From Halanaerobiales bacterium (GTDB lineage: Bacteria; Bacillota; Halanaerobiia; Halanaerobiales; DTU029), in assembly GCA_029981855.1 (NCBI GenBank), contig JARRCS010000012.1, positions 1 to 64,000 of the forward strand: a stretch of 64,000 nucleotides of DNA, in the 5' to 3' direction. Below are positions 1-64,000 of this stretch, one piece after another (within the stretch, counting starts at the first letter, position 1; every line of letters begins with the position of its first letter). Below the pieces are notes generated by a model that was not told the origin of the DNA, did not search any database, and was given only the letters and a program-made list of their open reading frames with translations. Both the position numbers and the translations under genes were made by a program.

Positions 1-92
1 TGATGATTGATTGGACCACTCTTCTGGATTATTACGCCAGGTTAGGATTTAAACCATGGATTAAATACCTTACTCTGTATAAAGATTTATAA
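1..92 (+). CDS. C-terminal end of a GNAT-type N-acetyltransferase (partial, cut by window edge)
   Basis: The reading frame beginning at base 3 is open to a TAA at 90-92 and encodes 29 residues that include DYYARLGFKPW, the C-terminal beta-bulge pattern (Y-x-x-x-GF) of GNAT acetyltransferases. Only the tail is visible, so the substrate cannot be read. Established knowledge: in Clostridium acetobutylicum a glucosamine acetyltransferase (GlmA) lies next to a BadF-type amino-sugar kinase, and a BadF kinase lies about 1.3 kb downstream here. A link to cell-wall sugar recycling is therefore possible, but it is inference. The ATG at base 3 may be internal. Confidence 0.5.
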   Translation, partial: MIDWTTLLDYYARLGFKPWIKYLTLYKDL

Positions 93-196
93 AGTCGAAG
101 TTACTATAGGTGGAGTGCTAACTCCATCTGAAGTTAGAGAGATTTATCCTGTTAACTGAAGGATAAAAGCGAATAAAAAATTAGGGGGATTAGGTG

Positions 197-1282
197 ATGC
201 TTAAACAAGATAGCAAAGGGGAAATAGCCCGGTTTATTCAGCATGAGTTAGAGGAAGGGACTTTTCCTGGGGCTGTTCTGGGGGTAGTAAATGAAAATGA
301 GATTTTATATCAGGAGAGTTTTGGTTATGCTCAGTTGGAACCGGTTAAAAATAGGATGAAAAGGGAGAGTATTTTTGATCTGGCTTCATTAACTAAGGTA
401 GTTGCTACCACCACTGCTATTATGCAAATGATTGAAATGGGGCAGATTAATCTTTGGGATTATCTTAAACGTTATTATCCTGAGTTTCCCGGGGATAAAG
501 AAGAAATTACTATTTTTCATTTATTGACTCATACATCAGGGTTTCAAGCGATTATTAGCTTATGGGATCAAGGGTTCAGTTATGAGGAGAAAATTAAGCA
601 TATTTTAGATAGACCTCTGGAAGCCAAGGTGGGGGAAAAGGTCATTTACAGTGATTTGAATTTTATTCTTTTGGGAGATTTGATCTGGCGGGTGACTGGT
701 CAAAGGTTAGATGAGTATGTCAGTCAACATATTTTTCAACCCCTGAGAATGACAATGACCACCTTTAATCCCCTTGAAAATTTACCCTCTACTGATAAGA
801 GGGATTATGCTGCTACCGAGATGTGTGAGTGGCGGGGTAGAGTAATGATAGGGGAGGTTCACGATGAGAATGCTTATTCCTTTAATGGGGTTAGTGGGCA
901 TGCTGGTCTTTTCTCTACAATCGATGATCTCTGTATATTTCTGCAGATGTTATTAAATGGTGGAGTTTATAATGGTATTAAGGTATTATCCCCCAGGTCT
1001 ATAAAGTTGATGAGCAGGGATTGGACCTTTATCCTGGTTAATCACCGTGGCCTGGGTTGGAATTTAATTAAAAATCCTCATTCTTCCGGCGGGGTGCTAT
1101 TTAGTTCGGCAGCCTTTGGACATACCGGTTTTACCGGAACTTCCCTCTGGGTTGACCCTGAACTAAAGCTGGGGGTAGCCCTATTGACCAATCGAGTTCA
1201 TCCAACGAGAGAGAATACTAAAATAATATCATTGAGACCGAGGTTACATAACTTAATTGTTTCCACCTTCTTTGCCGGTTAG
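197..1282 (+). CDS. Serine hydrolase, class C beta-lactamase/AmiE-like family
   Basis: The 361-residue protein has the three hallmarks of class C beta-lactamase-fold serine hydrolases: S64-L-T-K67 (SxxK nucleophile), Y151-S-D (YxN-like) and H309-T-G (KTG-like). There is no signal peptide, so it should be cytoplasmic. Proteins of this fold cleave or transfer acyl groups; Bacillus subtilis AmiE (YbbE) is a member that removes the peptide from muropeptides during recycling. The genes downstream encode an amino-sugar kinase and AnmK, which makes an AmiE-like amidase role attractive, but that role is inference. The ATG at 197 is preferred to a GTG at 194 because GGGGG at 184-188 lies 8 nt upstream. 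A generic esterase or DD-peptidase remains possible. Confidence 0.85.
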   Translation: MLKQDSKGEIARFIQHELEEGTFPGAVLGVVNENEILYQESFGYAQLEPVKNRMKRESIFDLASLTKVVATTTAIMQMIEMGQINLWDYLKRYYPEFPGDKEEITIFHLLTHTSGFQAIISLWDQGFSYEEKIKHILDRPLEAKVGEKVIYSDLNFILLGDLIWRVTGQRLDEYVSQHIFQPLRMTMTTFNPLENLPSTDKRDYAATEMCEWRGRVMIGEVHDENAYSFNGVSGHAGLFSTIDDLCIFLQMLLNGGVYNGIKVLSPRSIKLMSRDWTFILVNHRGLGWNLIKNPHSSGGVLFSSAAFGHTGFTGTSLWVDPELKLGVALLTNRVHPTRENTKIISLRPRLHNLIVSTFFAG

Positions 1283-1408
1283 TTTAATGATTATGGTGAA
1301 GCCAATTTGTTCAAAGTTGCTGTAGTGAGGTACTAATTTGAGAATACTCAGGAACTTAGAAAAGGTCGGTTGAAGATTTTTTTTGGCAATAAGAATGGAG
1401 GGAAGAGT

Positions 1409-2395
1409 TTGATTTATGGAGGTATTGATGCCGGAGGTACTTCTACCAAGTGTATCCTGGTTTCAGAAGAAAGTCAGGTCCTGGCAGAGGTTAAAACAGG
1501 TCCTGCCAATTATCATGTGGTTGGTCTTACCAGGGCGGTCAGTGAGGTTAAAAGGGCGGTTGAGGCCGCCTGTCGGGAAGCGGAGATAAACAGAATCGAT
1601 ATTCTGGGGATAGGCCTGGCCGGGACCGGCCGCCAGAAGGATATTAAGGTCTTCAGGGAGGCTCTTTTATCTCTGGACCGGGCAAATCAAATATTTATTA
1701 CCGATGATGGCGAGATTGCCGTTCTGGGAGCCCACGCAGGTAGACCCGGGCTTGTTGTTATTGCCGGGACCGGTTCCATTGTCTATGGCCTGAGTGAAGA
1801 TGGGAAAACGATCAGGGCCGGGGGCTGGGGTCCTATTCTGGGGGATGAAGGTAGTGGTTTCTGGATCGGATTAAAAGCGTTACAAATGATTATTAAGGCA
1901 AAAGAAGGCAGGGCCGAAAAAACATCACTAATTGATCCTGTTTTGAAAAAACTTGTTATCGGTAGTTTGCGGGAGGAATTAATTCCCTTTATCTATCAGC
2001 AGAGACTACCGAGAAAGGAGATAGCTTCCCTGGCTCCGCTCGTTGTCAGGGCCATGAAGAGGGGAGACCGGGTTGCTAGAGATATTATTGAAGAAGGCCT
2101 GCAGGAGTTATGTATTTCCGTTCGGAGTGTAGCCGGAGAACTGAGGCAAATATCCGCGTCCTATCGGCTACAAAAGAAAGTAAAGGTAGCCTTAACAGGA
2201 GGGCTGTTTTCTGATCCCTTTATCTATGACCTATTTTCCGAAAAGCTCATGGACTTAAGCAGAAAGCATTCGGATTCATATGAGTACTGGGTAATAAGGC
2301 CTTTGTATAGTCCCGTTTACGGGGCTGTATTCTTCGGACTTAAAGAGGCGGGTTATGACATCATTAGTTTTTTAGAGGATGATCCCGGCCCCTGA
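1409..2395 (+). CDS. BadF/BadG-family amino-sugar kinase (GlcNAc/MurNAc kinase-like)
   Basis: This is an ASKHA-fold kinase of the BadF/BadG/BcrA/BcrD family. The N-terminal phosphate-1 loop GIDAGGTSTK (residues 5-14), the internal GTGSIVYG loop, the WGPILGDEGSG segment and the late ALTGGLF adenosine motif are all visible. Members that are about 330 residues long and not fused to CoA-dehydratase components phosphorylate GlcNAc or MurNAc; Clostridium acetobutylicum MurK is the reference. Position between a serine hydrolase and anmK supports peptidoglycan-sugar salvage. The start is placed at TTG 1409, because GGAGGG at 1397-1402 sits 6 nt upstream and the glycine loop then begins near residue 4 as usual; an in-frame TTG at 1370 has no such site. 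Confidence 0.85.
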   Translation: MIYGGIDAGGTSTKCILVSEESQVLAEVKTGPANYHVVGLTRAVSEVKRAVEAACREAEINRIDILGIGLAGTGRQKDIKVFREALLSLDRANQIFITDDGEIAVLGAHAGRPGLVVIAGTGSIVYGLSEDGKTIRAGGWGPILGDEGSGFWIGLKALQMIIKAKEGRAEKTSLIDPVLKKLVIGSLREELIPFIYQQRLPRKEIASLAPLVVRAMKRGDRVARDIIEEGLQELCISVRSVAGELRQISASYRLQKKVKVALTGGLFSDPFIYDLFSEKLMDLSRKHSDSYEYWVIRPLYSPVYGAVFFGLKEAGYDIISFLEDDPGP

Positions 2396-2467
2396 TCATA
2401 TAATCCCGGTTAATTTAATTATAAATAAGGAAATTTGTCTGTTCCCTATATTTTGTGGGTAAGGAGT

Positions 2468-2488
2468 GGAGGAGGATATATGTCCTAA
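2468..2488 (+). promoter_or_regulatory. Orphan Shine-Dalgarno with ATG-TCC-TAA minimal frame in the anmK leader
   Basis: GGAGGAGGA at 2468-2476 is a very strong ribosome site, but the ATG 4 nt later (2480) is followed by one codon and a stop. The real anmK start lies about 70 nt downstream behind a weak site. It may be a ribosome-parking or mRNA-protecting site or the scar of a lost gene start; the sequence alone does not decide. Confidence 0.35.
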
Positions 2489-2551
2489 TACTAATTTTTC
2501 TAAATATAATTCCGCTCATTAATAGATGTTCTTGATTGGAGTGATATAGTT

Positions 2552-3733
2552 ATGAAATATGTGGTTGGGTTAATGTCGGGAACCTCGGTTGATGGAATTG
2601 ATGCGGCTTTAGTCAGGATAACTGATAAACCTTTCTTAAGGGTAGATTTGGAGGAATTTATTACCCTGGAATACAGCAAAGATGTTAGAGAGGAGATCCT
2701 GACTTCCTGTGATGAAAAGCAGGGAACGGTTGATAAAATCTGCAGATTGAATTTTAAACTGGGGGAACTACTGGCCAATGGCGTGATTGAACTTGTTAAA
2801 AAGGCAGGTATCGGACTTGAAGAGGTTGAGCTGATCGGTTCACATGGCCAGACAGTTTATCATAATGTGGGTGATAACGAATTAACCTCTACCCTGCAGA
2901 TAGGAGCAGGAGGGGTAATAGCCGAGAGAACGGGAATTACAACGGTTAGTAATTTCCGGGTTCGGGATGTAGCGGCCGGTGGGGAGGGTGCCCCCCTGGT
3001 ACCTTATGTAGATTACCTGCTCTACACCAGTAGTAAAGCTAACCGTGTCCTACAGAATATAGGGGGAATTGCTAATTACACCTATTTACCCGCCCGGGCA
3101 ACTCTGGATCAGGTTGAGGGTGCGGATACCGGACCGGGGAATATGCTGATTGACCGGGTGGTAGAGGTATTAAGTAATGGCCAGTTAAGGTATGATAAAG
3201 ATGGTTGTCTGGCCAGCCGGGGGAGGGTGTCGAAAGAATTACTAAACCGGCTGATGGAGCATCCCTTTATTAAAAGGCAGGCCCCTAAAACAACCGGGAG
3301 AGAGGACTTTGGAAGTTCTCTAGTAGGGGAGATTCTGCAGAAGGGAAAGAATCTAAAGCTGAGTGATGAGGATATTGTAGCAACTGTTACCGCCTTTACC
3401 GCCTGCTCGATAGCTGATGCTTATCGGAGATTTATCGGAGATAGGATAGACCAGGTTATTATTAGTGGGGGAGGCAGTTATAATCCCGTTCTGGTCGAGA
3501 TGATTAGGATTTATCTAAATGAATTTTATAGCGGCAAAAATATCGAGGTCTTGACTCAGGAAGATTTAGGATTTTCCAGTGAAGCCAAGGAAGCTGTAGC
3601 CTTTGCTGTCCTTGCCTATCAAACGATGAAAGGTAGGGCCAATAACCTCCCCCGGGTTACGGGTGCAAAACACCCTGTAGTATTAGGTGATATAACCCCG
3701 GGGAATAATTTTTACAGGTACCTGAACTGGTGA
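2552..3733 (+). CDS. anmK: Anhydro-N-acetylmuramic acid kinase
   Basis: AnmK hydrolyses the 1,6-anhydro bond of anhydro-MurNAc and phosphorylates it to MurNAc-6-phosphate in the cytoplasm, an entry step of peptidoglycan recycling. The 393-residue length and motif order fit the family: GLMSGTSVDGIDAAL (residues 6-20, ATP loop), GSHGQTVYH, IGGIANYT, GADTGPGN and the C-terminal SGGGSYNP. The gene is 156 bp after the amino-sugar kinase and may share its transcript. Its substrate arises from lytic transglycosylases, so the cell probably turns over its wall with such enzymes; no MurQ etherase is inside the window. The ATG at 2552 is preceded only by a weak GGAG near 2537. Confidence 0.95.
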   Translation: MKYVVGLMSGTSVDGIDAALVRITDKPFLRVDLEEFITLEYSKDVREEILTSCDEKQGTVDKICRLNFKLGELLANGVIELVKKAGIGLEEVELIGSHGQTVYHNVGDNELTSTLQIGAGGVIAERTGITTVSNFRVRDVAAGGEGAPLVPYVDYLLYTSSKANRVLQNIGGIANYTYLPARATLDQVEGADTGPGNMLIDRVVEVLSNGQLRYDKDGCLASRGRVSKELLNRLMEHPFIKRQAPKTTGREDFGSSLVGEILQKGKNLKLSDEDIVATVTAFTACSIADAYRRFIGDRIDQVIISGGGSYNPVLVEMIRIYLNEFYSGKNIEVLTQEDLGFSSEAKEAVAFAVLAYQTMKGRANNLPRVTGAKHPVVLGDITPGNNFYRYLNW

Positions 3734-3852
3734 ATTTCATAAAACTCAATATTATATATGAATCAATAATAATTAAATTCCCTGAAAGGGGATTATTTTT
3801 TTGCTATTCCCTGACAAACATTAGAGAAAATTTATTTTATTTAAAAATATTA

Positions 3853-3881
3853 TTGACAATAATTAAAATTTGTAGTATTAT
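3853..3881 (+). promoter_or_regulatory. Sigma-A promoter of the SorC sugar operon
   Basis: TTGACA at 3853-3858 and TATTAT at 3876-3881 are separated by 17 bp, a near-consensus vegetative promoter. It lies in the 226-bp gap 3734-3959. Transcription would start near 3888, just before the palindrome at 3893-3919. A second TATAAT at 3882-3887 is too far from the -35 box (23 bp). Confidence 0.7.
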
Positions 3882-3892
3882 TATAATAGTGA

Positions 3893-3919
3893 TGAAAATT
3901 TTTGCTGCAAATATTTTCA
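3893..3919 (+). promoter_or_regulatory. Near-perfect 27-bp palindrome, likely SorC-family operator
   Basis: The arms TGAAAATTTTTGC and GCAAATATTTTCA flank a central T and are reverse complements except at one pair. The site begins about 5 bp after the predicted transcription start, where a bound repressor would block initiation. The next gene encodes a SorC-family regulator, so autoregulated control of the whole operon is the simplest reading (inference). Confidence 0.6.
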
Positions 3920-3959
3920 CAATACATTTTATAAATTGCAATAACGGGGTTGAAATCTA

Positions 3960-4925
3960 ATGAATAATAGAAATACATATGAACAACTTATGTTTCAAAT
4001 GAAGGTTAGTGAGTTATATTTCCTTGAAGGGTATGACCAGCAAAAAATTGGTAAAGTTTTAGGTTGTTCCACCTCTACTGTTTCTCGAGCATTAAAAAGT
4101 GCTAGACAAAATGGGATAGTTGAAGTTCGTATCAAGAATCCACTGAAAGAAGCGAGGGACATTGCAAATAAATTAAAAGAAAAATACTCTCTGAAGAAAG
4201 TTATAGTGGTCAGAGGTATATATAGTGAACCACAAACCTTTAGAAAAGCAATAGGAATCGCTGCAGCTGAATTGGCAGGTAATATACTTGAGGATGGTCA
4301 TATTGTTGGCATATCAAGTGGAAGAACGATATATGAAATGATAAAATCTCTCCACCTATTTAGTAAAGACCTTGATATAGAGGTAATACCTTTGTTGGGA
4401 GGAATGGGTATAGTTGAAACCAAGTTTCAGATTAATGAATTATCAAGGATGTTTGCTAATAATTTTTCCGGGAAATCCAAGGTTCTAAACGTTCCAATTG
4501 TAGTTAAAGAAAAAAAGACACATGATTTATTAATGGAAGAAAAGGGGACCAAGGAGATCACTAATATCTGGAAAAAACTTGATATAGTTTTTGTGGCTAT
4601 TGGTCCGCCAGCTTCCGTTTTACCACCATTAATTAGTAATTACTCTAATTTGAGTAAAGATGAAGAGAATTTAATTCAATCTAATGCTGTGGGGGATATT
4701 TGCGGACGTTTTTTTGACAAAGATGGTAATGAATGCAAGACTAATGTTAGTCAGAGGATAATTAGTATAGATTTTAAACTATTAAAAAAGGTGCCTTGCC
4801 GTGTTGGTATAGCTGGAGGAAAAGAGAAGGTTGATGGTATCAGGGGAGCTTTATCAAAAGGACTTATTAACATATTAGTTACTGATGAGGAAACAGCAAA
4901 GAGCGTTCTCAGAAGAACTAAATAA
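3960..4925 (+). CDS. SorC/DeoR-type sugar-binding transcriptional regulator
   Basis: The protein (321 residues) has an N-terminal helix-turn-helix (about residues 20-50; QQKIGKVLGCSTSTVSRALK) and a sugar-phosphate-binding domain of the SorC type (about 60-318), with the SSGRTIYEMI segment that corresponds to the phosphate-sensing loop. SorC regulators respond to phosphorylated sugars made by the operon they control. The gene is first in an operon with a dehydrogenase, two aldolases, an ABC importer and an FGGY kinase, so the effector is likely the phosphorylated product of that kinase. ATG at 3960 follows a modest GGGG at 3946-3949. Confidence 0.9.
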   Translation: MNNRNTYEQLMFQMKVSELYFLEGYDQQKIGKVLGCSTSTVSRALKSARQNGIVEVRIKNPLKEARDIANKLKEKYSLKKVIVVRGIYSEPQTFRKAIGIAAAELAGNILEDGHIVGISSGRTIYEMIKSLHLFSKDLDIEVIPLLGGMGIVETKFQINELSRMFANNFSGKSKVLNVPIVVKEKKTHDLLMEEKGTKEITNIWKKLDIVFVAIGPPASVLPPLISNYSNLSKDEENLIQSNAVGDICGRFFDKDGNECKTNVSQRIISIDFKLLKKVPCRVGIAGGKEKVDGIRGALSKGLINILVTDEETAKSVLRRTK

Positions 4926-4962
4926 TTATGATTTACATAAAAAAGAAAAGGAGTGGTGACAG

Positions 4963-5985
4963 TTGAAAGCGGCAGTCTACAGGGGGCCGGGCAAACTTAA
5001 AATAGAGGAAGTAAAGGCTCCTATAATTGAGAAAGATGACGAAATTTTGGTCAAAGTCAAAGTTTCAGCTATCTGTGGTACCGATATAAAGACATACCTT
5101 CATGGGCACCATGCATTTAAACCACCAGTCATCTTAGGTCATGAATTTGCCGGAGAGGTAGTAGAAGTGGGAAAAGATGTTGAGATTTGTGATGTAGGAG
5201 ATAATGTGACCGTAGCACCATTTATAAACTGTGGTAGATGTCTTTTCTGCAGGAAGGGTGTACCTGAACTGTGCGAAAAGAGATATTTTCCGAGCAATGG
5301 CTCTTTTGCGGAATTTGTAAAAATATCACAGTCGTATGCTGAACTAGGAATAGCAGCAATTCCTGAGGATATAGATTTACAGGAGGCAGCTCTTACCGAA
5401 CCCCTTGCCTGTGTTATTAATGCAATTGATGATTGCAAGATTCAATTAAGTGATAAAGTTATGATTATCGGCGCTGGGCCGATGGGATTGTTAAATTTAA
5501 TGGTAGCTCAACTCAGGGGAGCGAGCCAGATAATTGTCAGCGAGCTTGTGGCGGAAAGAAGAAAAGTTGCATCTGATCTGGGAGCAACTGTGATTGATCC
5601 GACTAAGGATGATCTATCCTCTTTTATTTCTGAGTTAACAGATGGAGCTGGTGTGGATGAACTGATAATTGCAGTGGCCAATACGGAAACAGCCGAATCA
5701 GTCCTGAACTTTGTTCGCCCGGGTGGAAAAATAATGTTTTTCGGTGGTTTTCCCAGTTCGTCTTCTCTAACTTTGGATCCCAACCTCATGCATTACCGTC
5801 AGGTTTCTCTTCTGGGGAGTTCAGGTTTTACCCCCCAACAATTTAAACAGGCGGCTGAGTTAATCAACCATGGTAAGATTAATGTTAGTAAGTTGATTAC
5901 TCATAGTTTTCCTCTTCAGGAGATTAAGGATGCTTTTGATTTATCAATTGCCCATCAAGGATTAAAAATTGTTGTATCTATATAA
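4963..5985 (+). CDS. Zinc-containing alcohol/polyol dehydrogenase (MDR family)
   Basis: This medium-chain dehydrogenase (340 residues) probably oxidises a sugar alcohol or sugar hydroxyl with NAD(P). Visible features are the catalytic zinc ligands C38 (ICGTD) and H60-E61 (GHEFAG), the structural-zinc cysteines C90, C93, C96 and C104, and a Rossmann GAGPMG near residue 170. The overall pattern resembles sorbitol, threonine or galactitol-phosphate dehydrogenases, but the substrate cannot be assigned. It is the second gene of the SorC operon, 37 bp after the regulator. TTG at 4963 is supported by AAAGGAG at 4947-4953. Confidence 0.88.
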   Translation: MKAAVYRGPGKLKIEEVKAPIIEKDDEILVKVKVSAICGTDIKTYLHGHHAFKPPVILGHEFAGEVVEVGKDVEICDVGDNVTVAPFINCGRCLFCRKGVPELCEKRYFPSNGSFAEFVKISQSYAELGIAAIPEDIDLQEAALTEPLACVINAIDDCKIQLSDKVMIIGAGPMGLLNLMVAQLRGASQIIVSELVAERRKVASDLGATVIDPTKDDLSSFISELTDGAGVDELIIAVANTETAESVLNFVRPGGKIMFFGGFPSSSSLTLDPNLMHYRQVSLLGSSGFTPQQFKQAAELINHGKINVSKLITHSFPLQEIKDAFDLSIAHQGLKIVVSI

Positions 5986-6014
5986 TAAATTTAAAGATAG
6001 AAGGGAGATTAAAA

Positions 6015-6797
6015 ATGTTTGGTAAAAAGAATCGTTTAGCAAGGATTATGAATCCGGAGAATGGGAAGTCTTTAGTAATGGCTATGGATCATGGAATGGT
6101 ATTAGGTCCTACCCGGGGAATTGAGAAACCAGATAGTACACTTAAACTTCTTGAAGGGTTTATGAATGCAGTAATAATCAATAAAGGCATTTTAACTACT
6201 GCGTTTGTTCCTGATGGGAAGACTGGAATTATTTTAAGAGTATCGGGAGGCCCCACTATAATAGGAAACGATCTCAGTACAGAAGGTATTACTACATCAG
6301 TGGAAGAGGCTCTTCGTTTAGGTGTTGATGGGGTAATAATCAATGTTTTTGTTGGAACAGAAAATGAAAGCTCTTCATTAATCTCATTTGCGAGAATGGC
6401 TGATGAATGTCACAAATATGGTTTGCCTGTTATCGGTGCAACTGCCGTAGGAAAGGATAAGGAAAAACACTTTGACCCTGACTATGTAAAATTAAGTGCC
6501 AGGGTTGTGGCTGAATTTGGAGCAGATATTGTTAAAACCTATTATACTGGTGAAAGGTTTGAAGAAGTGGTAGAAGGTTGTCCTGCTCCTATTTTGCTTG
6601 CCGGGGGACCACATGCAGACACGGATGAGGAAACACTGATAATGGTTACTGAGGCTTTAGAAAAGGGAGCAGCAGGTATAGCAATGGGTAGAAGGATCTG
6701 GCAAAGTGAGGACCCACGAGGGATGATTAAGGCTTTATACGGAATAATCCATCAAGATTGGTCAGTTGAAGAGGCTATATCAAGTATGAAAAAATAG
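6015..6797 (+). CDS. Class I aldolase, DhnA/LsrF-like
   Basis: This TIM-barrel aldolase (260 residues) is of the DeoC/LacD/DhnA superfamily. MAMDHG (D25-H26) near the N terminus and ADIVKTYYTG with K174 as the Schiff-base lysine are the family hallmarks; LAGGP and the later GAAGIAMGRR form the phosphate site. Relatives include archaeal-type fructose-bisphosphate aldolase and LsrF, which handles phosphorylated AI-2 catabolites. In this operon it should cleave, or transfer from, a phosphorylated ketose made by the FGGY kinase and the dehydrogenase. A mechanistically different, zinc-dependent aldolase is encoded at 11998-12861. The exact substrate is unknown. Confidence 0.88.
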   Translation: MFGKKNRLARIMNPENGKSLVMAMDHGMVLGPTRGIEKPDSTLKLLEGFMNAVIINKGILTTAFVPDGKTGIILRVSGGPTIIGNDLSTEGITTSVEEALRLGVDGVIINVFVGTENESSSLISFARMADECHKYGLPVIGATAVGKDKEKHFDPDYVKLSARVVAEFGADIVKTYYTGERFEEVVEGCPAPILLAGGPHADTDEETLIMVTEALEKGAAGIAMGRRIWQSEDPRGMIKALYGIIHQDWSVEEAISSMKK

Positions 6798-6816
6798 AAG
6801 AAATGAGCGATATATT

Positions 6817-8310
6817 ATGGATAAAGAAGAATTAGTTTTAAAAGCAAAAGGGCTTACGAAAACTTTCCCAGGAGTACTGGCTCTAAATAATGTTGATTTT
6901 GAGTTAAGGAAGAATGAAATCCATGCTTTAGTAGGAGAAAATGGGGCCGGTAAGTCTACTTTTTCCAAAATACTGGCAGGAGAGCATACCCCAACCAAAG
7001 GTGAGATTTATTTTAACGGTGAAAGAGTGAATATACATAATACATTTCACGCTCTGAATCTCGGCATAGGTATGGTTTATCAGGAACGAAATCTAGTTCC
7101 TCATTTTACGGCAGTTGAAAATATTTTCCTGGGAAAAGAGATTTTAAATTTCGGTTTTCTCTGTACCGATTTAATGGAAGAAAAGGTTTACAGTATGATG
7201 CAAAAATTAGGTGTTGAGTTTGAAATTGATCAACCAGTTAATCAATTAGGACCCTCAAAACAGCAAATGGTAGAAATTATTAAAGTTCTTTTATTAGAAC
7301 CTCAGGTAATGATTTTTGATGAACCAACCTCAAGTCTGACAAAGAGTGAAACCAGGGCCTTTTTTAACCTGATTAAGACTTTGAAAGAAAGGGTTTCTAT
7401 AATTTTTATATCTCACCGTTTGGAAGAAGTCTTTGAGATTAGTGACAGGATAACCGTTTTTAGAGATGGAAAAAAGATATCTACTGTTAGAACCAATGAA
7501 GTTTCAGAGAATGATGTAATAAAGATGATGGTTGATAGAGAGATAAAGGAGTTATATCCTAAGGCTAATATTTCTATAGGGGATTCTTTACTTGAAGTAA
7601 AGGATTTAAATTCCGGCAGTTTAAAGGGGATAAATTTTCAAGCCCGAAGGAGAGAAATTGTTGGATTTTTCGGTATGGTTGGTTCTGGGAGATCGGAATT
7701 AGCGGAGGTTATATTTGGTTTGAGGAAATTAGATAAAGGTGAAATTATTTTTGAAGGAGAGAAAGTGTATCCAAAATCTCCTGAAGTAATGATCAATAAG
7801 GGTGTCTACTTTATCCCTGAAGACAGAAGAGTACAGGGATTAAATCTTGAGATGGATGTAAAGACGAATCTATCAGTGGTTCATTTGCCTATGGTCTGTT
7901 CAGGCCCATTTATTGACAGGAGAAAGGAAAATAGTCTGGCTAATAATCTGGTAGAAGAGTTTGATATCCGGGTGGCCAACCTGCAACAAAAAGTAAGGAA
8001 TCTAAGCGGGGGTAATCAACAAAAAGTAGTAATTGGGAAATGGTTAGCCAGAAAAGCAAAAATGTTGATTATGGATGAAGCAACAGCAGGAATCGATGTC
8101 GGGGCAAAAAGAGAGATCTATAAGATAATGGTTGATCTTGCAAAGAATGGGATTTCAATAATTTTTATTTCTTCTGACCTACCGGAATTAATGGGTATGT
8201 GTGACCGGATTTATGTAATGAATCAAGGAAGAATAACTGCAGAATATCACAGGGAGAATTTTTCACAGCAGAATATCTTACAAAATGCAGTAACAGATAA
8301 AAAGGATTAA
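6817..8310 (+). CDS. Sugar ABC importer, duplicated ATP-binding subunit (RbsA/MglA-like)
   Basis: This 497-residue protein carries two nucleotide-binding domains, as in RbsA, MglA and LsrA. Domain 1 has Walker A GENGAGKST (residues 40-48) and Walker B MIFDEPTSS; its signature is the altered LGPSKQQ. Domain 2 has a degenerate Walker A (GMVGSGRSE), an intact LSGGNQQ signature and Walker B LIMDEATAG. One active and one degenerate site is usual for this subfamily. It would energise import with the permease at 8339 and the binding protein at 9381. The ATG at 6817 follows the aldolase by 19 bp and lacks a strong ribosome site. Confidence 0.95.
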   Translation: MDKEELVLKAKGLTKTFPGVLALNNVDFELRKNEIHALVGENGAGKSTFSKILAGEHTPTKGEIYFNGERVNIHNTFHALNLGIGMVYQERNLVPHFTAVENIFLGKEILNFGFLCTDLMEEKVYSMMQKLGVEFEIDQPVNQLGPSKQQMVEIIKVLLLEPQVMIFDEPTSSLTKSETRAFFNLIKTLKERVSIIFISHRLEEVFEISDRITVFRDGKKISTVRTNEVSENDVIKMMVDREIKELYPKANISIGDSLLEVKDLNSGSLKGINFQARRREIVGFFGMVGSGRSELAEVIFGLRKLDKGEIIFEGEKVYPKSPEVMINKGVYFIPEDRRVQGLNLEMDVKTNLSVVHLPMVCSGPFIDRRKENSLANNLVEEFDIRVANLQQKVRNLSGGNQQKVVIGKWLARKAKMLIMDEATAGIDVGAKREIYKIMVDLAKNGISIIFISSDLPELMGMCDRIYVMNQGRITAEYHRENFSQQNILQNAVTDKKD

Positions 8311-8338
8311 ATATTATTGAAAGGTGAGAAATAAGATT

Positions 8339-9304
8339 ATGAGTATTAATACAAGTGTTAAAAAACAGCCTCTAAAAAGTGATTTTTTTGAAAAATATGG
8401 GGTTTTAGTTGGTTTGGGTTTGCTGATTATCTTCTTCTCTATTAAAACCCCGAGGTTTATTAGTGCGAGGAATATTATCAGTCTGCTCAGACAAATCTCA
8501 ATACTGTCTTTATTATCCAGCGGTTTAACATTTAGTATGATTCTTAATGAATTTGATCTCTCTGTGGGCGAAATTGCTGGGTTAAGCGGGGTGCTGGTAG
8601 TAACTTTACTTATAACCGGGTACAGTTTTTTCCTTTCAATTTTAATAGTATTAATCATAGGCATTCTTTTTGGTTTTCTTAATGGGATAATTGTTACTAA
8701 ACTAAAAATTCTATCATTTATCGCCACACTTGCTATGTCAACTATCGCCCTGGGAGTTAATTACTTTATTACCAGAGGGAAGCCTATTTATGGTGAATTT
8801 CCCGCAGGTTTTAAAGCTATAGGAAGAGGATATATTGGGTCAATTCCGGTTCCGGTTATTGTTGCTTTTGTAGTTTTAATCCTGGGAGTAGTTTTAACCA
8901 AAAAAACAAAATATGGACGCTATATGTATGCTATAGGAGGAAATATAATAGCCGCTAAACATTCCGGAATCAATACCGACAGGTACCGTATTTTGGGGCT
9001 AACTCTATCCGGACTATCTGCTGCTATTGGAGGTATTGTCTTAGCTTCCCGTCTTGGTTCCGGCCAGCCAACCGCTGGAAGCGGGTATATGCTGGATTGT
9101 TTTGCCGCCGTATTTTTGGGCACCGCCATTTTTGGCAGAAAGGTGGCTAATATAACAGGTACATTTATCGGGGTAGTCATTATTGGGGTTTTGAGTAATG
9201 GGTTAACTATGATTGCTGTGCCTTACTATTATGAATATATGGTTAAGGGGTTAGTTTTAATAGGAGCCGTATCCCTTACCAGTGTTCTCGGGCATAGCAG
9301 ATAA
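8339..9304 (+). CDS. Sugar ABC importer permease (RbsC-like)
   Basis: The protein (321 residues from ATG 8339) is a polytopic membrane protein of the RbsC/AraH family. It has roughly nine hydrophobic segments, FDLSVGEIAGLSG after the second segment, and AIGGNIIAAKHSGI in the region that contacts the ATPase, both family hallmarks. ATG at 8339 is chosen over an upstream in-frame GTG (8324) because the GTG overlaps the ribosome site AAGGTGAG (8321-8328). Only one permease gene is present, so it presumably works as a homodimer, unlike Lsr systems with LsrC plus LsrD. Confidence 0.93.
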   Translation: MSINTSVKKQPLKSDFFEKYGVLVGLGLLIIFFSIKTPRFISARNIISLLRQISILSLLSSGLTFSMILNEFDLSVGEIAGLSGVLVVTLLITGYSFFLSILIVLIIGILFGFLNGIIVTKLKILSFIATLAMSTIALGVNYFITRGKPIYGEFPAGFKAIGRGYIGSIPVPVIVAFVVLILGVVLTKKTKYGRYMYAIGGNIIAAKHSGINTDRYRILGLTLSGLSAAIGGIVLASRLGSGQPTAGSGYMLDCFAAVFLGTAIFGRKVANITGTFIGVVIIGVLSNGLTMIAVPYYYEYMVKGLVLIGAVSLTSVLGHSR

Positions 9305-9310
9305 ATTGAA

Positions 9311-9320
9311 AAAGGAGGTG
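9311..9320 (+). promoter_or_regulatory. Orphan perfect Shine-Dalgarno in the leader of the binding-protein gene
   Basis: AAAGGAGGTG at 9311-9320 matches the anti-SD of 16S rRNA over its full length but has no usable start codon at normal distance. The real start of the next gene (9381) has its own site, AAAGGGGGAG. A comparable orphan site precedes the TRAP binding-protein gene (24361-24370). Such sites can hold a ribosome and shield mRNA from 5' exonuclease, as described for STAB-SD elements; that role is inference here. Confidence 0.4.
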
Positions 9321-9380
9321 TAAGGATAGAGGGTACAGTCGTAAAAATTATCTTTAATAATATTAAAAAGGGGGAGAAAA

Positions 9381-10346
9381 ATGAATAATATCAATAGGTT
9401 GACTGTAGCTTTATTATTAGTATTGTTAATATTTGGGTTAGCAGCTAATGTTGGTGCTGAAGGAGTAAAACTCGGGTATGTAACGGCAACTATTACGGCA
9501 ACATCTCAGGCAAGAGAAGCAAAGGTGGTTGAAGAGTGGTGTGAGGAGAAAGATTGGGATTTAACAATAAAGAATGCCAATGGTTCATGGGCTGAATACA
9601 CTAATGCTATCGAGACTTTTGTACAAAGCAATGTAGATGCTATTATCGTTAGTAATGCAAATCTGCCCAGCATAAAACCAGCTATTGAGGCTGTGAATAA
9701 GGCAGATATTCCGCTTATTGCTATTGATTCCGGCTGGGCTCCAGGTGTACTTGTGAATATTACATCTAATAACTTTGTAATGGGGGCACAGATTTCCAGC
9801 TATTTGATGGACCGCCTGGGTGGGAAAGGAAATATAGTGGCTGTGAAGTTTAGGCAGCATTTTGGCTGTAGAAGAAGAGGATTAGAGCTAGATACCGTCC
9901 TGTCTGAGTTTCCGGAAGTAAAACTTCTTGATGAACATGAGATGCCTCCTGCTGGATTTGTAGAAGATACTCAGGCAACGATGGAAACCTGGTTGACCAG
10001 GTATGGTGACGAGATTGATGCAGTCTTTTGTGTCTTTGATGACCTTGCTTCAACTGTTGCTTTAACGATTGAGGCTGCCGGTTATACGAAAGATGATATC
10101 TTTGTAGTTGGCATAGATGGCACACAGCAGGCTTATGACCTGATAAGAAGAGACAGCCCTTTTGTAGCTACGATTGCTCAGCCCTTTGAAGGTTATGCAG
10201 AAAAAGCCTTGGAAATAGTAGAAGAGATTGTTGTTAAAGGTGTTGAACCAGAAAAGGCGACAGGTGGAATGCACGTAATCTATCTGAATGCACCGTTAAT
10301 AACCGAAGCTAATGTTCCGGATAAGGGGAAGACTCCTTTTGAGTAG
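9381..10346 (+). CDS. Periplasmic sugar-binding protein (RbsB-like)
   Basis: This solute-binding protein (321 residues) delivers a sugar to the ABC importer encoded just upstream. A signal peptide is visible (residues 1-26, hydrophobic LLLVLLIFGL, ending in NVGA before E27). No lipobox cysteine is seen, so it is not an obvious lipoprotein; this fits an organism with an outer membrane or a secreted binder. The body shows periplasmic-binding-protein type I features: KLGYVTATI at the mature N terminus, VDAIIVSNAN, the hinge PLIAIDSG and FVVGIDGTQQ. The ligand cannot be read from sequence. A long hairpin follows the stop. Confidence 0.92.
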   Translation: MNNINRLTVALLLVLLIFGLAANVGAEGVKLGYVTATITATSQAREAKVVEEWCEEKDWDLTIKNANGSWAEYTNAIETFVQSNVDAIIVSNANLPSIKPAIEAVNKADIPLIAIDSGWAPGVLVNITSNNFVMGAQISSYLMDRLGGKGNIVAVKFRQHFGCRRRGLELDTVLSEFPEVKLLDEHEMPPAGFVEDTQATMETWLTRYGDEIDAVFCVFDDLASTVALTIEAAGYTKDDIFVVGIDGTQQAYDLIRRDSPFVATIAQPFEGYAEKALEIVEEIVVKGVEPEKATGGMHVIYLNAPLITEANVPDKGKTPFE

Positions 10347-10377
10347 GTCTTAAAAAAGAGAATTATCATTTTTTGTG

Positions 10378-10410
10378 GAACCCTTTCTGGTACTCATTTA
10401 GAAAGGGTTC
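10378..10410 (+). other. Intercistronic RNA hairpin after the binding-protein gene
   Basis: GAACCCTTTCT (10378-10388) and AGAAAGGGTTC (10400-10410) form a perfect 11-bp stem with an 11-nt loop. No U-tract follows, and the kinase ribosome site AAGGAGG comes soon after, so it is not a standard terminator. It probably stabilises the upstream mRNA end or gives partial termination. Confidence 0.6.
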
Positions 10411-10431
10411 TACTAATTAAGGAGGCAACCA

Positions 10432-11961
10432 ATGGAAAATATTTTTATTATGGGTGTTGATATAGGAACTTCCGGGTCCAAGGGAGTTATAATTTCTTCA
10501 GATGGAAAAGTAAAGGCAGAGGACTATATTGAACATGATCTCAGTATGCCACAGCCGGGCTGGGCAGAACACGATGCCGAGAGGGTCTGGTGGGGAGATT
10601 TCAAGGTATTATTAAAACATCTTGCTGAAAAATCCAATCTTAAACCCCGGCAGATTACAGCAATTGGGATAAGTGCCCTCTGCCCTGATTTGCTTTTAGT
10701 AGATAAAGATGATGTCTGTTTAAGGCCGGCAATCCTTTACGGGATTGATACCAGGGCAAAGGAACAAGTAAAAGAAATGAATAGTATTTTCGGGGAGGAC
10801 TATCTTTTCAGGTTAACGGGGAATTCTTTGTCTGCTCAATCTTTATTGCCTAAATTAATGTGGCTTCGAGATAATGAGCCCGAGAATCTAAAAAAAGCGG
10901 AGAAGATGCTTACTGCTTCAAGTTTTATAGTCTTCAAACTTACAGGTAGTTACTGTATGGATTATTTAAGCGCCTCTGTAGGTGGATTGGTAGATATAAA
11001 AAAATATGAGTGGGCAACCGATCTGTTTAAAGAAATGAACCTTTCTCCAGAACTCCTTCCCGAACTGGGGTGGGCAACTGATATTGCTGGAAAGATAAGC
11101 TCTAAGGCCTCACAGGAAACAGGGTTAAAGGAAGGAGTACCGGTAATTATTGGGACCTGTGATGTAGCTGCTGAAGCGGTTAGTGCCGGAGTTTTAGAAC
11201 CTGGGGAAACTATTTTAGTTTACGGTAGTACCATGTCTTATCTTCAATGTCTTAACAGGCCTATTTTACATCGCGGTCTTTTCAGTGGTTTATACTGTAT
11301 TTCCAACTGTTTTTTTAGTGGTGGAGCTACAGCTACAGCTGGTTCATTAACAAAATGGTTCAGGGATAACTTTTCTCCACTAGAAAAGGCAGTTGAAAAA
11401 CAAATTGGAATTAATGCTTATGAATTGCTGGATGATGAAGTTAACAAACTTGCTTCCGGCCCAAGTGGTCTTCTGGTTCTTCCCTTTTTTAGTGGAGCAA
11501 GGAGTCCTATTAATGATGAAGAAGCCAAGGGAGTTATTGCAGGACTTACATTATCCCATAATAGGACTCATATTTACAAGGCTCTTCTGGAAGGTATAGG
11601 TTATGAGATAAAACATAATTTTGAAGTGATGAAAGAGGCAGGTGTAGCTCCCGAAAAGATTATTGCAGTTGGCGGAGGAATCAAAGGTACTGTCTGGCCT
11701 CAGATAATCAGTGATGTTTTAGGAAAGGAGCAGTACTGCTTAGAACAGTCTTCAGGGGCGCCTTTAGGGGCGGCGTTTTTGGCCGGATTAGGAACAGGAA
11801 TTATTCCTGATAGGTCTTTGATTAAAGAAAAGTGGATTAAAATTGGACGGGTAGTTAAGCCTTCACTTTCTACACATAATGTTTATCAAAAATATTACCA
11901 GATGTATCGTTCTTTTTATGAGAAGACAAAGAACTGTATCCACCAATTGGGAAAAGACTAG
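10432..11961 (+). CDS. FGGY-family carbohydrate kinase (xylulokinase-like)
   Basis: This 509-residue kinase should phosphorylate the imported sugar, or the ketose made from it, with ATP. The first phosphate loop is GVDIGTSGSKG (about residues 8-18), followed by PQPGWAEHD, a xylulokinase-type substrate segment, GTCDVAAEAV, and the late GGGIKGTVWPQ adenosine loop. FGGY members act on xylulose, ribulose, fuculose, erythritol and AI-2 among others, and motifs alone do not separate these. Its operon partners (SorC regulator, dehydrogenase, two aldolases) suggest phosphorylation before aldol cleavage. AAGGAGG lies 8 nt before ATG 10432. Confidence 0.9.
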   Translation: MENIFIMGVDIGTSGSKGVIISSDGKVKAEDYIEHDLSMPQPGWAEHDAERVWWGDFKVLLKHLAEKSNLKPRQITAIGISALCPDLLLVDKDDVCLRPAILYGIDTRAKEQVKEMNSIFGEDYLFRLTGNSLSAQSLLPKLMWLRDNEPENLKKAEKMLTASSFIVFKLTGSYCMDYLSASVGGLVDIKKYEWATDLFKEMNLSPELLPELGWATDIAGKISSKASQETGLKEGVPVIIGTCDVAAEAVSAGVLEPGETILVYGSTMSYLQCLNRPILHRGLFSGLYCISNCFFSGGATATAGSLTKWFRDNFSPLEKAVEKQIGINAYELLDDEVNKLASGPSGLLVLPFFSGARSPINDEEAKGVIAGLTLSHNRTHIYKALLEGIGYEIKHNFEVMKEAGVAPEKIIAVGGGIKGTVWPQIISDVLGKEQYCLEQSSGAPLGAAFLAGLGTGIIPDRSLIKEKWIKIGRVVKPSLSTHNVYQKYYQMYRSFYEKTKNCIHQLGKD

Positions 11962-11997
11962 CCCAATAATTTTGTATCAGAAGGGAAGTTTCGAATT

Positions 11998-12861
11998 ATG
12001 CCTTTAATAAATTTAAAAGAAGCTTTAAAGTGTTCGATTGATCAAAGGTATGCTGTCGGGGCTTTTAATATTGCTAATCATGTACTTGCTGAAGGAGTGA
12101 TTCAGGCCGCAGAGATAAAAGGATTACCTGTTATTTTGAATATTGCTGAGGCCCATTTTAAAATCCTTGACATGAATCATTTTATGCATTATCTTTTAGA
12201 CAGGGTTAACTGCTCGTCGGCACCTATTGTGGTGCATCTGGACCATGGATATACCTATGAAAATATCATAAAAGCAATTCATTATGGATTTTCATCAGTA
12301 ATGTTTGATGGGTCAAATTTATCTTACCAAGAAAATATTGATAAAACCAGGGAAATAGTCAAGATTGCCCATGCTGCAGGTATTAGCGTTGAGGCTGAAT
12401 TAGGCTATGTAGCAGGTTTTGGTGAGGGGGGAAGTGAAAAAGATGAGAACATTTTTACTAAACCAGAACAGGCAGAAGAATTTGTTCAAAAAACGGGAAT
12501 TGACGCCCTGGCGGTTTCTATTGGGACTGTTCATGGCATTTATAAGGGCAAACCCCATCTAAATTTTAAACTTCTTAAAGATATCCGAAATAGAGTAAGT
12601 ATACCACTTGTTCTTCATGGAGGTTCCGGACTTAGGGACGAAGATTTTAAAAAGCTGATTTTATGTGGGATTAATAAAATAAATTTTTTTACAGGTAATT
12701 CGGCTGCGGCGGTTAATGCTATTAAAAAAGAAATAGAGAAAGAAAAGAAATTTGGTGGCTTTCCAGAACTCATACATATTGCTCAAATGAAGATAAAAGA
12801 AGTTACAGAGGAAAAAATTCAAATATTTGGGACTAAACCTTTGGGCTTAAAAGGAGATTGA
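11998..12861 (+). CDS. Class II (zinc) ketose-bisphosphate aldolase, GatY/KbaY-like
   Basis: This metal-dependent aldolase (287 residues) is of the fructose/tagatose-bisphosphate family. It has VVHLDHG with D82 (catalytic) and H83 (zinc), VEAELG, GTVHG with H179 and LHGGSG with H207 (zinc ligands), the expected order. Length matches the GatY/KbaY branch. It ends the SorC operon, 36 bp after the kinase. With the Schiff-base aldolase at 6015 the operon holds two unrelated aldolases, so the pathway may involve two C-C cleavages or two stereoisomers (inference). Confidence 0.92.
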   Translation: MPLINLKEALKCSIDQRYAVGAFNIANHVLAEGVIQAAEIKGLPVILNIAEAHFKILDMNHFMHYLLDRVNCSSAPIVVHLDHGYTYENIIKAIHYGFSSVMFDGSNLSYQENIDKTREIVKIAHAAGISVEAELGYVAGFGEGGSEKDENIFTKPEQAEEFVQKTGIDALAVSIGTVHGIYKGKPHLNFKLLKDIRNRVSIPLVLHGGSGLRDEDFKKLILCGINKINFFTGNSAAAVNAIKKEIEKEKKFGGFPELIHIAQMKIKEVTEEKIQIFGTKPLGLKGD

Positions 12862-12912
12862 ACTCTTTTGTAGAACTACTAATAAAGGAAGAAATTTAGG
12901 GGTGATGGGAGG

Positions 12913-14016
12913 TTGAAAGAGATTATTTTTGTTATTAACCCTGGTTCTACTTCAACAAAAGTGGCCGTATTTAAGGGAGAAGAGGAGGTCTGGCAGGATA
13001 CTATAAAACACTCTATTGAAGAGCTGGGAAGATTTGATAGAATAATTGACCAGCTGGAGTGGCGCCGGGAACTGATCCTGAATGCTATTAAAAAAGCTGG
13101 ATTTAAGATAGGTGACTTTGATTGTATAGTTGCCAGGGGAGGGGCCGGTCTGGATCCCATTCCCGGGGGAGTATATAAGATTGATGAGGTGATGGTTGAG
13201 GACCTCGAGCAGGGCAAAAACGCTGAACATGCCTCTAACCTGGCCGGGATTATAGCCTACAGGCTGGCTAAGGAGTATCACCTCCCTGCTCTGACGGTTG
13301 ATCCAATTACGGTAGATGAATTTGAACCTGTGGCCAGGTTATCTGGACTTCCCGAACTTTCCAGGCGCTGCCAGTCCCATGCCCTTAATCTTAAGGCTAT
13401 AGCCAGAAGAACTGCTAAAGATCTGGGCGGCAAGCTGGAAGAGATTAACTTAATTGGAGTCCATCTGGGGGGCGGGATTTCGGTGGCACCGCTGAAGGGG
13501 GGCCGGATAGTTGATGTTAATAATGCTAACCAGGGCGGACCCTATTCCCCGGAGAGGACGGGGACCCTGCCGGTGATGGATCTGGTGGATTATATCTACC
13601 GGGAAAAACCGTCCCGGGATGCCCTCAAGAAGAAGCTGGTAGGGAAGGGTGGTTTAACCGCCTACCTGGGAACCAATGACTGTCAGAAGATAGAGCAGAT
13701 GATTGAACAGGGTGATAAGAAGGCCGAATTGGCCTATCAGGGGATGATTTACCAGATTGCAAAGGAGATCGGGGCTATGGCAACGGTTCTTTTGGGTGAG
13801 GTTACTGCCATTTTTATTACCGGCGGGCTGGCTCGTTCGGAGTATATCGTTGAGGGGATAAAGAGCAGAGTCAGTTTTATTGCCCCGGTTCTGGTCTATC
13901 CAGGGGCTGAAGAGATGAACCATCTTGCCTGGGGTGCTATCAGGGTTTTATCCGGTAAGGAAAAAGTAAAGATTTATGCCCGGGAGAGGTTAAAGGTGGG
14001 GGATTTAGATGATTAA
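12913..14016 (+). CDS. buk: Butyrate kinase
   Basis: The enzyme interconverts butyryl-phosphate plus ADP and butyrate plus ATP, the energy-yielding last step of butyrate fermentation. The 367-residue protein has the acetokinase-family start VINPGSTSTKVAVF, the central GVHLGGGISV loop and IFITGGLARS near the C terminus. A branched-chain acyl substrate is possible, as in other Buk homologues. TTG at 12913 is supported by AGGGGTG at 12898-12904. The gene overlaps ptb by 8 bp and comes first, the reverse of the ptb-buk order of many clostridia. It lies only 51 bp after the sugar operon and might be read through from it. Confidence 0.93.
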   Translation: MKEIIFVINPGSTSTKVAVFKGEEEVWQDTIKHSIEELGRFDRIIDQLEWRRELILNAIKKAGFKIGDFDCIVARGGAGLDPIPGGVYKIDEVMVEDLEQGKNAEHASNLAGIIAYRLAKEYHLPALTVDPITVDEFEPVARLSGLPELSRRCQSHALNLKAIARRTAKDLGGKLEEINLIGVHLGGGISVAPLKGGRIVDVNNANQGGPYSPERTGTLPVMDLVDYIYREKPSRDALKKKLVGKGGLTAYLGTNDCQKIEQMIEQGDKKAELAYQGMIYQIAKEIGAMATVLLGEVTAIFITGGLARSEYIVEGIKSRVSFIAPVLVYPGAEEMNHLAWGAIRVLSGKEKVKIYARERLKVGDLDD

Positions 14017-14920
14017 GGATTTTGATGAGCTACTAGCCAGAGCCGGAAGGAGAGAAACTAAAAGGCTTGTAGTCGCTGCAGCCGGTGATGAAATGGTACT
14101 CAAGGCGGTTAAACATGCTCAGGAAAGAAAACTGATTAAACCTGTTCTGGTCGGGGACAGGGATCAAATTGATAAAAATGCAGATAGAGTTGGCTTAGAC
14201 CTTTCCCGGATTGAGGTGATTAATCTCCCCTCCGGGCCTGAGGCCTGTGAAAGGGCCGTCCAGCTGGTCAGTTCCGGGGAGGGGGATATCCTGATGAAGG
14301 GAATGGTAGAAACCCCCATCATCATGAAGGCCATCCTGAATAAGGAATATGGCCTGAGAACTGGACGTTTAATCAGCCATATTGCCATGATCGAATCCAG
14401 GACCCTCGGACGTCTGCTTTTTGTTACCGATGGGGGAATGAATATCAAACCCGACCTGATGCAAAAAAAGGAGATAATCGAAAATGCAATTGAGATCGCT
14501 CATGAGCTGGGTTATGAGAGGCCCAGGGTTGCCATTCTGGCTGCTATCGAAAAGGTGAATCCGGATATGCTGGAGACGGTCGAGGCAGCCATCTTAGCAA
14601 AAATGGGGGATAGGGGGCAGATCAGGGGAGGAATAATCGATGGTCCGCTGGCAATTGATAATGCTATTTCGGAGGAGGCGGCCAGGATAAAGGGAATCAA
14701 TAGCCTGGTGGCCGGGAGGGCTGATATTTTACTGGTACCGGAGATTGTAGCGGGCAATATTCTTGGTAAGAGTCCCGTCTATTTTGCCGGAGACCGGATC
14801 GCCACGGTTATCGGTGGTACCTCCCATCCGGTGGTTTTAACCTCCAGGGCCAGTACGGCCGAGATTAAACTGATCTCTATTGCCGCCACCGTTTTGATGG
14901 CCGACAATCAGAACTCGTAA
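14009..14920 (+). CDS. ptb: Phosphate butyryltransferase
   Basis: Ptb converts butyryl-CoA and phosphate to butyryl-phosphate and CoA, feeding Buk. This 303-residue protein matches the phosphate acetyl/butaryl transferase family: GDRDQI near the front, the MKGMVETPIIMKAIL segment, LFVTDGGMN, and the late DILLVPEIVAGNI and GGTSHPVV motifs of the CoA/phosphate cleft. The start ATG overlaps the end of buk, so translation is probably coupled to give equal amounts. Short branched acyl-CoAs are possible alternative substrates. Confidence 0.93.
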   Translation: MIKDFDELLARAGRRETKRLVVAAAGDEMVLKAVKHAQERKLIKPVLVGDRDQIDKNADRVGLDLSRIEVINLPSGPEACERAVQLVSSGEGDILMKGMVETPIIMKAILNKEYGLRTGRLISHIAMIESRTLGRLLFVTDGGMNIKPDLMQKKEIIENAIEIAHELGYERPRVAILAAIEKVNPDMLETVEAAILAKMGDRGQIRGGIIDGPLAIDNAISEEAARIKGINSLVAGRADILLVPEIVAGNILGKSPVYFAGDRIATVIGGTSHPVVLTSRASTAEIKLISIAATVLMADNQNS

Positions 14921-15079
14921 ACCTGGTATTTTGGAATGATGAAAAAGTAGTTTTAGTAATTTATCAGATTATATTTGGTTTAAGTTAAAGTGATTGGACC
15001 TCAGTAAAGCCAGGAGAAATATAAGTGAAATCAATCAGCAGAAAAATATAACAATTTTTAGAGAGGAAATGAAATTTTA

Positions 15080-15270
15080 TTTTTCCTTCTGATTCACCAA
15101 GACTCATTTGTAACAAATTAGCTTCGCCATAATATATAACATAGTAAATTTGTTGATGCCGGAAACTATGTTATCAATATGATATATTTTCCTAGACATT
15201 AAAAAATTTCTAAATATCTCTCCGGCATCTATTTGTGGTTTTCTTTAAAAGTTACGAACGATAGTGGTTA
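15080..15270 (+). repeat. Dispersed intergenic repeat, copy A (degenerate, with internal insertion)
   Basis: In the 394-bp gap 14921-15314 the right part (15201-15270) closely matches copies at 45250-45288 and 59701-59766: a TCTCC/GGCATCTATTTG core, then TTTTCTTTAAAAGTT and CGAACG. The left part (GATTCACCAAGACTCATT, from 15091) matches the left part of the 45-kb copy. GATGCCGGA near 15155 is inverted relative to TCCGGCATC near 15222. No ORF is present. The rest of this gap holds nothing else I can support. Confidence 0.6.
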
Positions 15271-15314
15271 ATTAAAAGTGAGTATTAATTTAAAGAAGGA
15301 GGGAGAAGGTTTTT

Positions 15315-17066
15315 ATGAGTACCTCAGTACTGTTGTTGATTGGCATTGTGATCTATCTCGTGGCCTATTTTACTTACGGACGGGCCCTGTCAAATAGGGT
15401 AGTTGGCTCCGATGATTCCAGGTTAACACCGGCCCACAGTAAAAATGATGGGGTAGACTTTGTCCCGGCGAAACCGGCGGTTCTCTTCGGTCATCACTTT
15501 GCCTCTATAGCCGGTGGTGCACCGATCCTCGGGCCTGCTCTGGCTATCGCCTGGGGCTGGTGGGCAGGACTCCTCTGGATCTGGCTGGGTAATATCGTTA
15601 TCGGTGCTGTTCATGATTATCTGGCTATCATGGCTTCGGTCCGGTATGAAGGAAAGTCGATTCAGTGGATAGCAGGTAAGATGATGAAGAAGAGGACTTC
15701 TTATATGTTTCAGGTCTTTGCTTATCTGGCCCTCGTACTGGCTCTGGCAGCTTTTTCAACATCCCTGGCAAAATTATTTATTTCCAATCCCAATATTGCC
15801 AGTGCTGCCCTCTGGTTCATTCTGGCAGCTGTAATTACCGGATGCCTGCTCTATAAAGTAGGGGTTAATTTTGCTACCGGAACGGTTATCGGGCTGGTTT
15901 TGACCGCCACAGCCATCTGGCTTGGCATGGTGTTCCCCTTAAGTTTAAGTTACCGGGCTTGGATGGTAATCTTCTTTATCTATATGATGGTTGCCAGTGC
16001 CCTGCCGGTCTGGATACTTCTACAGCCCAGGGACTACTTAAATGCCTATATCCTGGTATTAGGCCTCCTGGGTGGGGTTATTGCCCTGATCTTCGCTGGC
16101 AGTCAGATGGAAGTCGCCGGTTTTACTAGTTGGAATGCTAGGGTTGTAGGTGGGGTAAGTTCGCCTTTCTGGCCGGTAATCCCGCTGGTGATTGCCTGCG
16201 GTTCCCTTTCGGGGATCCACGCCCTGATCGGTTCGGGAACTACCTCTAAGCAACTGGATAAGGAGACTCAGGGATTAATTGTTGGTTACGGGGGTATGCT
16301 GACCGAAGGTTTGCTCTCTACCGTAGTCACCGTCAGTATAGGTGCCTTCGGGCTGCTTGTCTTAAAGGATGTTTCTACTCAGTTAGGTGAGATGGGGATA
16401 GTCTTTGATAAATTGAAGGAGCCCCTTTATTTTGGTATGAACTATATCAAGTCAATCGGTGCTGTTGGCGGGCCGCTGGGTATCTTCGTCCGGAGTTACG
16501 GTTGGGCTGTTAATCATGCTTTTGGAATACCGGCAAAAATCGGTGCTATCTTCTCCAGCCTCTGGGTATCTGCCTTTGTTTTGACCTCCATGGATACGGG
16601 GGCCAGAGTCGCCCGCTTTGCCTGGGAGGAGGTACTTGAGCCTCTGAAGGAGACTACGGCCGGCTTACACAAGATTATTGCTAACCGCTGGTTCGGTTCG
16701 GCTCTAGCTTCCGGTATTAGTATTTTACTGGCCTGGGGCGGGGCCTATACCGTCCTCTGGCCAGCCTTCGGCGGTGCCAATCAGATGCTGGCAGCCGTTA
16801 CCCTCTTGACCGTTACCCTCTGGGTTTATAAGGTCCGTGAGGTGGAAAATAGGTTCCTGTGGGGGGTAGCATTTCCGGCTGTTGCCCTCTGGCTAACTGT
16901 CTTTGCTGCTCTGGTCTGGTACTTAAGTGCGGTACCGGCAACCTTCTTGGTTCGCGGTTTCCTGGTTATTGAGATTATCCTGGCCCTGATTCTGGTCTAT
17001 GACTTTATTAAATCGATGCAGGAACCCGGAATCCCGGGAAGTATCGATAATAACTTTACGGGCTAA
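15315..17066 (+). CDS. cstA: Carbon starvation protein CstA family transporter
   Basis: This integral membrane protein (583 residues, about 16 hydrophobic segments) belongs to the CstA family, whose members import peptides or pyruvate under carbon limitation. The family signature is clear near the front: FVPAKPAVLFGHHFASIAG, GPALAIAWGW and IVIGAVHDY. SGIHALIGSGTTSKQLD and TSMDTGARVARF occur later, as in other CstA proteins. Length is shorter than E. coli CstA (about 700), typical of clostridial forms. ATG 15315 follows AAGAAGGAGGG. A repeat copy sits just upstream, and an ArsA remnant follows. Confidence 0.93.
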   Translation: MSTSVLLLIGIVIYLVAYFTYGRALSNRVVGSDDSRLTPAHSKNDGVDFVPAKPAVLFGHHFASIAGGAPILGPALAIAWGWWAGLLWIWLGNIVIGAVHDYLAIMASVRYEGKSIQWIAGKMMKKRTSYMFQVFAYLALVLALAAFSTSLAKLFISNPNIASAALWFILAAVITGCLLYKVGVNFATGTVIGLVLTATAIWLGMVFPLSLSYRAWMVIFFIYMMVASALPVWILLQPRDYLNAYILVLGLLGGVIALIFAGSQMEVAGFTSWNARVVGGVSSPFWPVIPLVIACGSLSGIHALIGSGTTSKQLDKETQGLIVGYGGMLTEGLLSTVVTVSIGAFGLLVLKDVSTQLGEMGIVFDKLKEPLYFGMNYIKSIGAVGGPLGIFVRSYGWAVNHAFGIPAKIGAIFSSLWVSAFVLTSMDTGARVARFAWEEVLEPLKETTAGLHKIIANRWFGSALASGISILLAWGGAYTVLWPAFGGANQMLAAVTLLTVTLWVYKVREVENRFLWGVAFPAVALWLTVFAALVWYLSAVPATFLVRGFLVIEIILALILVYDFIKSMQEPGIPGSIDNNFTG

Positions 17067-17115
17067 GTGGTTTTGCCGGTATTGCCCTTTAGTTTAAAGC
17101 TATATCTCAAAAAAT

Positions 17116-17325
17116 TTGTTGGTCTTGGCCGGTTATGATTTTATTATCTTTGATACCGCACCGACCGGCATTATTCTGAGGGTATTATCCCTACCGGCAG
17201 TAACCTTAAAGTGGACTGAGAATTTAATCAGGTTAAGGGTAAAAATACTGGAGAAGAGAAGGGCAGTAGCGAATATTATATTAATAAGCAGTGATACTAC
17301 TACCGGTATAATGGTAATGAGATAA
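17116..17325 (+). pseudogene. Remnant of an ArsA-type ATPase (internal fragment)
   Basis: The frame from TTG 17116 to TAA 17325 encodes 69 residues containing YDFIIFDTAPTG followed by LRVLSLPAV and KWTENLIRLRVKI. This reproduces the DTAPTGHTLRLLSLP switch region and the following linker of ArsA/GET3-type ATPases. There is no P-loop upstream, the histidine of the motif is lost, and intact ArsA is at least 300 residues. It is therefore a decayed fragment rather than a working gene. Confidence 0.6.
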
Positions 17326-17340
17326 TTAAAGGTGATTTAA

Positions 17341-17946
17341 ATGAATAATACGATAATTATCCTGGCCTTGCTGGCCGGTCTGGTTAGTCTCCAGTACTGG
17401 CGCGGTAGGAAGATCAATCTATCCATTATCAGGCGGCTAGCAAATGAGCTGGAAAGGATTCTACAGCCGGTGGAGAAGGAATATATCTGGATCGGTGGCT
17501 ATGTAGGGGTTATCGCAGAGTACGAGCTGAAAAAGAAAGAGTTTCCCGGGGTAAAGGCAACTATCTCTCTTTTGCCCCGCCACAGTTTCCTCTATTTTCC
17601 CTTTTCTCTGTTAATCGGGAGGAGGGACCGGGTTTATTTGTTAATTAAATCCGGTCAAAAGCTGACCTCCCGGGTTCACCTTAAACCGGGTAAAAGGGCA
17701 AGAAAACCTGCTCAGGTTGAAGACCTGGAACACGATACAGTCCAGATCGGAAGAACGGTTTTAAAGCGTTGGTATGATGATTTGGATGCTGCTGAAGAGC
17801 TTACCGGGGTTATTAAAGGATTGGCAGACCCTTCAGGTGTAAAGCATATTGCAGTCAATAAGGAAGAGAATGCTTATTATGCGGAGGTTAAGATCACCCA
17901 CAATGCTCCGGTAAAGTTAATTAAGGCCTTTTTGCGTAGTAATTAA
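17341..17946 (+). CDS. Unknown protein with N-terminal membrane segment
   Basis: I do not recognise this 201-residue protein. It begins with one hydrophobic helix (about residues 4-20, IIILALLAGLVSLQYW) followed by a basic stretch, so it is probably a membrane-anchored protein with a cytoplasmic body. The body is basic in the middle (KPGKRARKP near residues 117-125) and has no cysteine or nucleotide-binding motif. ATG 17341 follows a GGTGATT spacer. It sits directly after the ArsA remnant and before a terminator, so it is last in the cstA direction. Base composition is like its neighbours. Confidence 0.7.
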   Translation: MNNTIIILALLAGLVSLQYWRGRKINLSIIRRLANELERILQPVEKEYIWIGGYVGVIAEYELKKKEFPGVKATISLLPRHSFLYFPFSLLIGRRDRVYLLIKSGQKLTSRVHLKPGKRARKPAQVEDLEHDTVQIGRTVLKRWYDDLDAAEELTGVIKGLADPSGVKHIAVNKEENAYYAEVKITHNAPVKLIKAFLRSN

Positions 17947-17960
17947 ATACTATAGGAATT

Positions 17961-17992
17961 TGGGGCCATATTTTGGCCTCTTTAATTTTTTC
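17961..17992 (+). terminator. Rho-independent terminator
   Basis: GGGGCC (17963-17966 region) pairs with GGCCTC (17975-17980) across a short ATATTTT loop with one G-U pair, then TTTAATTTTTTC follows. It ends the cstA-side transcript. The rest of the gap to 18204 is AT-rich with no feature I can defend. Confidence 0.6.
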
Positions 17993-18203
17993 TCGAAACT
18001 TTTATCTAGCAATGATAAAAATCACAGCACTATTATTAATAATACCTTATAATTACTATAGAACAAAATTGACCGTGTGTTATGTATCGTGGGTTATATA
18101 TTAAATTGGTTAATAATCTCTTTAGTTTTGCTTATATGAGGTTTTATTTGAGGGACATTATGAAATAATTAGTTACTGGTATTGCTGGAAAGGGGGAATT
18201 AAC

Positions 18204-19016
18204 ATGGTAGTAAGAAAGATTGTTCATATTGATGAGGATAAATGTAATGGCTGTGGCTTATGTGTACCTGCCTGTCATGAAGGGGCTATTCAGATTATTG
18301 ATGGTAAGGCCAGGGTTATAGATGATAAATTCTGTGATGGACTGGGAGACTGTATAGGTGAATGCCCGCAGGGGGCTATCTCGATTATCGAACGGGAGGC
18401 TGCTGAATATGATGAGGAGGCAGTTAAGGAGAGAATGACCCGGCTACAGAAGGAAGAAAATAGAGAGAAAGCCCACCATAAAAGGGCTCACCACAACGGT
18501 AGGGGTCACTATCACGTCGGCTGCCCCGGCAGCAGGATGATGGATTTAAGAAATACGGAAAAGGAAGAAGAAAAGGGAAAGCAAAAGTCCAATGTCGCAA
18601 AATCCGGAATTTCTTTCAGTTCCGAAGATATCGAACTTAAAATAAAATCCCAGTTAAAACAGTGGCCTGTTCAGTTAATGCTGGTCCCGGAGAAGGCACC
18701 TTATTTTGAGGGGGCCGATCTCTTAATTACTGCAGACTGTGTCCCCTTTGCCTATCCTGACTATCATCTCGACCTGCTGAAAGGCAAGAGTGTAGTCGTT
18801 GGTTGTCCTAAGCTAGATGATAATAGTTATTATATTGATAAATTAACCGCTATTTTCAGGGAAAATGATTTAAGGAGTATCACTGTAGTTTTTATGGAGG
18901 TGCCCTGCTGTTCGGGTCTGGTCAGGGCCGCCGAGATAGCCCTGTTTCAGTCAGGCAAGGATATCCCGCTGAATAAAGTGAAGATTGGAATTAAGGGTGA
19001 TAAGCAAGCCTTGTAG
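18204..19016 (+). CDS. Ferredoxin-domain protein with His-rich linker and conserved C-terminal domain
   Basis: The first 60 residues hold a bacterial 2x[4Fe-4S]-type ferredoxin fold: C14, C17, C20 and C24 form a full motif, but the second (C44, C50, C54) lacks one cysteine of the usual CxxCxxCxxxC. This CDGLGDC variant is common in a clostridial ferredoxin-like family. A charged, His-rich linker (about 90-108, HHKRAHHNGRGHYHVGC) follows, then an alpha/beta domain with ITADCVPFAY, VVGCPKLDD and VPCCSG. The cysteines there may bind another metal or cluster. It is probably a cytoplasmic electron carrier or redox sensor; partners are unknown. ATG 18204 follows AAAGGGGGAA. Confidence 0.8.
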   Translation: MVVRKIVHIDEDKCNGCGLCVPACHEGAIQIIDGKARVIDDKFCDGLGDCIGECPQGAISIIEREAAEYDEEAVKERMTRLQKEENREKAHHKRAHHNGRGHYHVGCPGSRMMDLRNTEKEEEKGKQKSNVAKSGISFSSEDIELKIKSQLKQWPVQLMLVPEKAPYFEGADLLITADCVPFAYPDYHLDLLKGKSVVVGCPKLDDNSYYIDKLTAIFRENDLRSITVVFMEVPCCSGLVRAAEIALFQSGKDIPLNKVKIGIKGDKQAL

Positions 19017-19081
19017 AAAGCCGTCTTATTTTAGCTTATCTTTTTTTCCATGCCTAATATGGAATTTGCTGAAAAAAGATG

Positions 19082-19118
19082 AAAGTTCCGGGGTGATTAG
19101 ATTCCCGGAACTTTTTCT
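19082..19118 (+). terminator. Terminator between convergent genes
   Basis: AAAGTTCCGGG (19082-19092) and CCCGGAACTTT (19104-19114) form a perfect 11-bp stem, followed by TTCTTTC. It ends the ferredoxin transcript and overlaps the last codons of the convergent ATP-grasp gene. Confidence 0.75.
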
Positions 19119-20101
19119 TTCATTCGATCTACATAATGTCTTTCCAGAGCCAGAGAGACTATTCTCTTGATTATCTCATTATATTCAATTCCTGCCGCCC
19201 TGGCCATGGTGATGAAAGAGGAACGGTCAGCCTTAAGACTGGGTAAGGTATTTAGTTCAATTACATAGATTTTGCCCTCATTGGTCATCCGGAGGTCTAC
19301 CCTGGCATAATCAGAACATCCAATAGCTTTATAGGCTTTGATAGCCAGTCCTTTAATTTTCTTATGGATGTCATCAGGGATAAAGGCAGGACAGATCTGT
19401 TGCATGGAGCGGGTATTTTTATTCTGTTGGGTATTTATATTATCAATATTGTTAAATCTCAACTCAAGGACCGGCAGGATTTCAGGCTGCTCATTGCCCC
19501 AGATTCCGACCGTAAACTCCCTGCCCGGAACAAATTCCTCTACCAGTGCTGCCTGCTGATAGCGGATATGTATTTCTCTGACCTTTTCCCGTAGCTGAAG
19601 ATGATTTCTGACCACACTATTATAATCAATACCGAAACTGGCCCCCTCATGTAAGGGCTTAACAAAGAGAGGAAAGCTTAAATCTTTCCTTAGCTCTTCT
19701 TCATAATGATTGAATACCTGGAAGGAAGGGGTTGGGATGCCTTTGCCGAGCAGGGTATATTTGGTCAAATCCTTGTAAAGGGCGGTGAAATGAGCCTTCA
19801 TACTGGAGCTTGTAAAGGGTAGTCCAGTTTTCTCTAATAGGGCGGCCGTTATTACCTGACTATTTTTTTCCTGCACTCCGGTAGAGTAATTAAAGATCAG
19901 ATCAGGTTTCTCCTGCTGAACATTGGCCAGGAAATTTTCATCAACCGGTAAGAGGATGGTCTGACATCCGGAACTTTCCAGGGCTTTCTTAATACATTTG
20001 ACAGCAATTTCCATCTTTTTAGCATTATATAGCTCTTCCGGAGTGGGTGAATCTATTTCGTAGGGGGTATAGGCAAGACCAACTTTAAGATTATTAAGCA
20101 C
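19097..20101 (-). CDS. ATP-grasp ligase, D-alanine-D-alanine ligase-like
   Basis: The protein (334 residues) has the ATP-grasp layout: an N-terminal pre-domain, the lysine-bearing PLFVKPLHEGASFGI (ATP grip), LVEEFVPGREFTVGI and the metal-binding ARVDLRM plus IELNTLPSLK. This resembles D-Ala-D-Ala ligase, where the last motif is normally EVNTLPG. True Ddl enzymes keep a KPxxxGSS loop, here KPLHEGAS, so a different amino acid or peptide ligase is quite possible. The gene stands alone on the minus strand. The start is GTG at 20101 with GAGGTGG about 6 nt upstream. Confidence 0.8.
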   Translation of the reverse strand: MLNNLKVGLAYTPYEIDSPTPEELYNAKKMEIAVKCIKKALESSGCQTILLPVDENFLANVQQEKPDLIFNYSTGVQEKNSQVITAALLEKTGLPFTSSSMKAHFTALYKDLTKYTLLGKGIPTPSFQVFNHYEEELRKDLSFPLFVKPLHEGASFGIDYNSVVRNHLQLREKVREIHIRYQQAALVEEFVPGREFTVGIWGNEQPEILPVLELRFNNIDNINTQQNKNTRSMQQICPAFIPDDIHKKIKGLAIKAYKAIGCSDYARVDLRMTNEGKIYVIELNTLPSLKADRSSFITMARAAGIEYNEIIKRIVSLALERHYVDRMKEKVPGI

Positions 20102-20476
20102 TTAAACCACCTCTTCAAATATTATATTAGAGTATTTTGGATAAATTGGCTTTATCACAGATATAATTTAATATAATTAATTTACCTATTAATTATACTC
20201 TTATAATCATGAATAATCAATATAATTTAAAAATATATAACTGAAAAAGTAATTCATTATTTAATTAAAATCATCTAAACCAACATATGTTCATCCAGAC
20301 ATAAGGGGAAATTATGTTTGTATAAATAATTATTAATTTAAGTATTACTAAGAAATAATGAGAATATCATAGGAATTTTCTCTAATTATACCGTAAACAA
20401 CATTAATCATGAAATTAAATTAAATATAGTCTTTGATTTTTTTATCAATAGCTAATAAAATTATCTTATAAACTAC

Positions 20477-20493
20477 TGATATATTATATATCA
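20477..20493 (+). promoter_or_regulatory. Perfect 17-bp palindrome upstream of the GntR gene
   Basis: TGATATAT, a central T and ATATATCA make a perfect dyad 46 bp before the GTG start of the GntR-family regulator, a plausible autoregulatory operator. The surrounding gap 20102-20538 (437 bp) is very AT-rich; I see no gene, terminator or convincing promoter in it. AT-rich sequence makes such dyads easier by chance, which lowers confidence. Confidence 0.45.
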
Positions 20494-20538
20494 TATATTA
20501 ATGCAAATTAATCTTCGGTATCTCGAGGAAGTGGTTTT

Positions 20539-21192
20539 GTGAAGATTATAAAAGAAAATATTACTGACCAAATTTATAACGTGTTAAAAGAAAAGATAAT
20601 AAGACGTGATATAAAACCTGGGGAACAGATTAACCCTAAAGATATCGCCAATAAATATGATATTAGTATTATGCCGGTCAGGGATGCTTTATTAAGGTTG
20701 GTAAATAAAGGATTAGTGGTGAATAAATCAAGGGTTGGATTTTTCGTGAAATCTTTTTCCTGTAAAGAAATTAAAGAGATTATGGAACTAAGAAAAATGT
20801 TTGAAACCTATTGTCTAAGAGAAAATTTTGATTTGCTGGATAAAATACGAATCAAACGAATAAAAAATTATATGTCTGCTATTGAGGGAAACTTAACCAG
20901 GGAAGAATTTGATAAAATTGATTTTGAACTACATGATTACTTTATTAATGTATCTAATAATAGTTATTTGATTAAAAATTACTCTCAATTAATTGATTTC
21001 TTTCATTTATTCAGAGGATTAGATATTGACCGCCTTAAAGAAGCTCATCAGGAACATCAGGAAATTTTAAATGCAATTTTGGATAATGATAGGTCAAAGG
21101 CGGTAGAAAAATTAGAAAGACATATTGAAATGGTAACTTTAGCAATTTTAAATAACTTAAAAGGAGACCAGGATACTAGCAGCGCATCCTGA
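20539..21192 (+). CDS. GntR-family regulator, FadR/FCD subfamily
   Basis: The protein (217 residues) has an N-terminal winged helix (about 8-72; KPGEQINPKDIA, then MPVRDALLRLVNKGLV) and an all-helical FCD effector domain (about 80-210). FCD regulators usually sense carboxylates such as hexuronates, gluconate, lactate or pyruvate. The genes downstream (LarA-like enzyme, TRAP transporter, KDG kinase and KDPG aldolase) act on hydroxy acids and sugar acids, so it is likely their regulator (inference). GTG 20539 follows GAGGAAG at 20524-20530. Lower GC than the rest of the window extends from here to about 27 kb. Confidence 0.9.
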   Translation: MKIIKENITDQIYNVLKEKIIRRDIKPGEQINPKDIANKYDISIMPVRDALLRLVNKGLVVNKSRVGFFVKSFSCKEIKEIMELRKMFETYCLRENFDLLDKIRIKRIKNYMSAIEGNLTREEFDKIDFELHDYFINVSNNSYLIKNYSQLIDFFHLFRGLDIDRLKEAHQEHQEILNAILDNDRSKAVEKLERHIEMVTLAILNNLKGDQDTSSAS

Positions 21193-21513
21193 TAAGAAAC
21201 ATAATTAATATAAGAATATTGATATGTTTTATTTAATATATATATAATTTAATAATAGAAATTATTTTCCAATTATACTTTATAAGATAATAAGTTAATC
21301 AAAGTTATAAGATTATAAGATTATAAGCCCTCTTGATAATACTTTTGTTACTAATAATAGGGGGTGATTTTTTTTTTAATATAGTTTATAGTTTGTATAA
21401 TATGAGGAACTGTGTTTAATAATTTGGAATAAATTTAAGAAAAGGGAATGATGGACTAGGGTTTTTGGTACTGGTTGTTTCTGGACAGGCATTATACAAT
21501 AATTTATGGCTAA

Positions 21514-21603
21514 ACTAAGGAAGAAGTTTTACTTGATAATAATAAGCCGGTAGTTACTTGCGATAAATCAATGGATATGTTTGAAGGGGTTGTTTTAGTA
21601 TGA
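21514..21603 (+). pseudogene. 3'-terminal scrap of an unidentified gene, ATGA-coupled to the larA homologue
   Basis: A frame of 29 codons (with KPVVTCDKSMDMFEGVVLV at its end) closes with a TGA at 21601-21603 that overlaps the next ATG as ATGA, the classic form of translational coupling. It is broken upstream by TAA at 21511 and has no start, so it looks like the tail of a gene that once preceded larA. I do not recognise the family. The rest of the 407-bp gap 21193-21599 holds TTATAAGA-type short direct repeats (21302-21327) and a TATAAT at 21396-21401. Confidence 0.4.
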
Positions 21604-22865
21604 AAGTTGATTTCTATTACCCGGAAATTGCAGGTGTCGAAATTCCTGACAAAAATTTGTTGGGAGTATTCAAACCTAACATTAGGGATTGTAATCTTAA
21701 TGTAGAAGATTTAATATTAGAAACCCTAAATAAACCAATTAGTACTAAAAAATTAAACCAGGAGCTAAACTCAGGGGACAAGATTTTAATTCTATCAGAT
21801 GATAATACCCGTGCTACCCCGGTTGATAAGATTTTAAAAGTTTTATTGCCTTATCTCCATGATCTAGGGATTAAAAAAGAAGATATTATCATTCTGATGG
21901 CATTAGCAACTCATAGACCTATGAGTCGGCAAGAATTAATTTCTAAGTTGGGACAGCAAATAGTTGAGGAGTATAAGGTAGTCAACCATCTCTGGGATAA
22001 GGAAGAACAAAATATTTATTACGGGAAAACCTCAAAAGGTATTAAAGTATATGGAAATAAATTAGTAAAGGAAGCTGATTTTATTATCGGATTAGGTCAC
22101 ATAGTACCTCACAGGGTAGCAGGATTTTCAGGAGGAGGAAAGATTGCTCAACCAGGTGTGTGTACAGGAGTAACAACTGGTGAGACTCACTGGATGAGTG
22201 CTTTGGTTCCGGGTACTGAAATTATAGGAAAAAGGGATAATCTAATTAGGGAACAAATAGATGAAGCTGCTAGACTAATGGGATTAAACTTTATAATTAA
22301 CGTAGTGCAGGATCTAAAAGGGAGAGTAGTAGGGGTATTTGCTGGCGATCTAGTTGATGCTCATCGTGTAGGGTGTGAATTAGCTAAAGAAGTGTATGGG
22401 GTCAAGATTCCAAAAGCTGATATCATTATTACAGATTCATATCCGGCTGATATTGAATTATGGCAGGCGGCAAAAGGAATTTATTCTTCCGAGTTAGTGG
22501 TTAAAGAAAATGGCTATGTTATATTAGTAACCCCCTGTCCTGAGGGAGTGGCTAAAACCCATCCTGAAATCGAAGAATTTGGATATCAAACTTTAGAAGA
22601 AACAGAAAAGCTTATAAATGAAGGAAAATTAAAAGAGATGAGTGTAGCTGCTCATTTAGTTCATGTTGGTAGGGTTATAAAAGAAAAGGCTAATGGAATT
22701 TTGGTTTCACCCAATATCCCTAATGAAGTTAAAGAGAAATTAGGTTTTATTTCAGCTGATTCTGTACAAGAAGCATTATCTTATGCTTTAAATAAAAAAG
22801 GTAAAGATGCTTCTGTTGTTGTTATGTTACATGCAGGTGAGATTTTACCAATTAATTCAGAATAA
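21600..22865 (+). CDS. LarA-family nickel-pincer hydroxyacid racemase/epimerase
   Basis: The protein (421 residues) belongs to the lactate racemase superfamily (DUF2088 N-terminal domain). Residues expected for the nickel-pincer cofactor site align at a constant offset to L. plantarum LarA: H105 (LATHRPMS), H171 (VPHRVAGFSGGGK), K181 (cofactor-linking lysine) and H197 (GETHW, nickel ligand). D68 and R71 lie in LSDDNTRATP. Characterised relatives act on lactate, malate, phenyllactate, hydroxyglutarate and on D-gluconate at C2. With a TRAP transporter, KDG kinase and KDPG aldolase nearby, an aldonate 2-epimerase is an attractive reading. LarB, LarC and LarE, which make the cofactor, are not in the window. 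ATG at 21600 follows AAGGGG. Confidence 0.85.
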   Translation: MKVDFYYPEIAGVEIPDKNLLGVFKPNIRDCNLNVEDLILETLNKPISTKKLNQELNSGDKILILSDDNTRATPVDKILKVLLPYLHDLGIKKEDIIILMALATHRPMSRQELISKLGQQIVEEYKVVNHLWDKEEQNIYYGKTSKGIKVYGNKLVKEADFIIGLGHIVPHRVAGFSGGGKIAQPGVCTGVTTGETHWMSALVPGTEIIGKRDNLIREQIDEAARLMGLNFIINVVQDLKGRVVGVFAGDLVDAHRVGCELAKEVYGVKIPKADIIITDSYPADIELWQAAKGIYSSELVVKENGYVILVTPCPEGVAKTHPEIEEFGYQTLEETEKLINEGKLKEMSVAAHLVHVGRVIKEKANGILVSPNIPNEVKEKLGFISADSVQEALSYALNKKGKDASVVVMLHAGEILPINSE

Positions 22866-22934
22866 TATTATAGGGAATTATAGGAGCTTTTTACTTTTTA
22901 ATATAGGATGAATATTTTAGGATATTAAAACATC

Positions 22935-22951
22935 GTTACACAATGTGGAAC
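22935..22951 (+). promoter_or_regulatory. Near-palindrome upstream of the URO-D-like gene
   Basis: GTTACACA and TGTGGAAC around a central A form a 17-bp dyad with one mismatched pair, in the gap 22866-23106. It could be a regulator site. The same sequence is not repeated elsewhere in the window that I can see, so this is a weak call. Confidence 0.3.
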
Positions 22952-23106
22952 GAAAGGATTCAATACTAGAGTTATGACAATCTAAACCCAAAATGTTCAT
23001 TGAAAAATTAATATATAAAATGTCAAAAGGAGTGTTTATAGCTAATGTTACTTTATTTAACGCGCAAAAAAAATGTAGCTTATTTTAACCAATGGGGGTG
23101 TTTTTG

Positions 23107-24252
23107 TTGAGTATGACATCAAGAGAGAGAGTTTTAGCAGCAGTAAATTTATCTATTCCGGACAGGGTTCCCATGGATTTAGGAGGTAGTACTTGCTCAA
23201 CTATTACTATAGAACCTTATCTAACATTAAAGAAGATGCTCGGTTTTGAAGGGGAAGCAAACATAGTCACGAAAATATACCAGACAGTTTTTGTCGATAG
23301 GCCTGTGGCAGAAGCCCTTAATGTAGATACCTGTATGGTTCATGCCAGAGATCCAAAACTACCACCACAAGAATCTCCAGATTTATTTACCAGCGATTGG
23401 GGAATAACATACCAACGAACCAGTAAAGGTGATAATTTTTATTGGGATATTGTTAAAAACCCTTTAAAGGGAGCTACTATTGAAGACTTAGAGAATTATC
23501 CCTGGCCTGACCCATTTTCTCCTGAAAGAACAGAAGGATTAAAACAAGAAGCTAAAAAGCTGCATGAGGAAACAGATTATGCAGTTATTGGTAATATTGG
23601 TTTTTCCGGTATTTTCGAGGCCAGTTGGATGCTCAGAGGATTTGAAGACTTCTTAGTCGATCTTATGGTTAACAAGGATTTTGCACATGCTCTATTACGA
23701 AAAGTAACTAATATAATGATTGATAGATATAAGGGTTTTTTAGACGAAGTAAAAGATTATCTTGATTTAGTTTTCATTGGTGATGATCTGGCTACTCAGG
23801 CAGCCCCCATTATGTCAGTTGAAACTTATCGGGAAATGATAAAACCCTATCAGAAAGAGTACTTTGAATTTGTTAAAAGTTATTCTGGTAAAAAATTAAT
23901 CTATCATAGTTGTGGAAATATTGTACCTATATTAAATGACCTAATTGAGATAGGTGTTAATGCAATTAATCCGGTACAGGTTTCTGCAGATAATATGGAT
24001 CCAATTTATCTTAAAGAAAAGTTTGGTGACAGGGTTTGTTTCTGGGGAAGTGTAGATACTCAAAGGGTTATGAGTAAAGGTACACCTGAGGAAGTACGTA
24101 AAGAGGTCCTGGAAAGAATTAAAGTATTTGGTCAGAATGGCGGTTTTGTTTTGGCTCCGGTTCACAACGTACAGTTTGATGTTCCGGCCGAGAATGTTCT
24201 TGCCCTTTACGAAACTGGCTATAAGTATGGAAAATATCCATTAGATGTTTAA
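23107..24252 (+). CDS. Uroporphyrinogen decarboxylase-fold protein (URO-D/methyltransferase family)
   Basis: The protein (381 residues) has the URO-D superfamily entry SRERVLAAVN...PDRVPMDLGG, the central VFIGDDLATQ, SCGNIVPILNDLIEIG and the closing GGFVLAPVHNVQFDVPAEN. Such stand-alone members in anaerobes are mostly cobamide-dependent methyltransferases or enzymes of unknown sugar or aromatic metabolism, not haem enzymes. The CH/SCG motif that binds zinc in methyltransferases is partly present (HSCG). Proximity to the LarA-like and TRAP genes points to catabolism of the imported acid, unproven. TTG at 23107 is chosen because GGGGGTG (23094-23100) is 6 nt upstream; ATG 23113 is the alternative. 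Confidence 0.8.
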   Translation: MSMTSRERVLAAVNLSIPDRVPMDLGGSTCSTITIEPYLTLKKMLGFEGEANIVTKIYQTVFVDRPVAEALNVDTCMVHARDPKLPPQESPDLFTSDWGITYQRTSKGDNFYWDIVKNPLKGATIEDLENYPWPDPFSPERTEGLKQEAKKLHEETDYAVIGNIGFSGIFEASWMLRGFEDFLVDLMVNKDFAHALLRKVTNIMIDRYKGFLDEVKDYLDLVFIGDDLATQAAPIMSVETYREMIKPYQKEYFEFVKSYSGKKLIYHSCGNIVPILNDLIEIGVNAINPVQVSADNMDPIYLKEKFGDRVCFWGSVDTQRVMSKGTPEEVRKEVLERIKVFGQNGGFVLAPVHNVQFDVPAENVLALYETGYKYGKYPLDV

Positions 24253-24360
24253 TAAAAAATGTCAAATTAATAAATTTACTATATATTTCACAGCAATATA
24301 CCAGGTATAAGATATAATTTTAGATAAAGCAATTTATTTTAGCAATTATTTATTAGTGGT

Positions 24361-24370
24361 AGGAGGTGAT
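24361..24370 (+). promoter_or_regulatory. Orphan perfect Shine-Dalgarno in the dctP leader
   Basis: AGGAGGTGAT is a ten-base match to the anti-SD, about 90 nt upstream of the dctP ATG, and only a seven-codon frame (TTG 24382) follows. A TATAAT at 24313-24318 upstream suggests it lies in the 5' leader. It parallels the orphan site before the ABC binding-protein gene at 9311-9320. Confidence 0.4.
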
Positions 24371-24460
24371 ACAAAAAATAATTGAATAGAATATTATTAA
24401 AATAATAGAAAACATTGGAAAAACTTAAAAAATGTAAAAATTTAAGGAGGATTTTAAAAC

Positions 24461-25441
24461 ATGAAAAAGAATTATCTGAAAATTATTGTTCTATCTTTAT
24501 TTTTAACATTTGTTGTCAGTAGTCTGGTTGGAGCTACAACTCTAAAGATTGCTAACTATTATGCGGTAGATCACCCTGTAAACCAAATATTAAGAGAAAC
24601 ATTTAAGCCTATGGTAGAAGAAGGAACTAATGGAGAGATTAAGGTACAAATATATCCTAATAATCAGTTGGGTGCTGAGGTTGAGTTCTGTGAAGGCGTA
24701 AAACTGGGGACAATTGAAATGGCTATGTCTGGTAATATGTGGGAAAACTATGTGCCTATCTTTAAGGTAAATCAGTTACCATATATGTTTGTTAACTATG
24801 ACCATGCTAATGCAGTACTAAATGGTCCTATTGGTGAAAAAATTTATAGCCATTTAGAAAAGATAGGAGTTAAAGTGCTGGCATCATTCCCAAATGGATT
24901 TAGGGTTGTATCTAATAATAAAAAGCCAATTCGCTCTATCGAAGATTGTAAAGGTATCAAACTACGTGTTTTCCAGGGTGAAGTTATTATTAAAGAAATG
25001 AAGGCTTTAGGTTTTGATACCGTTGTTATGCCTTTTAGTGAAATCTTTACTGCCTTACAGCAGGGGGTTGTTGACGGGCAGGATAATCCACTTGCCACTG
25101 CTTACTATGCAGGTTGGTATGACGTACAAAAATATGTTGCTATTACAAATCATATGTATAGCCCAGGATATATAGTTATAAATAAAAGGGTTTGGGATAA
25201 GCTTTCTGTAGAGCAACAAGATTTACTTAAAGAGGCAGCTCGGGTTACTGCTGAAAAAATATTAGATGCAGTTCGCAGCCAGACTGATGAAATAGTTAAA
25301 GAGATTACTAGTAAGGGTGTTATTGTAACCCATCCTGACCTGAAACCTTTTATTGAAAAGGTCCAGCCAATAATAAATGAATACCGTGAAAAGTATCCTA
25401 TCATTGATGAGATTCAAGAACTGGGTAAAGAATACCTTTAA
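24461..25441 (+). CDS. dctP: TRAP transporter solute-binding protein (DctP family)
   Basis: This extracytoplasmic binding protein (326 residues) captures an organic or sugar acid for the DctQM permease. The signal peptide spans about residues 1-25 (IIVLSLFLTFVVSSLVGA). The mature part shows the DctP pattern: TLKIANYYAVDHPVN at the N terminus, the KGIKLRVFQG segment that carries the conserved arginine binding the ligand carboxylate, and VDGQDNPLATAY. Sugar-acid TRAP binders look like this, but the ligand needs structure or binding data. AAGGAGG lies 10 nt before ATG 24461. A 14-bp hairpin follows its stop. Confidence 0.94.
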   Translation: MKKNYLKIIVLSLFLTFVVSSLVGATTLKIANYYAVDHPVNQILRETFKPMVEEGTNGEIKVQIYPNNQLGAEVEFCEGVKLGTIEMAMSGNMWENYVPIFKVNQLPYMFVNYDHANAVLNGPIGEKIYSHLEKIGVKVLASFPNGFRVVSNNKKPIRSIEDCKGIKLRVFQGEVIIKEMKALGFDTVVMPFSEIFTALQQGVVDGQDNPLATAYYAGWYDVQKYVAITNHMYSPGYIVINKRVWDKLSVEQQDLLKEAARVTAEKILDAVRSQTDEIVKEITSKGVIVTHPDLKPFIEKVQPIINEYREKYPIIDEIQELGKEYL

Positions 25442-25462
25442 TTCGTTAAATGAAATTATTGG

Positions 25463-25493
25463 CCAGGTACTGGTTTTTCAAACCAGTACCTGG
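25463..25493 (+). other. Intercistronic RNA hairpin after dctP
   Basis: CCAGGTACTGGTTT (25463-25476) and AAACCAGTACCTGG (25480-25493) are exact reverse complements, giving a 14-bp stem with a 3-nt loop. Only TCTTTGAA follows, so it is a poor terminator. It probably protects dctP mRNA or attenuates dctQM. Confidence 0.65.
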
Positions 25494-25504
25494 TCTTTGA
25501 AGGG

Positions 25505-26011
25505 ATGATGATTTTGAATAAAGCTCTTAATACCTTATATAAGATTGTGGAATTATTAATGATAATTATGTTAGTACTAATGGTTTTTTCAATTTTTTTA
25601 AATATAATCTTCAGGTATTTTGGATCAGCATTTTCCTGGGTAGATGAAGTAAGCAGATTAACCTTTGTATGGATGTCATTTTTAGCTGTTACAGTAGCTT
25701 TCAAAAAGGGTTTGCATCCGTCCTTTGATATAATACTGGAAAAATTAGATAATAAAAAGGCTAAAGTATTGTTAACCATTATTAACTTGTCAATCTTGGT
25801 TTTTTTACTCATTCTTTTAAAAGGCAGTATAGACTATAATACCCAGATATACTTTCAACGAACAGCAATTTTAGGAATTTCAGTATCATGGAAATATTCT
25901 GCGATTCCAGTTACAACAGTTATAATGTTTCTGGAGACAATAAATAAACTTATTATGATCTGGAAAAAAGATGAGATAGAAATAAAACAAAGCAAAGGTG
26001 GGGTGTTATAG
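25505..26011 (+). CDS. dctQ: TRAP transporter small permease (DctQ family)
   Basis: The protein (168 residues) has four hydrophobic helices, the length and topology of DctQ, the small membrane subunit that joins the binding protein to DctM. The VDEVSRLTFVWMSFLAVTVAFKKG region is the family signature (W-x-DE-x-R and the following GA/VAF segment). The stop TAG at 26009-26011 abuts the ATG of dctM. The start is uncertain: ATG 25505 and 25508 sit on top of AAGGG (25500-25504), so TTG 25514, nine bases beyond it, is a good alternative. Confidence 0.88.
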   Translation: MMILNKALNTLYKIVELLMIIMLVLMVFSIFLNIIFRYFGSAFSWVDEVSRLTFVWMSFLAVTVAFKKGLHPSFDIILEKLDNKKAKVLLTIINLSILVFLLILLKGSIDYNTQIYFQRTAILGISVSWKYSAIPVTTVIMFLETINKLIMIWKKDEIEIKQSKGGVL

Positions 26012-27286
26012 ATGACTGTACTCTTAACCTTTTTAGGTTCTTTAATAGGGTTAACTATATTAGGGATTCCAATAGGATTTGTTATTGCTATAACATCAAT
26101 CATTATAATGTATTTAATAGGTATGCCTGAACCAATGATCCTGGCAAGAAGACTGGTAACTGGTGTTGATATTTTTACACTGTTGGCTATTCCCTTTTTT
26201 ATGTTGGCCGGAGAAATAATGAATAAGGCAGGATTAGTTGAAGATATACTTAAATTTGCTAATGCTATTGTTGGACGCTTAAAAGGTGGTTTAGCTTATG
26301 TAAATATTGTAGCGAGTATGTTGTTTGCTGGTATAAGTGGTTCTGCAGTTGCTGATACAGCAGCTTTAGGTTCTTTAGAGATACCGATGATGGAAAAGGA
26401 TGGTTATGACAGGCCTTTTTCTGCTGCTATTACTGCTTCAGCAGTAATAGGTCCGATTATTCCTCCCAGTATTCCAATGATAATCCTGGGGTCTATCGGC
26501 CAATTATCTATTTCTAAACTATTTTTGGGCGGAGCTATTCCTGGAATTCTAATAGGGCTTTCTCTTATTCTTGTCTCTTATTTTATCGCTAAGAAAAGAG
26601 ATTACCCAGTTAGCAACCAGCGAATAAGTTTAAGAGAATTTTCCCAGATTTTTAAAAATACTATATGGGCATTAATACTGCCTATAATCATATTAGGAGG
26701 AATTATTGGAGGTATTTTTACTGCTACTGAGGCCGGTGCCATTGCAGTAATTTATGCGGTTATAATTTCATTTACGGTATATGATGTAAAACTAAAAGAT
26801 TATCCTGATATACTAAAAGGAGCAGCTTTAAATACAGGAATAGTTGTTTTAGTTTGTGGGGCTGCAATGACTCTAACCTGGTATTTGGCGGTAGCTCAGT
26901 TGCCTCAGATTTTAACCTCCATCTTAATGGGTATTACCAAAAATCCGTTAATCTTTTTATTTGTATTAAATCTACTATTGTTCGTTGTAGGAATGATTAT
27001 TGACCTGACACCTGCTTTATTCCTGTTGGTTCCTATTTTATTACCTGTCATTAAAGCCTATGGTATTGACCCAATTCACTTTGGCGTTATTATGGTTGCT
27101 AACCTTTGCATAGGTTTAATTACCCCACCAGTGGGTACAGTATTATATGTTACTAATTCCATTTCTAAGGTAAAATTGGATAGACTCGTTAAAGAACTGG
27201 TGCCTATGTACGTTGTACTCTTTATAGTTTTAATGATCATTACCTATGTCCCAAAATTAATATTATGGCTACCTTCTTTAATTTAA
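26012..27286 (+). CDS. dctM: TRAP transporter large permease (DctM family)
   Basis: This Na+-coupled transport channel (424 residues) has about twelve membrane segments. Family motifs are PFFMLAGEIMNKAG, the conserved GISGSAVADTAALGSLEIPMM loop split over the first half, GPIIPPSIPMIILG, and the pseudo-repeat ITPPVGTVLYVTNSI in the second half. Length is typical. It begins one base after the dctQ stop, with AAAGGTGGGG (25995-26003) as ribosome site, so DctQ and DctM are made together. With dctP it forms a complete carboxylate importer. Confidence 0.95.
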   Translation: MTVLLTFLGSLIGLTILGIPIGFVIAITSIIIMYLIGMPEPMILARRLVTGVDIFTLLAIPFFMLAGEIMNKAGLVEDILKFANAIVGRLKGGLAYVNIVASMLFAGISGSAVADTAALGSLEIPMMEKDGYDRPFSAAITASAVIGPIIPPSIPMIILGSIGQLSISKLFLGGAIPGILIGLSLILVSYFIAKKRDYPVSNQRISLREFSQIFKNTIWALILPIIILGGIIGGIFTATEAGAIAVIYAVIISFTVYDVKLKDYPDILKGAALNTGIVVLVCGAAMTLTWYLAVAQLPQILTSILMGITKNPLIFLFVLNLLLFVVGMIIDLTPALFLLVPILLPVIKAYGIDPIHFGVIMVANLCIGLITPPVGTVLYVTNSISKVKLDRLVKELVPMYVVLFIVLMIITYVPKLILWLPSLI

Positions 27287-27398
27287 ACAGCCTTTGGAAA
27301 TATTATAAACAAACATTAGCACATTAACCCCATGTTAATTTACAGGAGATAATCTAAATATGCATGTAGATTATTAGTAGTAGATATTCATGCCATCA

Positions 27399-27498
27399 TC
27401 TGTACAGGAAGCTCTGGCTTATGTCCCTTGAGAAAAAAGGAGAAGAAGCTATCATAAGCCGGATGCTCTATGCGGGAGAAATTTTACCTATACTATAA
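27399..27498 (+). pseudogene. 3'-terminal remnant of a second LarA-family gene
   Basis: Codons from 27399 read SVQEALAYVP then stop, and with a +1 shift from 27430 they continue EKKGEEAIISRMLYAGEILPIL to a TAA at 27496-27498. The intact LarA protein of this window ends with SVQEALSYALNKKG and MLHAGEILPINSE, so the match in order and spacing is clear. The fragment covers only the last about 35 residues and is frameshifted. It lies in the 231-bp gap before the hydroxyacid dehydrogenase gene. Confidence 0.7.
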
Positions 27499-27517
27499 GA
27501 TAAAAGGAGGTTTTTTG

Positions 27518-28492
27518 ATGGCTAAATTTAAGGTTTTAGTAACAGATTATGAATATAAGACTTTGGAGTATGAAGAGAAGGTATTGGCAGAGATCGATGC
27601 AGAATTGTTAAAGGCTCAGTGTAAGACAGAGGAAGAGGTAATTGAAGCAGCCAAAGAAGTAGATGCCCTTTTAGTTCAGTATGCCCCGATAGGTAGGAAG
27701 GTTTTTGCAGCATTACCACGGTTAAAGGCTGTTGCCCGTTACGGGGTTGGTGTTGATGTTATAGATTTAGAGGCAGCTACCGAACATGGTGTATATGTTG
27801 TCAATGTCCCCGATTACTGTGAAGATGAGGTATCGGATCATACCCTTGCTTTACTTATGGCCTGTACCAGAAAAGTAGTCTTACTTAATAATGATGTAAA
27901 GGGTGGAAACTGGGATTTCAATATCTCTAAACCGATTTTCCGCCTTAGGGGTAAGACCCTGGGTATTGTAGGATTTGGGAAAATACCCCGTAAATTAGCA
28001 GAAAAGGCAAAAGCCTTTGGTCTTGAAATACTTGTATATGATCCCTTTGTAAATAAAGAGGTAGAGGAAGAATACGGAGTAAAATTATTAGAACTGGATG
28101 AGTTGATGAAGAGGGCTGATTTTGTTTCCATTCATGTTCCCTTAAATAAAAATACAAGACACATGATTAGTACCCATGAGTTTGAGTTAATGAAGGAATC
28201 CGCCTTTATAATCAATACTGCGCGTGGTCCGGTAATTGACGAAAAAGCCCTAATTAATGCTTTAAAAGATAATAAAATTGCTGGTGCTGCTCTGGATGTA
28301 ATCGAAGAGGAGCCTATTGCCAAAGATAGCTCATTACTTGAAATGGATAATGTTATAATTACTCCTCATGTTGCCTGGTATTCAGAGGAAGCCCAGGTAG
28401 AGTTGCAGACTAAAGCAGCTCAGGGTGTAGCTGATGTACTGTTAGGTAAAGAGCCTAAGTATTTAGTTAATAAAGAGGTATTGAATAAATAA
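27518..28492 (+). CDS. NAD-dependent D-2-hydroxyacid dehydrogenase (PGDH/CtBP-like)
   Basis: The protein (324 residues) reduces 2-oxo acids or oxidises D-2-hydroxy acids. The Rossmann loop reads GIVGFGKIPRKLA, with proline where the third glycine often is, as in CtBP-like members. The catalytic arginine is in NTARGPVID, the acidic helper in DVIEEEP, and the histidine in ITPHVAWYS. Phosphoglycerate dehydrogenases of this length without an ACT domain look similar, so serine synthesis cannot be excluded; the sugar-acid neighbourhood favours 2-ketoaldonate or hydroxyacid metabolism. ATG 27518 is fixed by AAAGGAGG at 27503-27510; an upstream in-frame ATG is inside the LarA remnant. Confidence 0.88.
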   Translation: MAKFKVLVTDYEYKTLEYEEKVLAEIDAELLKAQCKTEEEVIEAAKEVDALLVQYAPIGRKVFAALPRLKAVARYGVGVDVIDLEAATEHGVYVVNVPDYCEDEVSDHTLALLMACTRKVVLLNNDVKGGNWDFNISKPIFRLRGKTLGIVGFGKIPRKLAEKAKAFGLEILVYDPFVNKEVEEEYGVKLLELDELMKRADFVSIHVPLNKNTRHMISTHEFELMKESAFIINTARGPVIDEKALINALKDNKIAGAALDVIEEEPIAKDSSLLEMDNVIITPHVAWYSEEAQVELQTKAAQGVADVLLGKEPKYLVNKEVLNK

Positions 28493-28500
28493 TAAAAGAG

Positions 28501-28650
28501 ATGATCATAAATCAGAAACAACGACAAAATTACCAGTTGAGTATGGCTGATCACCGCGGAAAATGGGAACCAACACCGTATACAGGTAATATTGCTAAAT
28601 TAGTCAAAATGTTAACCAAAGATTTTTCATTTACCTTGATTGATTTCTAA
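28501..28650 (+). CDS. Possible small protein of 49 residues
   Basis: An ATG at 28501, 8 bp after the dehydrogenase stop, opens a 49-codon frame ending at TAA 28650. It contains ADHRGKWEPTPYTGN and a hydrophobic, acidic C terminus (KDFSFTLIDF). The composition looks protein-like rather than random, but the ribosome site is weak (AAAGAG directly adjacent), and I do not recognise a family. It may be the surviving end of a larger gene, as other gene ends survive in this region. The rest of the gap to 28767 shows nothing I can support. Confidence 0.35.
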   Translation: MIINQKQRQNYQLSMADHRGKWEPTPYTGNIAKLVKMLTKDFSFTLIDF

Positions 28651-28767
28651 AAAACACCAGTAAGCTTAAGATGGTTAATTATTCCATTTGGTCGAAAGGA
28701 TTTATGAAACACTGTACTAGTTAGTTTTAGCCTGCTTAGGGCATTTAGAAGGAGGGTAAATTAAATA

Positions 28768-29217
28768 ATGATTATTGATAGCCTTGAAAATGCTTCTTCT
28801 TACTATGGAATAAGTGAGAAATTAAAAAAGGCTTTTAAATTCTTAGAAGAACGAGACCTTGCAGAAATGGAAGTAGGTAAATATGAGATAGATGGAGAAA
28901 ATATTTTTGCTATAGTGGATTCATATGAGACTAAGCCTGAGGAAGAAGGTGTTTGGGAAGGACATCGGAAATATATTGATATTCAATATCTTGTAGAAGG
29001 AATTGAGTTGATAGGTTATTCTAATTTGGAGAAAATGAACCTTAAAGAATATGATGTGGAAAAAGACTTTGCAGTATTTGCTGGAGAAGGGGAGTTTCTT
29101 AAATTAGAGGCAGGATATTTTATGGTTTTTATGCCCCAAGATATTCATATGCCTGGTATTGCTGTTGATGGTAGTCAAGCAGCAAAAAAGGTAATTGTTA
29201 AAGTTAAAGTTGATTAA
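28768..29217 (+). CDS. YhcH/YjgK/YiaL (TabA-like) cupin protein
   Basis: This 149-residue beta-sandwich protein belongs to the YhcH/YjgK/YiaL family, small cupin-like proteins encoded beside sialic acid, hexuronate and other sugar-acid genes; they are thought to be anomerases or isomerases or modulators, with metal ligands in the cup. The conserved EGHRKYIDIQYLVEG segment and the FMPQDIHMPG histidine motif are both present. Position between the 2-hydroxyacid dehydrogenase and KDG kinase genes agrees with a role in the same sugar-acid route. GGAGG lies about 10 nt before ATG 28768. Confidence 0.88.
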   Translation: MIIDSLENASSYYGISEKLKKAFKFLEERDLAEMEVGKYEIDGENIFAIVDSYETKPEEEGVWEGHRKYIDIQYLVEGIELIGYSNLEKMNLKEYDVEKDFAVFAGEGEFLKLEAGYFMVFMPQDIHMPGIAVDGSQAAKKVIVKVKVD

Positions 29218-29229
29218 ATTGCTATACAT

Positions 29230-29257
29230 GTAGAGCTCAGACTAAAGTAGCTCAGGG
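29230..29257 (+). pseudogene. Tail remnant of a second 2-hydroxyacid dehydrogenase gene
   Basis: The stretch GTAGAGCTCAGACTAAAG and the following AGCTCAGGG at 29230-29257 match 28398-28424 in the intact dehydrogenase gene (VELQTKAAQG) with one deleted base and one substitution creating a stop. It lies in the short gap between yhcH and kdgK, has no start, and cannot be functional. Confidence 0.5.
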
Positions 29258-29304
29258 AATACTTAGATTGTCTAGAAAAAAACAAATAACCAGGGGGAAT
29301 ATTC

Positions 29305-30258
29305 ATGGCACTTGATGTGGTTACATTTGGGGAAACTATGATACTGATGAATCCTCAGGAAAGTGGTTCATTAAAATATGTTAATCAGTTCACAAAACAA
29401 ATAGGTGGGGCTGAATCTAATTTTGCCATTGCCTTGACCCGACTGGGGTTTAAAACTGGTTGGATCAGTCGCCTAGGGAAGGATAGTTTTGGTGATTATA
29501 TGGAGGCCTTTATCAGGGGTGAAGGTGTGGATGTTTCCCAAATTAAGCGGGATAAAAACCACCCTACCGGCTTGATGTTCAAGGAAAGATATGAGTTAGG
29601 AGAGACTAAGGTATATTATTACCGGCATGATTCCGCTGCCAGTAAGCTGCAACCAGAGGATTTGAATGAGGAATATATCAGTCAGGCTAAGTATCTGCAT
29701 TTAACTGGTATTACCCCTGCTTTAAGTCCTTCCTGCAGAGAGACGGTTTATAAAGCGATTGAAATAGCCCATAAACATGGTCTTAAAGTAACCTTTGACC
29801 CTAATTTGAGGTTAAAGCTCTGGAGCAAGGAAGAGATGAGGCGGGTTATTTTAGATATCTGTAGTAAGGTAGACATTGTCTTACCGGGATTAAGTGAAGG
29901 AAAGATACTATTAGATATAGAGGAACCGGAAACGATTATAGATGAGTTATTAAAATTAGGACCGGAGATTGTTGTCCTTAAAACTGGCGCAAAGGGCGCC
30001 ATTGCTGCAACCCCGGAATATAAAAAACAGGTGCCTGGATTTAAAGTAGAAAGAATCGTTGATCCGATAGGAGCTGGTGATGGCTTTGCTGCTGGTCTTG
30101 TAGCCGGTCTGTTAAAGGGATATGATTTGGTTGAATCAGTAAGACTGGCTAATGCCGTAGGTGCTTTTGCTACAACGGTTAAAGGTGATGTTGAGGGTTA
30201 TCCTACCTGGGATGAATTACAGGTCTTTTTAGGAAATAAAGAAGATATTGACAGGTAA
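29305..30258 (+). CDS. kdgK: 2-keto-3-deoxygluconate kinase (PfkB family)
   Basis: KdgK phosphorylates 2-keto-3-deoxygluconate (KDG) to KDPG with ATP. The 317-residue protein has PfkB signature 1 in IGGAESNFAIALTRLG (about residues 32-47), the YYYRHDSAASKL segment typical of KDG kinases (a YYR substrate contact), and signature 2 DPIGAGDGFAAG with the catalytic aspartate (DG) near residue 255. The next gene is KDPG aldolase, 38 bp downstream, completing KDG to pyruvate plus glyceraldehyde-3-phosphate. GGGGG precedes ATG 29305. Confidence 0.93.
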   Translation: MALDVVTFGETMILMNPQESGSLKYVNQFTKQIGGAESNFAIALTRLGFKTGWISRLGKDSFGDYMEAFIRGEGVDVSQIKRDKNHPTGLMFKERYELGETKVYYYRHDSAASKLQPEDLNEEYISQAKYLHLTGITPALSPSCRETVYKAIEIAHKHGLKVTFDPNLRLKLWSKEEMRRVILDICSKVDIVLPGLSEGKILLDIEEPETIIDELLKLGPEIVVLKTGAKGAIAATPEYKKQVPGFKVERIVDPIGAGDGFAAGLVAGLLKGYDLVESVRLANAVGAFATTVKGDVEGYPTWDELQVFLGNKEDIDR

Positions 30259-30296
30259 TACTAAAATAATTGTTTAATGAAGAGAGGGTGTTTATT

Positions 30297-30947
30297 TTGG
30301 ATAAAAGTCAGATATTACAGGTTGTTGAAGAGACGGGTTTGGTAGCAGTAATTCGGGGGATGGAACCGGCTAAAATGGCCAAAATTGCTAAAGCATTAGT
30401 GGCCGGGGGGGTTAAAGCCTTAGAAATAACTATGAACAGCCCCCAACCCCTGAAGATGATTGAAGAGGTCAAATCCCTATTAGAGGGTACAGATGTTATT
30501 GTTGGGGCCGGTACCGTTTTAGACCAGGAGAGTGCCCGGGCGGCAATTATAGCTGGAGCTGAGTTTATCTTTGCCCCCAATCTCAATCTAAAGGTAATAG
30601 AGCTTTGCAGGAGGTATGATAAATTAGTAATGCCCGGGGTGATGACCCCAACTGAAATTGTAACTGCCTGGGAAGCAGGAGCAGACCTGGTAAAGATATT
30701 TCCGGCCAATGTAGTAGGGCCTGCATTTATTAAAGGGGTGAAAGCTCCCTTAAATCAAGTTAAGATGATTCCTACCGGAGGGATTAATCTGGATAATGCT
30801 GCTGATTTTATCAAGGCTGGAGCAGTTGCTCTGGGAGTTGGCGGAAGTTTATTAGATAAAGAGATTATAGCTAATGAGGATTATGAAGCATTAACTGGAA
30901 GGGCCCGGGCCTTTCAGAAAATCGTTAAGGAGGCTCGTGAGGGATAA
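30297..30947 (+). CDS. eda: KDPG/KHG aldolase
   Basis: This class I aldolase splits KDPG into pyruvate and glyceraldehyde-3-phosphate. The 216-residue protein has E43 (ALEITMNS, proton shuttle), GAGTVLD, and the Schiff-base lysine K133 in DLVKIFPAN, followed by the phosphate-binding IPTGGINLDNA. TTG 30297 is preferred, with AGAGGGTG at 30283-30290; an in-frame ATG at 30270 would add nine residues with no ribosome site. It is cotranscribed with kdgK and ended by the hairpins at 30983-31066. Confidence 0.94.
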   Translation: MDKSQILQVVEETGLVAVIRGMEPAKMAKIAKALVAGGVKALEITMNSPQPLKMIEEVKSLLEGTDVIVGAGTVLDQESARAAIIAGAEFIFAPNLNLKVIELCRRYDKLVMPGVMTPTEIVTAWEAGADLVKIFPANVVGPAFIKGVKAPLNQVKMIPTGGINLDNAADFIKAGAVALGVGGSLLDKEIIANEDYEALTGRARAFQKIVKEAREG

Positions 30948-30982
30948 AGATAACAAATTATAATTAAATTAGTGATTGTTCT

Positions 30983-31066
30983 ATTCCCTTCCCGGGAAAT
31001 ACATTTTTACGGGAAGGGAATAATTTATTAAATAAAACCTACATCTTTAGCAGGTTTTATTTTTTT
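30983..31066 (+). terminator. Double hairpin terminator after eda
   Basis: The first stem is ATTCCCTTCCCG (30983-30994) with CGGGAAGGGAAT (31010-31021), 12 bp perfect. The second is AAATAAAACCT (31030-31040) with AGGTTTTATTT (31052-31062), followed by TTTTG, a standard Rho-independent terminator. Together they close the kdgK-eda transcript. The remaining gap to 31213 shows nothing else I can support. Confidence 0.75.
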
Positions 31067-31213
31067 GTTGTAGAATATTAAAGATATATAGTTATATAGT
31101 TTTCAAGTTTGTTTTATGATAATATTCGGCAAGGGCTTTATATCAGGAAGGCAAATTTGTTTAAAATAGATCTCGAAAATCAGCTAGTTTTGAAAATGAC
31201 GGGGTGACACTCG

Positions 31214-32362
31214 ATGAAGAACGTATCCCAGTCTTTAGAAAAAATCTTAAAAAAGACAATCGACGTTCTTGATGAAAGCAAAAATGATATCTTTACTATT
31301 GCCGAGTCTTCTCGTAAGGAATACGAAAATGCCAAAAGCGAGTTACAGTTATTAAATCAGGATGTAAATGAAGTAATCGATAACCTTGATAGATTAGAAA
31401 GAATTAATAAACGGGCCCGCCTGAGATTGATGGAGGTAAGCAGGGATTTTAATCGCTACTCTGAAGCAGACATTAAGAAAGCCTATCAAGAGGCAGAAGA
31501 GAGCTCTGTAGAGATTGCAGTTTTACGGGAAAAGGAAGAACAGTTGAAAAAGCGCCGAAGGGAGCTCGAGGGCAGGCTTAAAAACCTGAAGGAGAATGTC
31601 GAAAAGGCGGAAAATCTGGTCTCCAGAATGGGGGTAATCAGAGACTTTCTTTTGGGAGAATTAACTAATCTCAATGATCATTTTGATGACTTAAGAAAGA
31701 AGGAAAATCTAGCTATAAAGATAATCCAGGCCCAGGAGGAGGAGAGAAGGAGGCTGGCCAGGGATATTCATGATGGCCCCGCCCAGTTGATTGCCAATCT
31801 GGTCTTCCGGGTTGAATTAACCCAAAAATTGCTCGATAAGGACCTCAATAAGGCAAAATCCGAGCTGGAAGAATTGAAAAATCTCATCAGATTAAGTATG
31901 CAGGATGTCAGAAAGATTATCTATGACCTGCGTCCCATGTCCCTGGATGATTTGGGGTTAATACCAACATTAGAACGTTATATCGATAAATATATCGGAC
32001 AAACTGGCATTATAATTGATTTTATCGTTATGGGTTCCAAGAGGCGTCTCCCCAACACATATGAGGTAACTATCTTTCGCCTGGTTCAGGAGGCCCTTAA
32101 TAATATCTATAAGCATGCTAAAGCAACCGGCGGTAAGGTGAGAATAGAATTTAAAAATGAGAGAATTAACATCATGATCAGTGATGATGGGATTGGATTT
32201 GATTCCGGAGAGGTGGAGGAAGATAAATACGGGCTGATTAGTATGAAGGAGAGGTGTGAGCTTTTAGGGGGAGAGATTGAAATAAAATCAGCTCCGAATA
32301 AAGGGACAGTAATCAAAATCGTTTTGCCTTTAAAAGAAACTGAGGCAGTAAAAATTATCTAA
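31214..32362 (+). CDS. DegS-like sensor histidine kinase (HisKA_3)
   Basis: This cytoplasmic kinase (382 residues) has no membrane segment. A long coiled coil (about 30-165, rich in E/K/R heptads) precedes the HisKA_3 domain with the phospho-accepting H186 in ARDIHDGPAQ, then a HATPase with DDGIGFDSG and the closing GTVIKIVLP. This is the layout of B. subtilis DegS, which senses cell state rather than an outside ligand. The response regulator gene starts 17 bp downstream. ATG 31214 follows GGGGTGACA. Confidence 0.9.
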   Translation: MKNVSQSLEKILKKTIDVLDESKNDIFTIAESSRKEYENAKSELQLLNQDVNEVIDNLDRLERINKRARLRLMEVSRDFNRYSEADIKKAYQEAEESSVEIAVLREKEEQLKKRRRELEGRLKNLKENVEKAENLVSRMGVIRDFLLGELTNLNDHFDDLRKKENLAIKIIQAQEEERRRLARDIHDGPAQLIANLVFRVELTQKLLDKDLNKAKSELEELKNLIRLSMQDVRKIIYDLRPMSLDDLGLIPTLERYIDKYIGQTGIIIDFIVMGSKRRLPNTYEVTIFRLVQEALNNIYKHAKATGGKVRIEFKNERINIMISDDGIGFDSGEVEEDKYGLISMKERCELLGGEIEIKSAPNKGTVIKIVLPLKETEAVKII

Positions 32363-32379
32363 TACAAGAGGTGATGGTG

Positions 32380-33015
32380 ATGAGTAAGATAAAGGTATTG
32401 ATAGCTGATGACCACGATCTGGTCAGGGAGGGTATCTGTAAGTTGCTGGAGTTATATGATGAGATTGAGGTAGTCGGAGAAGCGGGAGATGGGCTAGAAA
32501 CGGTAAGTAAGGTGAGGGAGCATCCCCCCGATTTAGTTTTGCTGGATTTAAATATGCCGAGAATGGATGGAATAACGGCTATTAATAAAATAAAGGAGAT
32601 TAATCCTGAGGTCAAGGTATTAATTCTGACCATCCATGATGAGGAAGAATATATCTATGAGGTAGTCAAAGCAGGGGCAGAAGGATATATCCAGAAGGAT
32701 ATAAAGCCTGAGGAACTTAAGGATTCCATTGAGAGGGTTATCAAGGGGGAGAAGGTCTTTCCCCGGTCTGTAGAAGAACTGATTAAGGAGACAGCAGTAC
32801 ATAAACCTCAGATTGATGAATTGAGCAGCAGGGAACAGGAGGTCCTGGACCTTCTGGCCCAGGGAATGAGTAACCGGGACATAGCCGAGGCCCTTTTTAT
32901 CAGTGAGAAGACTGTTAAAAACCATGTGAGTAATATTCTCAGGAAATTATCGGTTAATGACAGGACCCAGGCGGTAATTGTAGCTTTAAAGCGCGGTCTC
33001 GTTCGATTGTCTTAG
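32380..33015 (+). CDS. DegU/NarL-type response regulator
   Basis: The protein (211 residues) has an N-terminal receiver with D10-D11, D56 (phosphorylation, LLDLNMP) and K105-region switch residues, and a C-terminal LuxR-type helix-turn-helix (about 145-205, LSSREQEVLDLLAQGMSNRDIA). It is the partner of the DegS-like kinase just upstream and should control transcription. ATG 32380 is preferred because AGAGGTG at 32367-32373 lies 6 nt before it; earlier in-frame starts overlap that site. Its stop codon overlaps the stop of the convergent GH18 gene by four bases. Confidence 0.92.
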   Translation: MSKIKVLIADDHDLVREGICKLLELYDEIEVVGEAGDGLETVSKVREHPPDLVLLDLNMPRMDGITAINKIKEINPEVKVLILTIHDEEEYIYEVVKAGAEGYIQKDIKPEELKDSIERVIKGEKVFPRSVEELIKETAVHKPQIDELSSREQEVLDLLAQGMSNRDIAEALFISEKTVKNHVSNILRKLSVNDRTQAVIVALKRGLVRLS

Positions 33016-34217
33016 CTTGTCCTGTTAGACTCTCTTAGCTTATTCATAACCGTGTGCCAGAAATGGTCTGTCTCATTTCCCAGACGCCAGATTGCTATTC
33101 CCTGAAGGTTGTATTTATTAACAAGATCTAACTTGAAGGCCATACTGCTGCTCGATTCAAACCAGACCTCGTGTTTCTGGCCCTGCTCATCCCAGTAATA
33201 ATAAAAGGGAGATTGAAATTTCTCGCTCCATTTTATCTCTGCCCCCTTCTCATGGGCAAGTTCAAGGGCTTTTTTGGCACTGAGGTCTCTGGCAGCTCCG
33301 ACAGGAGGCCAGTCATAGCCATAATTGGCGATCCCCAGCAGGATCTTATCTGCAGGTATATATTCTAAAGCATATTTAATATTCTCTTCAACCCAGTTTA
33401 TAGGGGCAATGGGCCCCGCCGGTCCGCCGGACCAGTGATTATCATAGGTCATAATTACTATCCTATCGACCAGTGATCCTAGAGTTGCATAGTCATAAGC
33501 TCCCTGCAGCTCTAAGGGGACATCTATTTTAGGGAAAACGGAGATAGTAATCAGTTTATCTCTCCTTCTTAACTTACTTGAGAGTTCCTTAATGAAAGCA
33601 GTATAACCGTTTCTAGTCCAGGGTGGGATAAACTCAAAATCAATATTCACTCCGTCAAAGTCATATTTATCTACCAGGTTAACAATATTATTGACCGCTT
33701 TAGTTCTGATATTAGGGTCGACCAGGATCATATTATTTCTCTGATTATTATTTATCAAGGGTAGGACTTTGATGTCCCTATTACTGGCAAAGGAATTTAC
33801 TTCATACTGGTAGCCACCATAACGGCTCTCGATACTACCATCGGGATTGACTGTATACCAGAAGGGAGCCACCATATCTATATTTCTCCAGTTGTTTTTT
33901 AATGATTCATAGGAATTTGCCTCGGCGGTTAACCAGTTAACATGAAAACCCAGGATCTCCCTGGTCGTGTTAATATCAATAAGCGGCTCATCTCCGATTT
34001 TATTATCCTTCGATTCCTCCTTGTTTTTTTCAACAAAGTTATTTATAATAAAAGATAGAATTATCAGTAAGATACCCTTTAACCAAGAAATATTATGGTC
34101 TTTATCAGTATCAGCACTATAGACAATTACTGTGGTTGAGATAACTAAAAAGGGTAAGATTAAAAATACAACTAATAATAACGAAATAAGTCTCCGATTA
34201 TCCCTGAAAATCTGCAC
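33012..34217 (-). CDS. Membrane-anchored GH18-family glycosidase (SleL/YdhD-like catalytic domain)
   Basis: The protein (401 residues from GTG 34217) has two hydrophobic helices (about 10-33 and 45-61), then a GH18 TIM barrel. The catalytic motif reads DFDGVNIDFE (D188 to E195), with the general acid E195 intact and N at the first of the usual aspartates, as in spore-cortex glucosaminidases such as SleL/YaaH. MTYDNHWSGG and GIANYGYDW are further barrel motifs. It lacks LysM domains. A shorter paralogue without helices is encoded at 46429. GTG 34217 is chosen because AAAGG lies 9 nt upstream; ATG 34241 and 34226 are poorly placed alternatives. Confidence 0.88.
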   Translation of the reverse strand: MQIFRDNRRLISLLLVVFLILPFLVISTTVIVYSADTDKDHNISWLKGILLIILSFIINNFVEKNKEESKDNKIGDEPLIDINTTREILGFHVNWLTAEANSYESLKNNWRNIDMVAPFWYTVNPDGSIESRYGGYQYEVNSFASNRDIKVLPLINNNQRNNMILVDPNIRTKAVNNIVNLVDKYDFDGVNIDFEFIPPWTRNGYTAFIKELSSKLRRRDKLITISVFPKIDVPLELQGAYDYATLGSLVDRIVIMTYDNHWSGGPAGPIAPINWVEENIKYALEYIPADKILLGIANYGYDWPPVGAARDLSAKKALELAHEKGAEIKWSEKFQSPFYYYWDEQGQKHEVWFESSSSMAFKLDLVNKYNLQGIAIWRLGNETDHFWHTVMNKLRESNRTS

Positions 34218-34398
34218 GGGTAGCATCCTTTCTAAAAACATTGCTGGGTATGTTGCTTAATTAAGTAAGTTAGATAGTCCATATTTAATTATAATAGTGA
34301 GGTAGGATTAGTTTCAAGACACTATTTTTGTTAATAGAGGTAATATATGGATACTGGATTCGGTTTTGCTTTTTAATCAGTTATACAATCATGGAAAA

Positions 34399-34449
34399 GA
34401 AAGATATAGCTAACTTGCTTTCTCGAAAGATATGACTAGCTTGCTTTCA
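34399..34449 (+). repeat. Imperfect tandem duplication of about 25 bp
   Basis: GAAAGATATAGCTAACTTGCTTTC is followed at once by a copy reading GAAAGATATGACTAGCTTGC and TTTC. Each unit also has GAAAG...CTTTC ends that could pair. It lies in the 449-bp gap 34218-34666. A GGAAATTA/TAATTTCC hairpin at 34606-34631, shortly before the aldolase start, is the only other structure I see there. Confidence 0.5.
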
Positions 34450-34666
34450 TAAAATAATTTTACAGTATCAAGATTATCTTTTATTGCCATAATATTACCG
34501 GGTATCATAAGGAATATCCCCGATAAAATGGTTCATGATTATGTGAAAATAGGGATATAATCCTATCAGTGGCTGTAATCCTAAATTAAATCACTGGGTG
34601 AGAGCGGAAATTATCTTCAACGGTAATTTCCTGGTCATACATAAAATCTATAAAGGAGTGAGCAAA

Positions 34667-35311
34667 GTGGATATTTTTATTGATACTGCAAATCTTGATG
34701 AGATCAGGGAGATTAAGGAATGGGGTATTTTATCAGGGGTGACCACCAACCCCAGTCTGATAGCTAAAGAAGGTGATGTCGACTTTGAGGAGGTAATCAA
34801 AGAGATTACCGAGATGGTCCCCGGACCGATAAGTGCTGAGGTCATCAGTCTGGAGACAGAAGGTATGGTTGAAGAGGCTAAAAAGCTGGCTAAAATAAAC
34901 GATAATGTAGTTATCAAAATCCCTATGACAGCAGAGGGACTCGCAGCGGTTAAGATTCTATCTGCCGAGGGTATCAGAACAAACGTAACCCTGATCTTTT
35001 CCGCAAACCAGGCCCTGCTGGCAGCAAAAGCAGGTGCTAGCTTTGTCAGCCCCTTTGTCGGGCGTCTTGATGATATCGGCCAGGATGGGATGCAACTTGT
35101 CAGGGATATTGTCGATATCTTTAGCTGGTATGAGATAGATACCAGAGTTATCGCAGCCAGTATCCGTCACCCCCAGCATGTGCTTGAAGCAGCTAAAGCT
35201 GGAGCAGATATTGCAACCATTCCCTATGCAGTCTTAAAGAAAATGGTTAAACACCCGAAAACCGATGAAGGAATTGAAAGATTCTTAGCTGATTGGAAAA
35301 AGAGAGGCTAA
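34667..35311 (+). CDS. Fructose-6-phosphate aldolase/transaldolase-like protein (TalC/FSA family)
   Basis: This small class I aldolase (214 residues) is of the MipB/TalC subfamily, which either transfers a dihydroxyacetone unit (pentose phosphate pathway) or cleaves fructose-6-phosphate. The signature [12 protein letters not shown] is at residues 2-13, [12 protein letters not shown] at 23-34, and the Schiff-base lysine is K84 in [11 protein letters not shown] 34667 is fixed by AAAGGAG (34652-34658) and by the family N terminus; an upstream frame to 34598 is an artefact. It could be the main transaldolase of the cell. Confidence 0.92.
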
Positions 35312-35360
35312 TCTTTTTAGAACAAAGTTGAAACTTGACCGGGAAGGGAGATACAGGGTT

Positions 35361-36044
35361 GTGAAGGAAAGGATTCTGGTAGTAGATGATGAGCCCAAGA
35401 TTACTGAAATAGTTCAGGCTTATCTGGAAAAAGAGGGCTATCAGGTTCTGGTAGCCCATGATGGGAAAAGGGCTCTCGAGATCTTTGAGCAAAATCAGCC
35501 TGATTTTATTATTCTCGATTTAATGCTGCCGGGTATTAGTGGTGAAGAGGTCTGCCGTCAGATCAGGCAGACCTCGCATGTTCCTATCCTGATGTTAACT
35601 GCCAAGAGTGCCGAGGAGAGCAAAATTAAGGGTTTAAATATCGGGGCAGATGATTACCTGGTCAAGCCCTTTAGTCCCAGGGAACTGGTGGCCCGGGTAA
35701 AAGCAATTCAACGCAGGAGTAATTTTCAAGGAAACTCGGCCAGTGTTTTAATCTACGGTGACGGGGAGTTGAAGATTTACCCTGAGGAGATGCGGGTTTT
35801 AAAGGATGATCGGGAGGTGGATTTAACCTCAACCGAGTTTAAGCTTCTACTGGTTATGGTCCAGAATCCCGGTCAGGTCTTTTCCCGGGAGCAGCTGGCT
35901 GAAAGGGTTATGGGGCTGGAATTTAAGGGATTTGACCGGACGATAGATACCCATATCAAAAATATCCGTAAGAAACTTGATATCGATAAGGACCGGTATA
36001 TTTACACGGTCTACGGTGCCGGATATAAATTTATGGGAGAATAG
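35361..36044 (+). CDS. OmpR/PhoB-family response regulator
   Basis: The protein (227 residues) has a receiver with D9-D10, phospho-acceptor D53 (ILDLMLPG) and the KPFSPREL switch lysine, then a winged-helix DNA-binding domain (about 130-225, TSTEFKLLLVMVQNPG to YTVYGAGYKF). It pairs with the histidine kinase at 36129. GTG 35361 follows GGGAAGGGAG (35341-35350); an in-frame ATG at 35328 would add eleven poorly conserved residues. The target genes are unknown. Confidence 0.92.
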   Translation: MKERILVVDDEPKITEIVQAYLEKEGYQVLVAHDGKRALEIFEQNQPDFIILDLMLPGISGEEVCRQIRQTSHVPILMLTAKSAEESKIKGLNIGADDYLVKPFSPRELVARVKAIQRRSNFQGNSASVLIYGDGELKIYPEEMRVLKDDREVDLTSTEFKLLLVMVQNPGQVFSREQLAERVMGLEFKGFDRTIDTHIKNIRKKLDIDKDRYIYTVYGAGYKFMGE

Positions 36045-36128
36045 GCATTCCAAACATTTATTTACAGTTATTACTAGAAATTAAAGGAAAGAACAGGATG
36101 GTTCAAATGCTATTTGGAGGCTCAAAGG

Positions 36129-37535
36129 ATGAGCAGGCTGGGTTTGAAGATCTTAATAGTATTTTTACTCATATCATTGGGAGGACTAACCCTGGCCAGT
36201 TTTTTAATTAACCGCTCAATCAATAACAATTTCCGCGATTACCTGAGTGAGAAGAGGCGGGAGGCCGATGAACAGATTGTGACAGTTATTGAGAATCTTT
36301 ATCAAGAACGCGGGAACTGGGCGGAGATTATACCCGAGTTAATGAAACTGGATATTGTCTCCGGGAGGTTTATCAGGATAGAGGACAGATACGGAAACAG
36401 TATCTATAATAGTTTCGAATATAACAGGGGTATGATGAGAGACAGTATGATGCGCGGGATGATGAGAGGTATGATGGGGCGGCATTATAACTTAAGCCCC
36501 GATATTTTCAAATATGCCCGGAGCTATGACCTGACTATAAAGGGGGAGAAGATCGGCCGGGTCTTTATCAGCTCGCCGGAACAGCCCGGACTGTTAACGG
36601 CCAGAGACAGGTACTTTACGGAAAGGATAAATAAGGCTATCCTCTGGGCTGCAGGTTTAATAGCACTGGTAACCATCCTGGTCAGTATCTATTTTTCCCG
36701 CCGTTTAAGCAGACCACTACTTGAGATGAGTGAGGCTACCCAGAAGATAGCCGAAGGTAGATTTGAGCAGCGGATAAATGTATCAGGCAGTGATGAATTG
36801 GGCAGACTGGGGATAGCCTTTAATGAGATGGCAGGTAAGCTGGAGCACCTGGAGAAGATTCGTCAGGAAAGCACCTCTGACCTGGCCCATGAACTAAGAA
36901 CCCCCCTGACCACCATGCGGAGTTATTTGGAAGCTATGGAAGACGGGGTCATTCCCCCCAGCAAGGAGAATATCTCCAGCCTTCATTCCGAATTAATGCG
37001 GCTGGTTCGCCTGGTTAACCGCCTGGGTGAGCTGGCCGAGGTTGAGGGGAAAATTATCAATCTTAAGAAAGAAGAGCTGAATCTACTTGATCTGGTAGAA
37101 AGAGTTGGAGAGAGATTCCTGCCTCTGGCAGGGGAGAAGGGGATTGATTTCAGGGTCAGGGCAGAGGACAGGGGTTTAATTATTAACGGCGATCAGGACA
37201 GTATCGAACAGATCTTCAGTAACCTCTTCTCCAATGCCATCAAGTATACTAATCCGGGGGGTAAGATAGAGGTCAGTCTCGAAAAGAAGAATGATAGGGT
37301 TAGAGTGGTTGTCAAGGATACGGGTATCGGTATAGCCCGGGAGGATCTACCCTATATTTTTGAGAGGTTTTACCGGGCAGATAAATCCCGCTCCCGTGGT
37401 ACCGGAGGGACGGGAATAGGGCTTACCCTCACAAAGAAACTGGTTGAAGCCCATGACGGTCAGATTTTCGTAAGGAGTAAATTAGGGGAAGGGACCGAGT
37501 TTACTATCCTATTTCCACTTTCACATATTCTCTAA
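36129..37535 (+). CDS. Membrane sensor histidine kinase with methionine-rich sensor loop
   Basis: The protein (468 residues) has a first membrane helix (about 7-28), an extracytoplasmic loop, a second helix (about 177-197), HAMP, HisKA with HELRTPLTT, and HATPase with NLFSNAIKYT, DTGIGI and GGTGIGLTL. The sensor loop contains a cluster at residues 102-120 with eight methionines in fifteen positions plus H119. Such Met/His clusters bind Cu(I) or Ag(I) in periplasmic proteins, so metal sensing is a fair guess (inference). ATG 36129 follows GGAGG at 36116-36120. It is 84 bp after its response regulator. Confidence 0.92.
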   Translation: MSRLGLKILIVFLLISLGGLTLASFLINRSINNNFRDYLSEKRREADEQIVTVIENLYQERGNWAEIIPELMKLDIVSGRFIRIEDRYGNSIYNSFEYNRGMMRDSMMRGMMRGMMGRHYNLSPDIFKYARSYDLTIKGEKIGRVFISSPEQPGLLTARDRYFTERINKAILWAAGLIALVTILVSIYFSRRLSRPLLEMSEATQKIAEGRFEQRINVSGSDELGRLGIAFNEMAGKLEHLEKIRQESTSDLAHELRTPLTTMRSYLEAMEDGVIPPSKENISSLHSELMRLVRLVNRLGELAEVEGKIINLKKEELNLLDLVERVGERFLPLAGEKGIDFRVRAEDRGLIINGDQDSIEQIFSNLFSNAIKYTNPGGKIEVSLEKKNDRVRVVVKDTGIGIAREDLPYIFERFYRADKSRSRGTGGTGIGLTLTKKLVEAHDGQIFVRSKLGEGTEFTILFPLSHIL

Positions 37536-37584
37536 TCTAAACATAACATAATAATGTTAAAATTTTAAAAAATGGGGTGGGAGT

Positions 37585-38439
37585 ATGGATAGTAGTACAA
37601 AAAATGGATGGCAGGTAGAACTAGAATACCCTATCAAGGACCGGTCGGGGAAACCCAGGGCAAATGGCATAACCATGGTAATTGATAAGGGGATAGGGGT
37701 CAGGAATTTAAGGGATTTACTGGAGATTGCCGGAGACTATATAGATTTTTTAAAATTTAGTTTCGGTACCTCCCTGCTCTATCCCTCCCGGATACTGGCG
37801 GAAAAGATTAAGCTGGCCATTGAATACGGGCTTGATGTCTACCCCGGAGGAACCCTTTTTGAGGTTTTCGTCAGCCAGAACAGATTAAATGAGTATCTTT
37901 TCAGGGCTAAACAACTGGGTTTTACGGCCATTGAGATTTCTAACGGAACCCTTGATCTATCTGCCGATCTAAGACGGGAGGCTATCAACAAGGCAAGTTC
38001 ATTGGGATTTAAGGTTTTAACTGAGGTCGGTAAAAAGGACCGGCATAATCCCTTAAGCCTGACAGAGATGAGGGCCCAGATTGAAAGAGATATGGCAGAT
38101 GATGTTGATAGGATCATCATCGAAGGGAGGGAATCAGGTAAGGGAATTTCTATTTATAAGGATGATGGCAGTATAGATATGTCTATGGTTGAGGGAATCC
38201 TGATGAGCGTTGAAGGTAGGGAGGATATCCTCATCTGGGAGGCCCCCTTAAAGAAACAACAGGTTGTCTTTATCCGGGAGCTGGGGCCCAGTGTCAATCT
38301 AGGAAACATTCAGGTAGATGAGGTCCTGGCCCTGGAGACCCTGCGCAGGGGCTTGAGGGGTGATACCTTCTCTTTTGCTTTAGATGAAAATAGAGTAATT
38401 AAACAGATTACTGATAAGGAGAGTAGAGTTGGTGCATAA
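37585..38439 (+). CDS. comA: Phosphosulfolactate synthase (ComA family)
   Basis: ComA adds sulfite to phosphoenolpyruvate to give (R)-2-phospho-3-sulfolactate. The 284-residue TIM-barrel protein shows the family pattern: GITMVIDKGIGVR, DFLKFSFGTSLLYP, DVYPGGTLFE, ISNGTLDLS, and ILIWEAPLKKQQ. Methanogens use it for coenzyme M; in spore formers (B. subtilis YitD) it serves sulfolactate, a major spore solute. It overlaps comB by 11 bases. A YabG gene about 6 kb away fits a spore-forming lineage, so spore sulfolactate is the likelier use here (inference). GGGGTGGGAG precedes ATG 37585. Confidence 0.93.
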   Translation: MDSSTKNGWQVELEYPIKDRSGKPRANGITMVIDKGIGVRNLRDLLEIAGDYIDFLKFSFGTSLLYPSRILAEKIKLAIEYGLDVYPGGTLFEVFVSQNRLNEYLFRAKQLGFTAIEISNGTLDLSADLRREAINKASSLGFKVLTEVGKKDRHNPLSLTEMRAQIERDMADDVDRIIIEGRESGKGISIYKDDGSIDMSMVEGILMSVEGREDILIWEAPLKKQQVVFIRELGPSVNLGNIQVDEVLALETLRRGLRGDTFSFALDENRVIKQITDKESRVGA

Positions 38440-39151
38440 AATTGAAATTACCCTGACACCTGATGAATTGAATAGGATACCTGCTAAAGATCAAACCATT
38501 GTCATGATAGATACCCTCAGGGCAAGTACCACCATAGTAACAGCACTGGCTAATGGTGCCAGGGGGGTTATACCCTTCAGTACTCGTTCTGAACTGGAGG
38601 AGTATTACCGGGCAGATCCCAGGCCTGATTACCTGTTATGTGGAGAAAGGGGGGGAAGGGCCCTTGCCGGCTTTGACCTGGGGAACTCCCCCTTAAGTTA
38701 TCAACCCCGGGTAGTTAAAAACAGGATCATACTATTAAAAACCACTAATGGCACCCGGATACTGGAGCAATTGCCTCTGACTAACATGATTTTAATTGGA
38801 GCAATGGTCAATAGCCTGGCGGTAACAAAAAGAATTATCGATTTAGACCGGGATGTATTCCTTGTTTGTGCCGGCACTCAAGGTGCCTTCTCTTTAGAGG
38901 ATTTCATTACTGCCGGAAGATACTCATCCTTACTTCAGCAGGAAGGCTGGCAGGGGGATGATCTGGTAATTGCTGCTACCCGTATCTTTAAGGATAATCA
39001 GAGTTTTGATGATCTTATAAATCTGTTTCTTCACTCACGCAATGGTCAGAATCTCCTGAACTTAGGTTACAGTGAAGATATTAAATTTGCCGGCAGTCTG
39101 GATCTTTTTTCAGTGGTCCCCTATCTGAAGGGAGATAAAATTATTCTATAA
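38429..39151 (+). CDS. comB: 2-phosphosulfolactate phosphatase (ComB family)
   Basis: ComB removes phosphate from phosphosulfolactate to give sulfolactate, the step after ComA. The 240-residue protein has the family motifs VMIDTLRASTTI near the front, LLCGERGGRALAGFDLGNSP (with the conserved basic residues) and KTTNGTRIL. The start overlaps comA: TTG 38429 or GTG 38432, both close to AAGGAG at 38416-38421. No sulfopyruvate-forming dehydrogenase (ComC) is next to it, which argues for sulfolactate as the end product rather than coenzyme M. Confidence 0.92.
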   Translation: MVHKIEITLTPDELNRIPAKDQTIVMIDTLRASTTIVTALANGARGVIPFSTRSELEEYYRADPRPDYLLCGERGGRALAGFDLGNSPLSYQPRVVKNRIILLKTTNGTRILEQLPLTNMILIGAMVNSLAVTKRIIDLDRDVFLVCAGTQGAFSLEDFITAGRYSSLLQQEGWQGDDLVIAATRIFKDNQSFDDLINLFLHSRNGQNLLNLGYSEDIKFAGSLDLFSVVPYLKGDKIIL

Positions 39152-39203
39152 ATACTACCTCTAACATAAGTATAGGAGTAGAAAAGAGCTTGGGGGTAGT
39201 AAG

Positions 39204-39668
39204 GTGAATACTACATATTTTCTGGTGCTGATTATAGTGTTGGGTTTTCTGGCCCGGTCGCGGATAGTGGTTCTGGCCGCTCTAACTTTATTACTTTTAA
39301 AGGAGTTAAATATTGATGTTTCCCTGTCCTTTTTAAGTAATAAAGGGATTGAAATTGGCCTTATTTTTTTATTACTGGCAATTTTATCTCCTATGATAAT
39401 ATCACCGGTGGAATGGGCAGAGGTAAAATCTACCCTGACTAGCTGGAGGGGAGTAATCGCTATCATTGCCGGTCTTTTAGCCACCCAGTTTAATGGAATG
39501 GGCTTAAAGCTTTTAAATGAGATGCCCCAGTTAATTGTCGGGATTATTCTAGGTTCACTTCTGGGTATATTTTTTCTGGGAGGTATACCGGTAGGGCCTT
39601 TAATGGCAGCAGGGATTGCGGCCCTGCTAGTCAGACTATTTGAAATTCTGGCACAGTTGAGGGGATAG
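39204..39668 (+). CDS. DUF441/UPF0756 membrane protein (YeaL-like)
   Basis: This integral membrane protein (154 residues, four to five hydrophobic segments) matches the DUF441 (UPF0756) family in its opening NTTYFLVLIIVLGFLARS, the WRGVIAIIAGLLATQFNGMGL centre and the GIPVGPLMAAGIAAL end. Function of the family is unknown. GTG 39204 follows TGGGGGTAG. A 45-residue membrane peptide gene starts 2 bp after its stop and is probably translated with it. Confidence 0.88.
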   Translation: MNTTYFLVLIIVLGFLARSRIVVLAALTLLLLKELNIDVSLSFLSNKGIEIGLIFLLLAILSPMIISPVEWAEVKSTLTSWRGVIAIIAGLLATQFNGMGLKLLNEMPQLIVGIILGSLLGIFFLGGIPVGPLMAAGIAALLVRLFEILAQLRG

Positions 39669-39670
39669 CC

Positions 39671-39808
39671 ATGAGTTATCTCTGGTTAATTATTCCGGCT
39701 CTTATCCTGGTTCTATTCTGCTATCATCCTGAAGGTGATAAATATATTAATAACTATCTTCTCTACTTAAAAAGACTTCAGAAAGGCCGGAAGGATAATT
39801 ACCCTTGA
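39671..39808 (+). CDS. Small single-helix membrane protein (45 residues)
   Basis: ATG 39671 is preceded by GAGGGG (39659-39664) at ideal spacing and begins 2 bp after the DUF441 stop. The product has one hydrophobic helix (about 3-17, YLWLIIPALILVLF) followed by a basic, tyrosine-rich tail (YHPEGDKYINNY, KRLQKGRK). I do not recognise it. Good ribosome site, coupling and composition support a real gene. Its last ten bases overlap the convergent MFS gene. Confidence 0.6.
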   Translation: MSYLWLIIPALILVLFCYHPEGDKYINNYLLYLKRLQKGRKDNYP

Positions 39809-40998
39809 GGAGTCATGCCCTTTTCCTTAATGAGAAAGAAGGCCAGGAGAAGAATAACCAGGGTAATTCCACTGCTACCGAAGTACATTGTCTTTTTGCT
39901 TATCTCTTCCAGGTAAGTAAAGGTTGGCGGGCCGATGGCCACACCGACAAAACGGGCACTTCCGTAGAGAGAGGTAATGACCCCCCTTTGTTCGGCCCTG
40001 GCTGAACTGGTAACCAGAGTATTTATTGCCGGCAGGACAAGGCCCGTTCCGATACCCAGAAGAGAGAAGATGATGAGGTAAGGGATCAGGGAATTAAGGT
40101 AATTTAAAATAATTAAGGAAACACAGATTAAGACCTCTCCGGTGACAATAGAGGCTTTAAAGTATTTTTTGATCTTCTTTAGAGCAACTCCGTTTAAGTA
40201 GGAGGTAGTAGACATAAATAAAATGGGGATTGCAATTACCAGTCCCTTGACAAATCCCCTGATATCATATCTGGTCTCCAGAATATCGGAGAAATATGAT
40301 AGAAGGCCGAAGAGGATAAAGAGGACGAGCATCCCAGAGAGAATGGTTGTAGCCAGTGAGAGGCCTTTCTTCTTAAAGATATCCTTTATTTTATTTAAGT
40401 AATCTTTAAGACACTGTTTCTGTTGTTCCCTTTTTTCTTCACCCAGAAACCATACCCCTGCAGCAATGGGGACGGCCAGTAGGGCATAGAAGAAAAAGAG
40501 GGCAATCCAGCTGATTAAACCGATAGCAGAGCCCAAAATAGGGCTAATCACCTTGCCTATCCCATTGGCAGATTCTATGATCCCCAGGGCTTCACTCCTC
40601 TGTTCCGATTGAAAGATATCACCCACCAGGGCCATCACAATCGGGGCTGTTCCGGCAGCACCCACTCCCTGAATAACCCTGCCGACAAGAATAATGTTAT
40701 AAGGATTTTCCATTATCAGAGCGGCCGTTCCCGAGACCACACCACCGAAACCGTAAATTAAAATGGAGGGAACAATTACCTTAATCCTACCTATCTGATC
40801 ACAGAGGTAACCGAGAAAGGGGATAGCTACTCCGGCTGATATCGAGAATACGGTAATCAGCAGCCCTACATGAAACTGATCAATATCGAGGGCAGCCTTG
40901 ATCTGCGGGAATTCCGGGATAAGCATCGAATTGCCCAGGACCATAATAAAAGGTACCCAGCTGAATGCCAGTAACATCAGTCTATATTTCTTCTCCAT
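39799..40998 (-). CDS. MFS transporter (drug/metabolite exporter-like)
   Basis: The protein (399 residues, twelve predicted helices) has MFS motif A in GYLCDQIGRIKVI (after helix 2), the motif B-like GRVIQGVGAAG, and motif C-like GKVISPILGSAIG in helix 5, a drug:proton antiporter (DHA1) feature. Helices 6 and 7 are joined by a basic cytoplasmic loop (KREQQKQCLKDYLNKI). The substrate is not predictable. It is monocistronic on the minus strand and convergent with the small membrane gene at 39671. Confidence 0.88.
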   Translation of the reverse strand: MEKKYRLMLLAFSWVPFIMVLGNSMLIPEFPQIKAALDIDQFHVGLLITVFSISAGVAIPFLGYLCDQIGRIKVIVPSILIYGFGGVVSGTAALIMENPYNIILVGRVIQGVGAAGTAPIVMALVGDIFQSEQRSEALGIIESANGIGKVISPILGSAIGLISWIALFFFYALLAVPIAAGVWFLGEEKREQQKQCLKDYLNKIKDIFKKKGLSLATTILSGMLVLFILFGLLSYFSDILETRYDIRGFVKGLVIAIPILFMSTTSYLNGVALKKIKKYFKASIVTGEVLICVSLIILNYLNSLIPYLIIFSLLGIGTGLVLPAINTLVTSSARAEQRGVITSLYGSARFVGVAIGPPTFTYLEEISKKTMYFGSSGITLVILLLAFFLIKEKGMTPQG

Positions 40999-41090
40999 AT
41001 TGTACTCCTTATATAAAGTAATGGCATTAATAAGTATGGATTATTTCCGGATAAAATATAGCCCCCATATTATGGAAAAAGCCTGTAGAT

Positions 41091-41124
41091 AAAACAAAAA
41101 AAGAGGGCTTAAACCCTCTTTTTA
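41091..41124 (-). terminator. Terminator of the minus-strand small-protein genes
   Basis: AAAGAGGG and CCCTCTTT form an 8-bp stem; read on the minus strand it ends in CCCTCTTTTTTTG, a good U-tract. It closes the transcript carrying the genes at 41850-41159. Confidence 0.7.
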
Positions 41125-41158
41125 AATCCTTAATCTGCTCCAGTCTAACTTCCCTATT

Positions 41159-41596
41159 TTAGGCTTTTTTTTTATCTTCTTCTCCGTTGACTGCTTCTTC
41201 ATCTTCGGGCTCAATGAGCTCCTCCTTCTCCTCTTCGTTTTGAGCGGGTCTGACTGACTTTAATAACCCCATCAGATTACCCAGATCAAGATTTGATTTA
41301 TTGCCACTTAAGGCATTCATTAATAAAGGTAACATCTGTTGAAGATTACTATTATTCTGTCCCTGCAGCTGGCTTAAGAGACCGCCAATGTTACTCAATG
41401 AAGGCAGATTACTTTTCTTTTCTTTCTTTTCAGTAACATCTAAACTTGAGCTTTCTCTACTATTTATTCTGAAAATATCAATGATTTCAAGTAACAGGAT
41501 CAGACTGACCAGGCCAAAAAGCTCATTGCTGTTAAATTTGCTGCTATTTTGTTGAAGTATCCTTGTCAGAATATTTAAAAGCTGACTATTATCCAT
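41159..41596 (-). CDS. Unknown small protein with central hydrophobic helix and acidic tail
   Basis: I do not recognise this 145-residue protein. Visible parts are a hydrophobic segment (about 25-42, ELFGLVSLILLLEIIDIF), a Ser/Asn/Gln/Leu-rich middle (GLLSQLQGQNNSNLQQMLPL) and an acidic C terminus with EEKEELIEPEDEEA. Coding is convincing: it is preceded by GGAGGTTAAT, follows the gene at 41850 by 17 bp, and ends before a terminator. The neighbouring small proteins share the Leu/Ile-rich segment, which suggests a co-functioning set at a membrane. A spore-envelope role is only a guess from the nearby yabG. Confidence 0.7.
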   Translation of the reverse strand: MDNSQLLNILTRILQQNSSKFNSNELFGLVSLILLLEIIDIFRINSRESSSLDVTEKKEKKSNLPSLSNIGGLLSQLQGQNNSNLQQMLPLLMNALSGNKSNLDLGNLMGLLKSVRPAQNEEEKEELIEPEDEEAVNGEEDKKKA

Positions 41597-41613
41597 TATT
41601 AACCTCCTCCGGT

Positions 41614-41850
41614 TTATTCTTCTTTGCTTTCTTCTCTGGTCTTCACCTGGTCATCATCCCGTTCTTCTGGTGCAGGCAAAATACTGAACCTTTTTTTAGC
41701 CTGTTTTTTTCTGGCTTTTTTCTCCTTCTGTTTGACTTTGTTCTGTTTAACTGTATTAATTATATTCTTTGATAGGATAAGTAAGATCAGGATCAAGAAA
41801 AGAGTAAAGGCATTAGGTTTCCCATTATCAGCACTTTCATCTTTAAACAT
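41614..41850 (-). CDS. Unknown small membrane protein (78 residues)
   Basis: The product starts MFKDESADNGKPN, followed by one hydrophobic helix (FTLFLILILLILSKN) and a very basic stretch (KQKEKKARKKQAKKR) ending in an acidic tail (TREESKEE). It should be a bitopic membrane protein with a charged cytoplasmic tail. ATG 41850 is set by AAAGGGGGGT at ideal spacing; a start at 41871 would include that site. It is divergent from a gene at 42039 whose product has the same FLxFLILILLxL helix. I know no family for it. Confidence 0.65.
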   Translation of the reverse strand: MFKDESADNGKPNAFTLFLILILLILSKNIINTVKQNKVKQKEKKARKKQAKKRFSILPAPEERDDDQVKTREESKEE

Positions 41851-42038
41851 AATTATACCCCCCTTTCTCATTTGAACAAATTGGCTTAACGGCCATAATT
41901 AGAAAAATGATAAAAATACTAACTATCATAATATATGAGTTGGGATTTTCTTTTGTTCGATATATTTAAGGGAAATTTTGTAACAAAGCTTACTTTTTTA
42001 CGTATGATATTAGTAAATGGAGTAAAGGGGGTGTCTTT

Positions 42039-42278
42039 TTGGCCGAAGAGAATATGGATATCAAATCTACTGAGGTAGGAAGTACGGATTTCTTATTATT
42101 TTTAATTTTAATCTTACTATTATTGGGTAATCGGAATACATTCGGTAAATATTTTGAACTCTTTAACCAGGAAACTACCAGGCTAAACCAGATACTAAAA
42201 GCCCTGTCAGCTACAGCTGAGGGATTAAGAGGTGCTTTTACAGCCCCGCAAAAAGTAATGAAAGAAATAAATCTTTAA
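42039..42278 (+). CDS. Unknown small membrane protein (79 residues)
   Basis: After an acidic N terminus (AEENMDIKSTEVGSTD) it has one hydrophobic helix (FLLFLILILLLLGN), and then an amphipathic helix (FELFNQETTRLNQILKAL) and a polar end. The helix is nearly identical in style to that of the divergent gene at 41850. TTG 42039 follows AAAGGGGGTG with 6-nt spacing, and a terminator follows, so it is a real gene. The divergent gap 41851-42038 contains CATAATATA (41927-41935), resembling sporulation-sigma -10 boxes on both strands, but no matching -35 box. Function unknown. Confidence 0.65.
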   Translation: MAEENMDIKSTEVGSTDFLLFLILILLLLGNRNTFGKYFELFNQETTRLNQILKALSATAEGLRGAFTAPQKVMKEINL

Positions 42279-42287
42279 TTTTTTTAA

Positions 42288-42318
42288 GGGTAGAGATATT
42301 TTTTCTCTACTCTTTTTT
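42288..42318 (+). terminator. Rho-independent terminator
   Basis: GGGTAGAGA (42288-42296) pairs with TCTCTACTC (42304-42312, one G-U pair) and is followed by TTTTTT. It ends the gene at 42039. Confidence 0.75.
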
Positions 42319-42432
42319 AATGTCCAGGAAATTTAAACACAAATCTTTATGGATAATTTCCGACATCATTCAAGTTAATGCCTTTTATTAATATATATGA
42401 ATTTTCACCTTAAGGTATGCTCCAGGCTGGTT

Positions 42433-42461
42433 TTGCTTATACTTTTATATTATGTTACAAT
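42433..42461 (+). promoter_or_regulatory. Sigma-A promoter of rsmA
   Basis: TTGCTT (42433-42438) and TACAAT (42456-42461) are 17 bp apart, with TG one base before the -10 (extended -10). The start would lie about 70 bp upstream of the rsmA GTG. Confidence 0.5.
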
Positions 42462-42538
42462 AAATAAGGGTAAATTTTATGTTATCCATATAAAATAATT
42501 TCTTAGGCATTTTAACCACTTAGAAAAGGTGAAAATTA

Positions 42539-43435
42539 GTGAAGGAGTCAATAGCCACTCCCGGTAAAACAAAGGAGATATTACAGAAATACAATCTGAA
42601 ATTAGCAAAAGGGCTGGGGCAGAACTTCCTGGTCAACAGGAATATTATTAATAAAATAATTACGGCTGCTAAACTTAAGGAAGATGACCTGGTAATTGAG
42701 ATTGGGCCCGGTATCGGGGCCCTGACCCAGGCAATTCTGAATCGGTTAACCTCGGGTAGATTATTTGCTATTGAGAAGGATAAGAGACTCATAGAGGTAT
42801 TAGCCGACCAGTTCAGCAATAATAGATTAGAGCTCATTAATCAGGATGTTCTTAAGATCGAGTGGAGGGATTTTCTTAGGAGATGGGATCTAAAGGAGGG
42901 TGAAATTAAGGTTCTGGCTAATCTCCCCTATTATATTACCACTCCGATAATAATGAGCCTGCTTGAATCAGGGGTGAAATTTTCCAGACTAGTCTTTATG
43001 GTACAGAAAGAGGTAGCAGAGAGGATGGTCGCTCTTCCCGGCGGTAAGGATTATGGGGCTTTAAGTATAGCCGTCCAGTATTATTCCAAGGCCGAGATCA
43101 TTCATACCGTTTCTCCCGCCGTATTTATCCCGCAGCCTGAGGTCTATTCCACCGTAATAGCTTTAGAACCGTATCCTGAACCACCTGTTAAGGTCCTCAA
43201 GAAGGATTTCTTCTTTAAAATAGTCAGGGCAATCTTTCAGCAGAGAAGAAAGAATATCAAAAATGCTCTCAGCAAAGCTGCCAATATTAACCTGAAGAAG
43301 GAAAGGGTTCTAGAATCTCTGGCCGAACTGGATATTGACCAGCGGATTCGTGGGGAAAAATTGACACTAAAGCAGATAGCCGAGTTGAGTAATCTATTAT
43401 GGAAGAAAAGTGGTGAGAGAAATGAAATTTATTAG
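42539..43435 (+). CDS. rsmA: 16S rRNA (A1518/A1519) dimethyltransferase
   Basis: RsmA (KsgA) dimethylates two adjacent adenines in helix 45 of 16S rRNA late in 30S assembly, using SAM. The 298-residue protein has GQNFLVNRNI, SAM motif I EIGPGIGALT, the acidic AIEKDKRL strand and the catalytic NLPYYITTPI, in order. GTG 42539 follows AAAAGGTG (42525-42531). The order rsmA - yabG - veg matches Bacillus and many clostridia, here with a ykuK-like gene inserted after rsmA and overlapping it. Confidence 0.96.
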   Translation: MKESIATPGKTKEILQKYNLKLAKGLGQNFLVNRNIINKIITAAKLKEDDLVIEIGPGIGALTQAILNRLTSGRLFAIEKDKRLIEVLADQFSNNRLELINQDVLKIEWRDFLRRWDLKEGEIKVLANLPYYITTPIIMSLLESGVKFSRLVFMVQKEVAERMVALPGGKDYGALSIAVQYYSKAEIIHTVSPAVFIPQPEVYSTVIALEPYPEPPVKVLKKDFFFKIVRAIFQQRRKNIKNALSKAANINLKKERVLESLAELDIDQRIRGEKLTLKQIAELSNLLWKKSGERNEIY

Positions 43436-43901
43436 TCCAACAGATGGTCCTATGGATCTTCAGCAAACCTACCAGACCATAATTGATTTTATCAAAACCG
43501 AGCCCGATGACCAGTACAGATTAATTGTCGGCACCGACTCCCAGGCAGGTCTAAAAGAGGTGGTTTTTGTGACGGCAATTGTCATCTACCGTGTGGGGCG
43601 GGGGGGACGCTTTTTTTATCATAAAGAACAGGAGCGGATTCACACCAGTATGAAACAGCGAATCTTCTATGAGGTCTCTAAAAGCCTGGAGGTTGCCAGT
43701 AAACTGACGGGTTTTCTAGCTGATGAAGCTGAGCTTACTGAAGAACTTCAGGTGGAGATTCATGTAGATGTCGGCGAGAAGGGTCCCACCAATGCTATTA
43801 TTAAAGAGGTAGTAGGCATGGTGGTGGGTAGTGGTTATGAGGCCTTAATTAAACCTGATTCCTATGCCGCTTCTACCGTAGCGGATAAATATACCAAATA
43901 G
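43422..43901 (+). CDS. DUF458 (YkuK-like) RNase H-fold protein
   Basis: The protein (159 residues) matches the DUF458/YkuK family, predicted RNase H-like. The RLIVGTDSQAG strand carries the first acidic residue, EIHVDVGEKGP the second, and KPDSYAASTVADKYTK is the conserved C terminus. Molecular function is unproven; YkuK is linked to spore/competence-era expression in Bacillus. ATG 43422 is chosen over GTG 43410 because GGTGAG lies just before it; the gene then overlaps the rsmA end by 14 bases. Confidence 0.85.
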   Translation: MKFISPTDGPMDLQQTYQTIIDFIKTEPDDQYRLIVGTDSQAGLKEVVFVTAIVIYRVGRGGRFFYHKEQERIHTSMKQRIFYEVSKSLEVASKLTGFLADEAELTEELQVEIHVDVGEKGPTNAIIKEVVGMVVGSGYEALIKPDSYAASTVADKYTK

Positions 43902-43930
43902 CACATTAATATCCCCTGTTTCATATACTA
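43902..43930 (+). promoter_or_regulatory. Candidate sigma-K (mother-cell sporulation) promoter of yabG
   Basis: CACA at 43902-43905 and CATATACTA at 43922-43930 are separated by 16 bp, matching the sigma-K form (mACm, 16 bp, CATAnnnTA). It lies 33 bp upstream of yabG, which is a sigma-K gene in B. subtilis. No sigma-A promoter is visible in this gap. Confidence 0.55.
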
Positions 43931-43962
43931 ATATACAGATCCCTTTATAGGGAGGCAGGGGA

Positions 43963-44775
43963 ATGAAAAAGTTTAAAGTTGGTGACCTTGTCACCAGACG
44001 CTCTTATAATTCTGATGTAATCTTCAGGATTCAAAAAATAGAGGATAATATTGCTATTTTGAGGAGTTACCGAATTAGATTAATGGCTGATGCCCCACTT
44101 TATGACCTGATTAAGTATGAGATTAAGGATAGTAACAAGCTAAAGAAGGATCTGTTAATGGAATCCTATGACTTCATCCAGAGGCAGCAGAAACATTTGA
44201 TTTTAAATACCAAACAGGTAAGAAAAAGTGATTTAAAAAATGCCTATCAGGAACATCAGGTCAAGGTTCTCCATCTGGATGGTGACAGGGATTATCTTGA
44301 ACTATCGCTGGCAAACTACCGGAATCTGAACATTAATGTAAAGGGTTTTTTTGTACCGGAAAAGGGACAACCAGAATGTATCTATCAATATCTTAAGGAA
44401 TACCGGCCGGATATTCTCGTAATAACCGGTCATGATGGAGAGCTCAATAATAGGGTATATCATACCTCTGAATATTTTATTCGGACGGTTGAGATTGCCC
44501 GGTCAATAGAACCTGACCTTGATAGTCTGGTTATCTTTGCCGGCGCCTGTCAGTCTGATTATGAAAGGCTGATTGAGAGCGGGGCTAATTTTGCCAGTTC
44601 TCCTCAGAATAAATTAATTCATTTTCTCGACCCAATTTTAATTGTAGAGAAGATAGTCTTTACCTCCATACGGGAGGTTATTCCCGTCAAAGATATTATC
44701 AAAAATACCATTACAGGAGAAGGTGGCATAGGCGGTGTTGAGACAAGAGGAAAGCTGCGTCTGCGGTATCCTTAA
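43963..44775 (+). CDS. yabG: Sporulation-specific cysteine peptidase YabG
   Basis: YabG trims spore-coat proteins during coat assembly. The 270-residue protein shows the family start KFKVGDLVTRRSY, the VLHLDGDRDYL strand, ITGHDGE with the presumed catalytic histidine, and FAGACQSDYERLI with the presumed catalytic cysteine; the end ETRGKLRLRYP is also typical. Its presence is the best evidence that this lineage forms, or recently formed, spores. GGGAGG precedes ATG 43963, and a sigma-K-like promoter lies upstream. Confidence 0.93.
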   Translation: MKKFKVGDLVTRRSYNSDVIFRIQKIEDNIAILRSYRIRLMADAPLYDLIKYEIKDSNKLKKDLLMESYDFIQRQQKHLILNTKQVRKSDLKNAYQEHQVKVLHLDGDRDYLELSLANYRNLNINVKGFFVPEKGQPECIYQYLKEYRPDILVITGHDGELNNRVYHTSEYFIRTVEIARSIEPDLDSLVIFAGACQSDYERLIESGANFASSPQNKLIHFLDPILIVEKIVFTSIREVIPVKDIIKNTITGEGGIGGVETRGKLRLRYP

Positions 44776-44793
44776 AAAAAGTTCGCCCGGTCC

Positions 44794-44863
44794 TTGACAG
44801 GAATAATAATCCCTGGTATAATATTTAATTTATTTGACTAAGATCTTGATTATGTGTTATACT
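44794..44863 (+). promoter_or_regulatory. Tandem sigma-A promoters of veg
   Basis: Promoter 1 is TTGACA (44794-44799), 17 bp, TATAAT (44817-44822), consensus in both boxes and with TGG before the -10. Promoter 2 is TTGACT (44834-44839), 18 bp, TATACT (44858-44863). The veg promoter is one of the strongest in B. subtilis, so the strength seems to be conserved. Confidence 0.8.
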
Positions 44864-44925
44864 ATAACTGTAATGGAACAAATTGGCCTTTGATTAATTG
44901 TCCTTAAACAGGAAGGTGGAACGGA

Positions 44926-45186
44926 ATGGACAAAAATGTGTTAACTGAGATCAGGAAAAGTGTTAACTCCTTTGTCGGTCAGGAAGTTATGGTTAAGGCC
45001 AACCGCGGCCGGAGAAAAGTATTAGAAAAAGAAGGTATTTTAGAAAAAACTCATCCCAATATTTTTGTTATTAAAATCGATGAAAACCATCAGATTCGCC
45101 GCCTTTCTTACAGTTACGCTGATCTTTTAACAGATAATGTAGAATTAAAGGTTAAGGGAGAAAATATAAAGATCGGTATAGTTTAA
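44926..45186 (+). CDS. veg: Veg protein
   Basis: This small protein (86 residues) matches Veg of Firmicutes: EIRKSVNSFVGQEVMVKANRGRRK with a basic patch, then GILEKTHPNIFVIK and RLSYSYADLLT. In B. subtilis it stimulates biofilm formation and affects spore germination, but its biochemical action is unknown. It follows yabG, as in Bacillus. GGAAGGTGG precedes ATG 44926. Two strong promoters drive it, so it is probably abundant. Confidence 0.95.
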   Translation: MDKNVLTEIRKSVNSFVGQEVMVKANRGRRKVLEKEGILEKTHPNIFVIKIDENHQIRRLSYSYADLLTDNVELKVKGENIKIGIV

Positions 45187-45209
45187 TACCATAGGAGTTT
45201 TCTTTTAAA

Positions 45210-45288
45210 AACTACAAATAGATGTTTCCGATTCACTAAGGCTCATTCACAAAAATTTTAAACATCTCTCCAACATCTATTTGCAGTT
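45210..45288 (+). repeat. Dispersed repeat, copy B (79 bp with 17-bp terminal inverted repeats)
   Basis: AACTACAAATAGATGTT (45210-45226) and AACATCTATTTGCAGTT (45272-45288) are inverted copies with one mismatch. The right arm and the preceding AACATCTCTCC recur near 15.2 and 59.7 kb; the left interior (GATTCACTAAGGCTCATT) recurs near 15.1 kb. It has no ORF. It resembles a MITE or an RNA-level REP element. Confidence 0.7.
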
Positions 45289-45314
45289 GTAAGATAAATG
45301 TATAAGAGTTTCAT

Positions 45315-45348
45315 AAACCCAGCGGGTTTCTAGCCTGCTGGGTTTTTC
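45315..45348 (+). terminator. Rho-independent terminator downstream of veg
   Basis: AACCCAGCGGG (45316-45326) pairs with CCTGCTGGGTT (45334-45344, one G-U pair) around a 7-nt loop and runs into TTTTTC. It ends the veg transcript and insulates the next operon. Confidence 0.8.
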
Positions 45349-45412
45349 TTTGTCTTCACTAAAAATCACCCTCCTGAATATTATAAACTATCACAATATG
45401 GAGGGATGGTAG

Positions 45413-46417
45413 ATGAAAGTATATAAGGAGGTAATCAATAGATATAAAAAAAAGATGCTTCGCCTGGACCATGTAGTTGGTGTGGGCTATGGTATTAAGG
45501 AAAAACACGGGAAAAAAACAGGAGAGAAGGCAATCGTTATCCTGGTAGATAAGAAGCTTCCTCCCGAGAAATTAAGGAAAAAGGATCTGGTTCCTCAATC
45601 ACTGGGGGATTATAAAACAGATGTTATTGAAGTTGGAGAGCTAAATTTTTTACAGCTCAGGACTAACAGGATGAGACCGGCCCAGCCGGGAGTCAGCATC
45701 GGCCATTATAAGATCTCTGCCGGTACCCTGGGGGCTATTGTTAAGGATCGGAAGACGGGAGAACCCCTGATTTTATCCAATAACCATGTACTGGCAAATA
45801 TTACCAACGGTCATGATGGCCGGGCCGAATTAGGTGACCCGATCCTGCAACCCGGGGCCTATGATGATGGCAGCAGGCCTGATGATGTTATCGGCAGGTT
45901 GAAGAGGTTTGTACCCGTAAAAAGAGGGAGCGGTGAGCCTCAGTGTTCTGTAGCAATTGCAGCTCGGAATGTTATAAATTTCCTGATTCATTTAATCAAA
46001 CCAACATACAGTGTCAAGTTGCTTAAAGAAGAAGGCAGTAATCTGGTCGACTGTGCTGTGGCCAAACCAAACTCCAGTAAGGATGTAAAGGCGAGCATCC
46101 TGGAGATCGGAGAAGTCAGGGGGGTGAAGGAACCGGAGGTAGGAATGGAGGTTCAAAAAAGCGGCAGGACCAGTGGTCTGACCAGAGGAGAGGTATTAGC
46201 CGTTGGTGTCACGGTAGAGGTAAATATGTCCGAGTCGGAGGTTGCCGTTTTTAATGATCAGTTTATTACCGAAGCGATTTCTAAACCCGGTGATAGCGGT
46301 TCCCTGGTTCTGGATATGGAGAACAATGCCATAGGTTTACTCTTCGCCGGTTCCGAAAAAGCTACCGTCTGTAACCGGATCACCAATGTCCTTAATCAAC
46401 TCGAGGTCACATTTTAG
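45413..46417 (+). CDS. Trypsin-fold serine protease-like protein
   Basis: The 334-residue protein has a catalytic-triad pattern: H125 in LSNNHVLAN, D213 in LVDCAVAKP and S295 in KPGDSGSLVL. This fits chymotrypsin-fold serine proteases of the group with an N-terminal VGVGYGIKEKHGKKTGEKAI segment, as seen in plant Nal1-like and bacterial homologues. No signal peptide is visible, so it may act in the cytoplasm or mother cell. It leads an operon with a GH18 protein, RmlA and glycosyltransferases. A protease that matures a surface or spore protein is possible but unproven. ATG 45413 follows GGAGGGATGG. Confidence 0.8.
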   Translation: MKVYKEVINRYKKKMLRLDHVVGVGYGIKEKHGKKTGEKAIVILVDKKLPPEKLRKKDLVPQSLGDYKTDVIEVGELNFLQLRTNRMRPAQPGVSIGHYKISAGTLGAIVKDRKTGEPLILSNNHVLANITNGHDGRAELGDPILQPGAYDDGSRPDDVIGRLKRFVPVKRGSGEPQCSVAIAARNVINFLIHLIKPTYSVKLLKEEGSNLVDCAVAKPNSSKDVKASILEIGEVRGVKEPEVGMEVQKSGRTSGLTRGEVLAVGVTVEVNMSESEVAVFNDQFITEAISKPGDSGSLVLDMENNAIGLLFAGSEKATVCNRITNVLNQLEVTF

Positions 46418-46428
46418 GGGGTTGGAAA

Positions 46429-47364
46429 ATGACCTACAAGATATGCGGTTATCATCTGGCTAATAGCAAGTCCGGCTTAAGATCAATTCAGAACTTTCAT
46501 CATTATCTTGATAAAATTATACCCACCTGGGTGGAGATCAAAAGCGATGGCAGTCTGGAGGAAAAATCATCTGATCAAGAGTTTAAGCTCTTAACAGGGC
46601 TCAAGAAAAAGAGATCTATAATGCCCCTGGCCCAGAACTATCAGCTGAATTCCCGGGTCAGTAACCTTCTGCTTAATGATTCAGCGGCCAGGGAGAGGGC
46701 AATAGAGAATCTAATTCTTTATTTAAATAAATATGGATTCGGGGGAGTAAACATTGATCTGGAAGGGGTTAAAATCGGTAATCAGGAAAATTACACTGGA
46801 TTTATTGCCAGGATGGCAGCTGCCTTTCATCAGGAAGGTTATAGGCTTGGTCTTTCTATACCTGCCAAATCGGAAAACAGTAAGGATTCTACCTGGTCAG
46901 GTGCCTATAATTATAGGTTACTGGGAGAGATCGCCGATGAGATAATGATTATGGCCTATGACTATCACTGGTCCGGCGGGCCACCCGGTCCTATCGCTCC
47001 CCTATCCTGGGTTCAGGATGTGATTGATTTTGCTATTATCGAGATTCCCCTGGAGAAGATCTATCTGGGGATATCCTTTTACGGTTATGATTGGATAATA
47101 GGCAGTGATAGCTCTGCTGAGGGTTTATCATATTATCAGATAAAGAAGCTAATAGAAAAGTATAATTCCCGGATTGAATGGGATCAGGATTCCCAATCTC
47201 CCTATCTCAGATATAATAAGGGTTCCGAGCAACATGAGGTCTGGTTTGAGAATCAGGAGAGCATCAGGAAAAAAATTCAGCTGATTAAGGAATTTCAATT
47301 AGCCGGGGCTGCTTTCTGGCGTCTGGGCCTGGAGGATGAGGGAGTCTGGGAGGTGATAAGATGA
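46429..47364 (+). CDS. GH18-family glycosidase, soluble paralogue
   Basis: The protein (311 residues) is a bare GH18 barrel with no signal peptide, helices or LysM. The catalytic segment reads YGFGGVNIDLE with the acid E112 kept and the first aspartates replaced by G/N. MAYDYHWSGGPPGPIAPLSWV and GISFYGYDW match its membrane-anchored paralogue at 33012 and spore-cortex enzymes such as SleL. It starts 11 bp after the protease and overlaps rmlA by 4 bases (ATGA), so the three are co-translated. Cytoplasmic or mother-cell action is implied. Confidence 0.88.
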   Translation: MTYKICGYHLANSKSGLRSIQNFHHYLDKIIPTWVEIKSDGSLEEKSSDQEFKLLTGLKKKRSIMPLAQNYQLNSRVSNLLLNDSAARERAIENLILYLNKYGFGGVNIDLEGVKIGNQENYTGFIARMAAAFHQEGYRLGLSIPAKSENSKDSTWSGAYNYRLLGEIADEIMIMAYDYHWSGGPPGPIAPLSWVQDVIDFAIIEIPLEKIYLGISFYGYDWIIGSDSSAEGLSYYQIKKLIEKYNSRIEWDQDSQSPYLRYNKGSEQHEVWFENQESIRKKIQLIKEFQLAGAAFWRLGLEDEGVWEVIR

Positions 47365-48431
47365 AGGCATTGGTATTAAGCGGAGGTAAGGGTACGAGAC
47401 TGAGACCGATTACCAATAGTTTTGCCAAACAGCTGATACCTGTGGCCAATAAACCGATTCTCTTTTATGTACTGGAGGATATAGCTGCAGCCGGGATTAA
47501 AGATGTGGGAATCGTTGTTGGTGAGACCAAGAATCTAATAAAAGAGGCGGTCGGGTCTGGAAAAAGATGGGGTATAAATGTTACCTATATAGAGCAGGAT
47601 GCCCCTCTGGGCCTGGCCCATGCTGTTAAAATAGCGGAACCCTTTATCGGGGATGAGCCCTTTATTATGTACCTGGGTGATAATCTCTTAAAAGGTGGTA
47701 TTAAATCCTTTGTTGATGAATATGGTAATAAGAGGGAGGATATAGTTATTTTACTAACCGAGGTAGATCACCCGGAGCAATTTGGGGTAGCAGTTCTGGA
47801 TGATCGGGGGAAGATAAAGGGCCTGGTGGAGAAACCGGCCCGCTTTATCAGTAATAAGGCCCTGGTAGGTATCTATATCTTCAACCAGAAGATCTTTCCG
47901 GCTGTAAATTCCATTAAACCCTCCTGGCGGGGGGAGCTGGAGATAACTGATGCCATTCAGCAGGTAATTGATCAGGGTGGCAGGGTAGAGCCCTTTGTCA
48001 TTAAAGGCTGGTGGAAGGATACCGGTAAAAAGGAAGATGTTTTAGAGGCCAATAGATTGATCCTGGAAGATCTTCAACCGCTTAACAGAGGAGAGGTTGA
48101 TAGCAGATCACGGGTCTCCGGCAGGGTAAATATCGGTAGAGGGACTCATATTAAAAATTCTGTGATTGAGGGCCCGGTAATCATAGATAATAACTGTCTT
48201 ATTGAGGATTCCTATCTCGGGCCGTATACATCCATTGGTGAGGGTGTTCAGATAATTAATAGTGAGGTTGAACAGAGTATTGTCATGGAAAAGACCATAA
48301 TTATCGATATTACCGTCCGAATAGCTAATAGCCTGGTGGGTAGAGATACCAGGATTAAAAGCCGTCAGGGAAGGCCCGGGATCCATGAATTACTGTTGGG
48401 TGATCAAAGCTCTTTAGAGTTATATGAGTAG
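47361..48431 (+). CDS. rmlA: Glucose-1-phosphate thymidylyltransferase (long RmlA form)
   Basis: The enzyme makes dTDP-glucose (or a related NDP-sugar) from dTTP and glucose-1-phosphate. This 356-residue form has the nucleotide loop LSGGKGTRLRP (6-16), FAKQLIPVANKP, GDNLL, VEKP and GWWKDTGKKED, then a C-terminal left-handed beta-helix (about 245-350, hexapeptide repeats such as VIEGPVIIDNNCLIEDSYLG split over turns). Long RmlA forms occur in deoxysugar pathways. No RmlB, C or D follows, so later sugar steps must be encoded elsewhere. Its place before four glycosyltransferases suggests it supplies their donor. Confidence 0.93.
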   Translation: MKALVLSGGKGTRLRPITNSFAKQLIPVANKPILFYVLEDIAAAGIKDVGIVVGETKNLIKEAVGSGKRWGINVTYIEQDAPLGLAHAVKIAEPFIGDEPFIMYLGDNLLKGGIKSFVDEYGNKREDIVILLTEVDHPEQFGVAVLDDRGKIKGLVEKPARFISNKALVGIYIFNQKIFPAVNSIKPSWRGELEITDAIQQVIDQGGRVEPFVIKGWWKDTGKKEDVLEANRLILEDLQPLNRGEVDSRSRVSGRVNIGRGTHIKNSVIEGPVIIDNNCLIEDSYLGPYTSIGEGVQIINSEVEQSIVMEKTIIIDITVRIANSLVGRDTRIKSRQGRPGIHELLLGDQSSLELYE

Positions 48432-48443
48432 GGGGGGAGTGAA

Positions 48444-51400
48444 GTGCTGATTACCTTTATTTTAAGTCCGGGAGATAGCATAGTGTTAATCAAAACCCTT
48501 TTTGAGATCGGGAGGTGGTTAATGGAGAATAAAGGGGCGGAGGTAATATTTTACCTGCCCGATCTGAAAAATCTCAACCTCCTGCCCCGTAATTTAATTG
48601 AAATAAGATGGTTAAAAAAGGTCTTACAGCCGTCAGAGATTCCTAAGTCAGATATTATTATTAGTACACAGCCGGACTTACTGAGGAATTTAAAAAACTT
48701 AAACCGGGGTGAGTTAATCTATCTAAAGCAGAGAGAGAGGGATAGTATAACACTGCCGGAAGGTATTAAGGTCATAAGTTTTAAGGATTTAAGACCGGCC
48801 TTGCCACCCAGGTTATTTAAACAGGCAGAAAGCAAGAGGAATAAGATCATTGTTGCCGGTGAGGGGTTAAATAAAAAGCGTATAAGTCAGCTTTTTACCG
48901 CCTTTGAGAAGGTAGCCTCCACACTCTTTCCCATTGAGGTTGTTATCCTCGATTCCCGGGAAGTTTTCAATATAAATACCGGTCTGGACTATCAGTTTCT
49001 CGATACAGGTGAAGTAGAATTAATAGAGTTATTGGCAACTAGTTTTTATATGATCTATTTAGGAGAGGATAGCTTTCCTTTACTACCCCTCTGGGCAATG
49101 GCAGCAGGGGTAATTGTTATTAATCTAAATTTATCTAAGAAAGAGGGTTTACTCCCGCTGGAACTTAGAGTATTGGACCCTGTAGAGCTGGCTTTAAATA
49201 TGATTAAAGTATTTAAACTGGGACAGTTTAGGGCTAAAGCCAAGTCCAGGGCAGATAAAATAGTTAAAAACTATGAATTAGACCGGGCTGGAGAAGAGTG
49301 GAGCAACTATCTGGAAGATACTTTAATGCTGCCGGCAGAGGTAAAAACCACTACCAGAGTAAAGCCACAGTCCGAACTTAAGGGCGAAAAGGAGCTTATC
49401 GACCTGGTTATCACTAATTATAATACCCGGGATTATCTGGAAAAGTGCATAACCAGTATTAAGAAATATACCGATTTATCCTACCGTTTAATTGTTGTCG
49501 ATAATGGTAGTACTGACGGTAGTCTGGAGTACTTAAGGCGATTATCAAATATTGAACTGATTGAAAATAAAGAGAACCTCGGTTATGCCGGAGCCTGTAA
49601 TCAGGGTATTTTAGCCGGTGATGGAGATTTCATAGTTCTCTTAAATAGTGATATTGAGGTGACAGAGGGCTGGATTCAACCTCTGATTGAGACTGCCAGG
49701 GAAGAAGGGGTAGCCGTTGTAGGGCCCAAACTAATCAATAAAAATAATGAGATTGTAGGGGCAGGTGTTACCCGCTTGGATGATGCTTTGCCCAGGGGTT
49801 GGAAGCAGAAGGATGGTCCAGGTGTTTTTGGTGATAAGGAGGATGTTATCAGTGTCGGTGGGGCCTGTTATCTGATTAAGAGGGAGCTCTTACCTGTACT
49901 GGGGCTTTTTGATGAGGGATATTTTTTCTATTTTGAAGAACTGGATTACTCTCTCAGGGCAAGGGAGAAGGGATATAGGGTAGTCTACTGCCCGGAGGCA
50001 AAAATTTATCACCATCATGAAGGCAGCCTGACCCCGGGAGATTATGAGGGTAGATTACAGAGGAACAAGTATTTCAGTGCCAGTAAAAGGAGATTTCTGG
50101 GAAAATGGGCCGAGGTAGTTGCCGGGAGTGAAAAAAGACGGGAACATAAGCAGGTAATTATCGGTGGACTAATACCCTGGGATTACCGGCAGCAGCGTCC
50201 CCAACATCTGGTAAGGAATCTGGTTAAACAGGGATATCAGGTTTTATACTTAAATCCCGTATGTGGTAATACTACTCCCAGAGAGGTAGAAAAGAACATT
50301 CATGTCTATTCCCCACCCGGTTATGGGACAGTTATTTACAATATAAAGGTAGGAAACGAGGAGGCCTTGGGGAGGGGGGTTAATGAAAAGATTAGGGACT
50401 TAGGCTTTGAAAATAGCTTTCTCATTCTTGACGCGCCCTACTGGACTCCTTTACTCAAATTCTGGGAGTATAGCCTGCTGGTCTATGATTGTATGGATAA
50501 TTATATCGGTTTTGAGGATCTGGCCAGGGATGAAGAATGGATTCTGAAGATGGAAAAACAGCTACTGGATTTAGCCGATCTGGTATTAGTCTCTGCCGAA
50601 GGACTATATCAGGAGATGAAGGAAAAGAATGAGAATACCTATCTTTTGCCGAATGGGGTTGATCTAGAGCACTTCAACTATCAGTATAATCCCGGATCCA
50701 AACCGCAAGATATACCCAATTATTCCAAAATAATTGGGTATTACGGAGCAATTGCTGACTGGTTTGATACTGATCTGGTAGCCAGTCTGGCGAAAGAACT
50801 GCCCGAGGTTGGTTTTGTTCTGATAGGTGAGGTCAGTACCGATGTCAATGAGTTAAATCAACTCTCAAATGTATATTTTCTCGGGGAAAAACCTTACAGT
50901 ATTCTTCCCGATTACCTGGCCTATTTTAATCTTGCTTTGATTCCCTTTAAAGAGAATGAATTGACCAAAATGACCGACCCGGTTAAGGTCTATGAATACC
51001 TGGCTGCAGGGAAACCCGTTCTGGCCACCAATTTACCGGAGCTTAAGAAATTCGCGGATGTGGTCGAGATTGCGGGGAATGAGGAAGACTTTATCGGTAG
51101 AGCCAGGAAAATATTGGAGTCTGCTGATGAGCCGGAAAAAAGGAAAGAGAGATTTAAATTTGTTAGCGGTGAGACCTGGGAAAACCGGGCAGCTAAATTA
51201 ACTGAATTGTTACATCTGGCCTACTATGGTTTGTTTCCAACGGCTGAAGAGGCTGATTTAGCGGATGAAGATTTAGCAGATAAAAGGGAAACAACTGTTG
51301 CCAAACTGGCCGAACCGGTCAATGATGTTGAAGTTGATACCGATATCAGAGTCATTCCGGATGATAATGAAGATTATCAGGAGTCTGTAGAGATGGAGAC

Positions 51401-51509
51401 GGATTTTGAAGTAAAAACTGAGGAAAATATAGTAAAAAGTCAAAAAGCAGAAAAAAGCAAGAAGAAGGCCGGCTGGTTAAAGAAGATAACTACCTGGATT
51501 AGATGGTGA
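48444..51509 (+). CDS. Multidomain glycosyltransferase (GT2 plus GT4-like) with acidic tail
   Basis: This 1021-residue protein has three parts. Residues 1-300 resemble a degenerate Rossmann GT-like domain. Residues about 312-560 are a GT2 domain with DLVITNYNTRDYL, VVDNGSTDGS and LLNSDIEV (metal-binding DxD-like NSD) and FYFEELDYSLRAR. Residues about 573-930 are a GT4-like domain opening with GGLIPWDYRQQRPQHL and including PNGVDLEHF and KVYEYLAAGKPVLA. A long acidic linker and a basic, tryptophan-rich end (KKAGWLKKITTWIRW) follow, which may bind membrane. GT2-GT4 fusions build surface glycans. Confidence 0.88.
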   Translation: MLITFILSPGDSIVLIKTLFEIGRWLMENKGAEVIFYLPDLKNLNLLPRNLIEIRWLKKVLQPSEIPKSDIIISTQPDLLRNLKNLNRGELIYLKQRERDSITLPEGIKVISFKDLRPALPPRLFKQAESKRNKIIVAGEGLNKKRISQLFTAFEKVASTLFPIEVVILDSREVFNINTGLDYQFLDTGEVELIELLATSFYMIYLGEDSFPLLPLWAMAAGVIVINLNLSKKEGLLPLELRVLDPVELALNMIKVFKLGQFRAKAKSRADKIVKNYELDRAGEEWSNYLEDTLMLPAEVKTTTRVKPQSELKGEKELIDLVITNYNTRDYLEKCITSIKKYTDLSYRLIVVDNGSTDGSLEYLRRLSNIELIENKENLGYAGACNQGILAGDGDFIVLLNSDIEVTEGWIQPLIETAREEGVAVVGPKLINKNNEIVGAGVTRLDDALPRGWKQKDGPGVFGDKEDVISVGGACYLIKRELLPVLGLFDEGYFFYFEELDYSLRAREKGYRVVYCPEAKIYHHHEGSLTPGDYEGRLQRNKYFSASKRRFLGKWAEVVAGSEKRREHKQVIIGGLIPWDYRQQRPQHLVRNLVKQGYQVLYLNPVCGNTTPREVEKNIHVYSPPGYGTVIYNIKVGNEEALGRGVNEKIRDLGFENSFLILDAPYWTPLLKFWEYSLLVYDCMDNYIGFEDLARDEEWILKMEKQLLDLADLVLVSAEGLYQEMKEKNENTYLLPNGVDLEHFNYQYNPGSKPQDIPNYSKIIGYYGAIADWFDTDLVASLAKELPEVGFVLIGEVSTDVNELNQLSNVYFLGEKPYSILPDYLAYFNLALIPFKENELTKMTDPVKVYEYLAAGKPVLATNLPELKKFADVVEIAGNEEDFIGRARKILESADEPEKRKERFKFVSGETWENRAAKLTELLHLAYYGLFPTAEEADLADEDLADKRETTVAKLAEPVNDVEVDTDIRVIPDDNEDYQESVEMETDFEVKTEENIVKSQKAEKSKKKAGWLKKITTWIRW

Positions 51510-51514
51510 GAGAA

Positions 51515-52273
51515 ATGAATTTATCGGTAATAACTCCTGTGTTAAATGAAGAGTTTTTTCTCCCCCTCTATCTGGAGGCTGTTGCCAGATATGCCGATGA
51601 GGTTCTTTTACTGGATGGGGGAAGTAGAGATAATACCATCAGGATTATCAAAGATTTTCAAGCCAGGAAGATCGTTACTATCCATTTCTGGGAAATTCCT
51701 CAGAATGGAATACCCTATAGTAATGACTGGGATGAGGGCAGGAGAAGAAACTTTCTCCTGGAAAGGGCCAGGGGGAGGTGGGTCCTTGTCCTTGACGCCG
51801 ATGAATTCCTCTCCGATAACTTTAAAGATATCTTTCAGCAAAGGGTTTTATCCGATACCTCGAATCTAATCTATGGTTTTTCCTTTATTCCCTTCTGGAG
51901 GGATGTAAATACTGTCAGGGTTAATGTTCCGGAAGACCCCCACTGGGAGGGTTTTATCTACCGTTTAATTAGACGGGATGCAGCTAGCTATAGTTCTGAG
52001 GGTAATCACAGTATTTTATTATGTAACGGTAAACATCCCTACTTATGTCAAAGGAAGGACCTGATTGAGGAAGTCTCTCTCTTTCATTACCATTATGCCC
52101 TGGGACCGCGGCTTAAGTTCAATGATAACCGCCGGGGTGATCTTGGTTGTTATGATAATCAGTTTGAACCTGATTGGAACTACCAGCCCCCCGATTATCA
52201 GATAAAGACAAGGGAGTTTAGGGGAAAACATCCCTCTGTAATTCGGAAATATTTGGAGAGGATGATTGAATGA
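51515..52273 (+). CDS. GT2 family glycosyltransferase
   Basis: This GT-A enzyme (252 residues) begins MNLSVITPVLNEEFFLPLYL and has LLLDGGSRDNT and an intact metal-binding D94-A-D96 in VLVLDADEF, followed by WEGFIYRLIRR and FHYHYALGPRLK. A membrane helix is absent, so it works on soluble or lipid-linked acceptors at the inner face. ATG 51515 is chosen over 51503 because GGTGAG lies between them; a nearly identical leader precedes the ykuK-like gene. It overlaps the next gene by four bases. Confidence 0.86.
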   Translation: MNLSVITPVLNEEFFLPLYLEAVARYADEVLLLDGGSRDNTIRIIKDFQARKIVTIHFWEIPQNGIPYSNDWDEGRRRNFLLERARGRWVLVLDADEFLSDNFKDIFQQRVLSDTSNLIYGFSFIPFWRDVNTVRVNVPEDPHWEGFIYRLIRRDAASYSSEGNHSILLCNGKHPYLCQRKDLIEEVSLFHYHYALGPRLKFNDNRRGDLGCYDNQFEPDWNYQPPDYQIKTREFRGKHPSVIRKYLERMIE

Positions 52274-53259
52274 TCAAAGTACTCTTTTTGGTTAGGCCTG
52301 ACCTTAACAAGATTAAAGCCGGTGATACCGTTCAGGTTAAGAGTTTAAAGGCTGCTTTAGAAAGATTAGGACTGGATATCGATATAAGTTGTGAACAGCA
52401 GCCGGATTTGAAAAAATATGATCTGGTCCACTCTTTTAATCTCCTCAGGATTGAGGTAACCGGCGGCCAGTGCCGCTGGGTAAAGGAACAGGGGAAGCCC
52501 TTAATCCTTACACCGATATACTGGAATATGGAGGAATACCTGAAGAATCAGAGGCCCGACCAGCTTACCTGGTGGAAGCAAAGCCAGAAGGAGAGAAAGG
52601 AGGTACTTAAGCTGGCCGATCTAATAGTACCCAATGCTGAGGAGGAATGGCAACAACTAAAAAGGGATTTTCAACTAGATCTACCTTACAGGATTATCTA
52701 TAACGGGGTAGATCCTATTTTTTTCTCGCAAAATGATCGATTTGAACGGGTAAATATTATCTCTGTAGGGAGAATCCACAGCAGAAAGAACCAGCTACAG
52801 CTAATTAATGCCCTGAAGGGGACGGGATTACCCCTGTTATTTGTAGGTGATATCAATGATCCTAATTACTATCGCCATTGTCTTCGGGCAGCAGAAGGTG
52901 AAAAAATAACCTTTCTTAAGGGAATGGCCCAAAGCTCCCTGGTGAAAATCTATCAGCAAGCCAGGGTTCATGTAATGGTAAGCTGGTACGATACCCCGGG
53001 CTTAGTTAACCTGGAAGCGGGGTTAGCAGGTTGTAATCTGGTTATCACCAACAGGGGAACCGCCAGGGAGTATTTTCAAGACCTGGCCCTTTATTGTGAC
53101 CCTGTTAACCCCGAGGAAATCAGGGAAAAGGTGCTTAAAGCCTATCAGGTCCCCTTAAATAAATCCTTAGCCCGTTATATCTTCAATCATTTTACCTGGA
53201 ATAAAATTGCCCAAAAAACTGTAGCTATTTATACCGAATTTCTTTCTCAATTCATATAA
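52270..53259 (+). CDS. GT4-like family glycosyltransferase
   Basis: This GT-B enzyme (329 residues) starts MIKVLFLVRPDLNKIKAGDT and has a GT4 C-terminal half: IIYNGVDPIFF, ISVGRIHSRKNQL, VMVSWYDTPGLVNLEAGLAG (the acidic E of the E-x7-E motif is present) and ITNRGTAREYF. It is placed in the same operon, with the start overlapping the previous stop. The sugar donor and acceptor are not predictable. Confidence 0.86.
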   Translation: MIKVLFLVRPDLNKIKAGDTVQVKSLKAALERLGLDIDISCEQQPDLKKYDLVHSFNLLRIEVTGGQCRWVKEQGKPLILTPIYWNMEEYLKNQRPDQLTWWKQSQKERKEVLKLADLIVPNAEEEWQQLKRDFQLDLPYRIIYNGVDPIFFSQNDRFERVNIISVGRIHSRKNQLQLINALKGTGLPLLFVGDINDPNYYRHCLRAAEGEKITFLKGMAQSSLVKIYQQARVHVMVSWYDTPGLVNLEAGLAGCNLVITNRGTAREYFQDLALYCDPVNPEEIREKVLKAYQVPLNKSLARYIFNHFTWNKIAQKTVAIYTEFLSQFI

Positions 53260-53319
53260 TGGTATGAACAAAAGTAAATACCAGCACCTACCGTTATATG
53301 GATTGAGGTGACTTAAAAA

Positions 53320-55155
53320 ATGCTGTTGAGCGTTTGTATGGTAGTCCGGGATGGGGTTTCTTTTATCTCCCGGGCATTAAATAGTATAAAGGACCTGGCT
53401 GATGAAATTATTGTGGTTGATACAGGGTCATATGATGGAACGATGCAGATTGCCAGAGAATACGGTGCTGCGGTCTATACCTATCAGTGGAATTACGACT
53501 TCAGTCAGGCCCGGAATTATGCCTTAAAGCAGGCTAAGGGCAAATGGGTACTTTTTTTGGAGGCGAACGAGGAGCTGGGAAATGATTACCACCAGCTACG
53601 TCCCTTATTAAGGGTTGCCGAAAATGATGGTTTTTACCTTCCAGTTATCGATTTAAATTTTTCAGAGGAGATTTATTTGCCCCGCTTAACCCTGCGTTTG
53701 TTTCAGCGTAAGGAAGGTATATATTTCCAGGGGAGGGTTAATGAAGAGGTTTCCCAGTCTATTTTAGAGAAGAATGAGAATGCTAAAATCAAGATTTTGC
53801 AGTTACCGATTATTCATCAATCTCTGCATGGCACCGGAGATGATCTTGACCAGGAATTAAAACCAACAGATCTCTATTATCTGGAGGTAAGTGAGGAGAT
53901 TGATTTAGATAAACTTAAGTTTTTCTATCTGAGGAATGGAATCAACTTTTTCTGGGAAGGGAAATTGACTCTGGCCCTTAATGAATTGGAGAAGGGTCTG
54001 GAAGAGGCTAAAAGAAAAGACCAGCTTGCTTTTTTAAAGAATATCATCCTGATCTTACTGGAGCTCAAACAGTATAAAAGGGCTGAAGAGATGATTCAAA
54101 GGGGAATGACCAATTTTTCTTTTGATTTAATATTTAACTTCTGGCAGGGGTTCTTGCATTATAAGCTGAGGAAGCATCAGCAAGGAATCATTTGTTTAAA
54201 AAATATCCTTAGTGGGAGGATATCCCCCAAAATAAAAGTAAATACCTATCTCCTGCTGGGTTTAAGCTGTAAAGAGCTGGGCAGAAAAGAGGAGGCTCGT
54301 TTCTACCTGGAGAAAGCCTACAGGCGTCTCCCGGATAATCGCCTTATTCTATCCAATCTGATCGAGGTCTTACCCCTCGAGGGGGGAATGGAGGTTTTAG
54401 ACTATCTTGCCGGAAAAGTCTCTGTGGATAAACAGAGGCTGGCCTTCCTCTTGTTGAAAACCTATTACCAGCGCCAGGAATATGATGAGGCTCTTAAGCT
54501 GTTAGACTATCTAGCGGCAAATCAGGAGAACCAGGATGAATTCCTGTACTGGCGGGGGAAGATTTTGCTTCACCTGAGGGAGTTTAAAGAGGCTGCCCGG
54601 GTATTAAAGGCGGTATCTCCCGGATTTTCCAGATTTAGAGAGGTATTGGACCTTTTATGGGTAACCAACCTCTCAATGCCTTCCCGGGTAGAATCAAAGA
54701 GTATTATCAATCAGATAAAACTGGCAGGTGACAAACTTGCCTGGAATATAATTAAGCTCTTTAATGAGATATATTTTTACGGGAGGGATGTCTGGATTGA
54801 ATTTGACAATCTGGTTGCTAAATTAAGGTTTTATAGAAGGGCCCTCTATTACCTGAGACTACTGGTGGAGTATAAAGATAATAAACCGGTTAAAATAATG
54901 CTGGAAATAATTAATAAAATGAATATTAAAAGCATGGCAGGGGACCTGGGCAGATTATTTTACCGGCAGCATAAATGGGATCAGGCCTATTATTACCTGC
55001 AACAGAGTCTTAAACAGGGAGAAATACTAACAGAGCTAATCTATCTTGCAGATACTTGCTATCATTTAGGAAGATACGAGGAGAGTAAGGCAGTCTATCA
55101 AAAAGTCGCCAGATTAGATGATTACCAGTATATAGCCAACAATAAATTAGAATAA
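53320..55155 (+). CDS. GT2 glycosyltransferase-TPR protein with altered DxD motif
   Basis: The protein (611 residues) joins an N-terminal GT2 domain (1-~200; SVCMVVRDGVSFISRAL, VVDTGSYDGT, WNYDFSQARNYAL) to TPR repeats (~225-600; for example GLSCKELGRKEEARFYLEKA). Relatives of this layout (SunS-like and spore or peptide GTs) carry LDADEEL as their metal site; here it reads L80-E-A-N-E-E-L, replacing both aspartates. It may therefore be metal-independent, altered in activity, or act as a scaffold. It begins 60 bp after the previous gene. The protein ends the operon, since a Pho-regulated promoter follows. Confidence 0.84.
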   Translation: MLLSVCMVVRDGVSFISRALNSIKDLADEIIVVDTGSYDGTMQIAREYGAAVYTYQWNYDFSQARNYALKQAKGKWVLFLEANEELGNDYHQLRPLLRVAENDGFYLPVIDLNFSEEIYLPRLTLRLFQRKEGIYFQGRVNEEVSQSILEKNENAKIKILQLPIIHQSLHGTGDDLDQELKPTDLYYLEVSEEIDLDKLKFFYLRNGINFFWEGKLTLALNELEKGLEEAKRKDQLAFLKNIILILLELKQYKRAEEMIQRGMTNFSFDLIFNFWQGFLHYKLRKHQQGIICLKNILSGRISPKIKVNTYLLLGLSCKELGRKEEARFYLEKAYRRLPDNRLILSNLIEVLPLEGGMEVLDYLAGKVSVDKQRLAFLLLKTYYQRQEYDEALKLLDYLAANQENQDEFLYWRGKILLHLREFKEAARVLKAVSPGFSRFREVLDLLWVTNLSMPSRVESKSIINQIKLAGDKLAWNIIKLFNEIYFYGRDVWIEFDNLVAKLRFYRRALYYLRLLVEYKDNKPVKIMLEIINKMNIKSMAGDLGRLFYRQHKWDQAYYYLQQSLKQGEILTELIYLADTCYHLGRYEESKAVYQKVARLDDYQYIANNKLE

Positions 55156-55234
55156 ATTGGCCTTCGGGGTTGATCTTAAAAAAGCAAAAATATTTGCAGG
55201 AATTTTACCCTCTTTGTCGAATAGTAATAAAGGT

Positions 55235-55273
55235 TTAACATAATGTTAACATTTTTGAAACAATAATTTAACA
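55235..55273 (+). promoter_or_regulatory. PhoP box array upstream of the Na/Pi symporter gene
   Basis: TTAACA at 55235, 55246 and 55268 and GAAACA at 55257 lie in exact 11-bp register, the arrangement bound by PhoP dimers in Gram-positive bacteria. The gap 55156-55415 also holds a TATAAT at 55359-55364 and a 15-codon frame with a strong ribosome site at 55289-55350. How the boxes, 86 bp from that -10, act is not clear. Confidence 0.75.
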
Positions 55274-55415
55274 TTTGAGCCCTTTTCCGGAGGAAAATGT
55301 CTATGGCAAGGAAAAATGCTTTTTATTTAATCCTGACCATTAATAGGTGACCGGCGTTTATAATTTTATAAGTCTTAGAGTAAAATACGGGTAGTTAATG
55401 GAAGGAGAGATATTT

Positions 55416-57059
55416 TTGTCAGTGTCAATGGTATTTGGATTGCTCGGGGGCCTGGGGTTATTTATCTATGGTATGAAGCAGATGAGTGAGGGCCTGCAGA
55501 AGGCGGCTGGTAGGAGATTGAAACAATTATTAGGTATGTTGACTACTAACCGTTTTGTAGGGGTATTAGTGGGAACCGCGGTAACTGCGATTATCCAAAG
55601 CAGTAGTGCTACCACTGTAATGGTGGTTGGATTTGTTAATGCAGGTCTGATGACCCTGGCTCAATCTATCGGGGTTATTATGGGGGCTAATATCGGAACC
55701 ACCGTGACAGCCCAGCTAATTGCCTTTAAATTAAGCCACTATTCCTTACATGCTATTGCTATTGGGGCATTGCTGTATCTCTTTAGTAAGGGAGACAGGT
55801 TTAGATATATAGGGCAGGTCATCTTAGGATTCGGAATTCTGTTTTTAGGGTTAACAACAATGAAGGATACAATGAAACCGCTTAGAGATTCGGCAATTTT
55901 TGTTAATGCGATGAGGGAATTTGGTGCCATCCCTATTCTGGGACTGGCCCTGGGTACTTTTATGACCATCTTATTACAGAGTAGTAGTGCCAGTATTGGA
56001 ATCTTAATCAGTCTGGTCTCTGTCGGGATCATCAATTATCAGATGGCTATTCCGATCCTCCTGGGGGATAATATTGGAACCACCATTACTGCTATTTTAT
56101 CGAGTATCGGAACCAACAGGACGGCTAAAAGGGCTGCGGCCGCCCATTTGACCTTTAATGTTATCGGGGCCGGTACTGTGGTGGTCTTATTACATCTGAT
56201 CCCCAATTTTGCTGAAATTATCAATAATTTTATTCTAAGTATATCAAATTTTTTCGGACAAACTCCTACTCAGGAGAGGCTTTTAGCCAATACCCATACC
56301 GTATTTAATGTCCTAAACACCCTGGTCTGGCTCCCCTTTATCGGTGTAATGGTTAAAATAGTCAATAGGGTTGTGCCGGGTGAAGATGTTGTTATCAAAC
56401 GGGGATTAAGTTTTCTTGACGAAAGAATGCTGGAGACGCCTAGCTTTGCCATCGACCAGCTGAAAGCTGAGGTAATCAGGATGTATGAGATTGCAGTAGA
56501 TATGGTCAGGGAATCTACTCAGCTCTTTTTGGATTATGATCAAGAAGTAGTAAAGTCGGTCGAGCAGAAGGAGGATATCGTTAATGAGCTGGAAGAAGAG
56601 CTGGTAACCTTTATGACCAAATTCCCCCGTAATTCAATGGCTAAGTCCGATGTCAAAAAGGTTGATATGTATTATGCCATGATCGATGATATTGAGAGTA
56701 TAGCTGATGATGCTTTTGATATCGCAGAACTTGCGAGATATAAGCGGGAAAACAAGATTGTTTTTTCAGAAGAAACCCAGAAAACCCTTGAGGATAACTT
56801 CAGTCTGATCTATCAGTTACTTGATGATACCTATGAGATGATCGATAAAAGAGAGACTCAACTAGCTGAAAAGATTTTAGAGGGCGAGCAGAAAATGGAT
56901 CAGTACCTGCTTGAATACCGGAACGGCCATATGGAAAGGCTCGGTCAGGGAATTTGTGATCCTAATGCCGGTATAGTCTATCTGGAGATTTTGGACAGTA
57001 TGGAACATATCAGTGACCAGATGGCCGATATAACCTATAGTATCCTGGAAGCAAAGTGA
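55416..57059 (+). CDS. Na+/phosphate symporter with PhoU-like C-terminal domain (NptA/YqeW family)
   Basis: The protein (547 residues from TTG 55416) imports inorganic phosphate with Na+. The membrane half holds the two inverted family repeats with the QSSSATTVMVV and QSSSASIGILI motifs, each after a GxxxTxxxQSSS turn. The C-terminal about 200 residues are helical and PhoU-like (ATEEVKSVEQKEDIVNELEEEL-style pairs), probably regulating transport. TTG 55416 is preferred because AAGGAG lies just upstream at proper spacing; ATG 55398 would include it. Pho boxes upstream tie it to phosphate starvation. Confidence 0.9.
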   Translation: MSVSMVFGLLGGLGLFIYGMKQMSEGLQKAAGRRLKQLLGMLTTNRFVGVLVGTAVTAIIQSSSATTVMVVGFVNAGLMTLAQSIGVIMGANIGTTVTAQLIAFKLSHYSLHAIAIGALLYLFSKGDRFRYIGQVILGFGILFLGLTTMKDTMKPLRDSAIFVNAMREFGAIPILGLALGTFMTILLQSSSASIGILISLVSVGIINYQMAIPILLGDNIGTTITAILSSIGTNRTAKRAAAAHLTFNVIGAGTVVVLLHLIPNFAEIINNFILSISNFFGQTPTQERLLANTHTVFNVLNTLVWLPFIGVMVKIVNRVVPGEDVVIKRGLSFLDERMLETPSFAIDQLKAEVIRMYEIAVDMVRESTQLFLDYDQEVVKSVEQKEDIVNELEEELVTFMTKFPRNSMAKSDVKKVDMYYAMIDDIESIADDAFDIAELARYKRENKIVFSEETQKTLEDNFSLIYQLLDDTYEMIDKRETQLAEKILEGEQKMDQYLLEYRNGHMERLGQGICDPNAGIVYLEILDSMEHISDQMADITYSILEAK

Positions 57060-57098
57060 ACCTCTCCACCGCAAATCACAAAGATAAAATCAACTTTT

Positions 57099-57126
57099 AG
57101 GCTCCTATTTTAGGGGTCTTTTTTTA
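57099..57126 (+). terminator. Rho-independent terminator
   Basis: AGGCTCC (57099-57105) pairs with GGGGTCT (57113-57119, two G-U pairs) and is followed by seven T residues. It ends the symporter gene. Confidence 0.6.
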
Positions 57127-57177
57127 TGTATATCCTTACGTATATCCTTTCTCAGGATATCAGCAAAATCAACATTA

Positions 57178-57206
57178 TTGTAGATAAAACGTGATTTTGA
57201 TATAAT
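57178..57206 (+). promoter_or_regulatory. Sigma-A promoter of phoP-phoR
   Basis: TTGTAG (57178-57183) and TATAAT (57201-57206) are 17 bp apart, with TGA before the -10. It starts about 10 bp before the GAGGGGGG site of phoP. No Pho box is visible, so basal expression is expected. Confidence 0.65.
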
Positions 57207-57227
57207 TGAAAAGAGGGGGGCGACAAC

Positions 57228-57920
57228 ATGAAGAAAATATTAGTGATAGATGATGAAGAGAATATCCGGGAATTAATCAAGTTTAACCTGGAGAATTCCG
57301 GTTTTGAGGTTGAACTGGCTGCCGATGGCCGGGAAGGGTTGGATAAGCTTGACAGGACAATTGACCTGGTTGTGCTGGATTTGATGCTACCGGTAATAGA
57401 CGGGTTATCGGTCTGCCGCCAGATCAGGGGTGATGAACAGTTTAAAAATCTTCCCATAATAATGCTGACTGCTAAGGGAGAGGAAGTTGACAGGATACTG
57501 GGACTGGAGATGGGAGCTGATGATTATCTGACTAAACCCTTCAGTCCCCGGGAACTGATCGCTAGAATCAAGGCAGTCTTGCGCCGGGTAGATTTGTCAG
57601 GCAAAGAAGAGGAACTAAAAGAAGAGAAAAAACTAATCAAGTATGGGGATATTGAGCTGAATATTCAAAGCTATGAAGCAAGGGAATCAGGTCAGCTGTT
57701 GAACCTGACTCCAAAGGAGTTTGATCTGTTAAAGCTACTATTAGTAAACGCCGGCAAGGTCCTTACCAGAGATTTATTACTGGAGAGGATCTGGGGTTAT
57801 GAATATACCGGTGACACCAGGACGGTTGATGTTCATATCAGGAGATTACGAAAGAAGATCGGTGAAGACTATATCAGTACCGTTAGAGGGGTGGGATATA
57901 AATTTGTTAAACTGGAATAA
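57228..57920 (+). CDS. phoP: Phosphate regulon response regulator PhoP/PhoB
   Basis: The protein (230 residues) is an OmpR-family regulator. Receiver: D8-D9 and phospho-acceptor D51 (VVLDLMLP), T/K switch in MLTAKG and KPFSPREL. DNA-binding: LTPKEFDLLKLLLVNAGKVL to VRGVGYKF. Its neighbours (Na/Pi symporter, PhoR, Pst, alkaline phosphatase) and their TTAACA boxes identify it as PhoP. ATG 57228 follows GAGGGGGG. It overlaps phoR. Confidence 0.95.
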   Translation: MKKILVIDDEENIRELIKFNLENSGFEVELAADGREGLDKLDRTIDLVVLDLMLPVIDGLSVCRQIRGDEQFKNLPIIMLTAKGEEVDRILGLEMGADDYLTKPFSPRELIARIKAVLRRVDLSGKEEELKEEKKLIKYGDIELNIQSYEARESGQLLNLTPKEFDLLKLLLVNAGKVLTRDLLLERIWGYEYTGDTRTVDVHIRRLRKKIGEDYISTVRGVGYKFVKLE

Positions 57921-59688
57921 CTTGAGTTTAAGAAAACAATTCCTGCTCCTCTTTATCTTTATCCAGGTACTGGTACTGGTGGGACTGATGTTATACTTAA
58001 ATCATAATGAGCGGGAGTTTTATCTAAATCAACTGAAAAGAAATTTAGTTCATGAAAGCAGGTTAATTTTAGATAACGAGAAACTGGACTTGACCCGTCC
58101 TCCGGCAGAACTGGATAGCTGGATTAAGGAATTAGGAGATAAGATAGATAAGAGGATTACCGTGATTACTAGAGAGGGTTTGGTGATAGCCGATTCTGCC
58201 TATGACCCGGCAGAGATGGATAATCATATAAACAGACCGGAGATAAATGAAGTCCTGGAGGGTAATAAAACCGGTTTATCCATCCGCAGGAGTAAAACCC
58301 TTGAAAAGGAGATGTTCTATCTGACTCTTCCCATTAAGGTTCAGGGTGAGATTGTCGGATTTATTCGCCTCAGCAAATCACTCCGGGATATTAACAGTGT
58401 TATCAGAAAGAATATCATTAACTACCTTATCTTTCTGTTTATTACTTTAATCATAACCTTGTTATTACTCTGGAAGTTCAGTAAGGATATTATTAATCCC
58501 TTAAATCAGGTAGCTAACTTAGCGGGCAAGCTGGCCAGAGGGAATTTCCAGGAACGGATTAACCTGAAGAATTACAAAAATGAAATAGGTACTTTAGCCC
58601 GGATGTTTAATTTTATGGCCGCTCAGCTGGAGAATAAGATTAATGAGATTTCGGAAGAGAAGAACAGGGCGGAGGCGATCTTAACCAGTATGGTTGATGG
58701 ACTGATTGCTACTGACAGAGATAAGAAGATTAGAATAATTAACCCTGCCGCCAGGAAGATGTTTGCGATTGAGGAAAAAGAAATCAAAGGAAAGGAATTA
58801 ATCGAGGTTGTCAGGCATCATGAGATTGACCGGTTTCTGGAGAATTCCTTATTAAATAATCAGGTTTTAAGTGAGGAGATTGTCATCCAGAAGGATGAAA
58901 AGAGGATCTTCCGTTGTAATTTTGCTCCGATTACCAATGAAAGGGATCAGGTGATTGGGGGAATTATTGTGTTAAATGATATCAGTGAATTACGCAGACT
59001 GGAGCAGGTCAGAACGGAGTTTGTTGCTAATGTCTCCCATGAACTGAGGACACCTTTAACATCAATTATTGGCTATATTGATACCATTATGGAAAATGAA
59101 ATTCAAGACCCCTCTACTATTGACAGGTTTTTGCGGATTATTAAAACCGAGGCAGATCGATTGGCCCTTCTGATCAGAGATCTGCTCGATCTCTCAAGAC
59201 TGGAAGGTAAAAACCGCCAGCCTGAATTATACCCCTCCGATTTACAAAAACTTATTAAGAAAACCTCATTGATTTTAGGCGATAAAGCTGAGGAAAAGGA
59301 TATCCACCTTAAAACTGAGGTGGAGGATGACTTACCACCGGTTAAGATGGTACCGGAACAGATTGAGCTGGCATTGACAAATCTGATTGATAATGGTATT
59401 AAGTATACCCCCGAGGGGGGAGAAGTAATTATCAGGGCTTTTACCAATCAGAACCGCGTTATTGTTGAGGTAGAGGATAATGGTATTGGTATTCCGGAGG
59501 AAGAACAGGAAAGAATTTTCGAACGCTTTTATCGCGTAGATAAAGCCAGATCAAGGGCTCTTGGCGGAACGGGAATAGGTCTATCGATTGTCAAGCATAT
59601 TATTAAAAATCATCAGAGTGAAATTGAGGTTGAGAGTATGCCCGGTGAGGGCTCGGTCTTCAGATTTTATCTACAGGTGGCTCGTTAG
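57904..59688 (+). CDS. phoR: Phosphate regulon sensor histidine kinase PhoR
   Basis: The protein (594 residues from TTG 57904) has a first membrane helix (about 13-32), an extracytoplasmic domain, a second helix (about 180-200), HAMP, a PAS domain (AILTSMVDGLIATDRDKKIR, NPAARKMF), HisKA with NVSHELRTPLTS and HATPase (NLIDNGIKYT, DNGIGIPEEE, GGTGIGLSI). This is the standard Gram-positive PhoR layout. The start overlaps the end of phoP; AGAGGGGTG (57885-57893) is the ribosome site. A longer open frame to 57799 lies wholly within phoP and is discounted. TTG 57922 is an alternative. Confidence 0.94.
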   Translation: MLNWNNLSLRKQFLLLFIFIQVLVLVGLMLYLNHNEREFYLNQLKRNLVHESRLILDNEKLDLTRPPAELDSWIKELGDKIDKRITVITREGLVIADSAYDPAEMDNHINRPEINEVLEGNKTGLSIRRSKTLEKEMFYLTLPIKVQGEIVGFIRLSKSLRDINSVIRKNIINYLIFLFITLIITLLLLWKFSKDIINPLNQVANLAGKLARGNFQERINLKNYKNEIGTLARMFNFMAAQLENKINEISEEKNRAEAILTSMVDGLIATDRDKKIRIINPAARKMFAIEEKEIKGKELIEVVRHHEIDRFLENSLLNNQVLSEEIVIQKDEKRIFRCNFAPITNERDQVIGGIIVLNDISELRRLEQVRTEFVANVSHELRTPLTSIIGYIDTIMENEIQDPSTIDRFLRIIKTEADRLALLIRDLLDLSRLEGKNRQPELYPSDLQKLIKKTSLILGDKAEEKDIHLKTEVEDDLPPVKMVPEQIELALTNLIDNGIKYTPEGGEVIIRAFTNQNRVIVEVEDNGIGIPEEEQERIFERFYRVDKARSRALGGTGIGLSIVKHIIKNHQSEIEVESMPGEGSVFRFYLQVAR

Positions 59689-59697
59689 GTTATTTTT

Positions 59698-59766
59698 ACA
59701 AAAAATTTCCAAACATCTCTCCAACATCTATTTGCAGTTTTCTTTAAAAGTTGCCGAACGGTAGTA
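59698..59766 (+). repeat. Dispersed repeat, copy C
   Basis: AACATCTCTCC, AACATCTATTTGCAGTT and TTCTTTAAAAGTTGCCGAACG at 59711-59760 match copy A to its right end and copy B to its core. It begins about ten bases after the phoR stop, with no clear left arm. Confidence 0.65.
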
Positions 59767-59788
59767 AGGCATTTAGTTTTACTTTTTT

Positions 59789-59831
59789 ATTACGGGCTGT
59801 ACGGATAATTCCGGACAGCCCGTAATATTTT
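59789..59831 (+). terminator. Terminator of phoP-phoR
   Basis: ATTACGGGCTGT (59789-59800) and ACAGCCCGTAAT (59815-59826) form a 12-bp perfect stem that can extend inward with CGG/CCG. ATTTTATT follows. The opposite side has ACTTTTTT, so it may work in both directions. Confidence 0.7.
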
Positions 59832-59832
59832 A

Positions 59833-59882
59833 TTAACATAATTGTTACCCCCTTTTAACATTGGTTTAATTTGCATGTAACA
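59833..59882 (+). promoter_or_regulatory. PhoP box array and promoter of pstS
   Basis: Boxes lie at 11-bp steps: TTAACA (59833), GTTACC (59844), TTAACA (59855), TTAATT (59866) and GTAACA (59877). TATGCT (59887) and TATCCT (59892) are possible -10 boxes about 10 bp further, the geometry of PhoP-activated promoters where the boxes replace the -35. Confidence 0.75.
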
Positions 59883-59952
59883 TACCTATGCTATCCTTAT
59901 AACTGAAATAAAAATATAATCCAAAATCCAATTTTAAGGGGGAAGCAAATTA

Positions 59953-60774
59953 ATGTTCAAATCTAAGGTTATGCTGGTTGCCTTAGTCGCACTGTTGTTA
60001 TCCGTTATGTCTGGCTTTGTTATTGCCGGTGATACGCTAACTATTCAAGGTTCCACAACCGTATTGCCGATTGCCCAGAGGGCTGCCGAGGTATATATGC
60101 AGCAGAACCCTGAGGTAAATATTACCGTCAGAGGTGGCGGTTCAGGTAACGGTATCGCTGCTTTAATCGATGGCTCGGTTGATATCGCCAATACTTCCAG
60201 GTTTATCAAAGATAAGGAAGTAAAGGCTGCCTTTGCTAACGGAATCTATCCTGTGCCTCATAAAGTAGCAATGGACGGAATCGCAGTCGTTGTTAATCCT
60301 GTCAATCCTGTTGATGAATTAACTTTAGAGGATATTAAAGCTATCTATACCGGTGAGATTACCAACTGGAAGGAGCTTGGCGGTAAGGATCAGGAAATAG
60401 TAGTTATCTCCCGTGATTCCAGTTCTGGTACCTTTGAAACCTTTGAAAAACTTGTTCTTGATGGAGCCAAGGTTACACCTACTGCCCTGTTACAGGCTTC
60501 TAACGGTGCTGTAGCCGGAGTAGTTGCTGAAACTGAAGGTGCTATTGGTTATGTTGGTCTCGGTTATCTTTCCGAAAGCCTGAAGGCTTTAAAAGTAAAT
60601 GGTGTTGAGTGTACTAATGCTACTGTAGCTAGCGGAAAATATCCTATCGCCCGCCCACTCTTTATGTTTACAAATGGCTGGCCTAAAGGTTTAACTGCTG
60701 ATTTCATTAACTTTGTATTAAGTGCAGAGGGTCAGAAGATAGCAGAAGAGCAGGGTTATGTACCACTCTTTTAA
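59953..60774 (+). CDS. pstS: Phosphate-binding protein PstS
   Basis: This secreted phosphate receptor (273 residues) has a signal peptide (1-25, VALVALLLSVMSG, ending IAG/D) but no lipobox cysteine, so it is probably free in a periplasm. Motifs of the binding site are IQGSTTVLP, RGGGSGNGI and SRDSSSGTFE. GDTLTIQGSTT opens the mature protein. It feeds PstC-PstA. AAGGGGGAA precedes ATG 59953. A 13-bp hairpin follows the stop. Confidence 0.96.
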   Translation: MFKSKVMLVALVALLLSVMSGFVIAGDTLTIQGSTTVLPIAQRAAEVYMQQNPEVNITVRGGGSGNGIAALIDGSVDIANTSRFIKDKEVKAAFANGIYPVPHKVAMDGIAVVVNPVNPVDELTLEDIKAIYTGEITNWKELGGKDQEIVVISRDSSSGTFETFEKLVLDGAKVTPTALLQASNGAVAGVVAETEGAIGYVGLGYLSESLKALKVNGVECTNATVASGKYPIARPLFMFTNGWPKGLTADFINFVLSAEGQKIAEEQGYVPLF

Positions 60775-60804
60775 GTAGTAAAAAATATAACACCAATCCA
60801 CTGG

Positions 60805-60835
60805 GCAAGGGAGGATACAGGCTATCCTCCCTTGC
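60805..60835 (+). other. Intercistronic RNA hairpin after pstS
   Basis: GCAAGGGAGGATA (60805-60817) and TATCCTCCCTTGC (60823-60835) form a perfect 13-bp stem with a 5-nt loop and no U-tract. It probably stabilises pstS mRNA, so that PstS exceeds PstC and PstA. Confidence 0.65.
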
Positions 60836-60905
60836 AAATATTTATTTGGTATCAGCAAGTATCCTGTGTGTCAACTCAAATTCTTAGTTTAGGGGTGGAG
60901 GGCAG

Positions 60906-61793
60906 ATGATAGACTGGAAAACGAAAGAGAAGATTGTTAAAAAAGTACTCTATATTTTTGCTTTATCGTCGATTATATTTTTAACAGGTATAGTCATTGT
61001 ATTATTTAATGAAGGTCTACCTATTTTTAAAGAAATAGGTATTTTTGACTTTATATTTGGTAAAGAGTGGTATCCAACCTATGATCCCCCTAGTTTTGGG
61101 ATACTACCCCTGCTACTGGCATCAGTAGTGGTTACTTTAGGTGCGATGATCATCTCAATACCGATTGGGGTCTCTTCTGCAATCTTTATCTCTTATATTT
61201 TGCCGAAGAGGTTTAAAATCATTGTTAAACCATTAATAGAGCTGCTGGCAGGTGTACCTTCGGTTATCTACGGGTTATTTGGCATGAAGATACTTGGACC
61301 TTTTCTAAGAGAATCCTTTGGTCTGCCTACCGGTTTAACTGCCTTAACCGCTTCGATCATGTTAGGAATAATGGCCTTACCTACAATAGTTAGTCTAGCC
61401 GAAGATGCAATCACCTCAGTTCCGAAAAGCTTCAGGGATGCTTCTCTGGCTCTCGGAGGCACAAAATGGGAGACCATCAGCAGGATAATTGTGCCGACAG
61501 CAACCTCTGGTATAGTTACTGCTATTATTTTAGGTATTGGCCGGGCAATTGGTGAAACAATGACGGTGCTGATGGTAGCCGGAGGTGCCGCTATGATACC
61601 TAAGAGTATTTTAAAGCCGGTCAGGCCAATGACGGCTTCTATTGCAGCCGAGATGGGTGAGGCCCCCGTAGGTAGCGCCCATTACCATGCACTATTTGGA
61701 ATTGCAATTATTCTTTTTGTTATTACGTTGTTTTTTAATATCCTGGCCGATATTGCCTCAGAGCGCTTTAAAAAGAAGGTGGTTGGTAAATGA
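60906..61793 (+). CDS. pstC: Phosphate ABC transporter permease PstC
   Basis: The protein (295 residues, six helices) has the PstC pattern: FGILPLLLASVVVTLGAMI, the cytoplasmic coupling segment SFRDASLALGGTKWETI, and GRAIGETMTVLMVAGG. It pairs with PstA to form the phosphate channel. The end overlaps pstA by four bases (ATGA), so they are co-translated. ATG 60906 follows GGGGTGGAGGG. Confidence 0.95.
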   Translation: MIDWKTKEKIVKKVLYIFALSSIIFLTGIVIVLFNEGLPIFKEIGIFDFIFGKEWYPTYDPPSFGILPLLLASVVVTLGAMIISIPIGVSSAIFISYILPKRFKIIVKPLIELLAGVPSVIYGLFGMKILGPFLRESFGLPTGLTALTASIMLGIMALPTIVSLAEDAITSVPKSFRDASLALGGTKWETISRIIVPTATSGIVTAIILGIGRAIGETMTVLMVAGGAAMIPKSILKPVRPMTASIAAEMGEAPVGSAHYHALFGIAIILFVITLFFNILADIASERFKKKVVGK

Positions 61794-62656
61794 ATGAGAA
61801 ATTGAGTGCCCGGAATTTTAAGCAAAAACTATTTTTTAGTATTTTTGCGTTTGCCTTACTGGTAGCACTAGGGGCACTGGCTCTGATAATCTATTTTATC
61901 TTTAGCAAAGGAATAGGTGTAGTAAACTGGGAGTTTATCTCTCAGATGCCGAGAAATGGCATGAGTGAGGGAGGTATCTTTCCTGCTCTACTAGGATCCT
62001 TCTATCTGGTAGTTGGAGCAATTAGTATTGCTGCCCCTCTGGGGGTATTTGCTGCCATCTATCTAACTGAGTATGCTAAAAAGGGTAGAGGTGTTCGTTT
62101 GATCCGGATCGGTATCAATAATCTGGCAGGTGTGCCTTCGGTCGTCTTTGGCCTCTTTGGTTTAGCTGTTTTTGTTAAGTATCTTGGTTTCGGTGTGTCT
62201 ATCATTTCGGGTGCGATTACCTTGGCAATCGTTATCCTGCCGACAATTATTAGAGCTTCAGAAGAAGCCTTGATGGCCGTGCCGGACGAATATAGAAGGG
62301 CTTCCTTTGCCCTGGGGGCTACCCGCTGGCAGACTGTAAAGAAAGTAGTGCTACCTGCCGCTATGCCCGGGATTCTTACCGGTTGTATCCTGGGGGTTGG
62401 CCGGGTGGCCGGAGAGACCGCTCCGATCATCTTTACAGCTGCAACCTTCTTTTCCATGCGATTACCGGGGTCAATCTTTGACGAGGTAATGGCCCTGCCC
62501 TATCATATCTATGCTCTGGTTACAGCCGGGACTAATCCTTATAAACAGGTTCCACTGGCCTACGGTACGGCGGTTGTCTTACTGGCATTAGTCCTTTTAA
62601 TTAATCTGGTAGCTATTGTTCTTCGGATACGCTATGATAAGATGATGAAAAGGTAG
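61790..62656 (+). CDS. pstA: Phosphate ABC transporter permease PstA
   Basis: The protein (288 residues, six helices) has EGGIFPALLGSFYLV, PLGVFAAIYLTEYA, the coupling motif YRRASFALGATRWQTV, and GRVAGETAPIIFTAA, all typical of PstA. Normally pstB (ATPase) follows; here the next gene is alkaline phosphatase, so PstB must be encoded elsewhere. ATG 61790 overlaps pstC. Confidence 0.95.
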   Translation: MNEKLSARNFKQKLFFSIFAFALLVALGALALIIYFIFSKGIGVVNWEFISQMPRNGMSEGGIFPALLGSFYLVVGAISIAAPLGVFAAIYLTEYAKKGRGVRLIRIGINNLAGVPSVVFGLFGLAVFVKYLGFGVSIISGAITLAIVILPTIIRASEEALMAVPDEYRRASFALGATRWQTVKKVVLPAAMPGILTGCILGVGRVAGETAPIIFTAATFFSMRLPGSIFDEVMALPYHIYALVTAGTNPYKQVPLAYGTAVVLLALVLLINLVAIVLRIRYDKMMKR

Positions 62657-62673
62657 TTTATTTATGAGCCCCA

Positions 62674-62742
62674 ATGGGAGATAATCTATCGAATATAGCA
62701 AATGAACTGGATAATCTGGTGAAGAAGTTTGATTTTAATTAA
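62674..62742 (+). pseudogene. Possible chemotaxis-receptor (MCP) tail remnant
   Basis: A 22-codon frame (with SNIANELDNLVKKFDFN at its end) from ATG 62674 to TAA 62742 resembles the extreme C terminus of methyl-accepting chemotaxis proteins (ANEL-x-x-LVxKF). It has no upstream coding sequence. It fills the spot where pstB would be expected. Confidence 0.35.
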
Positions 62743-62751
62743 GCCAATTTG

Positions 62752-62826
62752 TTACCATTTTTTTAAAAATACTTTACATTTTCTTAACAAAGCTGTAATC
62801 AAAAAGAAATATTCTTCCTGTATAAT
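62752..62826 (+). promoter_or_regulatory. PhoP box array and promoter of the alkaline phosphatase gene
   Basis: TTACCA (62752), TTAAAA (62763), TTACAT (62774) and TTAACA (62784) lie at 11, 11 and 10-bp steps. TATAAT at 62821-62826, preceded by TG, is the likely -10 box. The ribosome site AAAGGGGG follows at 62848. Confidence 0.7.
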
Positions 62827-62862
62827 GACAAATGAAATACATAATTCAAAGGGGGAATCAAG

Positions 62863-64000
62863 TTGTGTAAGATGGGTTTCCGTAGGATTACAGTTGTCGT
62901 TTTAGCTCTAGTATTGGGATTAAGTCTTCTGACCGGTGTAGCAGGTGCTAAAGCTCCTAAGTATGTCTTCTATTTTATCGGCGATGGAATGGGTGCTGCT
63001 CAGAGACAGGCTGCCGAGTATTACTTAAGGGCTCAGACCGGTAATGAAGACTTAAAACTGGTTATGAATCAGTTCCCGGTTGCAGGTGTTAATACAACTC
63101 ATTCAGCCGATACACTGGTAACCGATTCAGCAGCTGCCGGGACCGCTTTAGCCACAGGTTATAAGACAAATAACGGTATGATTTCCCAGCTGCCTGATGG
63201 CACAAATGTAAAAACCTTATTTGAGGCAGCTGAGGAAAAGGGAATGGCCACCGGGATAGTAACAACTACCAGGTTGACTCATGCTACTCCTGCTGTTTTT
63301 GCTTCGCACAATCGGACCCGGGGTGCCGAAAATGAGATTGCCTATGATTTTCTTGACAGCGGTGTAGACTTCTTTGCCGGTGGCGGCTACCGTCACTTTG
63401 TTCCTCAGAACTGGAAGTGGGGTAAGTCTAAGAGAAAAGATGATATTAATGTAGCTCAGGAGTTTTATGAGCAGGGTTATAATATCTTTCTGACAGAGTA
63501 TGATACTCCCAAGTTCAGGGATTATCGACCTAAGGGTCAGGAAAAGGTCTTTGCGGCCCTTACTTATAGTCATATGCCCTATGAACTGGACAGGGATGAT
63601 ACTAAAGTTCCCAGTTTAGCTGAAATGACTGCTAAAGCGATTGAAGTATTAAAGAAATATGATAATGGATTTATCTTAATGGTTGAGGGTGGTAGGATTG
63701 ACCATGCCTGTCATGCCAATGACCCTGCCGGTACAATCCATGATACCCTGGCCTTTGACAAAGCGATTGCTGAAGCCTACGAGTTCTACAAAGAGCATCC
63801 TGATGAAACCCTGATTGTTGTTGTTGGTGACCATGAGACCGGTGGTTTCGGCCTGGGCTTCGGTAAGAATTACTTCCTGAAGATGGACCAGTTATTTGAT
63901 ATCAAGGTTACTACAGCCGATGTTTTGAATTATGGAGCAGGAAAATATGATGGAAATAGAAGCAAGTTCTATAGTTTTATCGCCGTTAACCTTGGTTTAG
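62863..64000 (+). CDS. Alkaline phosphatase (3' end beyond window)
   Basis: The visible 379 residues include a signal peptide (about 1-29, VVVLALVLGLSLLTGVAGA), the metal-binding FIGDGMG (D41), the nucleophile S89 in VTDSAAAGTALATG, EGGRIDHACHANDP and VVGDHETGGF, matching PhoA-type alkaline phosphatase, which releases phosphate from organic esters outside the cytoplasmic membrane. TTG 62863 is chosen because AAAGGGGG at 62848-62855 is 7 nt upstream; ATG 62872 is an alternative. Pho boxes lie upstream. The frame is open to base 64000. Confidence 0.93.
   Translation, partial: MCKMGFRRITVVVLALVLGLSLLTGVAGAKAPKYVFYFIGDGMGAAQRQAAEYYLRAQTGNEDLKLVMNQFPVAGVNTTHSADTLVTDSAAAGTALATGYKTNNGMISQLPDGTNVKTLFEAAEEKGMATGIVTTTRLTHATPAVFASHNRTRGAENEIAYDFLDSGVDFFAGGGYRHFVPQNWKWGKSKRKDDINVAQEFYEQGYNIFLTEYDTPKFRDYRPKGQEKVFAALTYSHMPYELDRDDTKVPSLAEMTAKAIEVLKKYDNGFILMVEGGRIDHACHANDPAGTIHDTLAFDKAIAEAYEFYKEHPDETLIVVVGDHETGGFGLGFGKNYFLKMDQLFDIKVTTADVLNYGAGKYDGNRSKFYSFIAVNLGL

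Follow-up and report, generated by a model that had tools for sequence, protein, structure and literature searches.

The gene cluster at 20539-30947 of the window, the 64,000-nucleotide stretch of a Halanaerobiales bacterium genome analyzed here, probably serves the import and breakdown of hexonic acids, with its LarA homolog acting as a hexonate C2-epimerase, most likely on D-mannonate/D-gluconate. Based on sequence comparisons, we put the probability of this reading at about 0.65. The original prediction had proposed a LarA-type aldonate C2-epimerase acting ahead of a dehydration step. A pocket residue pair shared with GntE2, the gene linkage of the clade and a larA remnant in the operon support the epimerase part and point to an aldonate as the probable substrate, whereas the dehydration step was not supported for this genome.

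Organization of the gene cluster

All the genes named in the original prediction were present and intact, and profile matches bore out the association of LarA with an FCD regulator, a full TRAP importer, a URO-D-like protein, a hydroxyacid dehydrogenase, YhcH, a kinase and an aldolase, all on the forward strand. The FCD/GntR-family transcriptional regulator (20539-21192), which exceeds the Pfam cut-offs for FCD (58.8 bits) and for GntR (55 bits), lies just outside the start of the region first proposed. It is followed by the gene of the LarA-family nickel-pincer-nucleotide enzyme (21600-22865) and that of a URO-D/MtaA-CmuA-like protein (23092-24252; Pfam URO-D, 103 bits), for which an alternative ATG start is possible at 23113. 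The TRAP genes encode the solute-binding protein DctP (24461-25441; TIGR00787, 235 bits against a cut-off of 175), the small permease DctQ (25505-26011; Pfam DctQ, 87.5 bits) and the large permease DctM (26012-27286; TIGR00786, 442 bits against 268). An NAD-type D-2-hydroxyacid dehydrogenase (HADH; 27515-28492; Pfam 2-Hacid_dh_C, 219 bits) is a predicted 2-ketoaldonate reductase; among its PDB relatives were PGDH and glyoxylate reductase as well as a probable 2-ketogluconate reductase. The remaining genes encode a member of the YhcH/YjgK/YiaL family (28768-29217; TIGR00022, 121 bits against 45.5), a sugar-acid anomerase family (PMC8141875), a PfkB-family kinase resembling KDG/KDGal kinases (29305-30258) and the KDPG/KHG aldolase Eda (30270-30947; TIGR01182, 192 bits against 156). 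The top NCBIfam match of the kinase was KDG_KDGal_kin, which at 261 bits was below its equivalog cut-off of 400, yet the protein exceeded the Pfam cut-off, as did DctPQM, HADH, YhcH and the aldolase; KDG kinases were also among its top PDB matches.

A pattern scan found a terminator-like hairpin 3' of the aldolase gene (30984-30998) and no other terminator-like site on the forward strand from 21193 to 30984, in a scan whose number of sites was not above chance. Searches of the intergenic regions for shared operator motifs returned A+T-rich chance matches only, a search for known RNA elements found none, and an open frame in the gap between HADH and YhcH gave only a sub-threshold match to DUF3024.

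The LarA homolog retains the catalytic residues of the family

The protein encoded at 21600-22865 matched Pfam Lar_N at 169 bits (cut-off 23.3) and LarA_C at 46 bits (cut-off 25). Its residues H105, H171, K181 and H197 aligned with H108, H174, K184 and H200 of LarA, upholding the intact active site proposed originally, and D68, R71 and K292 were also kept, among them the equivalents of Asp72 and Lys298 of LarA. The genome contains four LarA-family genes plus a fragment, and larC, larE and larB are encoded together with a CbiMQO-type metal importer on another contig, with LarB, LarC and LarE all above the curated cut-offs at locus L053. By its domains, its conserved residues and the larB/C/E genes of the genome, the window LarA is assigned to the LarA superfamily of NPN-dependent 2-hydroxyacid racemases and epimerases, for which a published survey could predict functions in only about half of the homologs (PMC11770544).

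The AlphaFold model of the window LarA (pLDDT 93.8) matched NPN-bound LarA with a Z of 50. A structure search with this protein gave a Z of 50 for lactate racemase and 39 for GntE2 and did not discriminate between substrates. The protein scored below the cut-off of every curated LarAH model. The top scores were those of the malate racemase model LarAH6 (304 bits, cut-off 500) and the lactate racemase model NF033504 (271 bits, cut-off 460); the second malate racemase model of the LarAH5/LarAH6 pair gave 237 versus 462 bits, and the hexonate-epimerase model NF052594 gave 88 bits against a cut-off of 500. That the nearest curated models, all sub-cut-off, are those of malate and lactate racemases counts against the hexonate reading. 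Identity as a malate racemase was rejected as the leading explanation on the sub-cut-off scores and on HL in place of HK in helix 14, with no Lys; identity as a lactate racemase was likewise set aside on the sub-cut-off score, an RV loop in place of Phe-Phe and no Trp in helix 14.

A pocket signature shared with hexonate epimerases

The window LarA and 15 homologs formed a clade (n = 16), called RV here, with three marks: the second catalytic His begins an HRV triplet, Trp takes the place of LarA Tyr294, and helix 14 carries an AAHLV motif. The window protein carries Arg172 after the second catalytic His, W288 (helix 11) at the Tyr294 position and AAHLV in helix 14. These helices and this loop are the specificity elements described for LarA enzymes (PMC7583248, PMC11770544, PMC11851776). 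Trp occupied the Tyr294 position in all 16 RV sequences, all 17 curated hexonate-family sequences and GntE2, as opposed to none of the 26 lactate/malate-type and other controls. The motif AAH[LVMI][VIA] in helix 14 was found in 15 of the 16 RV sequences, in 17/17 curated hexonate-family sequences and in GntE2, but in 0/26 controls and 0/8 sister sequences; three group-18 ORFs were left out of the motif counts. Trp294 alone was weakened as a hexonate marker, because the eight sister homologs carry it with no sugar-acid kinase nearby. The IVPH residues that precede the second His were likewise rejected as a marker, with the PH pair also present in 17 of the 26 controls.

With respect to the GntE and hexonate families (groups 18-20), the window LarA has the Trp in helix 11 and the Ala-His in helix 14 and lacks the NF052594 score and the loop Glu. 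Arg follows the second catalytic His in 16/16 RV sequences, where all GntE-type sequences have Glu, a difference that counts against the hexonate reading. In a quick tree with a midpoint root, the RV clade was separate from that of GntE2 and NF052594.

Genomic context and a larA remnant in the operon

Neighbors were counted by an 8 kb rule at 16 RV loci and 23 control loci. An acid-sugar kinase was nearby at 15 of the RV loci versus one control locus (p = 1e-8), HADH at 14 versus two and KDPG aldolase at seven versus one, counts that are not independent because the RV loci are related. FGGY gluconokinase-like kinases lay near 8 of the 16 RV genes. In the curated hexonate-epimerase family, the neighbors were FGGY kinase (10/19), HADH (8/19) and KDPG aldolase (6/19). 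The gene order LarA-HADH-KdgK-Eda occurred in the window lineage and at loci L085, L086 and L055. Some RV relatives have galactonate or IlvD-type dehydratases linked to LarA: in L045, DgoD (686 bits, cut-off 311) is flanked by LarA and HADH, L055 has it within the LarA cluster, and a curated hexonate LarA of another genome also adjoins DgoD.

A search of the window alone found a remnant at 27387-27497 on the forward strand, that shares 14 of 23 amino acids with the C-terminus of LarA (E = 4e-5). Together with a DNA alignment with L085, this similarity marks it as the decayed, frameshifted 3' end of a second larA. The remnant lies between DctM and HADH, the slot of larA in related operons (DctM-larA-HADH). 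Judged from these alignments, a decayed larA 3' end at this place shows that larA was once part of this operon.

Substrate import and proposed pathway

The best PDB sequence match of DctP was 4pbq, with 40% identity over 260 amino acids; this is HiGulP, which binds L-gulonate and D-mannonate (PMC5788505). A structure search with DctP returned many tied sugar-acid and sialic-acid binders and did not single out a ligand. In the proposed pathway, DctPQM would import an aldonate or 2-ketoaldonate. LarA, with the nickel-pincer nucleotide made by LarB/E/C, would invert C2 of the hexonate via transient hydride transfer, a chemistry established for the LarA family; conversion of D-mannonate to D-gluconate appears most likely, with D-talonate/D-galactonate as the alternative. 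HADH would form the same 2R aldonate by reduction of the corresponding 2-ketoaldonate, so that LarA and HADH may provide two entries into one pool. A dehydratase, for which DgoD or IlvD-type enzymes are encoded near LarA in relatives, would then yield the 2-keto-3-deoxy-hexonate. YhcH may open the ring of this keto-deoxy acid, and the PfkB kinase and KDPG aldolase would perform the final steps to pyruvate and glyceraldehyde 3-phosphate.

The window encodes no dehydratase, as had been stated originally. A search of the genome for a dedicated aldonate dehydratase found no DgoD-type enzyme, UxuA or UxaA/GarD and no second IlvD, and these candidates were rejected; the sole IlvD is a true DHAD (823 versus 618 bits). 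The semi-phosphorylative hexonate pathway is represented by the KDG kinase and KDPG aldolase, with the dedicated aldonate dehydratase missing from the genome, which also counts against the hexonate reading. The predicted C2 epimerization "before dehydration to KDG" accordingly found no support in this genome. With no dedicated dehydratase and the only IlvD a true DHAD, either moonlighting of the DHAD or a dehydratase-free route is needed; the single DHAD may serve.

Alternative substrates and routes

LarA might instead racemize one of the small 2-hydroxyacids malate, lactate and glycerate, with HADH a hydroxypyruvate/glyoxylate-type reductase and the kinase and aldolase working in another pathway. 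The ranking of the malate and lactate racemase models, both sub-cut-off, and the similarity of HADH to glyoxylate reductase fit this arrangement. It is nonetheless unlikely: the window LarA has neither the malate-racemase Lys nor the lactate-racemase FF/W signature, a separate malate racemase (L051) scored above cut-off in the genome (557 versus 500 bits), and sugar-acid kinases accompany nearly all RV genes. A route that dispenses with the dehydratase, which we consider quite unlikely, would have LarA equilibrate C2-epimeric 3-deoxyhexonates (e.g., metasaccharinates) and HADH oxidize one epimer to 2-keto-3-deoxygluconate for the kinase and aldolase. LarA, HADH, kinase and aldolase alone would make this pathway complete, in keeping with their recurrent gene order and with the dehydratase search of the genome. 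However, DgoD or an IlvD-type enzyme is nearby in four of the five LarA+HADH+KdgK+Eda clusters (L085, L086, L055 and L045, the window being the exception), a dehydratase directly adjoins LarA in L045 and in the FGGY-type cluster L105, and the literature searched contained no published account of such a 3-deoxyhexonate route.

The invariant Arg172, Glu in GntE, could also read a charged substrate, namely a charged aldonate, a 6-phosphoaldonate or an aldarate, and loop residues do contact the C-alpha substituent of the substrate (PMC11851776). The conservation of this Arg throughout the RV clade and the FGGY gluconokinase-like kinases near half of its genes are consistent with this possibility. 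A charged substrate is very unlikely, however, because the KDG-type kinase and aldolase adjoining LarA imply that the C6 hydroxyl is still free at this point, and the TRAP importer family usually carries unphosphorylated acids.

Relation to known systems

The RV LarA cluster adds to an enzyme family already described rather than representing a new type of system. GntE2 (Thermotoga maritima LarAH20, PDB 4nar), a D-gluconate 2-epimerase, shares with the window LarA its catalytic residues, the Trp in place of Tyr294 and AAH(L/V) in helix 14, and the NF052594 family (group 18, putative hexonate epimerases) has the same pocket features and the same FGGY kinase, HADH and KDPG aldolase neighbors; the window LarA differs from both by its separate clade and by Arg for Glu after the second catalytic His. 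Malate racemase Mar2 (LarAH6, PDB 6d6z) gave the best curated score and the best PDB sequence match and has the same fold, but the window LarA lacks the helix 14 Lys, has Trp rather than Tyr at 294 and falls short of the LarAH6 cut-off (304 versus 500 bits). The Haemophilus influenzae L-gulonate pathway (GulPQM, UxuB, UxuA, KdgK, KdgA; PMC5788505) likewise combines TRAP hexonate import with a KDG kinase and an aldolase, and its GulP is 40% identical to the window DctP. That pathway, however, relies on dehydrogenases plus UxuA and not on a LarA epimerase, and the window genome has no UxuA. The DgoD-type dehydratase, kinase and aldolase of the De Ley-Doudoroff galactonate pathway (DgoD, DgoK, DgoA) occur beside RV LarA in L045 and L055, whereas the window cluster has neither DgoD nor DgoK.

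The RV branch of the LarA superfamily thereby gains a specific, testable substrate class and a residue-level prediction (Arg172 for Glu). The analysis also raises the puzzle of how KDG is produced when a genome encodes a KDG kinase and an aldolase yet lacks a dedicated aldonate dehydratase. The URO-D-like gene, which the neighborhood counts placed in the window cluster and near none of the 15 RV relatives, encodes a protein with a weak PDB match to a methylcobalamin:CoM methyltransferase.

Active site, cofactor genes and family scores

The sugar-acid cluster (20539-30947) lies entirely on the + strand and encodes an FCD/GntR regulator (20539-21192), the LarA homologue (21600-22865), a URO-D-like protein (23092-24252), the TRAP importer DctP, DctQ and DctM (24461-27286), a 2-hydroxyacid dehydrogenase (HADH, 27515-28492), YhcH (28768-29217), a PfkB-type KDG kinase (29305-30258) and a KDPG aldolase (30270-30947). 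The active-site residues named in the original prediction, H105, H171, K181 and H197, indeed correspond to LarA H108, H174, K184 and H200, and D68, R71 and K292 were also conserved. LarC, LarE and LarB of the genome all exceeded curated cut-offs, so the nickel-pincer-nucleotide cofactor can be made. Their genes form a single run on contig 24 (L053, 7757-13004), larC-cbiM-PDGLE-cbiQ-ABC ATPase-larE-larB, in which the metal-importer genes between larC and larE place cofactor synthesis beside metal import.

The window LarA scored under the cut-offs of all curated LarAH models: 304 of 500 bits for malate racemase LarAH6, 271 of 460 for lactate racemase, 263 of 540 for LarAH10 and 88 of 500 for the putative hexonate epimerase family NF052594. 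It falls outside the curated D-gluconate 2-epimerase (GntE) families. In all, the genome has four complete LarA-family genes plus a fragment. Two paralogues (L050, 9444-10721; L052, 522-1805) have the catalytic Lys298 replaced by Asn (YQMLNS); the former neighbors TRAP genes, a distant URO-D-like protein and EtfBA/GlcD-type genes, and the latter TRAP, HADH, DgoK-like and DHDPS-like genes. Another, a malate racemase (L051, 3700-4968; 557 bits, cut-off 500), directly adjoins a malic-enzyme-like gene.

A GntE-like pocket signature

Searches of genomes of the same order, class and phylum, with one genome-contig scan, found 15 further homologues with 45-80% identity and a common signature. His171-Arg172-Val173 and Trp288 (LarA Tyr294) were invariant in all 16 sequences, here named the RV clade, and helix 14 read AAH[LV] in 15. 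Trp294 and the AAH motif occurred together in GntE2 from Thermotoga maritima (PDB 4nar) and in 17 of 17 correctly read NF052594 members; neither was present in 26 lactate/malate-type or other homologues, and eight sister sequences had the Trp without the motif. The signature positions are exactly the published specificity elements, namely the residue pair that follows the second His, and the two C-terminal helices, where GntEs usually have E, V, A and H at four key positions (PMC7583248, PMC11770544, PMC11851776). The RV sequences have R, V, A and H there, with Arg in place of the usual Glu, provided that helix 14 follows the GntE2 alignment; it may be offset by one residue, MAFFT having aligned it as in the malate racemase Mar2. 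A quick tree with midpoint rooting placed the RV and sister sequences between the GntE/NF052594 and lactate/malate groups without joining them in a single supported clade, and the RV branches are drawn open; the name thus denotes a signature group, which may be a grade.

Conserved context and a larA remnant

An acid-sugar kinase, whether of PfkB-KDG type, FGGY gluconokinase-like or DgoK, lay no more than 8 kb from 15/16 RV genes, against 1/23 LarA genes of related genomes used as controls. By the same distance rule the counts were 14/16 versus 2/23 for HADH and 7/16 versus 1/23 for KDPG aldolase (8/16 if the window's own, 8.4 kb away, is included); Fisher p values overstate independence here because the loci are related. 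The kit took several forms, with KDG kinase and aldolase, FGGY kinase and an RpiR regulator, or DgoK, and this variation speaks for one theme having been selected repeatedly. The NF052594 family has the same partners (FGGY kinase 10/19, HADH 8/19, KDPG aldolase 6/19). Pocket and context together lead us to predict that the window LarA works like a GntE, on a hexonate substrate.

Three related loci (L085, L086, L055) have the order DctM-LarA-HADH-KdgK-Eda, and a fourth (L045) has this order with galactonate dehydratase (DgoD) inserted after LarA. Unlike in those three, the intact window larA lies upstream of the transporter genes. The DctM-HADH gap, where related operons hold larA, contains the frameshifted 3' end of a second larA (27387-27497), in which 14 of 23 residues match those of the LarA C-terminus (E=4e-5, the window alone being searched), and its DNA aligns with the larA-HADH junction of L085. 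Most likely, therefore, the ancestral operon had larA directly 5' of HADH, and the intact gene is a relocated or second copy. Through the remnant, LarA is linked with HADH, the kinase and the aldolase within the window's own lineage. The HADH-YhcH gap holds an open frame (28495-28647, ending ...GKWEPTPYTGNIAKLVKMLTKDFSFTLIDF) with only a sub-threshold DUF3024 match, possibly a gene remnant.

The dehydration step

A DgoD-type enzyme, UxuA and a UxaA/GarD-type enzyme were all absent from the window genome, the only matches to DgoD being two distant enolase-superfamily proteins (32% identity). The assembly is estimated as ~100% complete in 39 contigs, although a gene could be lost at a contig break. 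Its single IlvD-family protein scored 823 bits against the dihydroxyacid dehydratase (DHAD) equivalog cut-off of 618. Saccharolobus DHAD dehydrates D-gluconate to KDG (PMC9314677), a precedent for the moonlighting by which this protein may supply the dehydratase. A dehydratase-free route via 3-deoxyhexonates is a possible but less probable alternative, since relatives retain dehydratases beside LarA: L045 has DgoD (686 bits, cut-off 311) between LarA and HADH, the cluster of Candidatus Petromonas tenebris (L055) continues with an IlvD-type protein, DgoD, DgoK and aldolase, and an IlvD-type gene lies directly 3' of larA in L105. In genome G021, an NF052594 LarA adjoins DgoD. The single-contig genome G044 has only one IlvD-family gene, of aldonate type, near LarA (L085, 117-1841) and under the DHAD cut-off (557 versus 618).

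Transport and accessory proteins

Among PDB sequences, DctP matched 4pbq best (40% identity over 260 residues), the binding protein HiGulP with L-gulonate and D-mannonate as ligands (PMC5788505); this level of identity indicates a probable ligand class rather than the exact ligand. The YhcH family includes an anomerase through which an aldolase obtains its 2-keto sugar acid in the open form (PMC8141875). HADH is similar to PGDH and glyoxylate reductase as well as to a probable 2-ketogluconate reductase, and any direction and role assigned to it are putative. None of the 15 RV relatives had a counterpart of the URO-D/MtaA-like protein (23092-24252). This protein carries HSC and a VHN stretch where methyltransferases have Cys as a third zinc ligand.
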